A DNA stretch of 64,000 nucleotides from NCBI GenBank assembly GCA_014695345.1, contig JACJOC010000020.1:186001-250000 (forward strand), given 5' to 3'. The notes under the pieces were generated by a model. It saw nothing but the letters and a program-made list of their open reading frames with translations. It searched no databases and had not been told where the DNA came from. The stretch comes from Cyanobacteria bacterium FACHB-471 (lineage in GTDB: Bacteria > Cyanobacteriota > Cyanobacteriia > Elainellales > Elainellaceae). The first letter of the stretch is position 1; each line of letters begins with the position of its first letter. This document shows, piece after piece, positions 1 through 64,000 of this stretch. The position numbers were made by a program, and so were the translations under genes.

Positions 1-36
1 CGATTAACGTCTTTTCCTGAAGCAACTGCTCGTGGA

Positions 37-360
37 CTAGGAGGCTAACGCTACTTCAACCATTTGCTGAAGTTCGCCTTTTTGATATAGCTCAATCAAG
101 ATGTCCGAGCCACCAACGAACTGACCATTAACGTAAACCTGGGGAATGGTGGGCCAGCTTGAATATTCCTTGATGCCATTGCGAATGTCGTGGTCTGCCA
201 ATACATCGACCGTTTCATAGGGAACAGCCAGCATATTTAGGATTTGCACCACGTTGTTAGAAAAGCCGCACTGAGGCATCAGTTTGCTGCCTTTCATGAA
301 AACCATGATCTTGTTCTGGTTTACCAGATTGTCAATGCGCTCTTGCAGTTCTGGAGTCAT
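37..360 (-). CDS. grxD: Monothiol glutaredoxin, Grx4/CGFS type
   Basis: This is a 107-residue glutaredoxin with the monothiol active site CGFS at residues 31-34, preceded by the family motif FMKG. The WPTIPQVYVNG and GGSDI segments form the glutathione-binding face. CGFS glutaredoxins bind a bridging [2Fe-2S] cluster with glutathione and act as cluster carriers or iron sensors rather than as disulfide reductases. The full family length is present and the ATG start gives the usual N-terminus. A BolA gene lies 66 bp upstream on the same strand. Grx4 and BolA are known heterodimer partners, so the two are probably co-transcribed as a cluster-handling pair in the cytoplasm. Confidence 0.95.
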   Translation of the reverse strand: MTPELQERIDNLVNQNKIMVFMKGSKLMPQCGFSNNVVQILNMLAVPYETVDVLADHDIRNGIKEYSSWPTIPQVYVNGQFVGGSDILIELYQKGELQQMVEVALAS

Positions 361-426
361 ATTGATTTAGAGGGATAACTACTTGGTTCTATACTAGCGG
401 GAACTTAATTCTTATCTGCCGCGGAT

Positions 427-687
427 TTACACTGCTTGCCGCGAAGACTCCCAAGTTTGAGGAGTGTAGGTTTTCAGGGACAACGCATGAATCGCCTCAG
501 AAGACATCGCTTGCCGCACAGCGCCATACACAAGCTGATGCTGTTGAACCAGCCCTTTTCCCTCAAATTGGGATGAAATTACCGTAACCTGATAGTGATC
601 GCCGCCACCCGTGAGGTCTTGAACCTGTACCTGAGCATCGGGCAGCCCAGCTTTGATCATTGCTTCAACTTGACTTGGGCTAATCAT
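427..687 (-). CDS. bolA: BolA family protein
   Basis: This 86-residue protein has the class II KH-like BolA fold. It begins MISPSQVEAMIKAGLPDAQV, followed by the GGGDHYQVTVIS strand and the F.GKGLVQQHQLVY segment, which carries the conserved histidine used for [2Fe-2S] coordination in Grx-BolA heterodimers. The C-terminal part, AIHALSLKTYTP, is typical. It lies directly upstream of the CGFS glutaredoxin gene on the same strand. I infer a joint role in iron-sulfur cluster trafficking or iron sensing. A transcriptional role, as proposed for E. coli BolA, is less well supported here. Confidence 0.93.
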   Translation of the reverse strand: MISPSQVEAMIKAGLPDAQVQVQDLTGGGDHYQVTVISSQFEGKGLVQQHQLVYGAVRQAMSSEAIHALSLKTYTPQTWESSRQAV

Positions 688-760
688 TCACCCTCCTTAC
701 CAACGCGTTAAAACCAGTCTTAAACAGGAAAATGGAGAATCCCTAAGTTCAATCTAGCGT

Positions 761-1429
761 TTAGTTGTTGACGTTGGGAGTAGGAGTAGCGGAAGTTGGC
801 TCGTCTGAGTTTCTGGGATAGGGAGAATCCACGAACCCAAGTTCAAACAGTTGTCGGTAAGCTCTTTGACCTAGCTCACGCGTTGGCTGTTGGCTGCGGA
901 TGATTTGTACGAGCAGCGGAACTGCTAGCTCAGGCTGATTTTGAGCGCGGTGAACCAGGGCAAGCTGATAAGTCGCCTGGTCACGCATCTGAGCAGTTTC
1001 TAATGCCTGAGTGCGTTGGCTATCAGCAATGCGGTTGTCGATACCGGAAAAGCTAGCGGCTAACTCTTGATAAAAATTAGAGAGCTGATTGAAAACCTGA
1101 CGGGCTTCTTGAAGCTTGCGAGTAGCGAGAGCATAGTCTTGAGAGGCGATCGCATCATTTGCCTCGGTCATCAAGCGCTGCCCTCCAGCAATACTGAGCA
1201 AGCTACCGTCTTGGGAGAGAGGACGCAATTCTTCCAGATCATCGGGTGAACTAGAGTCTGATTCAGGAGTTACTCCCTCCTCAATTGCATCAATGGGTTG
1301 CTCAACTTCGTCTGGTGAAGAAATAGATTGTGCCTGCGCTGAAACAGGCAGCAATGTCAAAGCCGCCATAGTGGACAGCGCCAGCAGACAAACAAAGGAT
1401 GAAGAGCGGGCAGTTCCAGGGAATACCAT
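761..1429 (-). CDS. Exported protein of unknown function
   Basis: I do not recognise a characterised family. The reading frame can extend upstream to 1489, but the ATG at 1429 places a clean signal peptide at the N-terminus: a basic stretch, then a hydrophobic core around FVCLLALSTMAALTLLPVSA, with likely cleavage at AQAQ. The next 60 residues are acidic and proline/serine-rich, suggesting a disordered region. The rest is helical and resembles tetratricopeptide-like hairpins (ANDAIASQDYALATRKLQEA; ALVHRAQNQPELAVPLLVQI). It is probably a periplasmic or cell-envelope scaffold. It is separated from bolA by about 70 bp and may not share its promoter. Confidence 0.7.
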   Translation of the reverse strand: MVFPGTARSSSFVCLLALSTMAALTLLPVSAQAQSISSPDEVEQPIDAIEEGVTPESDSSSPDDLEELRPLSQDGSLLSIAGGQRLMTEANDAIASQDYALATRKLQEARQVFNQLSNFYQELAASFSGIDNRIADSQRTQALETAQMRDQATYQLALVHRAQNQPELAVPLLVQIIRSQQPTRELGQRAYRQLFELGFVDSPYPRNSDEPTSATPTPNVNN

Positions 1430-1650
1430 GAAGCGACTTTGAAATGTTACAAAAAATGTGATGGGCTTAACCTTCGGGTATCTTACCATTGCATCCTTGC
1501 TCTTTATTGAGGTCTTTGGAATTGCATGAACTTACTAGCAATTCCATGAGCAAAGCCTACTTAAATTCCGAAGCTTAATCAGGATAAAAAGACCACCGCT
1601 AGTTAGAATTAGTTCCCTAATTCTTTCCTCAGAAAAATTTGCGTCAAGAA

Positions 1651-2982
1651 TTAGTGTAGGGGAGCAACCTGCATGATTTGAATGGGTTCTCCGACTGAAA
1701 TCAGTTTTTGACCTACAGGCACAACAGCAAGAGCATTGGTTTGAGCCAAATTGATGAGGTTGCCAGAGCTATGACTGCCACCTGCCAGGTGAAATTCGTA
1801 AGTGCCATTCACCAGATGCAGTTGCCCCCAAATGTAACTCTCACGCTTGCCGTCAGATTTGAGTGGGTGGAGCGATCGCCCCTCTACAAACAGAGGTTGC
1901 CATCCGTGTAGCTGTCCAGATAGCTTTCGCAATGCAGGCTGCACAAAACGCCAAAAGCTAACCAGAGCTGAAACCGGATTTCCAGGTAAACCAAAGTAGA
2001 GAATTGGGAATACGTCGGGTGCAGAGTTTTCGTTTCTCTGGAAAGTTGCCACTGTTAAAGGTTTACCCGGTCTGACCGCAACCGCACGGATATGAATCTG
2101 TGCCCCCAAGTCAGTAAGAATGCGATCGACATAGTCATAGTCACCTACAGAAACGCCACCTGAAGACAATACTAAATCTGCGGTAGAAATAGCCTTTGCG
2201 ATCGCCTCTTTTAACTCCTCTGGCTGGTCAGGCACAATCCCCAGCAAAATTGGCTCTGCACCGGACTGAGCAACTAGTGCCGCCAGCGCATACTGATTGG
2301 AGTCTACTATTTGTCCAGGCTGCAAGGGCTGATCGGGCTCAACCAGTTCACTTCCAGTCGATAAGATTGCTACCCGTGGACGGCGATAAACTTTCACCTG
2401 CGTACATTGAGCCGCTGTCAAAACCGCAATTTCTGGAGCAGATAATGTTAAGCCAGTAGGCATCAGCGGAGTTCCCGCCTTGTAGAAAGCTGCTCGATGC
2501 CGAACAAATTCCTGGGGCTGAGGCGCAGAAAAGATGGAGAGGCGATCGCCTTCCCGTTTCGTCACCTCCTGAATCACCACCGTATCTGCTCCCGCTGGCA
2601 TCATCGATCCCGTCAAGATCCGAGCTGCCTGCCCTACTTGCACCGTTTTCTGAGGCATATAGCCTGCCGGAATTTCTTCAATCACCTGCAACTCAGCAGG
2701 CGATTCAGCGCTACAGGTCTTCACATCAGCAAACCGCACCGCATAGCCATCCATCGCGGAATTGTCCCAGTGCGGAAAATCAAGCTGACTTATAACTGCC
2801 TCTGCCAAAATTCGTCCCGAAGCTGCCAGCAAATTCACCGTTTCGCTATCCTGCTGGGCATCTAGCGGTTTCACCAGGCTCAAAATAAGGTCTTCTGCTT
2901 GTTGCGCGGGCAGCATAATGTTTAATGGATGGTCCTGATTTAATGAGTAGTCCTGAAACAAGTGACTGAAAAGCTGATTCAA
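1651..2982 (-). CDS. moeA: Molybdopterin molybdotransferase MoeA
   Basis: This 443-residue protein inserts molybdate into adenylylated molybdopterin in the last step of molybdenum cofactor synthesis. Visible family motifs are DFPHWDNSAMDGYAVR near the N-terminus, ILTGSMMPAGADTVV, the central MoCF-binding block VAILSTGSELVEPD..LQPGQIVDSN, SSGGVSVGDYD, and YFGLPGNPVSALVSF followed by the C-terminal beta-barrel. Length matches MoeA. The first 21 residues (MNQLFSHLFQDYSLNQDHPL) are less conserved, so the ATG at about 2919 (MLPAQQAEDLIL) is an alternative start. No other moa or moe gene lies nearby. The enzyme would serve nitrate reductase and other Mo-enzymes. Confidence 0.95.
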   Translation of the reverse strand: MNQLFSHLFQDYSLNQDHPLNIMLPAQQAEDLILSLVKPLDAQQDSETVNLLAASGRILAEAVISQLDFPHWDNSAMDGYAVRFADVKTCSAESPAELQVIEEIPAGYMPQKTVQVGQAARILTGSMMPAGADTVVIQEVTKREGDRLSIFSAPQPQEFVRHRAAFYKAGTPLMPTGLTLSAPEIAVLTAAQCTQVKVYRRPRVAILSTGSELVEPDQPLQPGQIVDSNQYALAALVAQSGAEPILLGIVPDQPEELKEAIAKAISTADLVLSSGGVSVGDYDYVDRILTDLGAQIHIRAVAVRPGKPLTVATFQRNENSAPDVFPILYFGLPGNPVSALVSFWRFVQPALRKLSGQLHGWQPLFVEGRSLHPLKSDGKRESYIWGQLHLVNGTYEFHLAGGSHSSGNLINLAQTNALAVVPVGQKLISVGEPIQIMQVAPLH

Positions 2983-3198
2983 ATTGTAGGACTACCGCCG
3001 TGTAAGATTACCAGCCTGCATTCTGCAATATCCCGCAAAGATGCGCTTTTCCCTGGCAACATCTTTGGCAACACATGATCCATCGCGTTGCAAAAGTCTG
3101 ATTAAACCTAAAACCCTAGTATTGAAATAGGATTTGCCCCTAGCCCCTAGTCCCCAAACCCTAGCCTCTAGCTCCCAAACCCCAATCTCAATTCTCCC

Positions 3199-3738
3199 AT
3201 GCGCCCAGATCCTTCTCCACCTCCTTATCCTAAAGTTCCAATCGAACGAAGAGGAGCCGCTCTATTAATTGACTTATTTGCTGTCGGCATTGTTAGCTCC
3301 TTGATTGGAGGCAGCATCACCGCAGTGGCTTTTGTATTTATCGTGGCTTGGCTGGGAATGCGCGTCATTTGGGTGTCTAAAAATCATGGGCAAAGCCTGG
3401 GCAGATGGGCACTGGATATGAAAGTGGTGGATGCGCGCGTGGGCGGCACGCCTGGTTTACAGGAACTCTTGAAGCGAGAAGCCCTAGTTGGAGCGGGTGC
3501 AATGCTGTTTTATGTAGGCTTAGTCAGTTTGCTCACGTTGGGTTCTGGGGCAGCTTGGGCACTGATACTGTTTCTGCCGCTGCCAGCCGACTGTAGCCTT
3601 GCTTTTTCAGACCGGGTCAAACGTCAAGCCTTTCACGACCAAATTAGCCGAACTTTAGTCGTGCAGACGCGACGGGGCTATTCTTTAGACCTAAAAATTA
3701 AACGGTTGGTTGCTGAAGCGAAGCGTCGTGTGAAATAA
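3199..3738 (+). CDS. RDD family membrane protein
   Basis: This 179-residue integral membrane protein matches the RDD family. An ERRGAALLIDLFAVG segment opens the first membrane helix, where the family's Arg-Asp pattern appears as R...D. It is followed by a second helix (SITAVAFVFIVAWLGMRVIWV), the LGRWALDMKVVD motif and two further hydrophobic segments. The C-terminus is basic and cytoplasmic. RDD proteins are of largely unknown function, and some act in ion homeostasis. It stands about 50 bp upstream of rpmG on the same strand and may be co-transcribed with it. Confidence 0.8.
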   Translation: MRPDPSPPPYPKVPIERRGAALLIDLFAVGIVSSLIGGSITAVAFVFIVAWLGMRVIWVSKNHGQSLGRWALDMKVVDARVGGTPGLQELLKREALVGAGAMLFYVGLVSLLTLGSGAAWALILFLPLPADCSLAFSDRVKRQAFHDQISRTLVVQTRRGYSLDLKIKRLVAEAKRRVK

Positions 3739-3786
3739 TTAGGGTTTGTGCTTAACTCTTTACCGCAAATTTGATTTTGTAGAATT

Positions 3787-3975
3787 ATGGCTAAGGGCGT
3801 TCGGATTATCATCACGCTAGAGTGTACGGAATGTCGTACCAACCCTGACAAGCGATCGCCAGGGGTTTCTCGCTATACGACCACCAAAAACCGTCGCAAC
3901 ACGACCGCAAGGATAGAGCTCAACAAGTTCTGCACCCATTGCAACAAACATACTTCCCACAAAGAAATCAAGTAG
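3787..3975 (+). CDS. rpmG: 50S ribosomal protein L33
   Basis: This 62-residue L33 opens [16 protein letters not shown]. It retains both zinc-binding CxxC pairs (CTEC near residue 13 and CTHC near residue 52), so it is the zinc-binding C+ form. The basic middle part and the C-terminal HTSHKEIK are typical. It lies immediately upstream of rpsR, an arrangement common in cyanobacteria and plastids. A HIP1 octamer is embedded in the coding sequence. Confidence 0.97.
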
Positions 3976-4036
3976 GTTCAGCCTGACTTGATTTCCAATC
4001 TGACTTGCAAAGTTTCAAAGATTTAACTCTCGAACT

Positions 4037-4252
4037 ATGACCTACTATCGTCGTCGTGTTTCACCGATCAAACCGGAAGACCCCATTGACTACAAAGACG
4101 TTGACCTGCTGCGCAAGTTTATTACCGAGCGTGGTAAGATTTTGCCCCGTCGCATTACCGGCTTAACCGCAAAGCAGCAGCGCGATTTGACGCAAGCCAT
4201 TAAGCGGGCACGAATTTTGGCTTTGCTTCCTTTTGTCAACCAAGAAGGTTAA
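4037..4252 (+). CDS. rpsR: 30S ribosomal protein S18
   Basis: This 71-residue S18 has the cyanobacterial/plastid start [21 protein letters not shown] and the conserved [12 protein letters not shown] and [14 protein letters not shown] blocks. Its length is normal. It is 61 bp downstream of rpmG, and the RNase II/R gene follows 93 bp later, so the three genes probably form one transcription unit linking ribosome synthesis and RNA turnover. Confidence 0.97.
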
Positions 4253-4345
4253 GAGGCTGGGGTGCTGGGGCAGTGCATGGAAACTTAGTTTCACCTGTAG
4301 CCGCACCTCTCAACCTCTGACCCATAACATTACCCCCAGGCCTCA

Positions 4346-6364
4346 ATGGAGAAGGGAACACTTGTTGAATTTCGGCTAAATGGCGATCGCCGTCTGGCAG
4401 TAGTAGACCGCCCAGAGGGAAAAAAACACTGGGTCGTAGTCGATGAGCGGGGGCAGCCTTACACGCTACATCCTCGTCAGGTTACCTACGTCGTCACGGG
4501 GCAAGCCTTTAAGTCAGGAGACATCTCTAGCTTTCGAGCAGAAATTCAGCCGTATCTTGATCCTTCTAGTCTGGAAGTTGCCTGGGAACTGCTTGTGGAG
4601 GACAGCGAATTAGCTGACCCCTCGGGCATGGCGCTACTGCTATTTTCTGACCAAAGCCCAGCGCTGTGTTATGCAGCGCACTGCTTGCTGTCGGAAGATA
4701 AGATTTATTTCAAACAGAAGTCCGATTCTTATGAACCTCGCTCAAAAGCTCAGGTTGCAGAGCTGAAACACCAGCTAACTGTAGAGGGCCAGCGAATTCA
4801 AGAATGGCAAGGCTTCTTGCAGCGAGTCAACCAGGCTCTCCAGGGAGAACAGGTAGAATGGCAGAATAGCGATCGCCCTCGTCTTGAAGCCTTGGAAAGG
4901 TTTGCTGCCTTTGGGGAAGAAGCCAAAAATCGGACTCCTGCCCTGGAAGTTTTAACCGCTTTTGGACGAGCTGAGACGACCCAAGCCGCCTTTCAGCTAT
5001 TGGTAGACCTTGGACTCTGGAGTCCTCACGAAAACCTATTTCTGCGGCGGAGTCAAATTCCTACACAGTTCTCCAGCAGGGTACTAGAAATGGCTCAATG
5101 CCGCTTAGCCGATCCTCCACTCGACCTTGATCCCGATCGTCTGGACTTGACCCATCTCAAGGTCTACACCATTGACGATGAGAGTACTCGTGAAATTGAC
5201 GATGGGCTGAGCGTTGAGTTTTTGGAGCTTGGCAAGCAGCGATTGTGGATTCATATTGCTGACCCAACTCGCTGGATTACCCCAGAAGATGAGCTTGACT
5301 TAGAAGCTCGTCGGCGTTGCACAACGCTCTACCTGCCGACTGGAATGATTCCAATGTTTCCGCAGGAGCTAGCAACTGGGCCAATGAGCCTCACCCAGGG
5401 GCGAATTTGTACGGCACTGAGTTTTGGAGTGGTGCTTGACTCAGAGGGGGCGATCGAGGACTACAGCATTCATGCCAGTCAAGTAAAGCCGACCTATCGC
5501 CTTACCTACGAAGATGTAGATGAAATTTTAGAACTGGGCGTGCAAGCAGAGCCAGAACTAGAGGCACTTGCCCGATCTGCAAAACGCCGTCAAACCTGGC
5601 GGCAGTCCCAGGGGGCAATCACAATTCTCATGCCCGAATCGTCGATTAAAGTGCAGGACGATGAGATCACTATTGATGTCCTGGACAACTCAATCTCTCG
5701 TCAGCTTGTCGCAGAGATGATGATTTTGGCGGGTGAGGTTGCAGGTCGTTATGGACGCGAACACGGGCTACCTCTGCCCTACCGGGGACAAGCTCAGCCA
5801 GAATTGCCTTCTGAAGAAGAGCTCCTGCTATTGCCAGCGGGACCCGTTCGATATTGTGCGATACGACGCTGTATGCCGCGCAGCGAAATGAGCATTACGC
5901 CGCTGCGTCACGCCAGTCTGGGTTTAGATACCTATACTCAAGTAACCTCTCCCATTCGGCGCTACACCGATCTGCTAGCGCACTTTCAGATCAAAGCTCA
6001 TTTGCGTGGAGATGCGCTGCCTTTCTCGGCAGAAACGATGAAAGAACTGATGCTGTCCGTGAGTACGGCTGCTTATGAGGCAACGCTGGTTGAACGTCAG
6101 ACCAATCGCTATTGGGGACTAGAGTATTTACGCCGCCATCCCAACGAAATCTGGCAGGCGTTGATGCTGCGCTGGCTACGGGAACACGAAAACCTTGGGC
6201 TAGTCTTGCTTGAAGAATTGGGCTTAGAGCTAGCGATGCGGTTTAACCGCCCAATCGAGCCGGGCGATCGCCTGGACGTAAAAGTAACTTATGCGGACCC
6301 CCGGCAAGATGTAATTCAATTTGCCGAGTCTACCGAGCGCGAAGCCCAACCTGTAGGAACTTGA
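4346..6364 (+). CDS. RNase II/R family 3'-5' exoribonuclease
   Basis: This 672-residue protein carries a complete RNB catalytic domain. The metal-binding acidic cluster is at about residues 277-286 (DDESTREIDD), and downstream motifs include LPTGMIPMFP, YRLTYEDVDE, and SPIRRYTDLLAHFQIKAHL. RNB enzymes degrade RNA processively from the 3' end. The N-terminal 60 residues look like a small beta-barrel, not the classical double cold-shock domain, and the S1 region after the RNB domain is short. The protein is shorter than E. coli RNase R and similar in size to the cyanobacterial Zam/RNase II-like proteins and plastid RNR1. It follows rpmG-rpsR, a conserved cyanobacterial neighbourhood. Confidence 0.93.
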   Translation: MEKGTLVEFRLNGDRRLAVVDRPEGKKHWVVVDERGQPYTLHPRQVTYVVTGQAFKSGDISSFRAEIQPYLDPSSLEVAWELLVEDSELADPSGMALLLFSDQSPALCYAAHCLLSEDKIYFKQKSDSYEPRSKAQVAELKHQLTVEGQRIQEWQGFLQRVNQALQGEQVEWQNSDRPRLEALERFAAFGEEAKNRTPALEVLTAFGRAETTQAAFQLLVDLGLWSPHENLFLRRSQIPTQFSSRVLEMAQCRLADPPLDLDPDRLDLTHLKVYTIDDESTREIDDGLSVEFLELGKQRLWIHIADPTRWITPEDELDLEARRRCTTLYLPTGMIPMFPQELATGPMSLTQGRICTALSFGVVLDSEGAIEDYSIHASQVKPTYRLTYEDVDEILELGVQAEPELEALARSAKRRQTWRQSQGAITILMPESSIKVQDDEITIDVLDNSISRQLVAEMMILAGEVAGRYGREHGLPLPYRGQAQPELPSEEELLLLPAGPVRYCAIRRCMPRSEMSITPLRHASLGLDTYTQVTSPIRRYTDLLAHFQIKAHLRGDALPFSAETMKELMLSVSTAAYEATLVERQTNRYWGLEYLRRHPNEIWQALMLRWLREHENLGLVLLEELGLELAMRFNRPIEPGDRLDVKVTYADPRQDVIQFAESTEREAQPVGT

Positions 6365-6404
6365 CTGCTCTAAAGCTGCAATTCTTATAGTTTGAATTAA
6401 ACAG

Positions 6405-6442
6405 AAGTAGAGAGGTGATTGGTACATTTCACCTCTACTTTT
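6405..6442 (+). terminator. Hairpin terminator after the RNase gene
   Basis: An inverted repeat (AAGTAGAGAGGTGA paired with TCACCTCTACTT, one bulged base) is followed by TTTT. It lies 40 bases after the stop codon of the RNase II/R gene and looks like an intrinsic terminator for the rpmG-rpsR-RNase unit. Confidence 0.65.
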
Positions 6443-6739
6443 AGTCAGGGAGTTGCTCTAGACAATAGAGACAATTTCCACTTTTTGAGCTGCTAAGCCT
6501 CAACCTGACCCTTGACGCGAAACAGATATCTACCCTTCTGACTATGTCCACCTATATATAAGAGGCAAGTAGAGCAAAGCTTAAACTCGACATAGTTAAT
6601 CAATTAGGAGTAAGCCAACGGAGGGGCTGTTGGTCGGCTTTTCGACAGGCCTACCTAGCCTGTAGCAGTGATGTCGCAGTTTACTGAGGTTGTTGATGGG
6701 CGATCGCTACCGTTCTAATCAAAGCTAGCAATCACCTTC
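6443..6739 (+). promoter_or_regulatory. Intergenic leader before the sensor kinase
   Basis: This stretch of about 300 bases has no gene. It holds a TATATATAA stretch at about 6553-6561 that could serve as a -10 element, and a GC-rich hairpin (AAGCCAAC at 6612-6619 with GTTGGTCGGCTT at 6629-6640, a two-base bulge) followed by TTTT. If transcription starts at the TATATA box, the hairpin lies within the kinase leader and could act as an attenuator or as a weak terminator. No known riboswitch class was recognised. Confidence 0.3.
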
Positions 6740-8761
6740 TTGGCAAAACTAAACATGCTGAGGGTAAACCGTTTACCGCTAATTCACTATGGCGTAGCTG
6801 TACTAGCCAGCTTACTGGCACTACTGTTTCGCCTACTGCTAGAGCCAATCCTACAGGGTGAAGCACCGCTGTTGCTTTTTATCTTGCCAGTCATGGTGAG
6901 TGCCTGGTACGGAGGTTTTAAGCCTGGAATATTGGCAACTATTTTGAGTGCCCTGGTAGGGAGCTACTTTTTTATTCCACCCATATTCAGCTTTGTCCCT
7001 ACCGACTTAGCAGACGCGATTCGATGCAGCATATTTTTGGTCGAAGGGATCTTGATTAGCGCCTTGAATGAGTCTTTGAGGCGCAGTAAGCAGCGATCTG
7101 AGGCAACTGCTCTGTCGCTTAAGCGGAGTGAAGAGCAGTCTCGTTTAATTATTGAAGGTGTGCAAGATTATGCCATTTTCATGCTTGGTTTAGATGGACG
7201 CATTGTCACCTGGAATGACGGAGCTCAGCGAATCACAGGTTATGGAGTGGGTGAAATTTTAGAGCGGCACCTGATAATTCTCTATCCCTCGTCCTCTCAA
7301 ACTTCAGAAGCGGCTGATCACTTAAAGCCTCAGCAAGAACTGCAAATTGCCACCACCGAAGGGCGTTTCGTCAGTGAAGACTGGCAGCAGCGCAAAGATG
7401 GTTCTTTGTTTTGGGCGAGCATTGTGACAACGGGTTTGCGAGATGAAACCAGAAATCTGCGTGGATTCTCCAGGATCACGCGTGACATCACTGAGCGCAA
7501 ACAGGCAGAAGAGTCTTTGATTCGTTCTGCTCACCGTCTGGAGGCACTGCATGAAATTGACCGTGCTATTTTAGCTACTGAGTTCGGTGGAGAACCGATT
7601 GGTACTGCCCTGGACCGGGTGAGTCAACTAGTGCCTTGTGAGCGGGCGATCGCCACTCTATTCGACTTTGAGACAAACACCGCTCAGATTCTCCAGGAAG
7701 CTAGGAGTGAAGGCGAAGCTAACCCTGAAGTTGTGCCCCTGATCTTTTTCCTGCCCGAGCGGGTTTTCCAACAAGACCTACAGCAGAAGGTTGAATACAT
7801 AACGGCTGCTCAAATCTGTCCAATTTCCCTCACCCGATCGCTGTCAGCTCAAGGAAGCTGTATTCGAGTGCCCTTAGTGTCTGACGAAATTTTGCTGGGT
7901 GAGCTAACGCTGTTTGTGACTGCGACGACAGAGTGGAGCGACGAATATCAGGACATCGTGACTGAAGTGGCAAACCAACTGGCGATTGCCCTCCGTCAGT
8001 CTCAACTCAGAAACCAGATTCAGCAAAAAGCTGACGAACTGGAACAGCGTGTGATTGAGCGAACGCTTAAATTGCAAGCAGCCAACCAGGAGTTGGAATC
8101 TTTTGCCTATTCCATTTCTCACGATTTGCGGGCACCTCTGCGGGCCATTCAAGGCTTTGCTCAGGCTTTTTTAGAAGACTATGGCGATCGCCTGGACAAT
8201 TTGGGGCAGGAATATGCCCAACGTATCGTTACGGCCGCTGCCCGCCTCGACACCCTGATCCAAGACTTGTTGAACTATAGCCGCGTTAGCCGCACCGACT
8301 TACAGCTTCAACGCATCAACCTAACTGCTGTTGTAGAAGATGTCCTGACACAGTTAGGAGCTAGCTTGCAAGAGCAGCAGGCTCAGGTCATCGTCGAAAA
8401 GCCGTTGCTGTCCGTCCTGGGTCATCGTTCTACCCTGGTTCAAATTGTCAGCAACCTCATCAGCAATGCAGCCAAGTTCGTTCCGCCTGAAAGAACTCCC
8501 CAAATCAAAATCTGGACAGAAATGCGAGAGGATCGGGTGCGCCTTTGGGTTGCCGATAACGGCATTGGCATCGCACCCCAGCACCAAGACCGCATCTTTC
8601 AAATCTTCGAACGGCTGCATGGAGTAGAAGTCTATCCTGGTACGGGCATCGGCTTAGCTATTGTGTGCAAAGGTGTAGAACGAATGGGCGGACAGATGGG
8701 ACTAGAGTCCCAAATCGGAGAAGGCAGCCAATTTTGGATTGAATTACGGAGAGGAACTTGA
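6740..8761 (+). CDS. Membrane sensor histidine kinase (DUF4118-PAS-GAF-HisKA-HATPase)
   Basis: This is a 673-residue sensor kinase. Residues 10-110 form a KdpD-like four-helix membrane domain (DUF4118). Residues about 130-255 are a PAS domain ending in the PAC motif GFSRITRDITERKQAE. Residues about 265-425 are a GAF domain, followed by a coiled coil. The phospho-accepting His is at about residue 461 (SISHDLRAPLRAI), and the N, G1 and G2 boxes (SNAAKF, VADNGIGI, GTGIGLAI) are intact. The TTG start at 6740 is uncertain; ATG at 6755 would remove five residues. The GAF region shows no obvious bilin-binding Cys. Its stop codon overlaps the start of a receiver gene by one base, so the two are translationally coupled. 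Confidence 0.9.
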   Translation: MAKLNMLRVNRLPLIHYGVAVLASLLALLFRLLLEPILQGEAPLLLFILPVMVSAWYGGFKPGILATILSALVGSYFFIPPIFSFVPTDLADAIRCSIFLVEGILISALNESLRRSKQRSEATALSLKRSEEQSRLIIEGVQDYAIFMLGLDGRIVTWNDGAQRITGYGVGEILERHLIILYPSSSQTSEAADHLKPQQELQIATTEGRFVSEDWQQRKDGSLFWASIVTTGLRDETRNLRGFSRITRDITERKQAEESLIRSAHRLEALHEIDRAILATEFGGEPIGTALDRVSQLVPCERAIATLFDFETNTAQILQEARSEGEANPEVVPLIFFLPERVFQQDLQQKVEYITAAQICPISLTRSLSAQGSCIRVPLVSDEILLGELTLFVTATTEWSDEYQDIVTEVANQLAIALRQSQLRNQIQQKADELEQRVIERTLKLQAANQELESFAYSISHDLRAPLRAIQGFAQAFLEDYGDRLDNLGQEYAQRIVTAAARLDTLIQDLLNYSRVSRTDLQLQRINLTAVVEDVLTQLGASLQEQQAQVIVEKPLLSVLGHRSTLVQIVSNLISNAAKFVPPERTPQIKIWTEMREDRVRLWVADNGIGIAPQHQDRIFQIFERLHGVEVYPGTGIGLAIVCKGVERMGGQMGLESQIGEGSQFWIELRRGT

Positions 8762-9216
8762 TGATCAACCTGGCGCAATCCGACGTTTTGTTAGTTGAGG
8801 ATGATCCGAATGACGTTCTGCTGATTCGGCGCGCATTTAGTCGGGCAAAGCTGCTCAACCCACTGCACATCGTTAACGATGGAGACAGCGCAATAGATTA
8901 CCTTGCGGGTGTGGACCAATATGGCGATCGCGATCGCCATCCATTGCCTGCACTAATCTTGCTCGACCTCAAACTACCTCGGCGCTCAGGCTTAGAAGTA
9001 CTGGAATGGCTCAAGCAGCAACCCGAACTGCGTCGCTTACCGGTTGTCGTTCTGACTTCTTCTAGAGAAAACATCGACATTAACCGCGCTTACGACTTGA
9101 ACGCTAACTCCTATTTGGTTAAGCCTGTTGCCCCAGATGCACTGCTCGAAATGGTGAAGATGCTTGACCTCTATTGGCTAACACTCAATGAAAAGCCAAA
9201 TGTTGAGAACAGCTGA
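8761..9216 (+). CDS. Single-domain response regulator, Rcp1 type
   Basis: This is a stand-alone receiver domain of 151 residues with the acidic pair E13-D14/D15, phosphoacceptor D69 in LILLDLKLP, the switch Thr/Ser in VVVLTSSRE, and the conserved Lys in YLVKPV. The long loop before the phosphorylation site and the C-terminal dimerisation tail are typical of the Rcp1 family that pairs with PAS/GAF or phytochrome kinases. The ATG at 8761 overlaps the kinase stop codon (TGATG), which points to the upstream membrane kinase as its cognate partner. There is no output domain, so it probably relays phosphate onward or acts by protein contact. Confidence 0.93.
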   Translation: MINLAQSDVLLVEDDPNDVLLIRRAFSRAKLLNPLHIVNDGDSAIDYLAGVDQYGDRDRHPLPALILLDLKLPRRSGLEVLEWLKQQPELRRLPVVVLTSSRENIDINRAYDLNANSYLVKPVAPDALLEMVKMLDLYWLTLNEKPNVENS

Positions 9217-9385
9217 AGCGGCTGTAGAGCAATGATAAAGGGTGGTTGTCCCCCAAGGTTCGTTGAAGAGACGAGCGCCGATGGAACTGCGTCTGCACAA
9301 ATTTCAAAACTTTTAACCTCTAACCCTTCTCCAATCCTCAATCTCTAACCCTAAAGCCCGTTAAACCTCATTTCAGAGATAGCTT

Positions 9386-11005
9386 GTGAGTCAACCACTA
9401 CATATTCTCTTAATTGACGATAATCAAGACGATCGCTTTTTAACCCTGCGTGAACTGAGGCGTAAGTTTTCTGACCTTGAAGTCAGAGAAATTCTAGATG
9501 CCAAAGGTTTTGAAGAAGCATTGAACGATTGGGAATTTGACCTGGTGATTACTGACTACCAGTTGGGTTGGAGTACTGGAATTGAGTTGCTGCACGCTGT
9601 TAAAAGCCGATTTCCAGATTGCCCAGTGGTGATGTTTACCAACACCGGCAATGAAGAAATCGCGGTAGAGGCAATGAAGTCCGGGTTAGATGACTACATT
9701 GTGAAAGCACCAAACCGCTATATGCGAGTCCCTGTTGCAGTGAACATTGCTCTAGAACGGGCTGAATCCCGTCGTGCCAAAATTCGGCTTGAGGCAGAGC
9801 GATCGCAGCTTCTAGAGCAAGAACGGACTGCCCGTACTGAGGCTGAAACTGCCAATCGTCTCAAAGATGAGTTTCTAGCAACCCTGTCCCATGAGTTAAG
9901 AACGCCGCTAAATGCAATGTTGGGCTGGGTGCAGCTTTTGCGAATGGGCAACATTGATGAAGTTAATCATGCGCGTGCGGTGAAGACGATTGAGCGCAAC
10001 ACTCAAGCCCTGACACGGCTCATCGAAGACTTACTAGATGTTTCGCGCATCATCACAGGTAAGCTGCAACTGCTCATGCAGCCAACCGATTTGGCTACCG
10101 TAATTAGAGCCGCGATGAACAGCATTCGTCCAGCGGCAGCGGCAAAGGCGATCGCCCTACAGTTGTGGCTTGATCCCCAAGCTGAACCCGTTGTCGGAGA
10201 CTCAATGCGGCTTCAGCAAATCATGTGGAACTTGCTTTCTAATGCAGTCAAATTTACGCCCGAAGGAGGGCGAGTCGAAGTGAATTTGACACGAACCGAA
10301 ACCATGATGAATGTGGTTGTGCGTGACACCGGGCAGGGCATTAATCCCGACTTCATTCCCTATGTGTTTGACCGCTTTCGACAAGCCGACAGTTCTATCA
10401 CTCGACGGCAGAGCGGACTAGGATTGGGGCTAGCGATTGTGCGTCACCTGGTCGAGCTACATGGCGGCACAGTGCAGGTAGAAAGTGCCGGAACTGGACA
10501 GGGCAGCACTTTTACAGTTAGCCTGCCCCGAGTACGGGAGGATACAGTCAGCAGTCCGATCGCTCAGAACCTCGATACCGGCATCTGTCCTGATCTACCA
10601 GGCTCTCGCACGCTCAGCGGAGCGCGTGTCCTAGTCGTGGATGACGAGCCAGATACCTGCGAATTGCTGGCCCTGGTCTTGGGGCAGTGTGAATTAGAAA
10701 TTAGAACGACGACCTCGCTGTCTGAAGCGATCGAGCTGTTTGGACAGTTTGAGCCAGAAGTGTTGATCAGTAATATGATGATGCCGGGCGAAGCAGACTA
10801 TGCATTGATTCGCTATGTACGAGATTTACCTGCAGCTCAAGGGGGGCAGATTCCAGCAATCGCCCTGACCAGTTACGCCAGACAAGAGAGCAGCGATCGC
10901 ATCCTTGCTGAAGGCTTTCAAAGCCATTTCTCTAAACCCATTGAGCCTGAAAGACTGCTTCAGACCATCGCCGATCTGCTAGGACACTCCCCTACAGAAG
11001 CGTAA
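9386..11005 (+). CDS. Hybrid histidine kinase (REC-HisKA-HATPase-REC)
   Basis: This 539-residue soluble protein has an N-terminal receiver (phosphoacceptor D57 in DLVITDYQLG), a coiled coil, HisKA with the acceptor His at residue 169 (LSHELRTPLNAM), an HATPase domain (SNAVKFTPEGG, DTGQGI, GLGLAIV) and a C-terminal receiver. In the C-terminal receiver the usual phosphoacceptor Asp is Asn463 (VLISNMMMPGE), while the acidic pocket VVDDEPD and the Lys in FSKPIEP are kept, so this domain is probably not phosphorylated. The start is GTG. It sits 170 bp after the receiver gene and may accept phosphate from the upstream kinase through its N-terminal receiver. Confidence 0.9.
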   Translation: MSQPLHILLIDDNQDDRFLTLRELRRKFSDLEVREILDAKGFEEALNDWEFDLVITDYQLGWSTGIELLHAVKSRFPDCPVVMFTNTGNEEIAVEAMKSGLDDYIVKAPNRYMRVPVAVNIALERAESRRAKIRLEAERSQLLEQERTARTEAETANRLKDEFLATLSHELRTPLNAMLGWVQLLRMGNIDEVNHARAVKTIERNTQALTRLIEDLLDVSRIITGKLQLLMQPTDLATVIRAAMNSIRPAAAAKAIALQLWLDPQAEPVVGDSMRLQQIMWNLLSNAVKFTPEGGRVEVNLTRTETMMNVVVRDTGQGINPDFIPYVFDRFRQADSSITRRQSGLGLGLAIVRHLVELHGGTVQVESAGTGQGSTFTVSLPRVREDTVSSPIAQNLDTGICPDLPGSRTLSGARVLVVDDEPDTCELLALVLGQCELEIRTTTSLSEAIELFGQFEPEVLISNMMMPGEADYALIRYVRDLPAAQGGQIPAIALTSYARQESSDRILAEGFQSHFSKPIEPERLLQTIADLLGHSPTEA

Positions 11006-11106
11006 AGTCCTGTGGGCGCGAAAGACACCAGCGATTGCGTTTCTACGACGGATACAAACGCCTAGAATAGAGAAGATACCTAGCTAAACTTCAGCAGAAT
11101 TTACCT

Positions 11107-12198
11107 ATGTCAGTTTTGGCGGCGATCGCAGTTTTGGCGATTTTGATTGTGGTACACGAAACGGGGCACTTCATGGCAGCCCGTCTTCAAGGAATTTACG
11201 CTAATCGCTTCTCGATTGGCTTTGGCCCCATTCTTTGGAAATATCAGGGCAGCCAGACCGAGTACGCGATTCGAGCAATTCCCCTGGGCGGTTTTGTAGG
11301 TTTCCCGGATGACGACCCCGAAAGTGACATTCCTGAAGACGACCCCAACCTGCTGCACAATCGCCCCATTCTTGACCGTGCCATTGTGATCAGTGCTGGG
11401 GTGATTGCCAACTTGGTGTTTGCCTACCTGGTGTTTCTGACTCAGTTTACGACGGTAGGGATTCCAGACGGCATCAATTTCCAGCCTGGTGTACTGGTGC
11501 CCCAGGTAATTTCTCAAAGTTCACCCGCTGCCCAAGCTGGAATTCGCTCAGGCGATATTGTTTTAGCTATAGATGGTGAACCGCTCGGCTCTTCTGAAGC
11601 AGCGCTCACCACACTGATGCGAACCATTCAAGATAGCCCTGAGGAAGCAATAGATTTGACCGTACAGCGGGGCGATCGCCAGCTTGACCTCACCGTTGTT
11701 CCAGAGCCAGGAGCCGATGGCAAAGCCAAAATTGGCGTACAGCTTTATCCAAACGGCACTCCCGAATACCGTCGTCCAAGAGGAATACTTGAGGTCTTTA
11801 GTCTTGCTGCTCAAGAGTTTCAGAGAACCTTCGTCAGAATTGTTGAAGGATTCGTTATGCTCATCACCAACTTCTCTGAAGTTGCAGGACAGGTTGCCGG
11901 TCCCGTCAAAATCGTTGAGCAGGGTGCAGGACTTGCCGCTTCCGATAGTGCTAGCCTCTTCCCCTTCACCGCCATCATCAGCATCAACCTGGCCATCATC
12001 AACATCCTGCCGCTGCCTGCACTGGACGGTGGACAGTTGACCTTCCTACTGATCGAAGGGCTGCGGGGCAAACCCCTACCCAACCGTCTCCAGGAAAACG
12101 TGATGCAGACCGGATTAGTACTGCTGCTAGGCTTAGGCATTTTTCTGATTGTCCGGGATACAACCCAGCTAGAGGTGTTTCAAAAGCTGTTTCAGTAG
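11107..12198 (+). CDS. rseP: RIP metalloprotease RseP (site-2 protease)
   Basis: This 363-residue membrane zinc protease cleaves substrates within the bilayer. The first helix carries the HExxH motif (H17, E18, H21 in VVHETGHF). A single PDZ domain follows (SPAAQAGIRSGDIVLAIDGEPL). The C-terminal catalytic helix has NILPLPALDGG, which supplies the third zinc ligand Asp. It is the one-PDZ cyanobacterial/chloroplast S2P form. Likely roles are regulated intramembrane proteolysis of anti-sigma factors or clearing of signal-peptide remnants. A possible -10 element TAGAAT lies at 11063-11068, about 40 bp upstream of the ATG. Confidence 0.95.
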   Translation: MSVLAAIAVLAILIVVHETGHFMAARLQGIYANRFSIGFGPILWKYQGSQTEYAIRAIPLGGFVGFPDDDPESDIPEDDPNLLHNRPILDRAIVISAGVIANLVFAYLVFLTQFTTVGIPDGINFQPGVLVPQVISQSSPAAQAGIRSGDIVLAIDGEPLGSSEAALTTLMRTIQDSPEEAIDLTVQRGDRQLDLTVVPEPGADGKAKIGVQLYPNGTPEYRRPRGILEVFSLAAQEFQRTFVRIVEGFVMLITNFSEVAGQVAGPVKIVEQGAGLAASDSASLFPFTAIISINLAIINILPLPALDGGQLTFLLIEGLRGKPLPNRLQENVMQTGLVLLLGLGIFLIVRDTTQLEVFQKLFQ

Positions 12199-12223
12199 CG
12201 TACATAGGCTATAGATTCCTGTG

Positions 12224-12244
12224 GGATGGGCATCTTGCCCGTCC
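12224..12244. repeat. Short palindrome after rseP
   Basis: GGATGGGC and GCCCGTCC pair around a five-base loop (one G.U pair). The surrounding string (GTGGGATGGGCATCTTGCCC) resembles short palindromes that recur in cyanobacterial genomes. There is no clear U-tract, so terminator function is uncertain. Confidence 0.4.
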
Positions 12245-12305
12245 AGGCAGGATAAAAACAAACCTCTTACAATTCAATTCCCTCTACCCCTTCTCACTTG
12301 CTTCT

Positions 12306-13007
12306 GTGAGTACACCTCGCAAAATTGCAGCTAAACGAAAGCTGACTTTAGAAATTTTGGTGCGTCTGAAACGTCTCTATCCTGACGCAACCTGTTCGCT
12401 TGACTACGCCACTCCTGTACAGCTCCTAGTTGCTACGATTCTTTCAGCGCAATGCACCGACGAGCGGGTAAATAAGGTTACGCCAGAGCTATTTCGCCGC
12501 TTTCCCGATGCAGTTGCTCTAGCCTCAGCCGAACTCGATGATATCGAAACCCTGATTCGCTCAACCGGCTTTTACCGCAACAAAGCAAAAAATATTCAGG
12601 CAGCTTGCCGCATGATTGTTTCGGACTTTGAGGGACAGGTGCCAAAGATGATGGCAGAATTGCTGAAACTGCCGGGAGTGGCCCGCAAAACGGCTAACGT
12701 TGTGCTGGCTCATGCCTATAGCATCAATGCTGGCGTAACAGTAGATACTCACGTCAAGCGGCTAAGTGGACGGCTAGGCTTAACAACCGAAACTGATCCG
12801 GTCAAAATTGAACGGGATCTGATGAAGCTGCTGCCCCAGCCCGACTGGGAAAATTGGTCAATTCGGTTAATTTATCACGGACGAGCGGTGTGCATGGCAC
12901 GAAACCCGGCTTGCGATCGCTGCTCACTGGCTGACCTTTGCCCCTCCGCCGATCTCTCCAAAATTACTCCTCCCCCCACTAGCATTGCCACCTTCTCGCC
13001 CAGTTGA
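12306..13007 (+). CDS. nth: Endonuclease III
   Basis: This 233-residue DNA glycosylase/AP lyase initiates base excision repair of oxidised pyrimidines. The helix-hairpin-helix LLKLPGVARKTANVV carries the catalytic Lys, the downstream VDTHVKRLSGRLGL carries the catalytic Asp, and the C-terminal [4Fe-4S] ligands are spaced C-x6-C-x2-C-x5-C (CMARNPACDRCSLADLC). The start is GTG. About 20 extra residues follow the cluster. Confidence 0.96.
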   Translation: MSTPRKIAAKRKLTLEILVRLKRLYPDATCSLDYATPVQLLVATILSAQCTDERVNKVTPELFRRFPDAVALASAELDDIETLIRSTGFYRNKAKNIQAACRMIVSDFEGQVPKMMAELLKLPGVARKTANVVLAHAYSINAGVTVDTHVKRLSGRLGLTTETDPVKIERDLMKLLPQPDWENWSIRLIYHGRAVCMARNPACDRCSLADLCPSADLSKITPPPTSIATFSPS

Positions 13008-13198
13008 GTCAAACAGGTGCTTGGAGCGCTACTGACTTGTATTTCTGACGAATGTCTGGCAAAGTAGTGACTCTAGTAGCAACAGCTATTACAATTAGCC
13101 CTCGTGGAACAGTCCTAGCTTCCAGTCAACCATCAGAGCATTTTGGTTCAGCTTCCCGCTCTATCCCAATAATCTACTCATTTCTATAGACCTGCTCT

Positions 13199-13975
13199 AT
13201 GGCTCACGTCACTACCGAACCACCTTTGAATTCGGGCTTTGGCTCCTCTGACTCTCCTAGTGATCCCGTCACGGCTGCATCTCCGTCTCGCTCAAATAAC
13301 ACTGCTAAAGTCATCGTTAGCCTACAACGAGTCAACAAGGTCTATCGAAATGGCAGTCGAGCGCTGGTAGACGTGAGTTTGCAAATCCGGCAGGGAGATT
13401 TTTTATTCATTACGGGTCCGTCTGGTTCTGGTAAATCAACGCTGCTCAAGCTTTTGTATGGCGAGGAAAAGGTGAACCAGGGCGAGGTTATGGTCAATGA
13501 CTGTAACCTGTCGCAACTGAAAGGAAACGATCTGTCGATGCTCAGAAGACGCATCGGAGTTGTTTTTCAAGATTACAAGCTGATCCCACGTCGCACCGTT
13601 TCTGAAAATGTTGCCTTTGTCCTCTGGGCGCAGGGTTTTACTCGCAAAGAAATTCACCGCCGCCTGCTGCCCACGCTGAAGATGGTTGGCTTGCAGGATA
13701 AGGCAAACTGTTTCCCAGACGAGCTTTCGGGCGGCGAACAGCAGCGCGTCAGCATTGCTAGAGCAATTGTCAGCACTCCGCCAATTTTGCTAGCTGATGA
13801 GCCAACTGGAAACCTTGATCCTGACAATTCCTGGCAGGTAATCAAGATTCTCAGAAAGCTGAATGGAATCGGGATTACGGTGGTTGTGACGACTCACGAC
13901 GAGCATCTCGTGCGGCTATCTAACCATCCGGTTGTGCAAATTCGCAACGGTAGGCTGTATCATCCCCGCCATTAA
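13199..13975 (+). CDS. ftsE: FtsE-like ABC transporter ATPase
   Basis: This 258-residue ATPase has Walker A GPSGSGKST, the Q-loop VVFQDYKLIPRRTV (the FQDYKLI form is characteristic of FtsE), signature LSGGEQQRVSIARA, Walker B ILLADEPTGNLD and the His switch VTTHDEH. About 40 low-complexity residues precede the domain, so a later start is possible, but no convincing ribosome-binding site separates the options. FtsE works with the membrane protein FtsX to control cell-wall hydrolases at division. No ftsX lies beside it here, so its partner must be encoded elsewhere. Confidence 0.82.
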   Translation: MAHVTTEPPLNSGFGSSDSPSDPVTAASPSRSNNTAKVIVSLQRVNKVYRNGSRALVDVSLQIRQGDFLFITGPSGSGKSTLLKLLYGEEKVNQGEVMVNDCNLSQLKGNDLSMLRRRIGVVFQDYKLIPRRTVSENVAFVLWAQGFTRKEIHRRLLPTLKMVGLQDKANCFPDELSGGEQQRVSIARAIVSTPPILLADEPTGNLDPDNSWQVIKILRKLNGIGITVVVTTHDEHLVRLSNHPVVQIRNGRLYHPRH

Positions 13976-13983
13976 TTCTTCGG

Positions 13984-14427
13984 TTATTCCTCGCCTTTAG
14001 TATTGGCTCGCTTACCAGCCTGCATCAGGCGATCGCGTATTTGAATGAGTTGGCTCTGAGTGCTGATGGGCGCTCTCGGCTGGGGCATTGCGGTATCGGG
14101 CCAGGTTGGCAGATCGACGCAAGGGCAAGTTAGCGCAGGCATCCCCATGTTCGGCACCGGGACAGGCATTTCACAACGGGCACAGGGGTCGATCTCCCAA
14201 GATGGGCTGAGCAGTTCAGCAATGGTTTGATGCGTTCCTTCCAGATAGCAGTCCTTTGAGTCGGGCGACACAATTTGGTGCCAGCACTCCTCAAATTCGG
14301 CGCTGTAGCGATCGCCCCGAATCACGGGCTGAGGCAAAAGTGCTGTTTGCCCATTCTTAATTAACACCTTCTTGCCCAACTGAAACCAATAGGCGAGATA
14401 TTGTCTGACTTGATCTTGGGATGCCAT
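13984..14427 (-). CDS. Conserved protein of unknown function
   Basis: This 147-residue protein is convergent with the FtsE-like gene (8 bp apart). The N-terminus (SQDQVRQYLAYWFQLGKKVL) is followed by a GDRYSAEFEECWHQI segment and a cysteine-containing middle (CARCEMP and a CPCVDLP motif) that could bind a metal. The C-terminus is basic and hydrophilic. I do not recognise a family with known function; similar small proteins appear limited to cyanobacteria. Confidence 0.65.
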   Translation of the reverse strand: MASQDQVRQYLAYWFQLGKKVLIKNGQTALLPQPVIRGDRYSAEFEECWHQIVSPDSKDCYLEGTHQTIAELLSPSWEIDPCARCEMPVPVPNMGMPALTCPCVDLPTWPDTAMPQPRAPISTQSQLIQIRDRLMQAGKRANTKGEE

Positions 14428-14530
14428 AGCTTTTAGTCGAACCCGTTACCTAACGCAATTAACCCACCCCTCTACAATCAATGCTACAGGGCAGCAAGGA
14501 GCACTATCAATTTAGAATCTGCATCTATTG

Positions 14531-15145
14531 TTAAGGTTTTGCGGAGTCAGTTTCATCTCCAACAGGGTGGGATCTAGGCAAGGGCGAACCTAACTGGCTC
14601 AGGTTTAGCACGTGTCCTGCTGTTACCAGGTAAGTTGAGGTGGCGATCGCCCCAATTTCGCGGGTTAATTTGCCCAGACGATCGCGAAAAGTTCGCCCGA
14701 TTGGATAGGCAGGTACAACTCCCCAGCCTGTTTCTTCAGAGACAAGAATTACGTCACTTGTTGTGTTGATTAAACTCGTCAACAGTTCCTTTAAAGTTTG
14801 CTCCCAGAGAATCTCATCTTGCTCTAACAAATTTGCTAACCAGGTACCTAAAGAATCAATTAGCAAACATTCTGTTGGGGCAGCAGCGCAAATTGCTTTA
14901 CTTAACTCTATGGGAACGAGTCGGGTCTGCCAGGAGGCAGGACGGCGTTGCTGATGTTGCTCGATTCGGGCTTGCCACTCTGCATCATCTGCAACCTCTT
15001 GGGCTGTAGCAACATAAATGACTGATTTGCCTAATTTTTCCGCTAAATGCTCAGCCCATTCACTTTTGCCTGAACGAGCAGGTCCAGTCACCAAAATCAA
15101 CTGCCTTGGGTTAGATGACACGGTTTGCAACTGATAAGATTGCAC
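14531..15145 (-). CDS. cobU: Adenosylcobinamide kinase / guanylyltransferase
   Basis: This 204-residue bifunctional enzyme phosphorylates adenosylcobinamide and transfers GMP to it in the nucleotide-loop assembly steps of cobalamin synthesis. The P-loop is GPARSGKSEWAE. It is followed by VIYVATAQ, the EQHQQRRPASWQT segment containing the guanylylated His, LLIDSLGTWLANLL and VSEETGWGVVP. The family length is about 180; the extra N-terminal residues (MQSYQLQTVSSNPRQ) may mean translation begins later. No cobalamin riboswitch was recognised in the 200 bases upstream. Confidence 0.93.
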   Translation of the reverse strand: MQSYQLQTVSSNPRQLILVTGPARSGKSEWAEHLAEKLGKSVIYVATAQEVADDAEWQARIEQHQQRRPASWQTRLVPIELSKAICAAAPTECLLIDSLGTWLANLLEQDEILWEQTLKELLTSLINTTSDVILVSEETGWGVVPAYPIGRTFRDRLGKLTREIGAIATSTYLVTAGHVLNLSQLGSPLPRSHPVGDETDSAKP

Positions 15146-15345
15146 TTTACGAAAGTATTTTAACCTGTTGAAACAGGGTATCTATCGGGTATTATCACTG
15201 GTGGTAGTTTCACGAGTACTACTTAGAAATACCTCGGTTAGAAAGCCAGTAAAAATTTCAGGTTGCACTAATTTTGTATCTCTACATTTGATCGCTTGTA
15301 GTCTGATTGCTTATAGTTTTTTAATTTCCTAGAGGGAAGTAGCCG

Positions 15346-16098
15346 ATGAGAAAACCAGGTCTGCAACGGATCGAGTCAACCCTGGAGCAACTTCAAACCC
15401 AGCGTGTTGCTACCACTGACCAGGCTGGCGATCGCGCATTCTCCTTCAAGCTTTCTGCTGCAACGCCATCCAGCCGTTCAGGGATGACGGCTAAGCAGGT
15501 GCGCCCCTTCCCCGCTCAGAAAAGCAGTGCTGAAATTCCCAATCTGCCAAAGTTCAAGTTGCCGAGCTTTAGCAGCCACCGTCATGTCGCCAATCCTGCC
15601 TTAGCAATGGGATTGCTCAAAGAACTAGAGGGCACCGTAGAAGGCTGGCAAACAGAACTTCAGCAAATTTTGCTGCAAATTCAGGCACTTTACCTGGAAG
15701 GTCCGATTGTAGATGGATGGCTGGAGTCTCATCCCCATGAGTCTCAATCGAATCCCCCAGCTACAGGCACTTCAGCCGTCATTCGTCATGCCGAAGTTGA
15801 CCGCTTGATGGATTATGTGCAGGAAATTTGTAACGTGCAGCCTGGAACCGAACAGACTGTCACCTGTGAATCTCCACGCACAGGCTATCGGCTATGTGGA
15901 CTGGGGGAAGACGGACAGTCCTGGTCCCGTCCTTGCCCACCCGAACAGATCGCCCAGGTTAGCTTGGCGATCGCCCGTTACCAAAAACTGCGGCAATTAC
16001 TGGCACGCAAACAATACCTAGAAGCACGTCTGAGTCAACTTGCCAAAACGCTAATTGCGCTGCACGGACACCTACACGACCCTGCTCTCAAAGAGTGA
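15346..16098 (+). CDS. Conserved cyanobacterial protein of unknown function
   Basis: I do not recognise this 250-residue protein. The N-terminal 80 residues are polar and basic and probably disordered. The rest is helical: a segment with a coiled-coil tendency (LLKELEGTVEGWQTELQQILLQIQALYLEG), a central region (VDRLMDYVQEICNVQPGTE) and a C-terminal helix (QKLRQLLARKQYLEARLSQL). GTG and TTG codons upstream are not attractive, and the ATG follows GGGAAGTAG at about 10 bases. Confidence 0.6.
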   Translation: MRKPGLQRIESTLEQLQTQRVATTDQAGDRAFSFKLSAATPSSRSGMTAKQVRPFPAQKSSAEIPNLPKFKLPSFSSHRHVANPALAMGLLKELEGTVEGWQTELQQILLQIQALYLEGPIVDGWLESHPHESQSNPPATGTSAVIRHAEVDRLMDYVQEICNVQPGTEQTVTCESPRTGYRLCGLGEDGQSWSRPCPPEQIAQVSLAIARYQKLRQLLARKQYLEARLSQLAKTLIALHGHLHDPALKE

Positions 16099-16407
16099 AG
16101 TTAGACAAGTTTTGGAATATGAAATCAAAGAGTTGCGCTCCAAAACATACTTAAATCCCAATCTCAGAAATTAGGGCACCCCGCTCCGCGGGGTGCCCTA
16201 ATTTCTGTAGCCCTAATTTTTGGAATTGGTATAACTCCAGCAAAGCTACTAGGTTACGGACGTAAGAATACCGAGAAATTTATTTTCATTCTCGGCTTCT
16301 TCATAGAAAATTGATGAGGCTCTATAGGTTTATGGGCTAAATAAAGAGTAGCTTGGTTGAGCTAGTCCACAGCAGCCTGAGCCGCTGATTTATCAGAACT
16401 CAAACCT
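16099..16407. other. Intergenic region with long palindrome
   Basis: About 310 bases without a gene. The only structure seen is the 19-bp perfect palindrome at 16166-16206, listed separately. The remainder is AT-rich and presumably holds the promoter of the downstream glycosyltransferase cluster, but no convincing -35/-10 pair was found. Confidence 0.4.
16166..16206. repeat. 19-bp perfect palindrome with TCC loop
   Basis: AGAAATTAGGGCACCCCGC pairs perfectly with GCGGGGTGCCCTAATTTCT around the three-base loop TCC. No U-tract follows, so it is not a classical terminator. A second palindrome at 23848-23892 shares the CACCCC-TCC-GGGGTG core and loop but has different arms, so the two look like members of a dispersed family with covarying stems. 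Confidence 0.75.
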
Positions 16408-17361
16408 ATGTCTGAGCCGCAGATTTCTGCTATTATCTGCACCCACAACCGCGATGCTTACCTCGGTGCCGCGATCGATAGTTTGCTGGAGCAAGAGTTT
16501 GCAGGCGACTTTGAGGTGATCGTGGTCGATAATGCATCGAGCGATCGCACCCGTGAAGTCGTCGAAGCCCGTCTGCCTCACCCTCGTCTTCATTACATTT
16601 ACGAATCTGTTACGGGCTTGTCGGTTGCCCGCAACACGGGAGCCAAAGCTGCTCGCAGCGCCATTCTCACCTATCTAGATGACGATGCCGTTGCTAGTAA
16701 AGGTTGGCTGCAAGTGCTGTACAACGCTTACGAAGCCAACGAAAAACTAGCCATTTCCGGCGGCAAAGTAACGCTGCTGTGGCCACCCGGAGTGGAACCT
16801 CCCCGCTGGCTTTCTCCCGGTTTGGCAGGTAATTTAGGAGCCTATGACCTGGGAGATGAGGTTGTTTACATCGACAAACCCGGACTGACTCCCCGAGGCT
16901 TAAACTATTCCATTCGCCGCTCGTTCTTAGACCAGATCGGCGGATTTGATGTGAATTTGGGACGAGTCGGCAAAAATCTGCTGTCTAACGAAGAACTGCA
17001 CGTGACAGAACTAGCTCTGTCAACGGGCTGGCAGGTTGCTTACCTACCCGATGCCCTGGTGGCTCACAATGTCGCTCCAGAGCGGCTACAGCGCTCCTGG
17101 TTCCTAAATCGGGGCTGGTGGCAGGGAATCAGCGAATGTTACCGAGAACAGCTAGCCGGACGGGCTGGATTGGGGCAGTTAAATCGCGGTGGTGAACGTT
17201 TCCTGCGCGGACTTGTTCGCTCTGTAAAATACATTGGCGATCCGGCGCAGCGGTTTGATAACTTCGTTTATGCTTATGGGCAAATTGGCTATCTAAAATC
17301 CGCGATTCAAGGAATGGTGTCTGCCCCTGAATGGTCTAAGCGATCGCAGCAATCCTCCTGA
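16408..17361 (+). CDS. Family 2 glycosyltransferase
   Basis: This 317-residue GT-A glycosyltransferase begins ISAIICTHNRDAYLGAAIDS. It contains the nucleotide-sugar site VIVVDNASSDRT, the metal-binding DDD motif (TYLDDDAVASKGW) and the later acceptor-side block (NYSIRRSFLDQIGGFD, LSNEELHVTELAL). It has no membrane segment, so it probably acts on the cytoplasmic face on a lipid-linked glycan. A second GT2 and a WcaF-type acetyltransferase follow on the same strand, which suggests a small exopolysaccharide or lipopolysaccharide cluster. Sugar specificity cannot be read from the sequence. Confidence 0.88.
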   Translation: MSEPQISAIICTHNRDAYLGAAIDSLLEQEFAGDFEVIVVDNASSDRTREVVEARLPHPRLHYIYESVTGLSVARNTGAKAARSAILTYLDDDAVASKGWLQVLYNAYEANEKLAISGGKVTLLWPPGVEPPRWLSPGLAGNLGAYDLGDEVVYIDKPGLTPRGLNYSIRRSFLDQIGGFDVNLGRVGKNLLSNEELHVTELALSTGWQVAYLPDALVAHNVAPERLQRSWFLNRGWWQGISECYREQLAGRAGLGQLNRGGERFLRGLVRSVKYIGDPAQRFDNFVYAYGQIGYLKSAIQGMVSAPEWSKRSQQSS

Positions 17362-17510
17362 CCCGCTGATGACAACCTGTACAAGTTCCTAGCTCGATCG
17401 TCATTCAAGCTTTTGTAACTTTCAGATAAAAATTCCGTCTGGTTATTCGTTTGTCCCGTTTAACTTTCCTTTTTTCCTCTGTTTCAGTTGTTAACCCGCT
17501 TTGACTTGAG

Positions 17511-18446
17511 ATGACTATGACCTCTAAACTTCCCGTGTCGGTTCTCATTCCCGCTAAGAATGAGCAAGAAAATTTGCCCGCTTGCCTTGCTAGCGTTGCC
17601 CGTGCGGATGAGGTGTTTGTAGTCGATTCCCAAAGTAGCGATCGCTCCGTCGAGATTTCCGAAAACTTGGGTGCGAATGTCGTTCAGTTTCACTTCAACG
17701 GTCGCTGGCCTAAAAAGAAAAACTGGTCACTAGAAAATTTGCCCTTCCGCAACGAGTGGGTACTGATCGTCGATTGCGATGAACGGATTACGCCTGAACT
17801 GTGGGACGAGATTGCGGAAGCCATCGAAAATCCAGACTTTAACGGCTACTACCTCAACCGTCGCGTCTTCTTCCTGGGCAAATGGATTCGGCATGGCGGC
17901 AAATATCCTGACTGGAACCTGCGCCTGTTCCGCCATCAGAAAGGTCGCTACGAAAACCTGGGCACTGAGGAAATCCGCAACACGGGCGACAACGAAGTCC
18001 ACGAACACGTCGTGTTAGAAGGCAAGGTTGGCTATCTCAAAGAAGATATGCTGCACATCGACTTCCGTGACCTGTTCCACTGGCTAGAACGCCACAACCG
18101 CTACTCCAACTGGGAAGCTAGAGTTTACTACAACCTGCTAACTGGCATGGGTGAAAGCGGCACGATTGGCGCAAACCTGTTTGGGGACTCGGTGCAGCGC
18201 AAGCGATTCCTCAAGAAAGTATGGGTGCGCCTGCCATTCAAGCCTCTGCTGCGCTTTGTGTTGTTCTATTTCATCCGCTTGGGCTTCTTAGATGGCAAAG
18301 CAGGATATATCTACGGTCGTCTGCTGAGCCAGTATGAGTATCAAATCGGGGTCAAACTGTTTGAACTACGGCAGTTTGGGGGACGGTTGAACACCACCCC
18401 TGCACCAACCAGTGCCCCTGAACCTGTTCCTCAACCTGATGCCTGA
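17511..18446 (+). CDS. Family 2 glycosyltransferase, LPS-core (WaaE/KdtX-like)
   Basis: This 311-residue enzyme belongs to the WaaE/KdtX-like GT2 branch. It shows VLIPAKNEQENLPACLAS, VVDSQSSDRSVEI, the WPKKKNWSLENL segment and the metal-binding VDCDERITPEL. The signature WNLRLFRHQKGRYEN and the conserved GYLKEDMLHIDFRDL follow. Related enzymes add a sugar to lipopolysaccharide core. The 3' end overlaps the alternative starts of the acetyltransferase gene, so the two are translationally coupled. The C-terminal tail is Pro-rich (TPAPTSAPEPVPQ). Confidence 0.88.
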   Translation: MTMTSKLPVSVLIPAKNEQENLPACLASVARADEVFVVDSQSSDRSVEISENLGANVVQFHFNGRWPKKKNWSLENLPFRNEWVLIVDCDERITPELWDEIAEAIENPDFNGYYLNRRVFFLGKWIRHGGKYPDWNLRLFRHQKGRYENLGTEEIRNTGDNEVHEHVVLEGKVGYLKEDMLHIDFRDLFHWLERHNRYSNWEARVYYNLLTGMGESGTIGANLFGDSVQRKRFLKKVWVRLPFKPLLRFVLFYFIRLGFLDGKAGYIYGRLLSQYEYQIGVKLFELRQFGGRLNTTPAPTSAPEPVPQPDA

Positions 18447-19161
18447 ATTCTTACCCATCCCCGATTTCCTTCAACCCTGGCGATTCTTAAACCCTTCCCA
18501 GGATTCTTCCCAGGCTATGACTGCTCCACAACTGAACGCTGATGCGGGCGATCGCCTTCCTGCAACGTCCGCATCAACCCCCAACGCCGAAAATCCAGTT
18601 CTCGATGCTGCCCCTCTGGCAGACCTGCGCTTGTATGACCAATCGTGGTTTGACCGGGGGCGACCGGGCTGGTTTATTTTGCTGTGGTGGCTGGTGCAGG
18701 CGATCGCCTTCCCGCTTAGCCCTCACCCTTTAAGCGGTATCCGGGTTTGGCTACTGCGACGATTTGGCGCTCAAATTGGCAAAGGCGTTTTGATTCGCCC
18801 TACCGCCCGCTTTACCTATCCCTGGAAGGTCAGCATCGGCGACTATAGCTGGATCGGAGACGATGTGGTGCTGTACAGCCTAGACCAGATTAAGATTGGT
18901 CAACACTGTGTAATTTCCCAAAAAACTTACCTTTGCACAGGTAGTCATGACATCAGCGACCCGTCCTTCAAGCTAAAAACTGCACCGATTGCGATCGGAA
19001 ACGGAGCCTGGGTTGCGTCTGACTGCTTTGTTGCCCCTGGGGTGAAAATTGGTGCAAATGCTGTGATTGGTGCCCGCAGCAGCGTCTTTAGCAACATTCC
19101 GACTCAGCAGGTTTGCTTGGGGACACCCTGCCGTCCTCGTTATCCTCGACAGATGAATTAG
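18439..19161 (+). CDS. WcaF-type O-acetyltransferase
   Basis: This left-handed beta-helix acetyltransferase acts in colanic-acid-like polysaccharide modification. After a variable 70-residue N-terminus come DQSWFDRGRPGWFILLWWLVQ, the GAQIGKGVLIRPTARFTYPWK hexapeptide start, IGDYSWIGDDVVLYSLDQIK, CTGSHDISDPSF with the catalytic-region His, and WVASDCFVAPGVKIG. I chose the ATG at 18439, which overlaps the preceding stop codon (ATGCCTGA); GTG at 18412 and ATG at 18517 are alternatives. It is the last gene of the glycan cluster and is followed by a strong terminator. Confidence 0.87.
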   Translation: MPEFLPIPDFLQPWRFLNPSQDSSQAMTAPQLNADAGDRLPATSASTPNAENPVLDAAPLADLRLYDQSWFDRGRPGWFILLWWLVQAIAFPLSPHPLSGIRVWLLRRFGAQIGKGVLIRPTARFTYPWKVSIGDYSWIGDDVVLYSLDQIKIGQHCVISQKTYLCTGSHDISDPSFKLKTAPIAIGNGAWVASDCFVAPGVKIGANAVIGARSSVFSNIPTQQVCLGTPCRPRYPRQMN

Positions 19162-19231
19162 ACGGTCAGTTCAACGAACCCGCAAAATCGTCATGTCTGC
19201 GTCTGAGGCATGGTTAGCCACAGCGAGAATT

Positions 19232-19266
19232 AAAGCCTCCAGTAATTTGAACTTGCTGGAGGCTTT
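19232..19266 (+). terminator. Terminator of the glycosyltransferase operon
   Basis: AAAGCCTCCAG pairs perfectly with CTGGAGGCTTT across a 13-base loop. The stem carries A and T runs on both sides, so it could stop transcription in both directions. It lies about 70 bases after the acetyltransferase stop codon. Confidence 0.75.
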
Positions 19267-19364
19267 GACTTAATTGATTTTGTTTCTGGCAGATGAATTG
19301 CCAAAGTTGAATCTCAGTCTTTGTTTGCGGCTGGTTTTAGGGGCGATCGCCCCACCTCCTAAAA

Positions 19365-19802
19365 TCAACGAGAAGCCACTTGAGGCGTTGATTCCTGCTG
19401 AGGGGCAGGTGTTCCTTGCGTTCCCAGTTGAATTAGCTCAACCTTATAGTCATTCGGGTCTTCCACAAAGGCGATTACAGTAGAGCCGTGCTTCATCGGT
19501 CCGGGTTCGCGTACCACCTTACCGCCCAACTGCTTGATATGGTCACAGGTGGCATAGATATCATCCACGCCGATCGCAATATGCCCATAAGCATCCCCTA
19601 AATCGTAGCGGTCAGTGTCCCAGTTATAGGTTAGTTCCAAAACCGTGTGATCTGATTCTTCTCCGTAGCCTACAAATGCCAGCGTAAATTTGCCGCCCGG
19701 ATATTCCTTCTGCCGCAGTAGCTTCATCCCCAGGACATCGCAGTAGAACTTGAGGGACTCTTCCAGATTGCCAACCCGCAACATCGTGTGGAGTAATCGC
19801 AT
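19365..19802 (-). CDS. gloA: Lactoylglutathione lyase (glyoxalase I)
   Basis: Glyoxalase I isomerises the hemithioacetal of methylglyoxal and glutathione to lactoylglutathione. The protein starts [20 protein letters not shown], in which the His is a metal ligand. The other ligand regions are [10 protein letters not shown] (Glu), [10 protein letters not shown] (His) and [18 protein letters not shown] (Glu). The ATG at 19802 gives 145 residues, the usual length; an upstream ATG at 19826 adds eight unconserved residues. The last 18 residues are Gln/Thr/Pro-rich. It converges with the glycan operon across the terminator. Confidence 0.95.
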
Positions 19803-19981
19803 TGTGTTCTCCCATTTGTTTCTCATTGTCCCCTTTATTTTGAAGCAGACTTTTGCAATCCGTCATTCGCCATTTGCCCTTCGTCAGCAGTTCACAACCA
19901 ATGACCAGCAACCCATCAGAAAAATCCCCGAACTGCGCTTCAGGGAACAGGGAACTGCTATAGGATTAAGCCTGTGAGTAA

Positions 19982-21295
<1,314 letters not shown>

Positions 21296-21310
21296 ACGGT
21301 TTAAAGCTTT

Positions 21311-21402
21311 TCTCGTTGCAGGGTACTCTTCTTTAGCCTCGTGGACGGTACAGGGGGCAGAGCCTCTGATCTGGCATTACAAGGCAGAGCCCTGTAACGA
21401 GA
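21311..21402. repeat. Dispersed imperfect palindromic element, copy 1
   Basis: The ends TCTCGTTGCAGGG (21311-21323) and CCCTGTAACGAGA (21390-21402) form an inverted repeat with one mismatch, enclosing two GGCAGAGCC motifs. The element lies just after enolase. An element at about 52624-52742 has the same TCTCGTT/AACGAGA ends and GGCAGAGCC core, so both belong to a dispersed palindromic family. It could also help end enolase transcription. Confidence 0.6.
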
Positions 21403-21505
21403 GAAAGTAACGGGAGAAACCCAAAATCCTTTTGCGGCTACATTTTTCTGGCTTGGGCGTTTAAGCTATAGCAATTTGTGTGCCTGTTGCAGGTTCGAAT
21501 GGCGT

Positions 21506-23020
21506 ATGATTCTGCACCGTAAACCCATCGACCGTTTCCCCTGGTTTTGGTTTAGTTTGGCTGGGGTGTTTTTACTTTCAGTCTTGCTGCGCTTTTGGGG
21601 CTTGGGTCGGTTCAACACGCTAGTGTTTGATGAGGTTTATTTTGCTAAGTTTGCCAGCGGTTACTTGAGGGGAATTCCACTATTTGAAGGACATCCACCC
21701 CTGAGTACCTACTTGATTGCGCTGGGCATCTGGATTGCGAGTCACACGCCAATCGGGGATGGCAATCTGAGAAATGGGCTAACGGGGCTAGTGCTATCGC
21801 CTGTGAGCTACCGTTGGTTCAATGCGCTGATAGGGTCGCTAATCCCGCTGGTGGTGGCAGCGATCGCCTATCAACTCAGCGATCGCCGCAGTTTTGCCCT
21901 GATCGCGGGTTTGTTTGCGGCGCTAGACGGTTTGTTTCTAGTCGAGTCTCGCTACGCTCTGATCAACGTTTACCTGGTAATTTTTGGGCTACTGGGGCAG
22001 CTATTTTTGCTCATGGCGCTGAAGGTCCAGTCTTACCGACGCTGGCTGAGGTTGGCGATCGCAGGCGCATTTTTTGGAGCCTCGGTTGCCGTTAAGTGGA
22101 ATGGGTTAGGCTTTTTGCTTGGTGCTTACCTGACCTTGAGTGCAGCCTGGGTGCTTCAGTGGATCAACCAGTTGTTTCCAAAAGCCTTTTCGCCTAAAGC
22201 TACCTACCAAACGGCTCTAGAACATTTAACACAGCTAAAACTTTGGCACATTTTGCCGAACCTAACGCTGATTCCCTTCCTGATTTATTACGTCAGTTGG
22301 ATTCCCTTTATCCGGCTTGATCCCAGCACCAACTTCTGGCAGTGGCAGTCTACCATTCTGGAATATCACGGGCGGGTTGGCGGCATGGATGCCCATCCGT
22401 ACTGTTCGCCCTGGTATACCTGGCCGCTCATGCTACGTCCGGTCGCCTATTTCTACAAAGCCGCTCAAACTGCCAGCGAACCCGTTCTGGTTGTAGGTCC
22501 GCCCCTCCCGGACGGAACGGGAACTGTGATTTACGATGTCCACGCACTCGGAAATCCAATTCTCTGGTGGTTTTCGACAGCCGCACTAATTTTTCTGATC
22601 GGCGTACTGGTTTATCAAGCCTGGAAATGGCTCTCTGCTCCTAACTTAAAGCTTCACCCCAGCAATCCCTCTACTCCTCCACCCCTCCCATCCTTCCTTC
22701 GCTCTCACCCCTCCCCTGCGCCTTACCTCATTGCCCTTTATTTGCTGCTCAACTACGCTGCCAATTGGCTTCCCTGGGCAAAAGTGACTCGCTGTGTGTT
22801 TATCTACCACTACATGGGAGCGTCGGTGTTTGGGTTGCTGGCGATCGCCTACCTCAGCGATCGCTGGCTCTGGCATCCTCAAGCAGGTTTTAGAGCTGCG
22901 GGCATTACAGCAATTTTCCTAATTGCGCTGGCGTTTGTATTCTGGTTACCACTTTATCTAGGGTTGCCGCTTTCGATGGAAGGATTGGAATTACGCCGCT
23001 GGCTTGATTCTTGGATTTAA
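21506..23020 (+). CDS. Protein mannosyltransferase-like (GT39) membrane protein
   Basis: This multi-spanning glycosyltransferase is of the dolichyl-phosphate-mannose-protein mannosyltransferase type. The N-terminal loop has the acidic motif FDEVYFAKFASGYL followed by GHPPLSTYLIALGIW. The RWFNALIGSLIPL and ALDGLFLVESRYALINVYLV segments also match the family. The C-terminal third holds several helices and the FIYHYMGASVFG motif. The ATG at 21506 is preferred over an upstream TTG at 21476, because the extra ten residues (CACCRFEWR) are not conserved. It probably transfers mannose to exported proteins or glycans at the outer face of the plasma membrane. Confidence 0.88.
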   Translation: MILHRKPIDRFPWFWFSLAGVFLLSVLLRFWGLGRFNTLVFDEVYFAKFASGYLRGIPLFEGHPPLSTYLIALGIWIASHTPIGDGNLRNGLTGLVLSPVSYRWFNALIGSLIPLVVAAIAYQLSDRRSFALIAGLFAALDGLFLVESRYALINVYLVIFGLLGQLFLLMALKVQSYRRWLRLAIAGAFFGASVAVKWNGLGFLLGAYLTLSAAWVLQWINQLFPKAFSPKATYQTALEHLTQLKLWHILPNLTLIPFLIYYVSWIPFIRLDPSTNFWQWQSTILEYHGRVGGMDAHPYCSPWYTWPLMLRPVAYFYKAAQTASEPVLVVGPPLPDGTGTVIYDVHALGNPILWWFSTAALIFLIGVLVYQAWKWLSAPNLKLHPSNPSTPPPLPSFLRSHPSPAPYLIALYLLLNYAANWLPWAKVTRCVFIYHYMGASVFGLLAIAYLSDRWLWHPQAGFRAAGITAIFLIALAFVFWLPLYLGLPLSMEGLELRRWLDSWI

Positions 23021-23031
23021 GTGATTGAAGG

Positions 23032-23664
23032 CTATTGGCGTTGAAACAGGACGCGGTAGACTGGCTCTCCTCGCGATAGGGTAGACTGCTCACGCTCGGT
23101 CATGACGGGGAGCGGGTTGGTAGGAAGCCACTCGTCATTCTGTGGAGTAAAGGCAGGATGTTCTAAGAAGCGATCGCGCATTTCGATTGCAACTGCCTCA
23201 ATGTCTGACTGGAGCAGCACTAAGCCGCCGCTGACCAAATTTTTTGCCAATTCTTCTACTACCTCCGGCTGCACCATGCGACGCTTCTGGTGCCGCTTCT
23301 TAAACCAGGGATCGGGAAACTGAATCGTGACCCCCTCCAACGTGTTCGGCGGCAGCGAATTGAGCAGCAGATGCAAGGAAGTATTCACGTTGCAGAACAA
23401 ATAATGCAGGTTCGTCAGACCTAATTCCTCTCGCCGCGAATTGGCATATTCGACCAGCGGTTGTCGAATTTCTAGCCCCAAAAAATTCCAGTCGGGCTGC
23501 TGCTGCGCCATGTCTTGCACAAAATAACCCTTGCCACAGCCAATATCTAGATGCAAAGGCTGGGTCGGGTCAGCATAAATCTTTTCCCAGTTAGGCGGGG
23601 TAACGGGTTGCTGATACTTATCGCTTAGCGGGTTAACATGTTGGCGCACACGAACGAGGGGCAA
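23032..23664 (-). CDS. trmB: tRNA (guanine-N7-)-methyltransferase
   Basis: This 210-residue SAM-dependent enzyme methylates G46 of tRNA. The SAM motif is LHLDIGCGKGYFVQDMA, followed by FLGLEIRQPLVEYA. The family signature IQFPDPWFKKRHQKRRMV and the C-terminal TEREQSTLSRGEPVYRVLF are present. It converges with the mannosyltransferase gene with only 11 bp between the stop codons. Confidence 0.96.
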   Translation of the reverse strand: MPLVRVRQHVNPLSDKYQQPVTPPNWEKIYADPTQPLHLDIGCGKGYFVQDMAQQQPDWNFLGLEIRQPLVEYANSRREELGLTNLHYLFCNVNTSLHLLLNSLPPNTLEGVTIQFPDPWFKKRHQKRRMVQPEVVEELAKNLVSGGLVLLQSDIEAVAIEMRDRFLEHPAFTPQNDEWLPTNPLPVMTEREQSTLSRGEPVYRVLFQRQ

Positions 23665-24040
23665 GGCAAATACTCCTATGCTGTAAAAGTCTGGCTGATT
23701 CCAATAGGTTTAGCCTTATTTGAGGATCAGACGAATTCTGATCGTTATAGATCATAGCCCTGCGGCAAAGATCCTTATCCTAAGAAAGCACGTTTATGCC
23801 TAATTTATACCTGACTATAGCTGTCCTAAATCAGTTGTAAGACGAGCGGGTTGTGAGAGGCGCACCCCTCCGGGGTGCGCCTCTCACAACCCATTAGGAT
23901 TGCTGTATATAAACGCTATATTCAGCAGGGCAGGAGCGTTTAGTTGAGAAAACCAGCTTAAAACTTTCTCCTAGCAGTTTTGCGGGATGGGGCTGTCTTC
24001 ATCCTTCATCCCTCATCCTTCAACCAGATTGAGGCAGCTT
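23665..24040. other. Intergenic region between trmB and the phosphoesterase
   Basis: This stretch of about 375 bases separates divergent genes and therefore probably carries both promoters. The only clear structure is the 21-bp palindrome at 23848-23892. An upstream reading-frame extension of the phosphoesterase (from 23987) is low complexity and is not regarded as coding. Confidence 0.4.
23848..23892. repeat. 21-bp perfect palindrome with TCC loop
   Basis: The 21-base arms 23848-23868 and 23872-23892 are perfectly complementary around the loop TCC. The inner arm reads GCGCACCCC and GGGGTGCGC. The loop and CACCCC/GGGGTG core are shared with the palindrome at 16166-16206, but the outer arms differ and covary. 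No U-tract follows. Confidence 0.75.
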
Positions 24041-25159
24041 ATGAGTTTAGATTTTCGGTTTGCGATCGCCAGCGACCTTCACATCGCCCTTCCCCACACG
24101 ATTTGGGATCATCCCACTCGCTTTCATCTAGTTGAAGTGAGCATTCCTGCCCTGGAGGTAGTGCTGGAGCGGTTGGAGCAGCTAAAGCTAGACTTTTTGC
24201 TATTGCCGGGAGATCTGACCCAACATGGAGAACCAGAAAATCATAGCTGGCTGGCTGAGCGGTTGGCGAAACTGCCCTACCCAGTCTATGTGATTCCAGG
24301 AAATCATGATGTGCCAGAACGGTTCGCCACGGAGCGATCAATTGGGCTGGCTGACTTTCCTTTGTATTACCCAAAATTTGGCTACGATGACCCAACGCGG
24401 GTTTACTACAGCTATGAAATTCTGCCAGGAGTTCGGTTGATTGGGCTAAACTCTAACTTTTTTGACTCTGAAGGAAAGCAAATTGGTACGGGCTACCTGG
24501 ACGATGAACAGTTTGACTGGCTTCAGCAAACTTTGATAGGAACCAAAGGTGAATTAGTCATCGTGATGATTCACCACAACGTCGTAGAACATTTACCAGG
24601 ACAGTCTAGCGATGCGCTGGGTCGCCGCTACATGCTGAAGAATGCGCCCAGGCTACTGAAATTACTCCGGTCTGCTGGCGTGCAGTTGATTTTTACAGGG
24701 CACCTCCATGTGCAGGATATTGCTTGCTCTGAAGGAATCTACGACATCACCACAGGCTCTTTAGTCAGTTATCCCCACCCTTACCGAGTGCTGCATTTCC
24801 GACAGGATGAACAGGGCAAACAGCAACTTCAGATTGAGTCCGATCGCGTTGCTGCTGTATCTGGATGGGAAGATTTGCAAAGCTCGTCACGGGAGTGGAT
24901 GGGCGATCGCTCTCGTTCTTTCATGCTCAAACTCCTCACTCAGCCACCCCTCAGCCTTTCCCTTGCCGAAGCAGAAGCCTTAGTTCCAGGTTTGCGCTAC
25001 TTCTGGGCTGACATTGCCGACGGGGATGCGCTATTTAACCTTCCTCAGTTCCCAAGTGTGGCTCGTCAATATTTTGAGCGGTTTAGCGCCAGAGATCCCT
25101 TGGGCAGTCCAGCTTTGATCGATAACTGCACGACATTGGTGTTGGGAGGGAAGGACTAG
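24041..25159 (+). CDS. Calcineurin-like metallophosphoesterase (CpdA-like)
   Basis: This 372-residue metallophosphoesterase has all the dinuclear-metal motifs: FAIASDLHIA (D-x-H), LLLPGDLTQHGE (GD), VIPGNHDVPE (GNHD), VIVMIHHNVVEH and IFTGHLHVQD (GHxH). The layout resembles cyclic-nucleotide phosphodiesterases of the CpdA class, but substrate specificity is not determined by these motifs. The ATG at 24041 starts two residues before the first beta strand (SLDFRFAIASD) and is preferred to 23987. About 100 C-terminal residues form an extra domain. Confidence 0.88.
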   Translation: MSLDFRFAIASDLHIALPHTIWDHPTRFHLVEVSIPALEVVLERLEQLKLDFLLLPGDLTQHGEPENHSWLAERLAKLPYPVYVIPGNHDVPERFATERSIGLADFPLYYPKFGYDDPTRVYYSYEILPGVRLIGLNSNFFDSEGKQIGTGYLDDEQFDWLQQTLIGTKGELVIVMIHHNVVEHLPGQSSDALGRRYMLKNAPRLLKLLRSAGVQLIFTGHLHVQDIACSEGIYDITTGSLVSYPHPYRVLHFRQDEQGKQQLQIESDRVAAVSGWEDLQSSSREWMGDRSRSFMLKLLTQPPLSLSLAEAEALVPGLRYFWADIADGDALFNLPQFPSVARQYFERFSARDPLGSPALIDNCTTLVLGGKD

Positions 25160-26400
25160 GGCTGGCGGCAAATGCCAAAGACAGAAGTGTACCCGTGTAG
25201 GAAAGTCGCGTCCCCGACCGGACCAATTTCGCCACCGCAAAAGAAGCCGCTGACCGGAATATTACGGATATAGCGACCAAACAAGTGAGAGTCAAAGTTG
25301 GGCTGTCCGTAGAGCCCTTGTCCTCGTCCAACGCACGAGAAGAGCAGCGCACCTGATGCTTCAGAGTTTGCCTGAGTGTTTTGCTGATAGCGTTCTAGCA
25401 TCATCTCCAGGTCTTCGGCAGAGGCTTGGGCATCGCGCAGGTGAAACTGAATGCGCTGCCCTGGGCGGACGCGATCGCCAATTGCGATCGCTCCCACCTT
25501 CGGGTCAACGCCCAGCAAATTGCGAATCAAAAAATCTCCCTGTTCCAGACGCTGCTTAAATTCGTTGCGGGCAATTCCCACAAACAAGGAATGTTGCGCC
25601 AACGCCCTATCTTCATCACTTAAATCTTGAAATAGTGACTGAAGCACCTCTAGCGGAGTCTTTGCCATGCCGCAAGCTAAAGCATCCGCATCAACCTGTT
25701 CCTCAATACTCAGGACAATATTTCGCTCACCCTCAGCGACACGGTAAGTCTGCCCAATTGGACGGCAGCCCTGAGCCACAATCGTTTCCATCACAATGTC
25801 GCCACTCAAGGCTACACCGACCGTTCCCTCGTAAAGTACTTGGTCATTGAAAAACAGCGTGCTGCTGTTGGTAATTGAGCTAACGCTGGCTAAGCCACCT
25901 ACCTTCGCAGAACCCGGATAGGCATAGTCCAACCCTTGCAGCAAATCGTTGATCCCCGAAGAGAAAGGGTCAGATAGCAAGACAAACTGAGGTTCATCCT
26001 CAGGCGAAATGCCAGTCAGATCGACCCAGGCAGACGGAGGGCTGTCCAGATCAGGCAATTCATCTGAGGGAATATAAAATGGCTGTACCTTTACGCCAGG
26101 TAAATGAGCCAGACTGAGACTCAAGCCAGCGTCTTGTTCAACTTCTTGAGCTTCACCTGACTGATTCATGCCAATCACGCCGCCGCCGCTACAGCCAATT
26201 AGAACCGATAAAGAGAGCCGTTCTTGCAGTAAGGGCAACAGCCGGGAATATTCACTGGCAAACGCCGAGGAGATGAATACTAACCCCAAATCTGCCGGAG
26301 CTTGCAGCGATCGCTGCGCCTGCTCGACCACTTCTCCGACTGCTGCCTCCAAGGACTGGCGGATTGACAAAGCACTAGCCCATTTCATCTGGTCAGTCAT
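25156..26400 (-). CDS. FIST domain sensory protein
   Basis: This 415-residue protein has FIST_N (GLVFISSAFASEYSRLLPLL, VLIGCSGGGVIG, FVLLSDPFSSGINDLL, KVGGLASVSSITN) followed by FIST_C (LLFSCVGRGQGLYG, PVSGFFCGGEIGPVG, LHGYTSVFGI). FIST domains are predicted small-ligand-binding sensors, possibly for amino acids, usually linked to signalling pathways. ATG codons at 26439 and 26400 are both possible; I prefer 26400. Its 3' end overlaps the end of the convergent phosphoesterase gene by 4 bp. Confidence 0.88.
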   Translation of the reverse strand: MTDQMKWASALSIRQSLEAAVGEVVEQAQRSLQAPADLGLVFISSAFASEYSRLLPLLQERLSLSVLIGCSGGGVIGMNQSGEAQEVEQDAGLSLSLAHLPGVKVQPFYIPSDELPDLDSPPSAWVDLTGISPEDEPQFVLLSDPFSSGINDLLQGLDYAYPGSAKVGGLASVSSITNSSTLFFNDQVLYEGTVGVALSGDIVMETIVAQGCRPIGQTYRVAEGERNIVLSIEEQVDADALACGMAKTPLEVLQSLFQDLSDEDRALAQHSLFVGIARNEFKQRLEQGDFLIRNLLGVDPKVGAIAIGDRVRPGQRIQFHLRDAQASAEDLEMMLERYQQNTQANSEASGALLFSCVGRGQGLYGQPNFDSHLFGRYIRNIPVSGFFCGGEIGPVGDATFLHGYTSVFGICRQP

Positions 26401-26439
26401 GAGTTCTACCCTTTTGGTAGCGCTACTGTTACCCAACAT

Positions 26440-26867
26440 ACATCAATGCTACACGGCAATCCTAAATCATTTGTGGGATTGAGAGCCTTGGAAGCCCCTT
26501 CCGAAAGAAGTACACATGTCCCTCGTTCTAGGATGCGCTATGGCAATCTCAACTATCTTGCTAAACTGAAGGTAGACGAGTGAGTATGTTTTCCTATGAG
26601 CATCTGAGTTAGATGGCTATGCCAGTCTTAACAGAGGCGACACAGGAAATTCTGACTAGAGATAGCTTGTGCAAGGGAGCAACGAGCCAAACCTTAAAAA
26701 ATAGGGCTTAATTTGGTTTCGTTCTGCTGACCTCGTGCATTACTGAAGGTAGAAGTTATGTTCTAAGTCATGTTTCTCTGGAAAGTTTAACAAAACAGTT
26801 TGTTAAGCTAATCTGTGTTAGGAAAACTCAAAGTTCAACGATAAAAGTGATTGAAACCGGAAAGTCT
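26440..26867. other. Intergenic region upstream of CP12
   Basis: About 430 bases between divergent genes. No RNA gene, repeat or convincing promoter motif was recognised, although promoters for both the FIST gene and cp12 must lie here. Confidence 0.4.
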
Positions 26868-27092
26868 ATGAGCGATATTCAAAGCCAGATCGAAAAAGAG
26901 CGTGAACAGGCTCGTGCTGCTTGTGAAATAAGTGGTGGTAATTCTCAAGAATGTGCTGCTGCCTGGGATGCAGTCGAAGAGCTACAGGCTGAGGCGTCTC
27001 ACCAGCGCCAAAAGGGTTCTCAGAAAAACTCCCTGGAGCAGTACTGCGACGCTAACCCTGATGCAGACGAATGTCGTGTATACGACACCTGA
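26868..27092 (+). CDS. CP12 Calvin-cycle regulatory protein
   Basis: This 74-residue protein shows both redox cysteine pairs of CP12: CEISGGNSQEC near the N-terminus and YCDANPDADECRVYDT at the end. Between them is the core AWDAVEELQAEASHQR, which binds phosphoribulokinase. In the dark CP12 is oxidised and ties GAPDH and phosphoribulokinase into an inactive complex. I chose the ATG at 26868 (MSDIQSQIEKEREQ), because the seven residues upstream in frame are not conserved. Both Cys pairs are intact, so it should respond to thioredoxin. Confidence 0.95.
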   Translation: MSDIQSQIEKEREQARAACEISGGNSQECAAAWDAVEELQAEASHQRQKGSQKNSLEQYCDANPDADECRVYDT

Positions 27093-27242
27093 GGTTGAAC
27101 CTAGTTTCAAGATCTGTCTTGAAATTAAGTCCTTAGCCATACAGTTTCTTAGATTACTTGGATGGGGGTGCAGGCTACTGCATCCCCTTGCTTTTTATAA
27201 CTGCTAGTGAGTTGTGGCTGTAATTGTGACTATTGAGATGTG

Positions 27243-27725
27243 ATGACATCGATCGCACTTTCTCTACCTGATGCCAACGCAACCCGTAAGCTGGGAAATG
27301 TGCTGGGGCGATCGCTACCAGCAGGCACCGTGCTTCTGCTAGAAGGAAATCTGGGCAGCGGCAAAACAACTCTAGTTCAGGGGATCGGTGAGGGACTGGG
27401 AATTGTAGAGGCGATCGCCAGTCCCACCTTTACCTTGGTGAATGAATATTTAGAAGGGCGAATTCCGCTCTACCACCTCGACCTCTATCGGTTGGAACCC
27501 TCAGAAGTTGCGGCGCTTTATCTGGAATCCTATTGGGATGAGCTAGAAAACCCATTGGGCATCGTCGCGATCGAATGGGCAGAACGTCTAGAACAGCGAC
27601 CGTCAGATTATTTGCAAATTCGTCTAACCGGTGCAGAAACCTCTGATCGGCAGGTATACCTTAAAGGAATTGGACAACCTCCCATCAGGCTTTCGGAACT
27701 GCTGGCAATGTATGAACCGATATAA
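27243..27725 (+). CDS. tsaE: tRNA threonylcarbamoyladenosine ATPase TsaE
   Basis: This 160-residue P-loop ATPase supports the TsaB-TsaD complex in making t6A37 of tRNA. Walker A is LEGNLGSGKTTLVQGIGEGL, followed by SPTFTLVNEY, the YHLDLYRLE motif and VAIEWAERLEQRPSDYLQI. The ATG at 27243 follows a GTG at 27240, which is a less likely start. It converges with exbD with 34 bp between the stop codons. Confidence 0.96.
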   Translation: MTSIALSLPDANATRKLGNVLGRSLPAGTVLLLEGNLGSGKTTLVQGIGEGLGIVEAIASPTFTLVNEYLEGRIPLYHLDLYRLEPSEVAALYLESYWDELENPLGIVAIEWAERLEQRPSDYLQIRLTGAETSDRQVYLKGIGQPPIRLSELLAMYEPI

Positions 27726-27759
27726 GAGCAACGAGTTTTTTAACCTATTCCCCCTGCTA

Positions 27760-28161
27760 TCAGGGACGCTGAGTCGCGATCGCCAGCCTCACTCCCTCAA
27801 TCGCCCGTAGCCGATCCATTACCGCTACGACCTGCCCATGATCGACCGCTGCATCGGCGTTGATCACCACGAGCGGGGGTTGTCCCGATGCTACTAACGT
27901 CTGTGTTTGCGTTGCTAGGTCATCCAGCACAACAGGTTGGCGATCGAGAAAAAGCTCCCCTCCCTGATTAATGGTTACTACAATCTGATTCTGCGGCTGA
28001 GCTTCACCGGTAGCGGCTCCAGGCACATTCACCGGTAGCCCTTCAGAGCGGGTCAGAAATAGCGTAGACATAATGAAAAAAGTCAAGATCGCAAAGATCA
28101 CATCGATCATCGGCACAATGTTAATCTGCGGCGGTATGTCTGGCTCACTGGGTAGGCGCAT
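27760..28161 (-). CDS. exbD: ExbD/TolR biopolymer transport protein
   Basis: This single-span protein has the ExbD transmembrane helix (INIVPMIDVIFAILTFFIMS), including the essential membrane Asp, followed by a periplasmic domain (VVTINQGGELFLDRQPVVL; VVINADAAVDHGQVVAVMD). It couples the proton gradient to an outer-membrane transporter together with ExbB. I prefer the ATG at 28161 (MRLPSEPDIPP) over 28182; either way the start overlaps the 3' end of exbB, showing translational coupling. Confidence 0.93.
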   Translation of the reverse strand: MRLPSEPDIPPQINIVPMIDVIFAILTFFIMSTLFLTRSEGLPVNVPGAATGEAQPQNQIVVTINQGGELFLDRQPVVLDDLATQTQTLVASGQPPLVVINADAAVDHGQVVAVMDRLRAIEGVRLAIATQRP

Positions 28162-28795
28162 AAGGCAAACCTCCTCGCTCATAGCGGCGACGATAAAGTA
28201 GCTCTAATTGACCACCATACTCCTGAATTAGAGCCATTTGCCTTAGATATAGTCCGCGAAACATATTGGCAAACAGCAGCGTAAATATCGCCACAACCAA
28301 GCCCGAAGCAGTTGAGATTAGCGCTTCGCTGATCCCTGCCGTTACCCCGGTTGCCTGAGTGCTGCTCAAGTCTCCTACGCGCAAAGACGCGAATGAGTTG
28401 ATTAAGCCTAAAACGGTGCCCAGCAGACCTAGCAACGGGGATACACTAATTACCGTTTCGAAGATCGTGTTAAAGCGCTTTAGCAGGGGTAGTTCTGCCT
28501 GTGCAGCGCTTTCCAGTGCCAGCCTAAACTCATCTGGAGTCGCTTGCTCTAGCTCCATAGCCGCTATAAAGATTCGGGCCATGGGTAAATCTGCATTCTG
28601 CTCTAACTTCTGGAAAGCTGTACGAGCACTACGACGATAAAGCGCTAAAATTTCGCGAATGACCCGATCCTGGCGGCGAGCCACCTGGAACCAGAAGACA
28701 ACACGCTCTAGAATTAGCGCTGTTGCTAAAATTGATAGTCCTAGTAGGGGCCACATGACGACCCCACCTAGGACAAATAAGTTGCTAATTGACAT
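28145..28795 (-). CDS. exbB: ExbB/TolQ/MotA proton channel protein
   Basis: This 216-residue protein has three transmembrane helices: GGVVMWPLLGLSILATALIL near the N-terminus, then TVISVSPLLGLLGTVLGLIN and ALISTASGLVVAIFTLLFAN in the conserved C-terminal channel domain. ExbB pentamers form a proton-driven motor with ExbD. The ATG at 28795 is preferred over a TTG at 28816. It follows the DUF2993 gene by 17 bp and overlaps exbD, so the three genes form one operon. Confidence 0.93.
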   Translation of the reverse strand: MSISNLFVLGGVVMWPLLGLSILATALILERVVFWFQVARRQDRVIREILALYRRSARTAFQKLEQNADLPMARIFIAAMELEQATPDEFRLALESAAQAELPLLKRFNTIFETVISVSPLLGLLGTVLGLINSFASLRVGDLSSTQATGVTAGISEALISTASGLVVAIFTLLFANMFRGLYLRQMALIQEYGGQLELLYRRRYERGGLPYAPTQ

Positions 28796-28812
28796 GCCTT
28801 TTTTCGGTCTGA

Positions 28813-29604
28813 TCAAGTTCCTGGAAAGTGGTCAATCTGAGCGTAACCGCTAAAGACTAACTTTTTCCCATGAGTTTCTAGACGATTAACTCGGAGCATT
28901 ACGCCATCCAAATCAAATCGATCTAGATCGACCATACTATCCAAAATTTCGGCGAATGCCATAGTTAGAACCTCAGACAGCCCGCGCACGTCCTCAGGTA
29001 CCGCTTCTGGCTCAAACTGAGGGTTGGCAAAAGAAATTCGGCGGCGTTTTTCAACTGTCAACGTCGCGGTCATGCTGATGGGCACGTCGCTCCGGTTTGG
29101 CAGGTCGGTCTTCGCTGCAATTTGTACCCGGTTGTCAGGCAACAGCTGCACCTTTACCGCTCTAAAAGAAATGGCTTCCCCGCCCGAAAGGTTAGTTAAA
29201 GTTTCTGATTCAACGTTTTTGAGGCGCTTTTCTACCAGGTCAGCCTCAAATGCCCGATTTATTGCTTCTTCCGAAAGAGTGACCTGTGCAACGGCTTGCG
29301 TCGGCTGCTTCAGACGGATCTTCCCCCCCATGATCGAGCCAACGTCAATTGAAACAGCATCAGTCTCAAAGGACATTTCCTCGACCTGAAACTGTCTGCG
29401 GATTGTCAATCCTCGACCGCTCATCTTAAAGCTGTCAATACTGCCTTGCAGCAGCTTGCTAGAGGGATAGCAGCGAATATCAACTTCAACCGACTCACTT
29501 TGGGTGAACAAGTGGCGGATAGACTGACTGGCGACAGTATTGAGCATGCGCTCACCCATGTCTGTGCCAGGACGATTAGTCAAACCAGTAAAACCACCAA
29601 ACAT
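28813..29604 (-). CDS. DUF2993 (LmeA-like) protein
   Basis: This 263-residue protein belongs to the DUF2993 family, which is widespread in cyanobacteria and actinobacteria. It shows the ERMLNTVASQSIRHLFTQSESVEVDI start and the repeated beta-strand pattern typical of lipid-binding TULIP-like folds (LQGSIDSFKMSGRGLTIRR, VSIDVGSIMGGKIRL). The actinobacterial relative LmeA acts in lipoglycan metabolism, but that role cannot be transferred with confidence. It is the first gene of the exbB-exbD operon, which may point to an envelope function. Confidence 0.82.
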   Translation of the reverse strand: MFGGFTGLTNRPGTDMGERMLNTVASQSIRHLFTQSESVEVDIRCYPSSKLLQGSIDSFKMSGRGLTIRRQFQVEEMSFETDAVSIDVGSIMGGKIRLKQPTQAVAQVTLSEEAINRAFEADLVEKRLKNVESETLTNLSGGEAISFRAVKVQLLPDNRVQIAAKTDLPNRSDVPISMTATLTVEKRRRISFANPQFEPEAVPEDVRGLSEVLTMAFAEILDSMVDLDRFDLDGVMLRVNRLETHGKKLVFSGYAQIDHFPGT

Positions 29605-29824
29605 GCGAATGCGCGTTCACGAGAGTTCTCATCCTTTGTAACAGAATATAAAGAACTCGACAACCGTTGTATAACTTTTATGACGATTAGTTGCACTTAT
29701 TCCTTGCTTATGAAAATCCTATATGTTCGAAAAGCTACAAGGTTATTCATGCAAGGCGTAATCTCTCAATCCTTGATGAGGCAAGCGTTTTGCCGCTTCA
29801 GAAGGCATTTGAACTTTGCTATTT

Positions 29825-30373
29825 CTAGGCTTTAGTTGCAATCATTCCAGTCTGACGGGCATAGGCAAAAATTCCACCTGCATCAATGACAGGACCGACA
29901 TCTCCTAACGGTTGAAGACTATATTCCTGGTTGAGCGTGTGGTTGATCAGCCGATTCTGCTCAAAGTCGATTGTGACTTCTTGCCCTGTTTCAAATTGGT
30001 CGCAGAGGCGATCGCCCACTTCCCAGGGATACAGTTCACCCGTCGCCGTACAGTTGCGGAAAAAGATGCGGGCGTAGGACTGAGCCACGACTGCCTCTAC
30101 CCCTGCTGCTCCTAAGGCGATCGGTGCATGTTCACGAGAAGAGCCACAGCCAAAGTTTTCCCCAGCGATGATGATCGGGTATATAGTTTTCATCTCGCCC
30201 TCGGCAATAAATTTGCCGTAGCGATCGGGCAAGCCAATCAGCGCATAGCTGCCCAGCTTTTCATACTCATCGGGCTTTGAGGGGACTAGGGTCAGATATT
30301 CCGCCGGAATGATTTGGTCGGTATCGATGTTGTCATCTACAACAAAAATCAAGCCTCGAATCGTTTTGCCCAT
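29825..30373 (-). CDS. leuD: 3-Isopropylmalate dehydratase small subunit
   Basis: This 182-residue small (swivel) subunit works with LeuC to isomerise 2- and 3-isopropylmalate in leucine synthesis. Visible motifs are VVDDNIDTDQIIPAEYL, the substrate-loop GENFGCGSSREHAPIAL, and the C-terminal block VTIDFEQNRLINHTLNQEY. It is of the compact LeuD type, close to homoaconitase-like small subunits. leuC is not adjacent, as is usual for cyanobacteria. Confidence 0.94.
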   Translation of the reverse strand: MGKTIRGLIFVVDDNIDTDQIIPAEYLTLVPSKPDEYEKLGSYALIGLPDRYGKFIAEGEMKTIYPIIIAGENFGCGSSREHAPIALGAAGVEAVVAQSYARIFFRNCTATGELYPWEVGDRLCDQFETGQEVTIDFEQNRLINHTLNQEYSLQPLGDVGPVIDAGGIFAYARQTGMIATKA

Positions 30374-30706
30374 GCTGACAGTTTTCCTCTCTGACTTGAG
30401 TAAATCGAAGGAACGTTAGTCTTCCACTTTATCACTGCATTACTGTGGATCACTGCATTGCTGCGGCTTGTCCCATCGAGAACGTGAAGGAGTTGGGAAA
30501 GGCAAATAGGGTGCTCATAAGGCAAAAGTTGTCGGCTCTAACAAAAAAATCGGCAGAAATCCTGCTCAACACAGGTCAATCTGCATTCGCTGCTGTTCAA
30601 GAATTGCTCAACACACTAAGCTATGAAAAGGGCAATCCTGGCGATCGCCCTCTTCTGCATCAGTTGCAGCTTTTGCAATTTTGAACCCTGAATCTGGACG
30701 CTGAGT

Positions 30707-31627
30707 GTGCCCAAAGCTGGCATTATTTACAACGATATCAAGCCCGTTGCCCGTCGCGTTGCCGAGGAGTTAAGAGCCAAGCTGGTAACGTGCGGCTGGG
30801 ATGTTTACCTGACAACGGGTGCTGGCGGCATCTTGGGCTACTCTAGCCCTGATCGTCCCATCTGCCACACCCCGATTGATCAGCTTGTTCCGCCTGGGTT
30901 TGACCAGGAAATGGCTTTCGCGATCGTTTTAGGAGGCGATGGCACGGTTTTGTCGGCCTTTCGTCAGGTTGCTCCCAGTCGTATTCCCCTACTAACCGTA
31001 AATACGGGGCACATGGGCTTTTTGACTGAGGTTTACATCAGCCAATTGCCTCAGGCGATCGAGGCTTTGATCGAGGGAAACTACGAAGTCGAAGAGCGAG
31101 CCATGCTTGCTGTGCAGGTGTTTCAGGGGCGAGATGGGCTGACCTGGGAAGCGCTTTGTCTGAACGAAATGGTGATCCACCGGGAACCGCTGACCAGCAT
31201 GTGTCATTTTGAAATTGAGATTGGCAAACACGCCCCAATTGACATTGCCGCAGATGGGGTGATGATTTCTACGCCAACAGGCTCTACCGCTTATTCACTG
31301 TCGGCGGGTGGGCCGGTTGTCGCACCGGGTGTTCCAGCCCTACAGCTTGTGCCAATTTGTCCGCACTCTTTAGCCTCGCGTGCGCTGGTGTTTGCGGACA
31401 ACGAGCCTGTGACTATTTACCCAGCCAATCCCGATCGCCTGGTAATGGTAGTGGATGGGAATGCAGGCTGCTACGTTTCGCCTGAAGATCGGGTGCAAGT
31501 GCAGCGATCGCCCCATTCCGCTCGTTTCATTCGCCTTCAGCCGACCGAATTTTTCCACGTCCTGCGCGAAAAGTTAGGCTGGGGGCTGCCGCACATCGCT
31601 AAGCCCACTTCTGTTGAGTTACCTTAA
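30707..31627 (+). CDS. nadK: NAD kinase
   Basis: This 306-residue kinase makes NADP from NAD. The diagnostic GGDGT motif lies in [15 protein letters not shown], followed by [13 protein letters not shown], the [10 protein letters not shown] active-site segment, and [21 protein letters not shown]. The start is GTG at 30707. A GT-rich stretch upstream does not give a better start. An OmpR-type regulator follows 73 bp downstream on the same strand. Confidence 0.96.
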
Positions 31628-31699
31628 GCACTACCCAAAGCGGTGAAGTCATTCTGTCCTGAACGTGCTAAAACAGGGTATTAATGCTTATCGCATCCT

Positions 31700-32395
31700 A
31701 TGAACACAGCAACTCCTGACCACAGCCCTCGCGTGCTGCTCGTTGAGACAGATGAATCTCTGGCTCAGCACGTCAGCGCGGATCTGAGAGAGTCTGGTTA
31801 TGAAACGGCGATCGCCTACGACGCAGTCAGTGGATTGCATCAAGCGAACGAGTTTCAACCGTCGCTGATCGTGATCGACCGGATGCTAGCAGGCGAGTCT
31901 GGGCTGTGGCTCTGCAACAACTTGAGAGCGGCTGGAGTGCGAATGCCTGTAGTGTTGCTGATGGCCCGCGACACCGTAGATGATCGCGTCGCTTGCCTGG
32001 AAGCTGGGGCAGATGACTATTTTCTTAAGCCCTACCGGACTGAGGAATTTTTGAAGCTGGTGCAACTCTACTTGCAGCCAGATACCGTGAGTGCTGAGCA
32101 ACTGCGATTCGGCGAACTGGTGCTGGATCTGGCAACTCGTCGGGCGCTGCGGTATGGACGGGCGATTGACCTGACGATGAAAGAATTTGAGCTACTAAAA
32201 TATTTAATGGAGCATCCGCGTGAGGTGCTGACCCGCGAACAGATTTTAGAGAACGTTTGGGGCTACGACTTTATGGGCGAGTCCAACGTAATTGAGGTCT
32301 ACATTCGCTATCTGCGCTTAAAGATCGAAGACGAAGGTGAAAAGCGCCTGATCCAGACCGTACGCGGGGTTGGTTACGTTCTAAGAGAAGTTTAG
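31700..32395 (+). CDS. OmpR/PhoB-type response regulator, NblR-like
   Basis: This 231-residue regulator has a receiver with acidic residues E16 and D18, phosphoacceptor D60 in LIVIDRMLAGESGL, the LLMARDTVDDRVACLEAGADDY core and Lys in FLKPYRT, followed by a winged-helix DNA-binding domain (LTMKEFELLKYLMEHPREVL; SNVIEVYIRYLRLKI; VRGVGYVLREV). The receiver resembles NblR, the regulator of phycobilisome breakdown and stress survival in cyanobacteria, but this assignment is from memory of the family and needs an alignment. The next gene starts on the base after its stop codon. Confidence 0.85.
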   Translation: MNTATPDHSPRVLLVETDESLAQHVSADLRESGYETAIAYDAVSGLHQANEFQPSLIVIDRMLAGESGLWLCNNLRAAGVRMPVVLLMARDTVDDRVACLEAGADDYFLKPYRTEEFLKLVQLYLQPDTVSAEQLRFGELVLDLATRRALRYGRAIDLTMKEFELLKYLMEHPREVLTREQILENVWGYDFMGESNVIEVYIRYLRLKIEDEGEKRLIQTVRGVGYVLREV

Positions 32396-32962
32396 ATGGC
32401 GATCGCCAATTTTTTTATGAATCGTTTGTGTTTAGTTAGCACATTCACCATTGGGTTAAGTGTGCTGCTTATGAGCTGCACTTATCCCTCCACTCCACTG
32501 GAGACTAGCAGTCCCTCAGAATCAGCTCAGTCACCCACCCCCGTTGAAACCTCGCAGTCTAACTCAGGACAATCTTTGCCTATCTCAGCTCAAGCTACTG
32601 TTGGCGATCAGCAGATTCAGCTCGAAGTGGCTCGTACCCCTCAGCAACAGGCGACCGGGCTGATGTTTAGAAGCGAACTAGCAGATGACCGGGGAATGTT
32701 GTTTGAATTTGAGCCTCCCCGCCCAGTTAATTTTTGGATGCGGAATGTGCTAATTCCGCTAGACATGGTTTTTTTGCTAAATGAGGAAGTGCAGGCGATC
32801 GCCTCCAACGTCCCTCCCTGCACCACCCCGACTTGCCCCACCTACGGCCCAGAAGGTTCTGTCAACCAGGTGATTGAGTTGCGAGGCGGACGTGCAGCAG
32901 AGCTAGGACTACAGGTTGGCGATCAGGTTGCGATCGAGTTTCTGCAAAGCGAAGCGAATTAG
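32396..32962 (+). CDS. DUF192 lipoprotein
   Basis: This 188-residue exported protein has a signal sequence ending in the lipobox LLMSC, so it is probably a lipoprotein. After a Ser/Pro-rich linker comes a full DUF192 domain: QQATGLMFRSELADDRGMLF, FWMRNVLIPLDMVFL, and VIELRGGRAAELGLQVGDQV. DUF192 proteins are widespread, small and uncharacterised. The ATG abuts the preceding stop codon; ATG at 32420 is an alternative that also keeps the signal peptide. Co-transcription with the NblR-like gene is likely. Confidence 0.87.
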   Translation: MAIANFFMNRLCLVSTFTIGLSVLLMSCTYPSTPLETSSPSESAQSPTPVETSQSNSGQSLPISAQATVGDQQIQLEVARTPQQQATGLMFRSELADDRGMLFEFEPPRPVNFWMRNVLIPLDMVFLLNEEVQAIASNVPPCTTPTCPTYGPEGSVNQVIELRGGRAAELGLQVGDQVAIEFLQSEAN

Positions 32963-33469
32963 CCCACTTACTAAAGTTCCGCGATTTCACAAAACTTATT
33001 GCCCTGATTGCTAAATCTAGGGTGAATACATCTGTACAAGCTCATGTGGATTTGATAGTTTATTCTTCCCTGAAGCTTTAAAGCGGCAGGGATACTTATA
33101 TAACGTTTACAAAATCTCCTGGTTTCTACGAGTGTTCTTTACGTCTGTATTAGGAAAATAGAGTACTCTTGCGGAAGATATAAGGTAGCACTCAAGGTTT
33201 AGTTGTCGTAATTCAGCGATAGTCAGCCTAAAGAGGTAAATTGTTAAACTTTCAGCTGAATTATCCAGATTAACCGGGTGTTGACTGCAAAACGAGTAGA
33301 GTAAACAACAAATTGCCAAAAGTCGTTTGTTGACTTGCTAAATCTAGTTAGGTCAGTTAAGAAACTCAGTCAAATTAGGCAGAGGACAGATGAAAGAGTG
33401 GCTATCGGCTGCTCACAGATTCAAATACAAATTTCACAATAGGTCACAGCAAGGAGGTGAACTCACAAT
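32963..33469. other. AT-rich intergenic region
   Basis: About 500 bases without a convincing gene. It contains a 9-bp perfect inverted repeat (TAATTCAGC at 33209-33217, GCTGAATTA at 33255-33263) around a 37-base loop. This could be a small transcript or a chance match. It ends in an unusually strong ribosome-binding site for the next gene. Confidence 0.35.
33451..33460 (+). promoter_or_regulatory. Exact-match ribosome-binding site
   Basis: AAGGAGGTGA is a ten-base exact complement of the 16S rRNA 3' end, nine bases before the ATG of the DUF2949 gene. Most genes in the window show only partial matches, so this site probably drives unusually efficient initiation. Confidence 0.75.
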
Positions 33470-33667
33470 ATGACACCCACAACCCACTCTCGATTTATTC
33501 ACTTTTTACAAGAAGATTTAGCGCTCTCTGCTTCTTCTATTGCGATCGCTCTGCGACATCGTGAGCAAGACCCTGGACCATTGCCCATGATTTTGTGGCA
33601 GTACGGTCTGGTGACGCTAGAACAACTCGATCGCATTTTTGATTGGATGGAGACGACTCAAGCTTAA
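33470..33667 (+). CDS. DUF2949 small protein
   Basis: This 65-residue protein matches the cyanobacterial DUF2949 family: FIHFLQEDLALSASSIAIAL, then REQDPGPLPMILWQYGLVTL and EQLDRIFDWME. Its function is unknown. The short length and two-helix pattern suggest a small regulator or subunit. Its ribosome-binding site is a perfect anti-Shine-Dalgarno match, and a bidirectional terminator follows about 100 bp downstream. Confidence 0.85.
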   Translation: MTPTTHSRFIHFLQEDLALSASSIAIALRHREQDPGPLPMILWQYGLVTLEQLDRIFDWMETTQA

Positions 33668-33770
33668 ATCAACTCCAAGGAACGCATGACTTTAAATCTG
33701 TGGCACTGCGGCATCAGTTGGACAGACAATCAAATAACCTGGAGCGATTACGGCTTAATATCTCAACGTA

Positions 33771-33801
33771 AAAGAGCGGGTCAGTAGTTGACCCGCTCTT
33801 T
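33771..33801. terminator. Bidirectional terminator
   Basis: AAAGAGCGGGTCA pairs perfectly with TGACCCGCTCTTT around a five-base loop. It lies between the convergent DUF2949 and aminotransferase genes and has A and T runs on the two sides, so it probably serves both. Confidence 0.8.
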
Positions 33802-33868
33802 GCATTAGTGAACTAATTAGGAGATTAGGACGCTTGAAGCTCATAGTCACCTAATGAGCGGTAGTCAC

Positions 33869-35023
33869 CTAATGAGCAAAGACTGCTGCTGCCGCTGCGA
33901 TGCCTGCACCAGGCGTAAAGCTGTCGTACCCCAAAGATTGGAGCGCCGACTCTAAAGCACCAACGGCAGTGAGAATGTCGCGATCGCTGACAAAGCCAAG
34001 ATGCCCAATACGGAAAATCTTGCCCTTGAGATGGTCTTGCCCACCTGCAACCGCAATATCAAACTGTTTCCTGAGTATGCCGCGAATCTGTTCAGAATCG
34101 ATGTTGGCGGGAGCGATCGCCGTAATCGCTGGACTCGCTGCCTGATCAGCCGCAAACAACGGTAGACTCAGCGCCTTCATCGCAGCACGAGTAGCGTGCA
34201 TATGACGCTGGTGACGAGCAAAAATATTCTCTAAGCCCTCTGCTTGCATCATTTTCAGCGCAGTCTGAAGCGCAAAAAATAGGTTTACAGGCGGTGTAAA
34301 GGGAGTGCTATTTTTAGCAGCATCCTTGCGATATTTGCCCAAATCAAGGTAAAAACGCGGTAACTTAGCGTGAGCGTAAGCCTCCCAGGCTTTTGGACTA
34401 ACCGCAACAAATCCCAAACCTGGTGGAATCATAAAACCCTTTTGGGAACCGGAAGCCACCACGTCCAAGCCCCATTCATCTATGGGCAAGTGTACAGCTC
34501 CAATACTGGTCACAGCATCAACAATGATCAGCGCTTCGCCGTGTCCTTTAACATAGCGGTTGATCGTCTCTAAATCGTTCAACACACCTGTTGAAGTTTC
34601 GCTATGGGTGACAACGACAGCCTTGATTTGCTTGTCGGTATCAGCTTCTAACTTGACGCGAAACTCATCCGGGTTCAGCGGTTTGCCCCACTCAGATGTA
34701 ATTGTCTCTACATTCAGTCCGTAAGCCTTGCCTACCTCTGCCCAACGCTCGCCAAACTTGCCGTTGCAGCCTACTAAAATGCGATCGCCCGGACTCAGGA
34801 AATTGATCATTCCCGCTTCCATCGCCCCCGTACCACTAGCTGCTAAAACCAAAACATCATTTTGGGTTTGGTGCAGCCACTTCAACCCTTGCGTCACCTC
34901 CGCCATCACCTTATTGAAATCACCGCTGCGATGCCCAATTGGATGCTTCGCCAGCGCCAGCAAAACCTGTTCCGGCACAGGAGTCGGTCCAGGAATCATC
35001 AACATCAACTTATCGTCCATCAA
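33869..35023 (-). CDS. Class V aminotransferase (alanine-glyoxylate type)
   Basis: This 384-residue PLP enzyme is of the alanine/serine-glyoxylate aminotransferase family. It has the start LMIPGPTPVPEQVLLAL, the cofactor region LAASGTGAMEAGMINFLSPG, the Asp/Ser block IVDAVTSIGAVHLP, and the PLP-binding Lys in GSQKGFMIPPGLGF. In cyanobacteria such enzymes (once called the soluble hydrogenase 42 kDa subunit) are linked to photorespiratory glyoxylate use. Function is by family only. Confidence 0.92.
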   Translation of the reverse strand: MMDDKLMLMIPGPTPVPEQVLLALAKHPIGHRSGDFNKVMAEVTQGLKWLHQTQNDVLVLAASGTGAMEAGMINFLSPGDRILVGCNGKFGERWAEVGKAYGLNVETITSEWGKPLNPDEFRVKLEADTDKQIKAVVVTHSETSTGVLNDLETINRYVKGHGEALIIVDAVTSIGAVHLPIDEWGLDVVASGSQKGFMIPPGLGFVAVSPKAWEAYAHAKLPRFYLDLGKYRKDAAKNSTPFTPPVNLFFALQTALKMMQAEGLENIFARHQRHMHATRAAMKALSLPLFAADQAASPAITAIAPANIDSEQIRGILRKQFDIAVAGGQDHLKGKIFRIGHLGFVSDRDILTAVGALESALQSLGYDSFTPGAGIAAAAAVFAH

Positions 35024-35879
35024 TCTGCCCTACCTGTGTGAGTTGTCTGCCAGGAATATGTAGTGGTTGGCGTATGATCCAGAATGCCACAACTTTATGC
35101 TTGTCTTCGCCCGGAAATGTGATTCATAAACTGCTAAATCTACGCAATCTAGCAGGTTAATTTGGCAGATTGACCTCCTACTGGTCCGAAAGTGCGTTAG
35201 CAGAGTGAATTAATTTTCCTATAGTTTTAAACCGAATCCTCAACAGCCTGTCTGCCAACGACAGAATCAACAACGCAAGCACAGCAAGCAGAGTTAGAAA
35301 GCTTGCAAGCTCGAATCTCTCAAGACTAGCCACAGTGCAACACCGGAAAGATCGTTATTTGAGTTGACGGAGGTTCGATAGCACCATTCAATCACCCGAA
35401 ATGCGGCTGAAAGGTGTCGGATGATGTTGCTCGCGCCATGCCTTACACTGTCCTGAGAATTTGTCAAATCAATGGGAGGCAAGTTAAAGATTTAGTAAAG
35501 TGAAACGCTGCTCAAACCGCTCAACCTAATATATTTTCTTAAAGGGAGCTATTCACCAAATTTCAAGATGCGTATTTTTATACGCGCGGCTACGTAAAAT
35601 TGCGCAGAAACGCCAGTAAGAAGTCTACTTTTAGATTTCAACCAAGCCTTGTCTTTGAGGAGGTTCATCAAAGTTTTAAAGTAAAAGTGATTTCAATCAC
35701 AATTTTGTAGGGCTCAGCTTAAGTAGTATTGAAGACATATAAACAAGAAGCTGTTAAATCCATATCTCTAGTTGGTCGGTTTTCTGGTTTAGGGTTTTCT
35801 ACCTTGACAGAATGGTTCTATTAGATAGACATTGGGTTGGATTTACTGTTGGTGATTGGGCCGAGGAGCGCCAACTGTT
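35024..35879. other. Long intergenic region
   Basis: About 850 bases between divergent genes. No RNA gene, known riboswitch or strong hairpin was recognised, and a 62-codon frame on the minus strand looks accidental. The region has several AT-rich tracts (around 35500-35600 and 35740-35830) that may hold promoters. Confidence 0.4.
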
Positions 35880-37160
35880 GTGACTACATGGACAGGCTGC
35901 AATAACAGACAAATCACGCGGCACGAGCAGGAAATCTACGATCATTTGCTCCACTGGATCGAACTGGAGCCTCCCGATCGACTGATCAAACGCTTTCGCT
36001 GTCTATTCATTGATGGCACAGGGTATCCTGATGCTGACATTGCAGCCAGTCTTGATGCTGTGACAGCGTCAGGGTTGGCTTCTGAGGAATTTCGGTACGT
36101 CCTAAACCGCTGCTGCCACATTCTGATTAACCGCTGGCAGGCACGCTCGCAGTTTCAAATGGCCATTCCTGAGTTGGTTGGGCTATTTGAAACAATTCCG
36201 GCTGAGGCCGTCACCGGCATCAAGCGATCGCGCTCTGTTCGCCGATTGCGAGAACTCGTCAAACTTTTTACTGAAACTGAACAATACCTGACACTGCGTC
36301 GCTTAGCTCAGGTAGTGCAGGAAGCCGAAAACAACGCCAATGCAGGAAATCGCCCTCTCGGTACGCTAATTAGACGCTACCCCTATCTCTACGAACATTG
36401 CCTTTTGAGTGAAGATAGCACTCAAGAGCATCAGCATACTGTCAAACAGATCCAGTTCAGAGTACAGCGGCAGTTTGAGATTGATCTGTCGCAGTATGTG
36501 ACTTACCAAATGCGGCGATCGCAAATCGCGTCTCGCTTATCTTCACCCACCGCCCAGCGAATCATTCAACCCGTCGCTAATCCGACGCTGCTCAATGATC
36601 AGGAGTTAGGTAGAGCAATCCGACACTACATTGGCAAGGTTGAAGGATCGAGTACTTATCGCGATTTGGCTTATAGCTTCTTGGCACATAGCGGTCAGGC
36701 AGTAACGTACAAAACGTTTAAGGACGATCTCTATCAATACATGACTTCCTCGGTCGATCCAGAATACGGAAGACGGAAGTTTAACAATCAGCTTTATCAG
36801 CATCTTAAGTCTACGCTGCCTGACAGCAACTCCAAGCTTCTAGACGATTTTCTGGTGGTGCGGACTTGCAGCCAACTGCTCAACTTCCTTGTGGTTGAAA
36901 GTCCTCAGCGCCCTCAGCATTTTGTCTTTGTGGATTTGCTCACTAATTTGGGGCCAGTTCTTACGACTGGGCTGCTGCTTAAGATTGTGCTGCTATGCCG
37001 TAAAGTCAAGCCATCCTTAGAGCGGCGCTTTTCGATCTTATTTAGCCACTACGAAGCCTATACTCGTGATGCAGTAGCTTGGCTGGTGAAGGCGCTTGAG
37101 AATTTGAATGTGGCCTTAAGTACCCACTTTGGTGCAGTTGACTTATCTTTTGTTTGCTAA
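35880..37160 (+). CDS. Conserved protein of unknown function
   Basis: I do not recognise a characterised family. The 426-residue protein is almost wholly helical and basic, without membrane segments or signal peptide. It contains QARSQFQMAIPELVGLFET, KRSRSVRRLRELVKLFTE, LGTLIRRYPYLYEHCLL, and a C-terminal FVFVDLLTNLGPVLTTGLLL. Its low content of catalytic-looking motifs suggests a scaffold or RNA/DNA-associated protein. I chose the GTG at 35880 (VTTWTGCNNRQITRHEQEI); a TTG at 35856 adds eight residues. It is flanked by long non-coding stretches and is likely monocistronic. Confidence 0.65.
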   Translation: MTTWTGCNNRQITRHEQEIYDHLLHWIELEPPDRLIKRFRCLFIDGTGYPDADIAASLDAVTASGLASEEFRYVLNRCCHILINRWQARSQFQMAIPELVGLFETIPAEAVTGIKRSRSVRRLRELVKLFTETEQYLTLRRLAQVVQEAENNANAGNRPLGTLIRRYPYLYEHCLLSEDSTQEHQHTVKQIQFRVQRQFEIDLSQYVTYQMRRSQIASRLSSPTAQRIIQPVANPTLLNDQELGRAIRHYIGKVEGSSTYRDLAYSFLAHSGQAVTYKTFKDDLYQYMTSSVDPEYGRRKFNNQLYQHLKSTLPDSNSKLLDDFLVVRTCSQLLNFLVVESPQRPQHFVFVDLLTNLGPVLTTGLLLKIVLLCRKVKPSLERRFSILFSHYEAYTRDAVAWLVKALENLNVALSTHFGAVDLSFVC

Positions 37161-37460
37161 GACTGGGTTTGCTAAGACTGGCTCTACATGAGGCTACATG
37201 TTTTGAAGCACACGTGTACGCGGTATGTTCCAAACATGCTGCCTTAACGAGAATTGGTACAAGGCTTGTGACAAGCTACATGAAATTTTGAGATACCATT
37301 GGAGCTAATATTTACCTGATACTGGCTGTAGCTTTAGAATGTGTAGGTGGTATAGCTTCTGTTTCTAATAGCTGAGCTTATCCAAGGTAGGGAAGGGTCG
37401 AGCGATCGCCCTGGTTGAGTAAAATGATTAGTGAAGATTAGCTTTAAGGAGAAGCAAGTA
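37161..37460. other. Intergenic region upstream of rpsU
   Basis: Three hundred bases without a gene. No strong hairpin is present and no leader RNA family was recognised. Confidence 0.35.
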
Positions 37461-37640
37461 ATGACCCAAGTGCTCTTAGGTGAGAACGAAGGTATCGAGT
37501 CAGCTCTGAGACGGTTTAAGCGGCAAGTTTCTAAAGCAGGAATCTTGGCAGACGTAAAGAGCCATCGTCATTTTGAAACCCCATTAGAGAAGCGTAAGCG
37601 CAAGGCAGTTATGGCCCGTCGCAAGCGGCGTTTCCGCTAA
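37461..37640 (+). CDS. rpsU: 30S ribosomal protein S21
   Basis: This 59-residue basic protein ([56 protein letters not shown]) is typical of cyanobacterial S21. The ATG at 37461 is preceded by AAGGAGAAG at eight bases, which decides the start over the in-frame GTG at 37431. The C-terminal lysine/arginine run binds 16S rRNA. S21 is often cold- or growth-regulated in cyanobacteria, but no element showing this was seen. Confidence 0.96.
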
Positions 37641-37926
37641 ATATTGGTTCAGGCTCTTTGTCAGGCATTGGTGCTTCAGGAGATGTCTCTTAGTGAGCGA
37701 TTGCAGCATCGCTGTCTTCTGATTCTTAGAAATGTCTGAATCTGGCTTATCGTTTCAGGTTTGTTGTGAGAGTTGCATTGATTTGAGTGCGGCTCTCACA
37801 TCAGAATGAAATCACTTTTATCACTTCAATGGTCAAATCCATTTCCAAATCGGCCGTTATCTCTTTCAAGAGTTTTGGAGAAATAGTTAGGATTGAACCA
37901 GCGCTCTGCTGAAGACAGTATGAGGA
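37641..37926. other. Intergenic region between rpsU and the GTPase gene
   Basis: About 285 bases. It carries an imperfect inverted repeat (TGTGAGAGTTGCA and TGCGGCTCTCACA at about 37764-37800) that could be an rpsU terminator or attenuator. No gene was found. Confidence 0.4.
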
Positions 37927-39492
37927 GTGTTAGGGCTTTTTGCTTCTGGAGGTTTGGTTTTGCCTGGTTCTTCGTCCAATCCTGACTCTAATTCAATCCA
38001 CGATCCCAGCCTGCCAGCGGTGAATGCAGCAGAATTATTTGAGCAAAAGGCGGGACTGGATACTGAACTAGAAGAAACAATTCACAGTTTTGAAGATATC
38101 CAGGCAGAGTTGCACTATAGGCAGGCTCAAGAAGCTTTGCGTGAACTGGTGACTACTCTGGATCTTACGCCGAGAGAGCGGTCTGGTCTGGAAACAGAGA
38201 TCTACAGCCTGGAATCTATGTTAGATAAGCTCGATCGCCAGGTTGTTCACATTGCTGTGTTTGGCATGGTAGGACGGGGAAAGTCTTCGCTGCTTAATGC
38301 GCTCCTAGGTCAACCTGTATTTACGACTGGACCTACTCATGGCGTAACGCAGCAGATGCAGAGCGCCAGTTGGAACTTACGCCGGGAAGCAGTTGAGGGA
38401 AGCGATCGCCCCCTACTTAGAGTTTCACTACCGGGTTTGGGCAATTCCCAAGTTGAGCTAATTGACACCCCCGGCATTGATGAGGTGCATGGCGAAAGCC
38501 GCGAGGCACTGGCACGACAGGTGGCAAAACAGGCAGATCTCATTCTGTTTGTGATTGCTGGAGACATGACCCAGGTTGAGTACACGGCTCTCTCAGAGTT
38601 ACGTCAAGCCAGCAAGCCAATTCTCCTGGTATTAAACAAAATCGACCAGTATCCTCAGGCTGACCGATTGGCGATTTACCACAAAATTCGAGATGAGCGG
38701 GTGCGTGAACTGCTTTCGCCCGACGAAATTGTGATGACAGCAGCCTCTCCCTTGATTGCCAGGGCAGTTCGTCGTCCTGACGGTAAAGTAGTAGCAAATC
38801 TCAGTCAGGGTATGCCCCAGGTTGATGAATTGAAGCTGAAAATTTTGGAGATTTTGCACCGCGAAGGTAAAGCACTCGTGGCATTGAACACGATGCTCTA
38901 CGCCGATGATGTGAATGAGCAACTGGTGCAGCGCAAGATGGAAATTCGAGATCGCAGTGCCAATCAAATTATCTGGAATGGGGTGATGACAAAGGCAGTG
39001 GCGATCGCCCTCAACCCAGTTACAGCGCTCGACTTACTCAGCGGCACCGTAATCGATGTAGCAATGATTTTGACCCTATCAAAACTATATGGCATCGTCA
39101 TGACTCAGCAGGGCGCAGTCAGCTTGCTACAAAAAATTGCTGTCAGCATGGGTGGCATCACCGCCAGTGAACTTGTCGCCACCTTTGGACTCAGTTCGCT
39201 TAAGGGACTATTAGGGCTTTCTGCGCCTGCAACTGGAGGAGCTTCCCTGCTACCCTACCTCTCGGTTGCGTTGACCCAAGCTGGAGTTGCCGGGGTTTCC
39301 TCCTACGGCATTGGGCAAGTTACCAAAGCTTATTTAGCGAATGGAGCCTCTTGGGGACCGGACGGACCTAAAGCAGTCGTCACCAAAATTCTGGCTTCCC
39401 TGGATGAGGCTTCTATCTTAAGCCGCATCAAAGGTGAATTGCGGGCTAAACTTGACCTACAGCAGCGCAATACTCAAACGCTTCAACCTTAA
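37927..39492 (+). CDS. Membrane-associated GTPase with DUF697 domain
   Basis: This 521-residue Era/TrmE-like GTPase has G1 GMVGRGKS (residues 113-120), G3 LIDTPGIDEVHG and G4 LVLNKIDQY. The C-terminal 200 residues form a DUF697-type domain with hydrophobic stretches (ALNPVTALDLLSGTVIDVAM, LPYLSVALTQAGVAGVSSYG), so it is probably membrane-associated. A coiled coil lies before the G domain. The GTG start at 37927 follows TGAGGA. Such proteins are common in cyanobacteria and largely uncharacterised. It is followed closely by the ChaN-family gene, possibly in one operon. Confidence 0.85.
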   Translation: MLGLFASGGLVLPGSSSNPDSNSIHDPSLPAVNAAELFEQKAGLDTELEETIHSFEDIQAELHYRQAQEALRELVTTLDLTPRERSGLETEIYSLESMLDKLDRQVVHIAVFGMVGRGKSSLLNALLGQPVFTTGPTHGVTQQMQSASWNLRREAVEGSDRPLLRVSLPGLGNSQVELIDTPGIDEVHGESREALARQVAKQADLILFVIAGDMTQVEYTALSELRQASKPILLVLNKIDQYPQADRLAIYHKIRDERVRELLSPDEIVMTAASPLIARAVRRPDGKVVANLSQGMPQVDELKLKILEILHREGKALVALNTMLYADDVNEQLVQRKMEIRDRSANQIIWNGVMTKAVAIALNPVTALDLLSGTVIDVAMILTLSKLYGIVMTQQGAVSLLQKIAVSMGGITASELVATFGLSSLKGLLGLSAPATGGASLLPYLSVALTQAGVAGVSSYGIGQVTKAYLANGASWGPDGPKAVVTKILASLDEASILSRIKGELRAKLDLQQRNTQTLQP

Positions 39493-39553
39493 ACGGACCA
39501 AGTCCAGTCCTGAAAACAAGCCCTTGAGACAAACCTGGCTTATCAGAGGACAC

Positions 39554-40456
39554 ATGCCTAAGACGGTCCAAAGCGCTTTATTTCTGCTTGTTCTGACGCT
39601 GGTCGTGATTTTTGCTAGACCAGGATTTGGATTAAATTCTGTCCCGGCTTCACCTTCCTCTGAGGCAGTTTCTCCAGCAGAAAATCTCGACCCCAGGTTT
39701 TGGCTAGCCGATACGCTTGACCTACAGGCAGAACTCAATGCTCACCAAGTTGCTTTGAGTGAATGGATTGAATCGATCAACCGGTCAAATCTTGAATTTC
39801 TTTGTCTAGGCGAAATCCATAACCAGGCATTCCGCCAGTTTTTGGCACAGGATATCTTTTCGCAACTTGATGTGGATGTGCTGATGCTGGAGGCAGACCC
39901 ACCCCAGGTTGAACAATTGCTAAGTCAAGTAGAAGCAGGAATTCCCTCTATTAGCCTGTTTGGTGCCGATATTGCTGCTGTGATCCGTGCAGTGCAAGTC
40001 AGAAATCCCGATGTACAGGTTCTAGGTGTAGACGAAACAGCGCAGCAAACCGCCTGGAAAAATCTGGAAGAAGTTCACGCCGAGCGTCAGCGACTCAGCC
40101 GCGATGGGTTTATTGCCCAAAATATTCGTCAACAGTTTCGCCCTGGTTCGCGGCATGTGGCATTGTTTGGTGGAAGTCACTGTTCGCTTTACGACGTGGG
40201 TTTGGGCAATTCACGTCCTTTCTTCTTGCACCTGGCAGGTGTTTTGACGGCACGAGAGCAAATGAAGAGTGCGCTAATTATTTCTGCGAAACAAACAAAT
40301 CTGTTTGCCCTAACAATGCGAAAGGCCGGGTTAGATAACCAACTACTGGCATTTCCTGATACGAAAGCGATCGCCCCTACTGCATACAACTTTCGCTGGG
40401 ATCTAAAATCTTTTTGGGACAACTATGATGTGATGATTCACTTTCCCACGCCTTAG
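39554..40456 (+). CDS. ChaN family (DUF399) exported protein
   Basis: This 300-residue protein has a signal peptide (MPKTVQSALFLLVLTLVVIF ending near GFG). The ChaN/haem-binding-type domain follows: FLCLGEIHNQAFRQFLAQDI, DVLMLEADPPQVEQLLSQVE, and RHVALFGGSHCSLYD. ChaN relatives include haem-binding lipoproteins, though some act as iron-regulated proteins. The ATG at 39554 is preferred over an upstream frame extension overlapping the GTPase gene. There is no lipobox, unlike ChaN itself. Confidence 0.83.
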   Translation: MPKTVQSALFLLVLTLVVIFARPGFGLNSVPASPSSEAVSPAENLDPRFWLADTLDLQAELNAHQVALSEWIESINRSNLEFLCLGEIHNQAFRQFLAQDIFSQLDVDVLMLEADPPQVEQLLSQVEAGIPSISLFGADIAAVIRAVQVRNPDVQVLGVDETAQQTAWKNLEEVHAERQRLSRDGFIAQNIRQQFRPGSRHVALFGGSHCSLYDVGLGNSRPFFLHLAGVLTAREQMKSALIISAKQTNLFALTMRKAGLDNQLLAFPDTKAIAPTAYNFRWDLKSFWDNYDVMIHFPTP

Positions 40457-40569
40457 GGGTTCCTACGGCTTAGGGAAGGGGCGATCGCACTGCAAAAATC
40501 TGTCTCTAGTTGCTACCTAGACGAGGGCAAACGGTAAAAAATAGCCATAGTAAAATTACGAGAGATATT

Positions 40570-40767
40570 ATGGCGCTGAAATTACACGTTCCATCTATTG
40601 ATAGTCCTGATTCTGCGGAACAGCTTAAGGAGACAATTTTGACCACAGAACCTGATGCTGATGTTGAAGTGAGCGTGGACACCAAGACCGTTACCATTAA
40701 CTCTCAAGCATCTGAGGAAACATTTAAACAGTTAATTGTTGCCGCTGGACATACCATTTCTTCGTAA
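40570..40767 (+). CDS. Heavy-metal-associated-fold small protein without the CxxC site
   Basis: This 65-residue protein (MALKLHVPSIDSPDSAEQLK; ETILTTEPDADVEVSVDTKT) has the beta-alpha-beta pattern of an HMA domain, but the metal-binding CxxC is absent: PSIDSPDSAEQL occupies the loop where cysteines would lie. It probably does not bind copper in the classical way. The ATG at 40570 is chosen over earlier in-frame codons. A strong terminator follows. Confidence 0.7.
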   Translation: MALKLHVPSIDSPDSAEQLKETILTTEPDADVEVSVDTKTVTINSQASEETFKQLIVAAGHTISS

Positions 40768-40798
40768 GGATTTGGACAAGTGAACGAGACCCAGTGCG

Positions 40799-40833
40799 AA
40801 AGGGCAAGGAGCTTAAGCTCCTTGCCCTTTTTT
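40799..40833 (+). terminator. Strong intrinsic terminator
   Basis: AAAGGGCAAGGAGCTT pairs with AAGCTCCTTGCCCTTT with essentially no spacer, followed by further T residues. It lies 30 bases after the HMA-like gene and between convergent genes, so it may also serve the large Calx-beta gene. Confidence 0.85.
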
Positions 40834-40898
40834 AGCAACCTGATGGCTTTTAGCAATCTGATGGCAATTTCACTTCACTAAGCGACTAAAGCAAATTC

Positions 40899-43253
40899 CT
40901 AACGCCAACCGTTAGCCGAAGTGTTAACGACAGTCTTCAGGTCGCGAGTGATTTCAACCGTATAGTCAAACGGTGAACCAACTGAACCTGTCTGAGTCAT
41001 GGCTTTTCCGTCGGGACGACGAGGAGCAAAGTAGGATTGTGCTTTGACAACCAGATTGCCCTTCGAGTTAGTAGAGATGCCAGTAACGGCGAGTGAGTTA
41101 CTCTTGCCGCTGCTCAACACAGCCGAAAGATAAGCTGCATCCACCATGTCGCCTGTCTTGGGATCGATCCGCGCTAGCACGGCAACTTTAGATCCACCAC
41201 CCTGCCCATAGCTTCTCAGCCACTGTTGAGTAGCATCAGAAGAAGCACGGCGGAAATCTTGGCTAGATGAACCTTGAGTGCCGTCTACGCTAAAAACGCC
41301 GTAGAGCGAACTGCCGTCCCAGAAGAGTCCATAACCGCGACCGTCAGCGCCCGTTGTCTCGTAGTTGGTTTTGACCCAGTTGTTGCCGGGGTTTTGACTG
41401 TCAAAGCTAGCGATGATCGGGTTTTGGTTGATGCTGGTGACTTGCTGAGAGCCAATATAGATAGTTTGGCTACCGATAGTGACTTTGGCTGCACCGCTAG
41501 AGGCGATCGCCGCCTGACCATCCGAACCGCTAAACTTGACCGTCTTGTTGTTCACCGAAGATTGTCCGCCGCCGATGGGCCCGCCACCTGAGCCGCCATT
41601 GTCCGCAGGCTTGTCATCATTTGCGATTGTTAGTGTCGCATCCTTCGCATCACCTAGCTTCGCCCCAATCACATTGGTAAGAGACAGCTTGACGGTTTCA
41701 TTGCCTTCAACGCCATCATCATCCCTCATGCTAATGGTGAAGCTCTTACTAGTCTGACCATCGGCAAAGACTAAAGTGCCAGAAGTGCCGCTATAGTCTT
41801 CTCCCGCTTTAGCAGTGCCACCGCTTACAGTTGCGTAGTTGATGCGAACTTCGCCATCGTCACCACCTGTACGGTTGACAGTGATGGTTGCTGTTCCGGC
41901 ATCCTCGTTCACACTGAAGTTAGTTGAGCTAAAGGCTAAAGTTCCCTTGCTCAACGAAGGGGCAGGAGTGGGCGCAGGTGTCGGAACTGGAGTAGGCGTG
42001 GGAGCGGGCGCTGGAACCGGAGCAGGTGTGGGCGCTGGAGTAGGCGTGGGAGATGAGCTATTTTCAGTCTGAATGAACTCGATGTAGTCTATGCGAGCAT
42101 GTTCGCCTTTATTCTCCTTACCCAGAATCTCAATCAGGTCGCCCTGCTTCACAGAAACCCTCTCAGCAACCGTGCGGCGTACTAAGTTTTTGCTGCTAAT
42201 TGCGTCGCTGCCCAAGTTTTTATCCAGATTCCAGGTATTGAGCGTTTTCCCAGCAACGCGAGTTTGCAGTTGGCTCACTCCATCGGTTTCGTCAACATAA
42301 CCGACAACAACCTTGTAGGTACCTGAAGGACCACTAAAGCTGCGCGTTGCCTTACCTGACTCGCTGCTGCTTCCTCCCTTTAGAGTAATGAGGGAGTCTT
42401 TTGAAACAGCCCAGTTTGACTCTTTGCGGTAAGTGCTTAAGTTCATACTTTCCGCTTCGATGCGAATCGTGTCACCGCTGCTACGAGGCTGAATTGTGGT
42501 TGGACTGGGAGTTGGGCTAGAAATAGGGGCAGGAGTGGGCTTGGGCATGGAAGCAGCCAGACTCGTGAAATCATCTCGATTAATGACACTACTGCTGACT
42601 TCCTTCAGCACTGCGACAAATTTGCCGGAGCGCTTCTCTTGAATAACGGTGTCTTCAGCAAAACTACCGCTTCCTTGAGCAATGTTGAGTTGCTCAAACG
42701 TAACACCACCTGTCACTTTAATCTTGTCGCGACCGTTTTCAAAGTCGGTGACAACGTCAGCATCTTCTAACCTTGAGGCACTATCAGCCGAGCTAAAAAC
42801 AAATTTATCTCGGTCACCGCCGCCTGTCAGAATGTCTTTGTCTTTGCCGCCATCCAGCTGCTCTCGACCGCTGCCGCCTTCCAAGATATCTCGACCATCA
42901 CTGCCCACCAAGGCATCATTGCCACTGTCACCGATAAGCTGATCGTTTCCGGCATCTCCATAGAGGCGATCGTGTCCTTCGCCACCTTTTATTAGGTCAT
43001 TGCCACCCCGACCTGATAGGGTATCGTTGCCTTTGTCTCCAAAAATGGAGTTGCTACTGTCGTTGCCAGTGAGGGTATCGTTACCCGAACCACCTTTGAT
43101 CCAATTGTCAATGTTGTCATAATCGGCGCGAGTAATGGCGTTGCCTGCACCGTTGACGCTGAGGATGGAAGCAATCTCGTTTTTAGGGGTCAGCGTATTG
43201 GGGATCTGAGCTAAATTAGGGGTTTGAGCTGTATCAGATTCCGTAGAAAACAA
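40899..43253 (-). CDS. Large secreted Calx-beta / RTX repeat protein
   Basis: This 784-residue protein is built from modules. Residues about 55-150 hold hemolysin-type nonapeptide repeats (GGSGNDTLTGNDSSNSIFGD, GGNDLIKGGEGHDRLYGDAG) that bind calcium. A CBM6/35-like sugar-binding region follows (IRIEAESMNLSTYRKESNWA to ARIDYIEFIQ). Then come a PTPAP-rich linker, a Calx-beta domain (FSVNEDAGTATITVNRTGG to LTIANDD), and a C-terminal domain shared by several cyanobacterial surface proteins (GYGLFWDGSSLYGVFSVDGT). There is no N-terminal signal peptide, which fits type I secretion, although the RTX repeats sit at the N-terminus rather than near the C-terminus. Confidence 0.82.
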   Translation of the reverse strand: MFSTESDTAQTPNLAQIPNTLTPKNEIASILSVNGAGNAITRADYDNIDNWIKGGSGNDTLTGNDSSNSIFGDKGNDTLSGRGGNDLIKGGEGHDRLYGDAGNDQLIGDSGNDALVGSDGRDILEGGSGREQLDGGKDKDILTGGGDRDKFVFSSADSASRLEDADVVTDFENGRDKIKVTGGVTFEQLNIAQGSGSFAEDTVIQEKRSGKFVAVLKEVSSSVINRDDFTSLAASMPKPTPAPISSPTPSPTTIQPRSSGDTIRIEAESMNLSTYRKESNWAVSKDSLITLKGGSSSESGKATRSFSGPSGTYKVVVGYVDETDGVSQLQTRVAGKTLNTWNLDKNLGSDAISSKNLVRRTVAERVSVKQGDLIEILGKENKGEHARIDYIEFIQTENSSSPTPTPAPTPAPVPAPAPTPTPVPTPAPTPAPSLSKGTLAFSSTNFSVNEDAGTATITVNRTGGDDGEVRINYATVSGGTAKAGEDYSGTSGTLVFADGQTSKSFTISMRDDDGVEGNETVKLSLTNVIGAKLGDAKDATLTIANDDKPADNGGSGGGPIGGGQSSVNNKTVKFSGSDGQAAIASSGAAKVTIGSQTIYIGSQQVTSINQNPIIASFDSQNPGNNWVKTNYETTGADGRGYGLFWDGSSLYGVFSVDGTQGSSSQDFRRASSDATQQWLRSYGQGGGSKVAVLARIDPKTGDMVDAAYLSAVLSSGKSNSLAVTGISTNSKGNLVVKAQSYFAPRRPDGKAMTQTGSVGSPFDYTVEITRDLKTVVNTSANGWR
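41955..42055. repeat. Low-complexity coding repeat (Pro-Thr-Ala linker)
   Basis: The DNA is a near-repeat of GGAGCGGGCGCTGG and GGTGTGGGCGCTGG units. On the minus strand it encodes a PTPAPTPAP-type linker between the sugar-binding and Calx-beta domains. It may vary in length between strains. Confidence 0.7.
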
Positions 43254-43882
43254 GGTTATACCTCCAAGTTTGTTGGATGTTAAATGCCAAAAGATTTACG
43301 AAAGGCATGACCCTGAACACTTTGAAAAAGCAGGCAGGTGAGTCAGTCTTGACAAAACTTGTCGGTGATATCAGGGCTATGAGCGCACAACAAACTTTCT
43401 CCAAACTCATGAGGCAAGATCACCTCTGGGTTTGGCAGCGATGCTAATAGCTAGCGCTTTAGAAAAATCGGTAAATGCTTGGCTTGTTGGGTCTAGACTC
43501 AGCCGTGATCTCAGACCTGATCTAACGCTGCTGGCTTCAACACCCCAGGCGTAATTTTCGCCTCATGAGTTGAGTCTTACTTTGGAGGGAGAATGTTCCC
43601 GAAGATATTTTTGAGATTCCATCTTTTGGACAATGCCATCAAAAAAAGCTCCTTCTCCGAAGCTGCTATCAAATAGCCACAGCACTATGCAGCAAAATTT
43701 ACTCTATGTTAAATGCACTCTATTTTTCCTAACGATGCTCTTTCAACTGTGAGATTGGTCTTGCTAGATTCTTCTCTGCCGAAAGAGCTCTTCAGTAGTT
43801 GCAGCTATTTTGTTGTAATTTATAAAACCTTTTATTCACATCAGAGATATCCCTGATTTAGTACTCAGTGAATCTTCGGAAG
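43254..43882. other. Intergenic region upstream of the Calx-beta gene
   Basis: About 630 bases. It should contain the promoter of the minus-strand Calx-beta gene and the 3' region of panC-cmk. No RNA gene, strong hairpin or repeat was recognised. Confidence 0.35.
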
Positions 43883-45499
43883 CTACCCCAATTTCTGGTG
43901 ATGAAGGCTGACGATCTTAGCAACAACCTCATCAATCGTGAGTTCGTCAGTTTGAATTTCGATCGCATCTTCTGCCTTCCGTAAAGGGGCAATGCTACGA
44001 GTGCTGTCTTTGTGATCTCGCTCGTAGATAGCGCGTTCTAATTCTTCCAGGCTGACTCCTGGTTGTCCCTGATTTTTTAGGTCAAGCTGTCGCCGTCGTG
44101 CCCGCTCCTGCACTGAAGCAGTTAAGAAGATTTTTAGCTCGGCATCAGGAAACACATGAGTGCCGATGTCGCGACCATCCATCACAATTCCACCTTTGCG
44201 CCCATACTGCTGCTGCTGCTTTACCAGCGATCGCCGCACAGCGGGTTGAGCTGCAACGGTCGAGACGTGGGCGGTCACTTCTGCACTGCGGATTTCCTGA
44301 GTCACATCCTGCCCGTTCACCCAAACTCTAGGTGTAGATGGCAAATTTTTGACTTGGTTTTCTAACTCAATCTGACACTGGCTAACTAACTCGGCGATTG
44401 CGGGCTGATCATCTAAGGCAATACCCGATTGCAGCACGAGCCAGGTTACTGCTCGATACATCGCTCCTGTATCTAGATAAAGTAGCCCCAAATTTTGAGC
44501 TACTTGGCGAACTACGGTAGATTTACCCACCCCGGCTGGCCCATCAATCGCCAAAATGGGTTGACGATTTCGCAGCACAAGATTATCAATCAGTCGGGTT
44601 GAGCCAAGATAAGCAGCGATCGCCAGCAGTCCTGACTCCTCCACCCGTTCTAATGGCGCTAGGGTGACTGGGTCAACTAGCTCCGCATATTGAGGTTTGA
44701 CGGCGGGTTCAGTCGCTAGCTCTGCTTCAACCGCTGCTAGCAAAGCAGCAGACTCTAGATTGCCTGCCCGAAACAGTTGTTCAGCCTTCTGCAAACTGCG
44801 GTAAAGAACGGTTGCCTGCGATCGCTCTGCATCTGTCAAATACTGATTGCGTGAACTCAACGCCAGTCCATTTGCTTCTCGCACAATCGGACAACCCACA
44901 ATCTCTACGGGAATATTCAAATCTGCTACCATCTGCTGCAAAATTGCTAACTGTTGAGCATCTTTTTGCCCAAAGTAAGCTCGATCAGGTTGTACCAGGT
45001 TGAGTAGCTTGGCGACTACCGTTGCTACCCCCTCAAAATGTCCAGGGCGAAAGCGTCCACACAGACGGGCAATCGCTGTCGCAGGAGGCAGCACCTGAGT
45101 CAGAGCTTCACTTATAGGGGGAACTGTACCATATAGCTCGGCAGCAGTCGGGGCAAAAATTACATCAACACCTGCCTGTTCACACTGCTGCTGGTCTTGC
45201 AATAGTGTCCGAGGATATTTTTGAAAATCTTCATTGGGACCAAACTGCAGCGGGTTAACAAAAATACTGACAATAACCAGATAGTTATCTTGCCGGGCCC
45301 GATGAATCAGGCTTAGGTGCCCTGGGTGCAGCGCTCCCATTGTTGGCACTAGTCCCACTGTTACGCCCCCCCCTGTTATGGACCCCAATGCTACAGGCTT
45401 CATAGCAGCCAGCTTTTGCTCAGCTAGCCCCTGCTCAGACCGTTTGAAGTTCAAATAACAGCGTAATCCAGCAACCGTTGTAAACAGACGCACTACCAT
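43883..45499 (-). CDS. panC/cmk: Bifunctional pantothenate synthetase / cytidylate kinase
   Basis: This 538-residue fusion is specific to cyanobacteria. Residues about 1-300 are pantothenate synthetase, with the HIGH-like VPTMGALHPGHLSLIHRA, the VSIFVNPLQFGPNEDFQKYP site and FGQKDAQQL. Residues about 310-538 are cytidylate kinase, with P-loop AIDGPAGVGKST (near residue 320), LDTGAMYRAVTWL and MDGRDIGTHVFPDAELKIFL. It joins vitamin B5 synthesis to CMP/dCMP phosphorylation. Both halves appear complete. Confidence 0.96.
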   Translation of the reverse strand: MVVRLFTTVAGLRCYLNFKRSEQGLAEQKLAAMKPVALGSITGGGVTVGLVPTMGALHPGHLSLIHRARQDNYLVIVSIFVNPLQFGPNEDFQKYPRTLLQDQQQCEQAGVDVIFAPTAAELYGTVPPISEALTQVLPPATAIARLCGRFRPGHFEGVATVVAKLLNLVQPDRAYFGQKDAQQLAILQQMVADLNIPVEIVGCPIVREANGLALSSRNQYLTDAERSQATVLYRSLQKAEQLFRAGNLESAALLAAVEAELATEPAVKPQYAELVDPVTLAPLERVEESGLLAIAAYLGSTRLIDNLVLRNRQPILAIDGPAGVGKSTVVRQVAQNLGLLYLDTGAMYRAVTWLVLQSGIALDDQPAIAELVSQCQIELENQVKNLPSTPRVWVNGQDVTQEIRSAEVTAHVSTVAAQPAVRRSLVKQQQQYGRKGGIVMDGRDIGTHVFPDAELKIFLTASVQERARRRQLDLKNQGQPGVSLEELERAIYERDHKDSTRSIAPLRKAEDAIEIQTDELTIDEVVAKIVSLHHQKLG

Positions 45500-45590
45500 C
45501 TCCCGGGTTTGACTCTACTCCCGCCTAGTAGTTTACAAAATTCCACAAACCACCTGCTTATACCTTAGCTCCATCAGGTAAAAACAAATT

Positions 45591-45636
45591 TTTGAGGGTG
45601 AGGAAATGTTGCAATAGGCGCTTCCTCACCCTCAAA
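45591..45636 (-). terminator. Hairpin between rlpA and panC-cmk
   Basis: TTTGAGGGTGAGGAA pairs perfectly with TTCCTCACCCTCAAA around a 16-base loop. It lies about 100 bp from the 3' end of rlpA, in tandem with a second hairpin at 45658-45690, and may act as a back-up terminator. Confidence 0.55.
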
Positions 45637-45657
45637 GCCTGATACCCAATCCTCACA

Positions 45658-45690
45658 AAGAGATGGAGGCGCATTGTGCCTCCATCTCTT
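45658..45690 (-). terminator. rlpA terminator hairpin
   Basis: AAGAGATGGAGGC pairs perfectly with GCCTCCATCTCTT around a seven-base loop, starting 46 bases after the rlpA stop codon on the minus strand. The T-rich stretch (CTTTGTG) follows on that strand. Confidence 0.7.
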
Positions 45691-45736
45691 CACCCCAAAT
45701 TATGAAAACAGCATTTTAACGCTCTATCAGTTTTCG

Positions 45737-46900
45737 CTAGTTTTGGCTGGTAGCAGTTTGGGCAACGCCCAATACATCAACGCTAACCGGAGCCACTCCT
45801 GCCTGAATTAATCCGACTGCTCGGGCAGCCGCCGCAGACAGATCGATAACACGTCCGCCGCTGTAGGGCCCTCGGTCGTTAATTCGCACAACAACCGATT
45901 GACCGTTGTTTAAATTCGTTACCCGAACCTGGGTACCGAAGGGCAGATTGCGATGGGCAGCAGTGAGTGCATTTTGGTTGAAGACTTCACCGCTAGCACT
46001 ACGATTGCCATGAAAACCAGGGCCATACCAGGATGCCATTCCTCGCATACTGAACTGGATAGGTCCAACGGAAACTTCTTGAGGAGCTGGGCGGGGCCGA
46101 CCTGCGACCTCACGGAGTGGAGGCGCATCGCCCATTTGTCGGCGCAAGCGGTTAGTAACTTGCAGGGCGTCTTCCGCTAAATCGTTCGTGGAACCAGGGA
46201 GAAGCGTTTCAGGATTGATTTCGACCAATTCTTCATCATTGACCTTGATAAGGTAGCGCTCTTGGTCAGCATCCCAGCTTACTGTGATGTCTTCAGCGTT
46301 GACGCTGTCCCGATGCATTTGGTTGAGTCGAGCAGCAACTGAGGTAGCCCGCCAAACTGGATCAGAGGTGTAGTCATCAGAATCGGCATTTGCTGATGCC
46401 TCAGTCACTTGGTTAGCCGAAGATTCAGCTGAGTCGCTGCTTTGGGTAGCTGCAACCTTGACCTCTGAACCAGAAGAGCCACTGGATTGAGCAGGTTGCT
46501 CAGCTGCATCGGAACCTAAGAAGGTGAGAACAGGAATACCTCGAACATAAAGCGTAGCCGCTTGCCGTCCATCCATCTCATGGGGATGAATGCTGGCGAC
46601 TGTTTCCTCGACCGTGTCAACCTCTGCTTGAGATTGATGCTCTCCGACTTTGACTGCTTCAAGGGAAGAATCTGACGATGCTGCTTCAACCGGATTGACT
46701 GGTTCGGATGGCTCAGATGGAGCTAAACCGGAGGCAGTTTGCTGAGGTTGAGGCTCGTTGACGGAAACATCTGCTTCCAAGCTTTCGTCTGTTGTCGTAA
46801 GTTGGTCTGCCGGGGGTTGGTTAGCGTAGCTAGAAGACGCTGTACCGAGACTCGCAATAATCAAGGCAGCGGTTAGACCGCTCCAAAGTTGTTGATTCAT
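45737..46900 (-). CDS. rlpA: RlpA-like septal lytic transglycosylase
   Basis: This 387-residue exported protein has a signal peptide (MNQQLWSGLTAALIIASLGT, cleavage near SSYA). A 260-residue acidic Ser/Gln/Glu-rich region follows, and then the RlpA double-psi beta-barrel at about residues 280-375 (MRGMASWYGPGFHGNRSASG, LTAAHRNLPFGTQVRVTNL, VVRINDRGPYSGGRVIDLS), including the catalytic Asp in NDRGPY. RlpA cleaves peptidoglycan strands lacking stem peptides at the division site in Gram-negative bacteria. No SPOR domain is present, so septal targeting would have to come from the N-terminal region. Confidence 0.9.
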   Translation of the reverse strand: MNQQLWSGLTAALIIASLGTASSSYANQPPADQLTTTDESLEADVSVNEPQPQQTASGLAPSEPSEPVNPVEAASSDSSLEAVKVGEHQSQAEVDTVEETVASIHPHEMDGRQAATLYVRGIPVLTFLGSDAAEQPAQSSGSSGSEVKVAATQSSDSAESSANQVTEASANADSDDYTSDPVWRATSVAARLNQMHRDSVNAEDITVSWDADQERYLIKVNDEELVEINPETLLPGSTNDLAEDALQVTNRLRRQMGDAPPLREVAGRPRPAPQEVSVGPIQFSMRGMASWYGPGFHGNRSASGEVFNQNALTAAHRNLPFGTQVRVTNLNNGQSVVVRINDRGPYSGGRVIDLSAAAARAVGLIQAGVAPVSVDVLGVAQTATSQN

Positions 46901-47551
46901 ACGTCCATTGTGAAGGTCACTGAAAGCTAGAGCCAGGACTTGATTGGGGCCACGTAGATGCGGTCCTGCGAACGCCTAACTCGTACTCGTTACGTGTTCA
47001 CGTTATGGTTGTGGAACTGCAACAGAGTAACACGAACTTTTTGGGTTGGGGATCAGGGTTGAGCAAAAACCCCTTACAACTTTACACAAACTTCATATCA
47101 GTATTTCGAGGACAACTTGCTTGAATCGAAGTTTTCCCAAGAGCTTGGGGAGTCAGGATAGTTTTCGGAAACTTTACATAAAGTTTACAATTACTTTACA
47201 GTTTTTCTGGTTTTCCGACACTCAGTTGTTTTAATCACTGAAGTTAAGGGATAAGACAGTCTGTTCCTGGTTTTCCCGTTTTTAAGATCTACGCCCGTGT
47301 TAAGAGCATTAGGAGCACATTGTTGAGTTTCTTGACTGCTGCGCTCAGCAGCCTGTGTGGACTCAAGCAGGGTGGCGAACAGGTGTTCGACCCGCCAGGG
47401 TGAAGCGTAACGGAGAAAAACGAGGTTTAATGGACTTGTCTTGTTGGAAATCCGTCTGATTTTTGAAAAGTTATCTTCTATTAGGAGAGTAAGTTTTCAA
47501 AAACTGAACTTGTAAGTCCTAAATTGGAATGCTAAAGATCTGAAACGCCTC
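46901..47551. other. Intergenic region with candidate structured RNA
   Basis: About 650 bases between divergent genes. It is AT-rich from 47060 to 47290 and GC-rich from 47290 to 47420, where the candidate RNA listed separately lies. Promoters of rlpA and the TVP38 gene are presumed here. Confidence 0.4.
47290..47420 (+). ncRNA. Candidate structured non-coding RNA
   Basis: Several nested hairpins lie in a short GC-rich patch of an otherwise AT-rich spacer. TTGAGT (47323-47328) pairs with ACTCAA (47361-47366), enclosing CTGCTG-CGCT-CAGCAG (47336-47351). Next to it, GAAC (47377-47380) pairs with GTTC inside an outer GGGT/ACCC pair. A possible -10 element TAAGAT is at 47283-47288. The size and fold are compatible with a stable small RNA, perhaps 6S-like, but I cannot assign a family. 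Orientation is inferred from the -10 element. Confidence 0.4.
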
Positions 47552-48283
47552 ATGAATAGACCAAGAAGACGTTCAAGGAAGCTTCGTATCTTACTCAGTC
47601 GGGTTGGCGATCGCATCAGCAAAAAAAATATTCTTGCTTTATCCATTTTCCTGCTGTGTTTGCTGGGTTGCTGGTGGCTCTTTACAGCGCTAGAAATCAA
47701 TATATTCACCCCAGAAGGGTTGGCTCAAGCTGCCCGAGAAATGGGGGTTTCAGCAATTCTGATTTATATCCTCTCTATTATTATTGCTATTGTTATTAGC
47801 CCTATTCCTGGAACACCTTTGACTATTGCAGCCGGAGCGATTTGGGGTCCGGTTCCTGCTGCTATCTACGCAACAATTGGTAGCTTTGTGGGAGGGCTAA
47901 TTGCTTACTTTATTGGTAGAACGTTAGGGCGATCGGCAGTTAAAGTCTTAACAGGTAAAATTATCTATTTCTCTAAACATCGAGGAGAGGTTTATCTAGG
48001 ACTAATCATGTTCTTTGCCCGTCTTTTTCCAGTGCTTCCATTTGACTTCATGAGTTATGGAGCAGGTTTAGCTAAACTCTCTTTGCCAATCTATGCCAGT
48101 GCCAGCTTGTTAGGGGCATTTCCCTGCAACTTTTTTTTGACGCACTTAGGGGCAGCTTTCACACTAAACAAAACAATGTTAGGAATTATGGCTGGTTTGT
48201 TCCTAATCTTGTTTGTGGGACTGCCTTGGGGAATCCAGCGATATAACTGGCTGGGTATGAAGGACATCATTCGTGTAGAGTAA
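47552..48283 (+). CDS. TVP38/TMEM64 (DedA-like) membrane protein
   Basis: This 243-residue multi-spanning protein is of the TVP38/TMEM64 (SNARE-associated Golgi) family. It has a basic N-terminus, a first helix (LALSIFLLCLLGCWWLFTAL), and the family core ISPIPGTPLTIAAGAIWGPV and GGLIAYFIGRTLGRSAVKVL, followed by FFARLFPVLPFDFMSYGAGL. Family members are implicated in lipid scrambling or membrane maintenance. The spacing to neighbours suggests a single-gene unit. Confidence 0.88.
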   Translation: MNRPRRRSRKLRILLSRVGDRISKKNILALSIFLLCLLGCWWLFTALEINIFTPEGLAQAAREMGVSAILIYILSIIIAIVISPIPGTPLTIAAGAIWGPVPAAIYATIGSFVGGLIAYFIGRTLGRSAVKVLTGKIIYFSKHRGEVYLGLIMFFARLFPVLPFDFMSYGAGLAKLSLPIYASASLLGAFPCNFFLTHLGAAFTLNKTMLGIMAGLFLILFVGLPWGIQRYNWLGMKDIIRVE

Positions 48284-48421
48284 TCCGTTCCTGATGGGTC
48301 AGTTTGGTTGTGCCGGTTTGGTGTAAAGCGCCTGTAATTCTCAATTCAGATTGAATAGTGGGGAAAATGTCAAACTGAAAGAGGGACCATACAGGCTGCA
48401 AGCTTAGAGAAAGCCGCCATT

Positions 48422-49018
48422 ATGATTGAGCTCCTTGCCGCGCTCTCAGCATCTGCAGCAGTGGGAATGAGAATTGCCCTACCTCTTTTGATGATTGGGC
48501 TACTTTATAGCGATAATCTCTGGGCAGATGTGCCTGTCTTGTCCCACATTCCCCCACGAATTGTGCTGGGAGTATTGGTGAGTTGGTCTTTGGTTGAGCT
48601 ATTAATTTCTAAAGAACGTTTGGGACAGCGTTTTTTGCAGATCGTGCAGTTGCTGTTTAGCCCTTTTGTGGGAGCGATCGCCGGAATTACGGTTGCCCGT
48701 TCTGCTGAGGTACCTGGAGCGATGGCAATGTTGCTCGGTCTGGTGGGTGGACTATTTGCTTTTGTGCTGCAATTGGTGCAGGTGGGCTGGTTTTACCGCT
48801 TGCGAGGACTCCCGACCTGGGTAATTTTTTTGCAAGACTTTTTGTGTATTGCGCTAGTGCTGCTTGCGTTTGACGCACCTGAACAAGGTGGGCTGATTGC
48901 GCTGCTGTTGCTCTGGTTAGCAATTCGTAGTTCGGGCGTGTGGCAAAGCTGGTATCAGCAGCAAGCGAGTGCTTTAAACCGCAAAAATCCTCGGTGGAAC
49001 AAACGAGATCCCGATTAG
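48422..49018 (+). CDS. DUF4126 membrane protein
   Basis: This 198-residue integral membrane protein matches DUF4126: it begins IELLAALSASAAVGMRIALP, and helices include IPPRIVLGVLVSWSLVELLI, LLFSPFVGAIAGITVA and MAMLLGLVGGLFAFVLQLVQ. The C-terminus is basic. Function is unknown. It is followed by a long bidirectional terminator. Confidence 0.83.
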   Translation: MIELLAALSASAAVGMRIALPLLMIGLLYSDNLWADVPVLSHIPPRIVLGVLVSWSLVELLISKERLGQRFLQIVQLLFSPFVGAIAGITVARSAEVPGAMAMLLGLVGGLFAFVLQLVQVGWFYRLRGLPTWVIFLQDFLCIALVLLAFDAPEQGGLIALLLLWLAIRSSGVWQSWYQQQASALNRKNPRWNKRDPD

Positions 49019-49050
49019 CTAAAGCAGCTTTATAGCTATAGCCATACAGG

Positions 49051-49105
49051 TTAGGACAAAAAGAAGGGCACGGGGCTTCACCCTGTGCCCTTCTTTTTGT
49101 CCTAA
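49051..49105. terminator. Long bidirectional terminator
   Basis: A 21-base arm (TTAGGACAAAAAGAAGGGCA continuing one base) pairs with its exact complement ending GTCCTAA, with further GGG/CCC pairing towards a short loop. Runs of A and T flank the GC core on both strands. It sits between the convergent DUF4126 gene and the small exported protein gene. Confidence 0.85.
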
Positions 49106-49140
49106 GAGTTGAGAAAGGTATACCTGATTTGATCAGTGTT

Positions 49141-49452
49141 TTATTCAAGCAGGAATGGAAAAACGCTGCGAATGGCTCTGCGGACGCGTAGCAATATAAT
49201 CGTGTTCTCAACTCGGGGCGAAAGTTGGGGACGAGTATCGGGACCTGCCTCAAGCTGTGCCTGTAGCTCAGCATACTCAGCTGCCGTAAGTGGAGCGCCA
49301 TCAACGGGCGATCGCGCTTCTGTAATAATCTCTGTTCGCAGCACCTCTTCAGGCACATCTTCCGCAGGTGGCAGTGCCAGGGCTGGTGCAACGCTGACAC
49401 TACTCAGAAGTAACAAAATCATGCCAAGAGAACTGCGCTGAATCTGAAGCAT
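49141..49452 (-). CDS. Small exported protein of unknown function
   Basis: This 103-residue protein has a signal peptide (MLQIQRSSLGMILLLLSSVS with cleavage near ALA), then an acidic region (EDVPEEVLRTEIITEARSPV) and a LTAAEYAELQAQLEA helix. The C-terminus is hydrophobic and basic (TIILLRVRRAIRSVFPFLLE). Such proteins occur in cyanobacteria, but I know no function. Confidence 0.7.
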   Translation of the reverse strand: MLQIQRSSLGMILLLLSSVSVAPALALPPAEDVPEEVLRTEIITEARSPVDGAPLTAAEYAELQAQLEAGPDTRPQLSPRVENTIILLRVRRAIRSVFPFLLE

Positions 49453-49522
49453 GAGAGTATTCCAAACCCGTTTTTTAGGATCGCAGATCTATTAAAGCCC
49501 AAATAAAGCCCAAATTATGCAA

Positions 49523-49553
49523 AGCGGAAGCGCAGCTTAGCCGCACTTCCGCT
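49523..49553 (-). terminator. trxB terminator hairpin
   Basis: AGCGGAAG pairs with CTTCCGCT around a loop containing a secondary imperfect stem. It starts 35 bases after the NTRC stop codon on the minus strand and is followed by a short T-run (CTTTGC). Confidence 0.45.
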
Positions 49554-49587
49554 AATGAATCAAACTGAGTTTTGTAAGAGCGATCGC

Positions 49588-50997
49588 TTAACTAACGGGA
49601 ACAGCAGCTGCAACATACTTCTGCATCACTTCCCGGTACTGGCTCTTTTGCTTCATTCCTTTAAGCTGCTCAACCAAAGCTTTGTCCTTAAAGAATTGAA
49701 CGGTTGGAGTACCAGTCACTCCGGCTGACTCGGCAATATCTGGGTCTGCTTCGATGTCGATCTCTACATAGTGAATCTGACCGTCGAATTCATCCACGAC
49801 TTTGCTCAGGATGGGCTTGAGTGTATGGCAAGGTCCGCAAGTGGGGGAAGCATACTTGACTACGATTAGGCGATCGCTGTCATGGTATAGCTTACGCAGG
49901 GCATACCCCCCTTCATGACGAGTTCTATTAACGTCAAACTCTGCTGCCTGCTCATCTTCAGTTTTTTTGTGAGCCGCTTCAGCCGCAGGTTTTTCGGATG
50001 CTTCGGTCTGATGAAACTCCTGCACTAAGCCGTTTACAGAGAGCCAGCGCTCAGCTAGCATTGCCGCCATACAGCCCGTACCTGCTGCTGTAATGGCCTG
50101 ACGGAATTCATGATCCTGCACATCACCAGCCGCGTAGACTCCCTCTATGCTGGTTTCTACTGAGCCAGGTTTGGTCACAACGTAACCCACGTCATCCAGT
50201 TCTAGTTGTCCTCTAAATAAGGATGTATTTGGAGTGTGACCGATCGCGTAGAACAAACCTCTAACGTGAAGTTCGTCTTCCTCTCCGGTTTGGGCATTTC
50301 TGATTCTGACCCCCTTCATGTGGTCTTCTTCACCAAACACGTCGAGCGTCTCGGTATTCCAGTGAACGGTGATTTTGGGATTACTTAAAACACGGTCTTG
50401 CATGGCTTTGCTAGCTCGCATCTTTTCGCCTCGCACCAGCAAGTGAACGTGGGAGCCGTACTTTGTCAGGTAAACTGCTTCTTCTGCGGCTGAGTCACCG
50501 CCACCGACAACCGCTAACTCGGCACTGCGAAAGATTGGCGTTGCACCATCACAAATTGCACAGGCGGAAATTCCTCGGCTCCAAAACTGGTTTTCGTAAG
50601 GCAATCCTAACCGTCTTGCGGTTGCTCCAGTAGCGATCACAATGCTGTGCGCTCTAACTTCTCGCTCTTCAGAGCGAATCACGAACGGACGCTGACTAAA
50701 ATCAACTGAAGTAACGTCCTCTGTTACTAACTCCGCGCCCCAGCGCACGGCTTGCGCCTTCATTTGATCCATCAGTTGGGGCCCGGTGATGCCACTAGGG
50801 AAACCAGGGAAGTTCTCAACTTCAGTAGTGGTCATGAGCTGTCCGCCCGGTAGCCCACCTGCCTGGAATCCTTCAAATACAAACGGCTTTAGATTTGCTC
50901 TCGCAGCATAAATGGCAGCCGTGTATCCAGCCGGACCAGAACCGATAATGACTAAGTTTTCTACCGCTGGGTTTGTCATAGATCTAGATAAACTCAT
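49588..50997 (-). CDS. trxB: NADPH-thioredoxin reductase fused to thioredoxin (NTRC)
   Basis: This 469-residue fusion has an N-terminal NADPH-dependent thioredoxin reductase with FAD motif [19 protein letters not shown], redox pair [13 protein letters not shown] motif [16 protein letters not shown] and YAAGDVQD. A linker rich in Glu and Lys follows, then a thioredoxin domain with CGPC (about residues 386-389). NTRC, known from chloroplasts and some cyanobacteria, delivers NADPH-derived electrons to 2-Cys peroxiredoxins and metabolic enzymes. Such a fusion fits the CP12 regulatory system seen in this window. The start [18 protein letters not shown] may be seven residues long at the N-terminus. 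Confidence 0.95.
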
Positions 50998-51262
50998 AAC
51001 GACTACGCTTAGTATAGTCTAACTTCTTAACAAAAGTCTAATGACATTGCAGATAGGTCTATTTGTCTGTTCTGTCCGTTTTGCCTATAAGGATAATTAG
51101 GGCGATCGCATCAGAAAATTCTCTAGATTTTTGGTGTAGTTTGCGCCGGTAGACGGAGCTTAGGCCAATATAATGAAAAAGCAGTGCAACAAAAGTCAAC
51201 GTCGTAAGGTGCGGCATGATGCGTGGCTGCTTAACGATTTTTAATCGGGAGATTGCTTGTCT

Positions 51263-52450
51263 ATGGCAATGATTGAAACCAAAACCGAACCCATGGTGCT
51301 AAACATGGGTCCGCATCACCCTTCTATGCACGGGGTGTTGCGCCTAATTGTCACCCTGGACGGTGAAGACGTGATCGATTGCGAACCCGTCATTGGCTAT
51401 CTGCATCGGGGCATGGAAAAGATTGCCGAAAACCGCACCAATACGATGTATGTCCCTTACGTCAGCCGATGGGACTACGCTGAGGGCATGTTTAACGAGG
51501 CAATTACCGTTAATGCTCCCGAAAAACTAGCAGACATTCCAGTTCCCAGACGCGCTAGCTACATTCGCGTAATCATGCTGGAACTGAACCGGATCGCCAA
51601 CCACTTGTTGTGGCTTGGCCCGTTCATGGCAGACGTGGGTGCCCAAACGCCTTTCTTCTACATTTTCCGGGAACGGGAAATGATCTATGACCTGTGGGAA
51701 GCTGTATCGGGCTATCGCATGGTCAACAACAACTATTTCCGCATTGGTGGGGTCGCGGCTGACTTGCCCTATGGTTGGGTAGACAAGTGTGAAGACTTTT
51801 GTGATTACTTCCTACCCAAAGTTGATGAATATGAGCGTCTAATTACTGACAACCCGATTTTCCGGCGGCGGGTTGAAGGCGTGGGCACGATTGGTCGTGA
51901 AGATGCGATCAATTGGGGGCTTTCTGGCCCGATGCTAAGAGCGTCTGGAGTGAAGTGGGATTTACGTAAGGTTGACCACTACGAGTGCTACGACGATTTT
52001 GACTGGGAAGTACAGTGGGAAACGGCAGGCGACTGCTTTGCCCGCTATCTCGTCCGTATTCGCGAAATGCGTGAGTCGGTCAAGATTGTTCGTCAGGCAC
52101 TCAAAGGGTTACCGGGTGGCCCATTTGAGAACCTGGAAGCGAAGCGTGTAGCGGAAGGACCTAAGTCTGAATGGGCTAAGAATCCTGACTACCAGTTCAT
52201 TGGTAAGAAGATTGCTCCTACCTTCAAGATTCCTAAAGGCGAACACTATGTTCGTGTGGAAAGCGGCAAGGGCGAGCTAGGAATCTACATCATCGGAGAC
52301 GATAGTGTGTTTCCCTGGCGCTGGAAGATTCGGGCGGCAGATTTCAACAATCTGCAAGTTCTTCCCTACCTACTACGTGGCGTGAAAGTGGCTGACATTG
52401 TGGCGATTCTAGGTAGCATCGACGTGATTATGGGATCGGTCGATCGCTAG
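51263..52450 (+). CDS. ndhH: NAD(P)H-quinone oxidoreductase subunit H
   Basis: This 395-residue subunit of the NDH-1 complex in thylakoids corresponds to NuoD. It has [56 protein letters not shown], and the C-terminal [23 protein letters not shown]-1 supports cyclic electron flow, respiration and CO2 uptake. The ATG at 51263 is chosen over a TTG at 51257. Other ndh genes are not adjacent, as is common for cyanobacterial ndhH. Confidence 0.97.
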
Positions 52451-52474
52451 TACAGCTTTCAAGTTGTTATTGGT

Positions 52475-52505
52475 AGAGGAGGCAAGCTTTGTTTGTCTCC
52501 TCTTT
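52475..52505 (+). terminator. ndhH terminator
   Basis: AGAGGAGGCAA pairs with TTTGTCTCCTCT (one bulged base) around GCTTTG, followed by TTTT. It begins 25 bases after the ndhH stop codon. Confidence 0.8.
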
Positions 52506-52623
52506 TCCGTCTTTGCACCAAAACTACTGCTCTGGGTTTTCATAGGAAATCTGCTTGGTAAAGAGACACTATCTTTGTGTATCCCTCTTCCATCACTTTC
52601 CCAGTACAAAAATCCTAGAAGCG

Positions 52624-52742
52624 TCTCGTTTCCAAGCTTTGCCTGGAAGTGCCACTTCGGAGGCTCTGCCTCCATTGACAATAGAGCGGAGGCAGAGCCT
52701 CCAGAAACTGCATTCCTAGCTAAAAGCCAGGAACGAGAGAGA
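52624..52742. repeat. Dispersed imperfect palindromic element, copy 2
   Basis: TCTCGTTTCC near 52624 is matched by GGAACGAGAGA near 52732, making about 119 bases of imperfect palindrome. At its centre the 15-base GGAGGCTCTGCCTCC (52659-52673) and GGAGGCAGAGCCTCC (52688-52702) are perfect complements around a 14-base spacer. Ends and GGCAGAGCC core are shared with the element at 21311-21402. Confidence 0.7.
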
Positions 52743-52812
52743 TTAGAGAGAATCTTCTCCAAAAGTGATGAAAGAGGGGTATAGCGCTACTCCATAAAGG
52801 GTTCGGTATTAT

Positions 52813-53352
52813 TTACTCAATACTTCCTATTTTTCCAGGTGGCCAATATCGACTGGTAATTTTTCCGAGTAGATGGTCTTGAGGGACAAATCCCCAGAAT
52901 TGACTGTCGTAGGAGTTGTTGCGGTTGTCTCCCAGGACGGCATAGGAATTGGCAGGAATTGTAACTGGACCCCAGATGTAAGCAGGTGGCTCGGCAATAT
53001 AGTCTTCCTGAATCGGCTGGCTATTGATGTAAACGCTGCCCTCTCTCACTTCGATGGTTTCTCCAGGTAAACCAACGGCTCGGGCAATGAAGGGAACATC
53101 TGGATCAGCGGCACCTTCGGCAATCATGGTATCCGTGGGGCGAAACAGGATGATGTCTCCCCGTTGAGGCTGCTCTGTTTCGTAAATGGATAGATCTGCA
53201 AAGATGCGATCGCCCACAGCAAGTGTCGGAGCCATTGACTCTGACGGAATATAGAAGCTTTTAACCTTACTTGCACAAGCAGGAAATAACCCCAGGCTCA
53301 GCGACAGACTTACCCAAGCAATGAGCCGACTTTTATTGAAGCGCGACAGCAT
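52813..53352 (-). CDS. lepB: Signal peptidase I lacking the usual catalytic lysine
   Basis: This 179-residue type I signal peptidase has an N-terminal membrane anchor, then the catalytic Ser39 in PSESMAPTL, box C (QRGDIILF), and box E (LGDNRNNSYDSQFWGF). In box D, where families with the Ser-Lys dyad carry YIKRVIGLPG, this protein reads FIARAVGLPG, so the expected general-base Lys is replaced by Ala90. The protein could use another base, belong to a divergent subfamily, or be inactive. It follows scpB by 32 bp in the same operon as the ABC ATPase gene. The anchor contains Cys26 (LFPAC), which is not a good lipobox. Confidence 0.85.
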   Translation of the reverse strand: MLSRFNKSRLIAWVSLSLSLGLFPACASKVKSFYIPSESMAPTLAVGDRIFADLSIYETEQPQRGDIILFRPTDTMIAEGAADPDVPFIARAVGLPGETIEVREGSVYINSQPIQEDYIAEPPAYIWGPVTIPANSYAVLGDNRNNSYDSQFWGFVPQDHLLGKITSRYWPPGKIGSIE

Positions 53353-53384
53353 AATTTGATTTGCAGCAACGTAGCTCCACGACG

Positions 53385-53879
53385 TTAACTCGGTGAAGCA
53401 GGTGAGTCAAAGGGCTGGGGTAGTTTATCAACCTGGAAGTATTGGTAAAACTTTTCGGTCACCTGTAGCCAGTAGGATCGCCCGTCAGCCTGTCTTCGTT
53501 TGCGAACGAAGCCTAGTCCCACCAGTTCTGGAACGTGCTGATAAACTCCAGAGCCGCGCAATTCGACCAGTTCGGTTTGGCTGATCGGTCCTTTTAGGGC
53601 GATCGCCGCCAGTGTCCGCAAAGCTCCTACTCCTAAATCCAGCGGAATCAAACTCTGCACCAGATCGTGAAATGAATCACGTAGCTGTAGACAGTAGCCT
53701 TCTGAGGTTTCTACGACTTCTAGGGCGCTGTCTCGATGAGCATAGTCGGTGATTAGTTCGATCAGGGCTTCTTCGATCTCTTTGCGATCGCACCCTGCAT
53801 ATTCAACAAGTTTGGCGATCGGCAGGGGCTGAGCTTTGAGATAGAGAATCGCTTCGATTTTGCTGGCGAGACGAGGCAT
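53385..53879 (-). CDS. scpB: Segregation and condensation protein ScpB
   Basis: This 164-residue protein forms the winged-helix ScpB dimer that, with ScpA, associates with SMC condensin to organise the chromosome. It shows ASKIEAILYLKAQPLPIAKL, IELITDYAHRDSALEVVET, LRTLAAIALKGPISQTELVE and LRGSGVYQHVPELVGLGFV. The length is slightly short of many ScpB proteins. It lies between the ABC ATPase gene (65 bp upstream) and lepB (32 bp downstream) on the same strand. Confidence 0.9.
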   Translation of the reverse strand: MPRLASKIEAILYLKAQPLPIAKLVEYAGCDRKEIEEALIELITDYAHRDSALEVVETSEGYCLQLRDSFHDLVQSLIPLDLGVGALRTLAAIALKGPISQTELVELRGSGVYQHVPELVGLGFVRKRRQADGRSYWLQVTEKFYQYFQVDKLPQPFDSPASPS

Positions 53880-53944
53880 GAGGGAAAAGTTTTGAATTTT
53901 GAATTCTTACTACCCTACACGCTCGTGCAGCTTCGTTAACAGGT

Positions 53945-54796
53945 TTAATCTAGATTCCGTCCGGTTAGTTCAACGAAGATGTCTTCTAAGTTAGAGGGGC
54001 GGATCATCATGCCGGTTTTGTCGGGCTGCTGTTCGAGGTAGGTGTTGGCTTGATCCATGTCAGGGAAAAATTTGTATTCCCAGCGATCGCCAATTTGCTT
54101 CATCAGTAGTCCTTCGCCGTGTTTTTGGCGCAGTTCTGGTAAGGTGCCAATTTCGATCAGTTTGCCGCTGTCCATGATGCCGATGCGATCGCACAAATAC
54201 TCAACTTCTTCCATGTAGTGTGTGGTTAGTAGGATGGTCATGCCCTGTTGGTTGAGTCCTTTGATGATTTCCCAGAGGCGACGGCGGGTTTGGGGGTCGA
54301 GTCCGACGGTGGGTTCGTCTAGAAATAGGATTTGGGGCTGGTGTAGTAAGGCTCTGGCGATCTGAAGTCGTCGTTTCATGCCGCCGGATAGGGTTTTGAC
54401 CAGGTCGTTGCTGCGATCGATTAACTCGACGTATTCTAGCCAGCGGTTGATTTCGTGTTGCCGTCGAGCGTTGGGAATGTGGTGCATTCGGGCATGAAAT
54501 TCCATGTTTTCCCAAACGGTTAGGTCACCATCAACACTGGTTTGCTGAAGGACTACGCCAATCTGTTTTTTCACGCCGAAGGGATGTCGTACTACGTCAC
54601 ATCCAGCGACGACGATTTCTCCCTGGGTGGGTTGGGTGAGGGTGGTGAGCATTCGGATCGTTGTGGATTTGCCTGCTCCGTTGGGGCCAAGTAGTCCAAA
54701 TATTTCGCCTGATGGGATGGTTAGGGTGAGGTCGTTGACAACGGAGGTGTTGTTGTAAACTTTGTGAACGCTCTGAAGACAAACCGCAGCGATCAT
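53945..54796 (-). CDS. ABC transporter ATPase, drug-export (DrrA-like)
   Basis: This 283-residue ATPase has Walker A GLLGPNGAGKST, Q-loop VVLQQTSVDGDLTV, signature LSGGMKRRLQIARALL, Walker B ILFLDEPTVGLDPQTRRRLW and the His switch LLTTHYMEE. The C-terminal DrrA-type extension ends with PSNLEDIFVELTGRNLD. No permease gene is adjacent in the window, so the membrane partner must be elsewhere. It is the first gene in the scpB-lepB direction, so the three genes may be co-transcribed. Confidence 0.9.
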   Translation of the reverse strand: MIAAVCLQSVHKVYNNTSVVNDLTLTIPSGEIFGLLGPNGAGKSTTIRMLTTLTQPTQGEIVVAGCDVVRHPFGVKKQIGVVLQQTSVDGDLTVWENMEFHARMHHIPNARRQHEINRWLEYVELIDRSNDLVKTLSGGMKRRLQIARALLHQPQILFLDEPTVGLDPQTRRRLWEIIKGLNQQGMTILLTTHYMEEVEYLCDRIGIMDSGKLIEIGTLPELRQKHGEGLLMKQIGDRWEYKFFPDMDQANTYLEQQPDKTGMMIRPSNLEDIFVELTGRNLD

Positions 54797-54944
54797 AGGG
54801 GTTGAATGTAAAGCAATGCTAATTTCGGGCTATTTCAAACTTACATCAGCTTGATTGATATCGTTTGAATCTTGGCTTGAATATGTTTGCTAATTCTGTG
54901 TCTCAATTGAGATTTCTTTCAGGGGCTTTGCCCCCGAACCCCCA

Positions 54945-54969
54945 CTGGGGGACGAAGCACGTCCCCCAG
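54945..54969. repeat. GC-rich palindrome
   Basis: CTGGGGGACG pairs perfectly with CGTCCCCCAG around AAGCA. The surrounding C/G-run context (CTTTGCCCCCGAACCCCCAC) looks like a short dispersed repeat, but only one copy is visible here. Confidence 0.5.
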
Positions 54970-55068
54970 ACCCCCTCTGCAAGGGTTTGAGGGTGGGTGG
55001 CATGACGCGCTTCGCATTGGTTAGGTGGCGAGGGTACTTCGATCGCTTTTGTTTACTGGGGACTGATT

Positions 55069-55117
55069 TGATTTTTGTGTAAGTGCAGGCATTTTGCCTG
55101 CACTTACACAAAAATCA
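55069..55117 (-). terminator. Terminator of the S9 peptidase gene
   Basis: The 23-base arms 55069-55091 and 55095-55117 are perfect complements (core GTGTAAGTGCAGGCA and TGCCTGCACTTACAC) around TTT, with TTTTT on the minus-strand exit side. The hairpin starts seven bases after the peptidase stop codon. Confidence 0.85.
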
Positions 55118-55123
55118 GAATGT

Positions 55124-57061
55124 TCATTGGGGTAGGTTGGCGATTTCTACGGGTTCTACGGGGTCGGCTAGCTCGAAGCCGAAGACTCTGGAGTAGAAGT
55201 AGAGTTCGGTGTCGAGCGATCGCTTAATATTCTCGGCTTTTCTGAAACCATGTTGTTCACCCTCGAAGAGGACGTAGGCGACGGGGATGCCTTTGGCTTT
55301 GAGGGCTTCGACCATCTTTTCTGCTTGGTTGGGGGGTACGATTTTGTCTTCGTCGCCCTGGAAGAAGATGACGGGGCAGGACAGTTGGTCGGTGTGGTGG
55401 ATGGGCGATCGCTCTCGATATAGGTCTTGACGTTCGGGGTAAGGGCCAATCAGTCCGTCGAGGTAGCGGGATTCAAATTTGTGGGTGTCTTCTGCCAGGG
55501 CTGCGGCATCGCTGACGCCGTAGTAGCTGGCTCCGGCTTTGAAGGTGTCGCGAAAGGCAAGGACGGCAAGGGTGGTGTAGCCTCCGGCGCTGCCGCCATC
55601 GATGGTGAGGCGATCGCCATCGACTTCTCCTCGTTCGACTAAATATTTTGCGCCGTTGACGCAGTCATCGACATCGACGATGCCCCAGTTGCCTTTTAGC
55701 CGTTCTCGGTAGTCGCGTCCGTAGCCTGTGCTGCCGCCATAGTTAACGTCGAGAATGGCAATGCCGCGACTTGTCCAGTACTGAATGCCGAGGTTGAAGG
55801 TGGCGGAGGTGGCAGCGGTAGGACCACCATGAATTTTGACGAGCAGCGGCGGACGTTCATCGGCGGGAGCCTGGCAGTCTCGATTTTTGGGTGGGTAGTA
55901 GAAGGCGTGGGCGGTTAGTCCGTTTTCGGTGGGAAACTCAACAGTTTCAGGGACGGAGAGGTAGCCCGGATCAACTTCGGTTTCGCTGGAGCGACGCAGG
56001 ACTTCGGTTTGACCTGTTTTTAGATCAAGACGAGCAATTACGCCGGGAGTGGTTGGGGAGCCTGCACCAAAAACGGCTTGTCCGGCTCCAACCCGAATGC
56101 CGCCGATGCTGGCGAAGGGGGTTTCGATTTCGCTCAGTTTCAAGGATTGGGGGTTGAGGCGGGCGAGATGCTGAATGCCGTCTTCGGTGTAGGTGCAAAT
56201 CAGGCTGTCGCTGTCAAAGCCGTAGGTAAACATGCCGAATACCCAATGGGGTAAGCCGAATTCAGCGGCTTTGTTGCACAATGGCTCGACTTGCCCGTTT
56301 TGCCAACGATACAGGTTCCACCAGTTGGTGCGATCGCTGACAAAATAAAGTACTCCGTCGGGCGACCATTCGGGTTGAAAAACGGATTCGGTGAGTCCGC
56401 CTGCGATTAAGTGGCGATCGCCCAATTCTCCATTCTCTTTCACTTCAGCGACCCATAGCTCGGTGCCATCCCAGGGCATGTTGGGATGGTTCCAGGTCAG
56501 CCAGGCAAGCTGCGAACCGTCTGGGCTAAGGCGGGGTGACGAGTAGAAGTCGTTGCCTGAAACCAGCACTTCTCCTGCGGTGGACGAGTCAGCAGATAAA
56601 CTCACTGCCACAATGGTGTTCACGGCTTCTCGCTCGGAAGCGGTATGGTCTTCTCGAATGCAGATCAGCCGATTTCGCTGGCGATCGATGACCGCATCGG
56701 CATAGCGCAAATTGGCTTCTGGGGTAAGCGGTTGCGGTTCACTGCCTACGGACTGGCGGTAGAGCCGCTGGTCAGCAAAGTTGGAGAAATACACGGTTTT
56801 GTCCGCGACAATGTATGACCCACCGCCATATTCATGCACGCGAGTCCGAACATTAAACCCGGTTGGGGTAATGTCTGTTGTGGTGCCATCAGGAGTGCGA
56901 CGCACAACAACCGATCGCCCCCCTTCTAATGGGCGACCTTCACTCCAATAAATATCGTCGCCATCTAGCCTGATTTCACCTAGTCGGATGGTTCCTTGCA
57001 CAATCAGGTCTGAGGTGATGGGCGATTTCCAGGAGCCATAGGGGGCAAGCGAGTCAGTCAT
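55124..57061 (-). CDS. S9 prolyl oligopeptidase family peptidase
   Basis: This 645-residue enzyme has an N-terminal beta-propeller ([38 protein letters not shown]) and a C-terminal alpha/beta hydrolase domain with nucleophile Ser in DGGSAGGY (near residue 490), the acid in [13 protein letters not shown] and the His in FEGEQHGFR. No signal peptide is present, so it is probably cytoplasmic. It is closest to acylaminoacyl-peptidase or dipeptidyl-peptidase types; the substrate is not determined. A terminator follows. Confidence 0.93.
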
Positions 57062-57492
57062 GGGTAGCTATGAAATAAGAAGATCTCTAGCTTGAGCATA
57101 GTTGCTTCTCGCTGATCTGATCTAGGTAGAAGGGGCGATCAGGTGAAGGGGCGATCGCCTGATATGCGAAAAGTTTCTTATATCTGAATATGTGTGACAA
57201 GTTTCTTGCAACTCACTCAAATTAGGATGATGTACAGCAAAGCTTCTATATAGCAATAGTTACTTGATTCTTTGGCAAAGACAGTGTCTCAAAATCACCT
57301 ACAGGTATTCAACTTAAATCGTCATTGCCTAGCAAATCGAGCAGTACTTCCAAGTGAGCAGGATTGAGCAAGATAAGGAGCAAAGCCTTCGGTATTCACA
57401 ACCAATAGATTTAGTATTTCCCCTATCGAATATCTGAAATTTCGGTGTTAAATTCTACACATCTCTTCCGCCCACCCTAATAGACTCTAAAG
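57062..57492. other. Intergenic region at the edge of the accessory island
   Basis: About 430 bases, AT-rich, between divergent genes. No repeat, RNA gene or attachment site was recognised. It marks the change from GC-richer core genes to the AT-richer region to the right. Confidence 0.4.
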
Positions 57493-58155
57493 ATGAGCAG
57501 CTCACAACAATTAGTTCAGTGCCCACACTGTTCTTGTTCAGTACGTTCTAGTCGATTGAAGAATCATCTTAAAAAGAATCACCATGACCAAATTAAAAAG
57601 AATCATTACAGTAAAAAGTTTAATTTGAATGACAAAAAACCTTTAGAGAGAGTTGATAAAGCATCTAACTCTTCGGAGACGAAAAAGTTTAAGAGAATTG
57701 AAAGTTTGATTAATTCTTGGTTAAGGATTAAAAAAGAGCATCTCTATAACCCCGATAGAGTAAGAATCCTAACTGTCATGGCTCTTGAAAACTTCATGGG
57801 CTATAGTCCTGAAGAAACTAACAAATTCTATGATGGCAGGATTCAAAGAGATCAGTACGATATGGAGGCTGAACGTCTTAAAGTTACCTATAATCAAATG
57901 ATAGTTCACCTAAATCAAACTTTAATTCGTCATAGTAAGCATTACATCGATCAGAAGACTAGAGACCAATTTTACTATGAGAAAGATTCTGGTGAACAAG
58001 CAGATTGGTATATCTGTAACAGCGTAGATCCTATGGATGGAAGCAAATATATTGGATATCATCGACGTGAATATGAGGATAGCCGCTTTGGTTCTTTCCC
58101 AGTGCATGATGACTACAGTGAGGAATCATGGGCAGATGATAATCCCTGGGAGTAA
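57493..58155 (+). CDS. C2H2-like zinc-finger protein of unknown function
   Basis: This 220-residue protein is unlike known prokaryotic families in my experience. The N-terminus has a C2H2-like pattern: C10-x2-C13 then H25-x4-H30 (also H31), within a basic stretch (SVRSSRLKNHLKKNHHDQIK). The middle is helical and basic, and the C-terminus is acidic (HDDYSEESWADDNPWE). Codon use is AT-rich compared with the genes to the left, consistent with acquisition. It could be a nucleic-acid-binding protein. It is the first gene of the accessory island and is apparently intact. Confidence 0.6.
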   Translation: MSSSQQLVQCPHCSCSVRSSRLKNHLKKNHHDQIKKNHYSKKFNLNDKKPLERVDKASNSSETKKFKRIESLINSWLRIKKEHLYNPDRVRILTVMALENFMGYSPEETNKFYDGRIQRDQYDMEAERLKVTYNQMIVHLNQTLIRHSKHYIDQKTRDQFYYEKDSGEQADWYICNSVDPMDGSKYIGYHRREYEDSRFGSFPVHDDYSEESWADDNPWE

Positions 58156-58229
58156 AGTCTTCTGTTCAGGCAAAAATGAGTAAACACACTACCTGAAGCT
58201 TCTAGTGCAGCAGATTGATAAAAGTTAAA

Positions 58230-58307
58230 AGTGCGATCGCCATCTTGTAGGGCGCGTTATGACGCACCTTGGATTGTGCATAGCTGCAACCAGAGCAATC
58301 GTTAAAC
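58230..58307 (+). repeat. Short dispersed repeat, family R1, copy a
   Basis: The string GTGCGATCGCCATCTTGTAG (58231-58250) followed by GCGTTATGACGCACC and, later, CAATCGTTAAAC recurs at 59821-59894 in the same orientation. The centre resembles the GTAGGGTGCGTT repeat common in cyanobacterial genomes. It lies just upstream of the mazEF-like module. Confidence 0.65.
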
Positions 58308-58316
58308 TGCCTAGAT

Positions 58317-58322
58317 TATAAT
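58317..58322 (+). promoter_or_regulatory. Candidate -10 element of the mazEF-like operon
   Basis: TATAAT lies 31 bases before the antitoxin start, with an AGAGAGG ribosome-binding site seven bases before the ATG. No good -35 hexamer is seen at the usual distance, so this is tentative. Confidence 0.35.
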
Positions 58323-58352
58323 TTTTCTAGTTTGAGCTATTAGAGAGGTTAA

Positions 58353-58604
58353 ATGCTAGTAAGTGTTGAAGGAGTTTACCGCAATGGTCGTGTAGAACTC
58401 ACAAAAAATCCTAATAATATACCTGAAGGAACTTCGGTAATTATTACTTTTGTCAAATCAAATGAGATTGACCTTGAATCTCAAGGAATCGACAAAGAGC
58501 AAGCTAAGCTTCTGCGAGCAAAGCTTGCTGCCTTTTCTGAGGATTGGGATAGTCCTAAAATGGGTATTTATGACGACTACGATGCAGCCAAAGCCAACCT
58601 TTGA
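58353..58604 (+). CDS. Antitoxin of a MazF-type module
   Basis: This 83-residue protein begins MLVSVEGVYRNGRVELTKNP, a SpoVT/AbrB- or DUF104-like beta fold, and ends in a helical acidic tail (AAFSEDWDSPKMGIYDDYDA) as in toxin-neutralising antitoxins. It overlaps the MazF gene by about 35 bp, the classical antitoxin-toxin arrangement. It appears intact. The antitoxin family is inferred mainly from this pairing. Confidence 0.75.
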   Translation: MLVSVEGVYRNGRVELTKNPNNIPEGTSVIITFVKSNEIDLESQGIDKEQAKLLRAKLAAFSEDWDSPKMGIYDDYDAAKANL

Positions 58605-58939
58605 GCGAGGCGACATTGTTCTTGTACTCTTCCCTAATTCCAATTTGAGTTCTGCTAAAACGCGACCTGCTCTAATCATGCAAGCAGATAACTTACAGAC
58701 GGAACTCCCCCAGATCATCGTTGCTGTGGTTACTAGCCAAATGTTTCGAGCAGGGCATTCCTAGTCGCGTGACTCTTTTGCTGAATTCTCCAGAAGGAAA
58801 ACATTCAGGTTTGCTGACAGATTCAGTCGTGATGACAGATAACTTAGCAACGATAGTGCTTTCAGCAGTTCATCGTGTAATTGGCTCATTACCCATGCAA
58901 AACATTGATGCGGCATTGAAACATACACTGGGGTTGTAG
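58570..58939 (+). pseudogene. Frameshifted MazF/PemK-like toxin
   Basis: The first part (MQPKPTFERGDIVLVLFPNS, AKTRPALIMQADN, IIVAVVTSQMFRAGH) is a MazF endoribonuclease N-terminus and ends at a stop near 58762. The remainder continues in the +1 frame as PSRVTLLLNSPEGKHSGLLT and then DSVVMTDNLATIVLSAVHRV. Removing one T at about 58759 (GGGCATTCCTAG to GGGCATCCTAG) restores RAGHPSRVT and the whole protein. MazF degrades RNA. If the shift is real, the toxin is broken while its antitoxin remains. The start may be the ATG at 58570 or 58582. Confidence 0.85.
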
Positions 58940-59088
58940 TGCGATCGCCAACCCTTTAGGCCACGTTAATTCAGTCGGTTGGAAATGGAAGAACGGATAC
59001 CGTCATTGGAAGTTTGGGAGCGGTGAGGTGAAGAGGTTGAGTGACGAGTTACGCTGCGCTAACGCATTCTGCGAGGTTGGCTTCGCTT
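58938..59088 (+). repeat. MITE-like element, copy A
   Basis: The left end GTGCGATCGCCAACC is matched by a degenerate right end (GGTTGGCTTCGC). The interior shares GAAGAACGGATACCGTCAT, GGTGAGGTGAAG and TTACGCTGCGCTAACGCAT with the element at 61076-61232, in the same order and orientation. It starts within the stop codon of the mazF-like gene. Confidence 0.75.
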
Positions 59089-59159
59089 TGAGTTGGATCT
59101 GTACAGAGAGTTTATCGGTCAGATGCGAATGTTAAGCTTGACCCAGGTACACCAGGAAA

Positions 59160-59366
59160 GTGAGCGCTATGACTTCTATCACAATTGACCTTTCAGATAG
59201 CCAATTCGGAAAGCTACAAGAGTTGGCAGAAGTGTATGGAATTGCGCTCGAAGTTCTATTGAAGGCAAGCTTGGAGGATTGGCTCAGTTCCCAAAAGAGC
59301 GAGTTCGTTGATGCGGCGAATTATGTGCTGACGAAGAATGCTGAACTGTATCGACGTTTAGCCTAA
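59160..59366 (+). CDS. Antitoxin of a Doc-type module
   Basis: This 68-residue small protein (TSITIDLSDSQFGKLQELAE, then VYGIALEVLLKASLEDWLSS) looks like a ribbon-helix-helix or CopG-type antitoxin. Its stop codon overlaps the start of the Doc-like gene by one base (TAATG). Start M1 lies just after TGAGCGCT; the ATG at 59169 is an alternative. It appears intact. The family is assigned by pairing with Doc. Confidence 0.75.
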   Translation: MSAMTSITIDLSDSQFGKLQELAEVYGIALEVLLKASLEDWLSSQKSEFVDAANYVLTKNAELYRRLA

Positions 59367-59748
59367 TGCGCTATTTGACGTTAATTGAAGTGTTAGAACT
59401 CCATCGTAGAGTTATTGACCAGTCTGGTGGAGCATTAGGTATCCGAAATATGAGTTTATTGGAGTCACGATCGCGCAACCCCGAATGACCTTTGGTAGAG
59501 AAGAGTTATACCCAAGTTTGCTTGAGAAAGCAGCAACATTGGGATTTTCTATCATCATGAATCATCCGTTTGTTGATGGAAACAAGCGTACAGGTCATGC
59601 TGCAACGGAGACTTTGATTGTCCTAAATGGAATGGAAATTGACGCTTCTGTGGATGAACAAGAGAGTGTGGTGTTGGCGATCGCATCGGGCAAACTAGGG
59701 CGCGAGGCATTTGTAGAATGGTTACAACAAAACACAACCGCCCGCTAA
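59366..59748 (+). pseudogene. doc: Frameshifted Doc (Fic-fold) toxin
   Basis: The N-terminal frame reads MRYLTLIEVLELHRRVIDQS, GGALGIRNMSLLES, and stops near 59486. The C-terminal part continues in another frame as MTFGREELYPSLLEKAATLG, then the Doc active-site motif HPFVDGNKRTGHAA and the end of the domain. Inserting one G before the C at 59468 restores LLESAIAQPRMTF and also recreates a HIP1 octamer GCGATCGC. The active-site half is intact but separated from the start. Doc phosphorylates EF-Tu. Confidence 0.87.
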
Positions 59749-59820
59749 CAATTCATTGGGGCGGCGACCGAACTTCTGTCTTCATTACAATGATATTAGT
59801 CACTGCTCAAATTAATCGTT

Positions 59821-59943
59821 AGTGCGATCGCCATCTTGTAGCGTCATGACGCACCTGTGATCATATATAGACACAGCCAGATCAATCATTAAACATTCAA
59901 ACATTATGAATTGGTGCGTTTACTTAGCAGCAACGCACCCTAC
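59821..59943 (+). repeat. Short dispersed repeat, family R1, copy c, with GCACCC ends
   Basis: This copy repeats GTGCGATCGCCATCTTGTAG and CATGACGCACC with copy a, and ends with GGTGCGTT..CAACGCACCCTAC, an inverted version of the GTAGGGTGCGTT motif. It lies between the doc pseudogene and the TPR-Arr gene. Confidence 0.6.
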
Positions 59944-60000
59944 TTTTACTAAGGACAAACAGCTAAGTTGATATCACAATAATTAAGAGACAAAATAATT

Positions 60001-60743
60001 ATGGAATTCAATCCAAACAACAATGTTGTCAAACTCTGTCTTCAAGGTATGGGCATGGAAGAAAAAGGCAAACCTGAAGAAGCAAGTAAGCTATTTCTTC
60101 AAGCCTGGAACAAAGCGACAAACGACCTTGAAAGATTTATTTCAGCTCATTATGTAGCCCGACATCAAAAAAATATTTCCGATAAATTAAAATGGCTCGA
60201 AACGGCTTTGAAGTTTGCATTAAAAATAAATAACGACACTGTTAAGAGTGCTTTTCCTTCTCTATATTCAAACATTGCTAAATGCTATGAGGACTTAACG
60301 AACCTAACAAGGCAAAAAAGAATTATCAATTAGCAACTTCGTTTGAGGATAAACCTTCTGACAAAGGACCTTTTTATCATGGGACGAAAGCAGATCTGCA
60401 GGTTGGCGATTTGCTGACAGCGGGGGGCAATTCTAATTACAAACCTGAACTCAAAATGAATCACATTTATTTCACAGCCCTTGTTAATGGGGCGGGACTA
60501 GCTGCTGCATTAGCAAAAGGCGATGGACGTGAACGTGTTTATATCGTTGAACCGACAGGGGGGTTTGAAAATGACCCGAATGTTACAGACAAAAAATTTC
60601 CGGGTAATCCGACACGCTCATATCGCTCCCAAGCACCATTAAAAATCGTTGGCGAAGCAACTGATTGGGTAAGACAAACACCTGAGGAGCTCCAAAAATG
60701 GCGTGAAAAGTTGGCCAATAACAAAGGAGAAATTATTAATTAA
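60001..60743 (+). pseudogene. Frameshifted TPR-Arr (NAD-rifampin ADP-ribosyltransferase) fusion
   Basis: The N-terminal frame (MEFNPNNNVVKLCLQGMGME to NIAKCYEDL) is a TPR-like helical domain that stops near 60333. The C-terminal frame contains the Arr ADP-ribosyltransferase domain: FYHGTKADLQVGDLL, NHIYFTALVNGAGLAAALAK, RVYIVEPTGGFENDPNVTDK, FPGNPTRSYRSQAPLKIVGE. Inserting one A after 60297 restores CYEDLNEPNKAKKNYQLA and joins both domains. Arr enzymes ADP-ribosylate and inactivate rifampicin. The fused architecture is known to me from Bacteroidetes, so horizontal origin is likely. The lesion lies in an A run. Confidence 0.85.
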
Positions 60744-60859
60744 CTTCTGAGATGCCCATATCCTGCTCATAAAACAACGAACCGCCGATCCTATAAGATG
60801 TATCAGCGTAACGCCTCACTTAGTTAAATCAATACCCCTCCTCATCTGGCGACTTCGTT

Positions 60860-61069
60860 TTGGTTCAACCCCGAACTGTCAAACGCGAGGCATTTAAACA
60901 TCGAGACGGATTTGTCATTCTTGAGGATGTGACGATTGGTGTTTGTGATAATTGTGGCAATCGATATTACTCAGCCGCGATTCTTCATGCAGTTCATGCC
61001 GTTGCAACTGGCGCAAAAGCACCTGAGAGAACCGAACAAATTCCGGTTTCTCATTTAGAATCAGCGTAG
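60860..61069 (+). CDS. YgiT-type zinc-finger protein, possibly truncated
   Basis: This short frame (TTG start) carries the second zinc motif VCDNCGNRYYS and the helical tail of YgiT/MqsA-like antitoxins (ILHAVHAVATGAKAPERTEQ). The family normally also has an N-terminal CxxC, absent here. The upstream bases in frame (YPSSSGDFV) hold no Cys, so the N-terminal half of the zinc ribbon may have been lost. No toxin gene is seen next to it. A MITE-like element starts seven bases after the stop. Confidence 0.5.
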   Translation: MVQPRTVKREAFKHRDGFVILEDVTIGVCDNCGNRYYSAAILHAVHAVATGAKAPERTEQIPVSHLESA

Positions 61070-61075
61070 CCAAAG

Positions 61076-61232
61076 CAGTGCGATCGCCAACCTTTTGGGA
61101 TACGTTAATCCAATCGATTGGAGAATGGAAGAACGGATACCGTCATCGTGAAGTTTGGGAGTGGTGAGGTGAAGGGGTTGAGTCATGCGTTACGCTGCGC
61201 TAACGCATCTTACGAGGTTGGCGATCGCACTG
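61076..61232 (+). repeat. MITE-like element with 18-bp perfect terminal inverted repeats
   Basis: CAGTGCGATCGCCAACCT (61076-61093) is the exact reverse complement of AGGTTGGCGATCGCACTG (61215-61232), so a 157-bp element is bounded by perfect 18-bp ends containing HIP1. The interior has no frame and includes the palindromic ATGCGTTACGCTGCGCTAAC. A diverged copy lies at 58938-59088. No target-site duplication was evident. Confidence 0.8.
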
Positions 61233-61306
61233 GATTAAACCAACCACATTTGAGCGCAAGCAGGTGTGGTTGTTAGCATATTCTTAGCAACTAGTTCAAC
61301 AGGTGT

Positions 61307-61510
61307 ATGAAAATCAAAGCGATTATTCATCCAGCAGAAGAAGGTGGTTATTGGGCAGAAGTTCCCGCACTTCCCGGTTGTGTTACTGAAGGGGACACAA
61401 TCGACGAGGTGATAGCAAATTTGAAAGATGCTATTGAAGGCTGGCTCGATGTTGCCAACAGTCGTAATGCAATCGAGTCAACCGATCAAGTTGTTGAAAT
61501 TGCTGTATAA
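61307..61510 (+). CDS. hicB: HicB-family antitoxin
   Basis: This 67-residue protein is a HicB-type partial RNase H fold: MKIKAIIHPAEEGGYWAEVP, ALPGCVTEGDTIDEVIANLK and DAIEGWLDVAN. It begins about 75 bp after the MITE-like element and overlaps hicA by 11 bp. It has no C-terminal DNA-binding extension, so it is the short HicB form. It appears intact. Confidence 0.87.
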   Translation: MKIKAIIHPAEEGGYWAEVPALPGCVTEGDTIDEVIANLKDAIEGWLDVANSRNAIESTDQVVEIAV

Positions 61511-61714
61511 GTCCATTTCTGGCAAGCGGTTGTGCAAGATTGTGGAGCAAAAAGGCTGGGTTTTGCGGAAAATTACTGGCAGTCATCACTTTACGAAAAC
61601 CCTGAAATAGAGCAATTTTTGTCAATCCCCGTTCACCGCAATCAAGATTTGAAAATCGGAACCTTGAGAGCTTTGATGAAAATAGCTCAGCTATCAGAAG
61701 AAGATTTAATTTGA
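61500..61714 (+). pseudogene. hicA: Frameshifted HicA toxin
   Basis: A TTG at 61500 opens (M)LYKSISGKRLCKIVEQKGW, VLRKITGSHHF, with the double-stranded RNA-binding fold and the catalytic His, but the frame stops near 61610. The remaining YENPEIEQFLSIPVHRNQD, LKIGTLRALMKIAQLSEEDL continues in the next frame. Inserting one base in the CACTTTACGAAAACC tract rejoins the protein. HicA is an mRNA interferase. HicB is intact, so the module is antitoxin-only if the shift is real. Confidence 0.83.
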
Positions 61715-62153
61715 GCGTAAATTGTTGAGGTACTCTAAGCGATCGCATAGAACTAATAAGTGCGATCACCCCTCTTCATCCTTCAAACAATCCGCAGCCT
61801 CCTACCTTGACGAGATACCGCTTACTCCGGTATGCTGTCACGCTAAGGTTGTTATTTTTACTCACGGCAACCGCATTACCCTCAAAAACCTAGCGCCGCT
61901 CAAAGCTGTTGCGACCAGCAATGAGCGACTGACCCCCAAACTGTACTAGGCAGTCTGGCGGCTAATGGTGAATTTTAACACTCCCTTAGCCACCCCGACT
62001 TGTCATGTCAAAAAAAGCGTTGCCTATCCTTTAGAACATGAAAGTGACCCTCAACTCACTTTTGGTTCTCTCACTCACCAATGCAACGTGTGAACTAGTG
62101 CGGGGTGGCTAGGTTTTTGGGTTTCCTCAAAAAAACCAAAGGAGACACAACTC
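61715..62153 (+). promoter_or_regulatory. Intergenic region with leader-RNA-like structure
   Basis: No convincing gene is present; a 75-codon frame at 61722-61949 is probably chance. TAGCCACCCCG (61987-61997) and CGGGGTGGCTA (62101-62111) form an 11-bp perfect stem closing a loop of about 100 bases. Next comes GGTTTTTG...CAAAAAAACC at about 62112-62137, and then GGAG 11 bases before the ATG of the next gene. The layout resembles a cis-regulatory leader, but no known riboswitch was recognised. Confidence 0.4.
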
Positions 62154-62399
62154 ATGTTTCACAGTTTTCTAGATCCCAACGCCCCCACCGTTGAGAGAGA
62201 AATTGCTGCACTACAAAATTCTGAGCGCGAACGCTTACGAGTTCTGATCATCGGCTCTCGTGATGGCGTAACCGAAACCATTTACGACCTGCATCGGCGC
62301 GGCTTTGCCGAAGTGGGACTGTGGAGTCCACTATTGCCTGCTCCTAGCTCTGGTGAAGTGATGAGTATTTTGACCCGCGATCGCCGACCAGGAGAGTAA
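62154..62399 (+). CDS. Conserved cyanobacterial small protein
   Basis: This 81-residue protein (MFHSFLDPNAPTVEREIAAL, RERLRVLIIGSRDGVTETIY, WSPLLPAPSSGEVMSILTRD) looks like a small cyanobacterial family of unknown function. Unlike most neighbours it is intact. Its ribosome-binding site is GGAG, and a candidate leader structure precedes it. Confidence 0.7.
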   Translation: MFHSFLDPNAPTVEREIAALQNSERERLRVLIIGSRDGVTETIYDLHRRGFAEVGLWSPLLPAPSSGEVMSILTRDRRPGE

Positions 62400-62471
62400 G
62401 AAAAAGGGATAATGAGAGGGGCGATCGCCCCTCTCGCCTCACCAAGCTTTAGTGCGATCGCATTACTGTAG

Positions 62472-62525
62472 GGTGCGTTCCCAAATACGACGACTACTCC
62501 ACCAATAAATGCCCAGGAACGCACC
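62472..62525. repeat. GTAGGGTGCGTT-type repeat with perfect inner inverted repeat
   Basis: GGTGCGTTCC (62472-62481) and GGAACGCACC (62516-62525) are exact complements 34 bases apart, preceded by GTAG and GTGCGATCGC. It belongs to the cyanobacterial GTAGGGTGCGTT family, related to the R1 copies. It lies between the small conserved gene and the RelBE-type module. Confidence 0.6.
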
Positions 62526-62638
62526 TTTTTATGAATTCTTGCAGCAAATCATGGTTCAAGAACACTCGTGCATGAGCGATCGCCGAGAAGTTAGTAGACA
62601 CTGATAAAATTGAAGAAGGGAAAAGTAGGTGGATTCTA

Positions 62639-62878
62639 ATGGCTAAGAATACTGTGAAAGTAGATATTTCATTTGAATCACTGCTGCAAGCAATTTCATC
62701 ACTTGAAATTGCTGAAAAGCATCAGCTCTAGGAACTTTTAGAAGCTGAGTTATTCCCTGACAATGAGGATTCTCCAGAAGATATCGCTGAAATTCAAGCC
62801 GCTCGAGCTGACTACAAATCTGGTAACTACACTACATTTGACCAATACGTAGCACAGCGAGCAAATCAATCGGCATGA
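62639..62878 (+). pseudogene. RelB-like antitoxin with in-frame stop
   Basis: An ATG at 62639 opens MAKNTVKVDISFESLLQAIS, SLEIAEKHQL, then TAG at 62729-62731, and continues in frame as ELLEAELFPDNEDSPEDIAE, IQAARADYKSGNYTTFDQYV to a stop at 62876. A change TGG to TAG is the simplest explanation, since related antitoxins have Trp here. The 3' end overlaps the RelE-like toxin by four bases (ATGA). The toxin gene is intact, which makes the loss of its antitoxin striking. Confidence 0.82.
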
Positions 62879-63135
62879 CTTACACCATAGTCGCGCCTAA
62901 GCCTGTGCAAAAACAGCTAGATGCTTTGCCTAACGACATTTACGAGCGCATTGCTATTAAGATCCAACAACTTGCTGAAGACCTACGTCCTGATGGAGTG
63001 GTCAAAATGAAAGGTGCTAACGATCAGTACCGTATTCGTATTGGTGATTATCGCGTTCGTTATGAAATTGACGATAAAGAGTTAATTATTCTCTTATTAC
63101 AATCCAAACATCAGAGAGATGTTTACAGGGAGTAA
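62875..63135 (+). CDS. RelE/ParE-type toxin
   Basis: This 86-residue toxin (MTYTIVAPKPVQKQLDALPN, RIAIKIQQLAEDLRPDGVVK, YRIRIGDYRVRYEIDDKELI) has the RelE/ParE fold, with basic and Tyr/Arg residues in the RIRIGDYRVRYEI strand pair that form the active face. It is full-length. The ATG overlaps the stop of the upstream antitoxin, whose frame is interrupted by a TAG codon. Expression without antitoxin would be harmful, so it is either silent, weak or neutralised in trans. Confidence 0.87.
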   Translation: MTYTIVAPKPVQKQLDALPNDIYERIAIKIQQLAEDLRPDGVVKMKGANDQYRIRIGDYRVRYEIDDKELIILLLQSKHQRDVYRE

Positions 63136-63190
63136 TAGATTTGGTCTTACTCCTTTCCAGACACACTCAACTTTTAGCTGACAAGTTCTA

Positions 63191-63933
63191 TTAGTCAAGC
63201 AGGTTCTTATACTTGGCAGTTAGTTCTCTCGTGCTCGACGAGGTCGATTTAACAATACTGATATTGATTTCGTTTAAAAACGAATTCATGTATAAAAGAA
63301 CTGCATAGATAAAAACAGTAATGCCTATCATCTCTAAAAGCTCCTCAACAGTTATGATAATTTCTGCTGTAAAGCCTGACCCGTGGCAAATATTTGAGAG
63401 ATGATGTACACAAGCTAACTCAATACCAAGAGCGCCCAAAACAAAAAGGCTACCGGCTATGAAAAACAAACGTTGAATTTTTACAGGAAGACGTAGAAAA
63501 AATTGATGTACGCTAAAACGAAAATAGAGATAAGCACTGAATTTAAGATGTCCCAAGGACCGCTCTGCCAAGATTGTAAGTTTTCGCCTGAATTTTTATT
63601 GATAGTCTCATGAATGCTGAGCAATTCATCGAGAGATAAATATAGAAATAGTATCGATAGAACTCGCCAATGATTAGTAAAGCGGTCATTTTGTCGTCGT
63701 TTAGCTGAAGCAACTAGAAAAAGCAAAATCGAGGCTAGAAAAAGGATGAATGCAGCAAACAAAGTAGGTATGTTGTTTTCATAATCCACATTAAAGAGCC
63801 CTGTTAACCCCCAGAGCCTCCCTTTCCCAAGAAAGTATTTAGCAAATTGTCCAGCAATGCTGATTAAAGCAAGACTAGTTGCTGCAACAGCAAGAATTTG
63901 AGCAACTCGTTTTGGTTGAACTAAAACATTCAT
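63191..63933 (-). pseudogene. Frameshifted multi-spanning membrane protein
   Basis: The upstream part (MNVLVQPKRVAQILAVAATS, LFLYLSLDELLSIHETINK) has about four membrane helices and ends at a stop near 63481. The second part in another frame (LRLPVKIQRLFFIAGSLFVL, ITVEELLEMIGITVFIYAVL) supplies the remaining helices. Adding one T in the TTTTTT run at about 63498 restores YINFFLRLPVKIQR and one protein of about 247 residues. It is probably a conserved cyanobacterial membrane protein of unknown function. Confidence 0.75.
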
Positions 63934-64000
63934 GGTGAGTTTTGCCTAAAGTTCGAAATTTCGTCCAACTAGGAGAGGCTGTTAGACAGCTTTTGGAGAA

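Follow-up and report, generated by a model that had tools for sequence, protein, structure and literature searches.

RAYT (REPtron) elements are defined by a tnpA_REP gene, encoding a REP-associated tyrosine transposase (RAYT), that lies between inverted GTAG-REPs (Nunvar 2010, PMC2817692; PMC6006769). The GTAG tag is what the RAYT enzyme reads, and the TnpA_REP of E. coli tolerates no change in it (PMC8266576). REPINs are hairpin-forming REP doublets (Bertels and Rainey 2011, PMC3116915). In cyanobacteria, the GTAG-12, GTAG-15 and GTAG-16 REP families are known and the MITE Nezha is cited in the same account (PMC3733652); among the small dispersed repeats of Nostoc, SDR5 has been linked to the octamer HIP1 (Elhai 2008, as cited in PMC4390886). 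RAYT relics, REPIN-like derivatives, cyanobacterial GTAG-REPs (PMC3733652) and a HIP1-linked repeat, SDR5 (PMC4390886), are not new in themselves.

The window, the whole 64-kb stretch of DNA that was analysed, belongs to a 7.15-Mb genome (G000) and carries at 61076-61232 a 157-bp element. Like a RAYT element, this element is intergenic, has inverted GTAG-type REP hairpin ends and contains a relic of rayt 3′ coding sequence, and most of the related modules have a CT dinucleotide beside the tag; it differs in that its gene is nearly all deleted, its tags are mutated and its outer tail carries HIP1. With REPINs it shares two inverted REPs and a spacer, a non-autonomous nature and a presumed movement by RAYT in trans; however, there are 2 copies rather than hundreds, the spacer is the remnant of a transposase gene and one REP is only a half. 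GTAG-tagged palindromes are common to the GTAG-12/-15/-16 families and the present modules, although the text of PMC3733652, to which this comparison is confined, holds neither a sequence matching GTAGGRTGCG nor HIP1. SDR5 is likewise a small cyanobacterial repeat physically tied to HIP1 but, in the account cited in PMC4390886, it splits HIP1, whereas here HIP1 is whole and outside the palindrome; Nezha, to go by its citation in PMC3733652, is comparable in being a cyanobacterial MITE. In the accessible literature we found no earlier description of HIP1-bearing tails set at a constant spacing from GTAG, and ends with HIP1 at a fixed place are the sole unusual feature of the 61076 element.

The inverted ends of the element, CAGTGCGATCGCCAACCT and AGGTTGGCGATCGCACTG, are exact over 18 bp and contain HIP1 (GCGATCGC), as the earlier note had it, and they reach 32 nt at 84% complementarity. 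HIP1 is a palindrome that occurs 94 times in the window, so 8 of the 18 matching bases come free. Among the 31 HIP1 pairs of the window that lie no more than 300 bp apart, these ends are the sole non-overlapping pair with an inverted match longer than 12 bp, for which our own estimate of the chance expectation is ~31 × 4^-10 = 3e-5. The left end (61076-61107, plus strand) consists of a HIP1 tail (CAGTGCGATCGCC) and a decayed half REP, AACCTTTTGGGATACGTTA (consensus NATCTTGTAGGRTGCGTTA), in which the GTAG tag has become TTGG; the right end (61182-61232, plus strand) consists of a complete inverted REP hairpin, CATGCGTTACGCTGCGCTAACGCATCTTAC, and then the outer HIP1 tail, GGTTGGCGATCGCACTG; read on the minus strand, its tag is now GTAA instead of GTAG. 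The element thus pairs a complete REP with a half REP in inverted orientation, with no intact GTAG at the hairpin foot. A search of 57000-64000 against Rfam gave no match.

Between these ends lies the decayed 3′ end of a rayt gene with a short 3′ spacer (61104-61181, plus strand); the element has no coding capacity today, as previously noted, but its interior is a transposase-gene relic. The element matches fragments in two congeneric genomes, L030 of G002 (82% to the interior, score 77 against a shuffle maximum of 28) and L031 of G001 (81%). The interior reads DWRMEERIPSS and a stop, frameshifted relative to DWGMAEALIPSLEVWER and a stop in G002, and the frame is also broken in the second window copy (58938), which reads MEERIPSLEVWER and a stop. 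Upstream, L030 extends into RAYT coding sequence (SSFHCYAA, a stop, GVYSADWGMAEALIPSLEVWER and a further stop, a RAYT C-terminus), of which SSFHCYAA-stop-GVYSADWGM is 72% identical to residues 153-170 of the RAYT of G007, an intact homologue that matches NCBIfam NF047646 (REP_Tyr_transpos, E = 2.2e-59) and Pfam Y1_Tnp. Over its final 59 bases (61174-61232), the element shares 83% identity with the 3′ end of the full G007 RAYT element. The 61076 interior is only weakly similar to full-length RAYTs outside the genus (score 32 against L157 of Nostoc desertorum; noise level against G007 and L158), so the RAYT link runs via the same-genus fragments and the REP end; the interior of the second copy (58965-59043) scores 38 against L157, with a shuffle maximum of 27.

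Full-length relatives show the arrangement from which such an element could derive. The RAYT genes of G007 and G023 sit between inverted REPs beginning GTAGGRTGCGTTA. The most suitable full-length model comes from N. desertorum, where a 748-bp relative (L157, 1370-2117) has its RAYT gene between inverted GTAG-REPs, both of its ends read GCGATCGCCTGCTCTTGTAGGATGCGTTA (29 identical nt, with HIP1 at each end), and its RAYT ends in DWGMKEELMPLLEVWDR and a stop where the second window copy has MEERIPSLEVWER. A further internally deleted RAYT with a HIP1 end is found in G002 (L112), and its left end recurs in the window at 60783-60863 (plus strand) as a remnant of this RAYT family's left end (84% to the G002 sequence running into the RAYT N-terminus). 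The search for a matching transposase suggested in the earlier note thus recovered the family, as fragments in the genus and at full length elsewhere, but no cognate RAYT in G000, where the best match has 31% identity (E = 4.9e-8); G001 and G002 have sequence of the matching type only as fragments, and a PF01797 search of G000 returned just ordinary IS200/IS605 proteins.

Judged from sequence comparison, the 157-bp element is, with a probability of about 0.86, an internally deleted and decayed derivative of a RAYT (HUH/Y1 class) element. The ancestral unit would have consisted of a HIP1 tail and GTAG-REP hairpin, a rayt gene, and an inverted GTAG-REP with a HIP1 tail; a deletion would then have spared only the outer half of the left REP, now joined directly to the final few dozen bases of rayt, with the right REP still complete; the joint (GTTA/ATTCAG) lies where a few bases were common to both parent sequences. 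From known RAYT biochemistry we infer that a RAYT, for as long as the genome had one, used its HUH/Y1 active site to bind the hairpins of the REPs in single-stranded form and to cut and rejoin them near GTAG, and the composite may have been copied in trans in the manner of a REPIN to give the second copy 2.1 kb away. HIP1, lying at a constant distance from the tag within the outer tail AGTGCGATCGCC-NATCT, would move with the module. The 61076 element is probably dead now: its GTAG tags carry mutations and no close RAYT exists in the genome, from which we infer that it is most likely immobile. What is claimed is ancestry from a RAYT-derived non-autonomous (REPIN-like) family, not active membership.

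The diverged copy that the earlier note had seen 2.1 kb away lies at 58938-59081 (plus strand) and is 88% to the 61076 copy over 146 bp; its left end is intact, its reading frame is followed by TGA and the REP, and its right HIP1 is lost. These two are the only near-full copies in G000, so the suggested genome-wide search yielded no full-length copy beyond them. A third piece (C32:57540-57608) retains the palindrome along with the end of the interior; many other sites match just the palindrome GCGTTACGCTGCGCTAACGC or the tail GCGATCGCACT. A high copy number, mostly as doublets, was not found in G000 (2 near-full copies; 13 exact TGTAGGRTGCGT tags, all classes included). The two copies have the element and its internal junction in common and their flanks are unrelated, which argues for a single copying event, by transposition or gene conversion, that took the composite as a whole.

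Both copies adjoin ORF ends: the one at 58938 overlaps the stop codon of the ORF before it, and the one at 61076 begins 6 bp past a stop. The earlier note had placed both within ten bases of the stop of a toxin-antitoxin gene; the closeness to stop codons stands, but neither upstream ORF (60860-61066; C-terminal piece 58721-58936) matches a toxin-antitoxin family in Pfam. HicB, HicA, ParE and Fic genes occur in the surroundings of the two copies. A pemK-type toxin-like sequence (58604-58939), of which an unbroken homologue appears in G001, and a hicA-like sequence (61510-61714) are each split over two reading frames. At 60411-60743, a rifampin ADP-ribosyltransferase (Arr-ms, Pfam E = 5.6e-39), typical cassette-array cargo, stands among toxin-antitoxin genes, and a gene at 62154-62399 (in 62000-62400), with no Pfam match, is preceded by a long leader ending TGAACTAGTGCGGGGTGGCTAGG.

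The flanking sequences bear on the alternative with the best standing, which we regard as doubtful but worth keeping. The element could be a recombination mosaic in which a left HIP1 arm already stood after the pemK-like gene as intergenic HIP1/REP debris, a RAYT tail became attached to it fortuitously and local gene conversion carried a copy of the mosaic 2.1 kb away, the unit never having transposed. This alternative is retained because, at the end of the orthologous pemK-like gene of G001, the first ~26 nt of the left end are present without the RAYT tail and are followed by a different REP; G001 may have lost the remainder, or the left arm may have a separate history. That there are just two copies, both within a single repeat-rich array with many broken genes, also fits a mosaic. 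However, the full-length Nostoc element is HIP1-tailed at both REPs, which makes two matching HIP1 ends plausibly ancestral, the two copies have no common flanking sequence, and their left boundary, AGTGCG, is identical in both and in most other REP modules. No clean empty site of the 61076 element was found, the search giving only the mosaic site in G001; the G002 homologue diverges before the site of the element, and two other REP sites (L121, L126) have orthologous 3′ flanks without the HIP1-tailed REP in sister species, where divergence of the intergenic DNA obscures any precise empty site. Confidence in a mosaic overlaps with confidence in RAYT ancestry and the two do not sum to one, since a mosaic concerns how the copies arose and is compatible with that ancestry.

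The HIP1 tail is not peculiar to the 61076 element. The window holds a second class of HIP1-tailed REP element at 59821-59945 (plus strand; GTAG-CGTCATGACGCACC ... GGTGCGTT..AACGCACCCTAC), with a decayed partial copy at 58230-58307, and a third class at 62451-62525 (plus strand; AGTGCGATCGCATTACTGTAGGGTGCGTTCC ... GGAACGCACC). In G000, a search for the tag TGTAGGRTGCGT gave 13 intact sites, with exact HIP1 at a fixed upstream position in 8 and with one mismatch in 2 more; HIP1 is absent from all three intact tags of the RAYT type (TGTAGGRTGCGTTA), and the tail is borne here by two other REP classes and by the 61076 element. Across 61 genomes, 14 of 98 TGTAGGRTGCGTTA tags have HIP1 at most 12 bases away, all with an identical 6-nt linker. 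A histogram over all fetched loci (HIP1 at -14 to -16 in 34 of 118 tags) is biased by the choice of loci, and the unbiased tag searches were relied on instead. HIP1 directly preceded by AGT (AGTGCGATCGC) accounts for 7 of the 94 HIP1 sites of the window, and six of these seven are REP tails. The fixed position and linker, and the concentration of AGT-HIP1 in REP tails, argue that a subset of these repeats includes the tail AGTGCGATCGCC-NATCT; the octamer is a component of the repeat module and travels with it.

SDR5 is reported to insert inside HIP1, but a comparable role of HIP1 as an insertion target that does not belong to the element is unlikely here. No SDR5-type insertion was encountered, and both ends of the 61076 copy have an unbroken HIP1; the octamer is whole and outside the REP, the conserved stretch includes AGT before and CCNATCT after it, and AGT adjoins only 1 of the 88 HIP1 sites of the window that are not REP tails.

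Some HIP1-tailed REPs have a particular setting. The long-loop class (GTAGGGTGCGTTCC..~45 nt..GGAACGCACC), found in the window at 62451-62525 and elsewhere in G000 at C106:55925-59557, C32:66-70k, C32:132868 and C93:18084, has several copies directly after attC-like sites. Such sites (e.g., TATAACGCTGCCCATCACCCGCCG..CGGTCGGGTGCATGGGCGTTGTTAGCC) adjoin HIP1-tailed REPs and small genes in what look like integron-type cassette arrays, at L014, L007/L020/L060, L021, L065 and L066 in G000 (C106, C32:66-70k, C6, C93) and at L112 1260-1350 in G002; a model of the integron integrase had no match over the cut-off in the genome.

Selection for a transcription terminator or mRNA-stabilising hairpin after the neighbouring genes would account for a long inverted repeat found directly after stop codons in both copies. 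We hold such an exapted 3′ structure to be very unlikely, since the coding-strand RNA folds no better than shuffled sequences (z = -0.94 for 61076 and +1.71 for 58938) and the right arm has decayed in one copy. Nezha is a DDE-type MITE. A classical MITE of the DDE type (IS630/Tc1-like), whose HIP1-bearing ends would be plain terminal inverted repeats at which a DDE transposase cuts, fits a short, intergenic, two-copy element with perfect inverted ends but is hardly credible, as the interior and right end stem from a RAYT element of the Y1/HUH kind, each end has on its inner side not a simple repeat but a REP half, the ends match RAYT elements, and the flanks of both copies, read by eye, show no target duplication or direct repeat, including the 2-10 bp duplications that the earlier note had suggested looking for. 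To our knowledge, no target duplication is expected of Y1/HUH enzymes. The RAYT-derived reading keeps of the label 'MITE-like' a non-autonomous transposable-element derivative whose second copy shares the element but not the flanks, and replaces an anonymous MITE with a specific RAYT/REP origin.

The 61076 element was also considered as a source of the octamer, since HIP1-bearing elements of this kind had been thought able to spread it. Spread is possible with HIP1 fixed in the terminal module, but the identified REP-linked copies amount to tens (a few dozen sites), against ~10,500 HIP1 sites in the 7.15-Mb genome as extrapolated from 94 per 64 kb; the contribution of this route is negligible, and the idea is rejected on numbers. 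This indicates that elements of the kind cannot account for the abundance of HIP1. Beyond the specific origin of one element, the analysis reveals a class of cyanobacterial GTAG-REPs with a HIP1 tail at fixed distance from the tag, and work on HIP1 gains a defined, repeat-borne subset of sites to omit from counts of independently arising HIP1. It is conceivable, though we think it improbable, that HIP1 is a working part of the cyanobacterial RAYT/REP system, with HIP1-directed DNA methyltransferases (GATC, CGATCG) gating cleavage or marking the strand in transposition; if true, such a role would tie an unexplained octamer to single-strand transposition.
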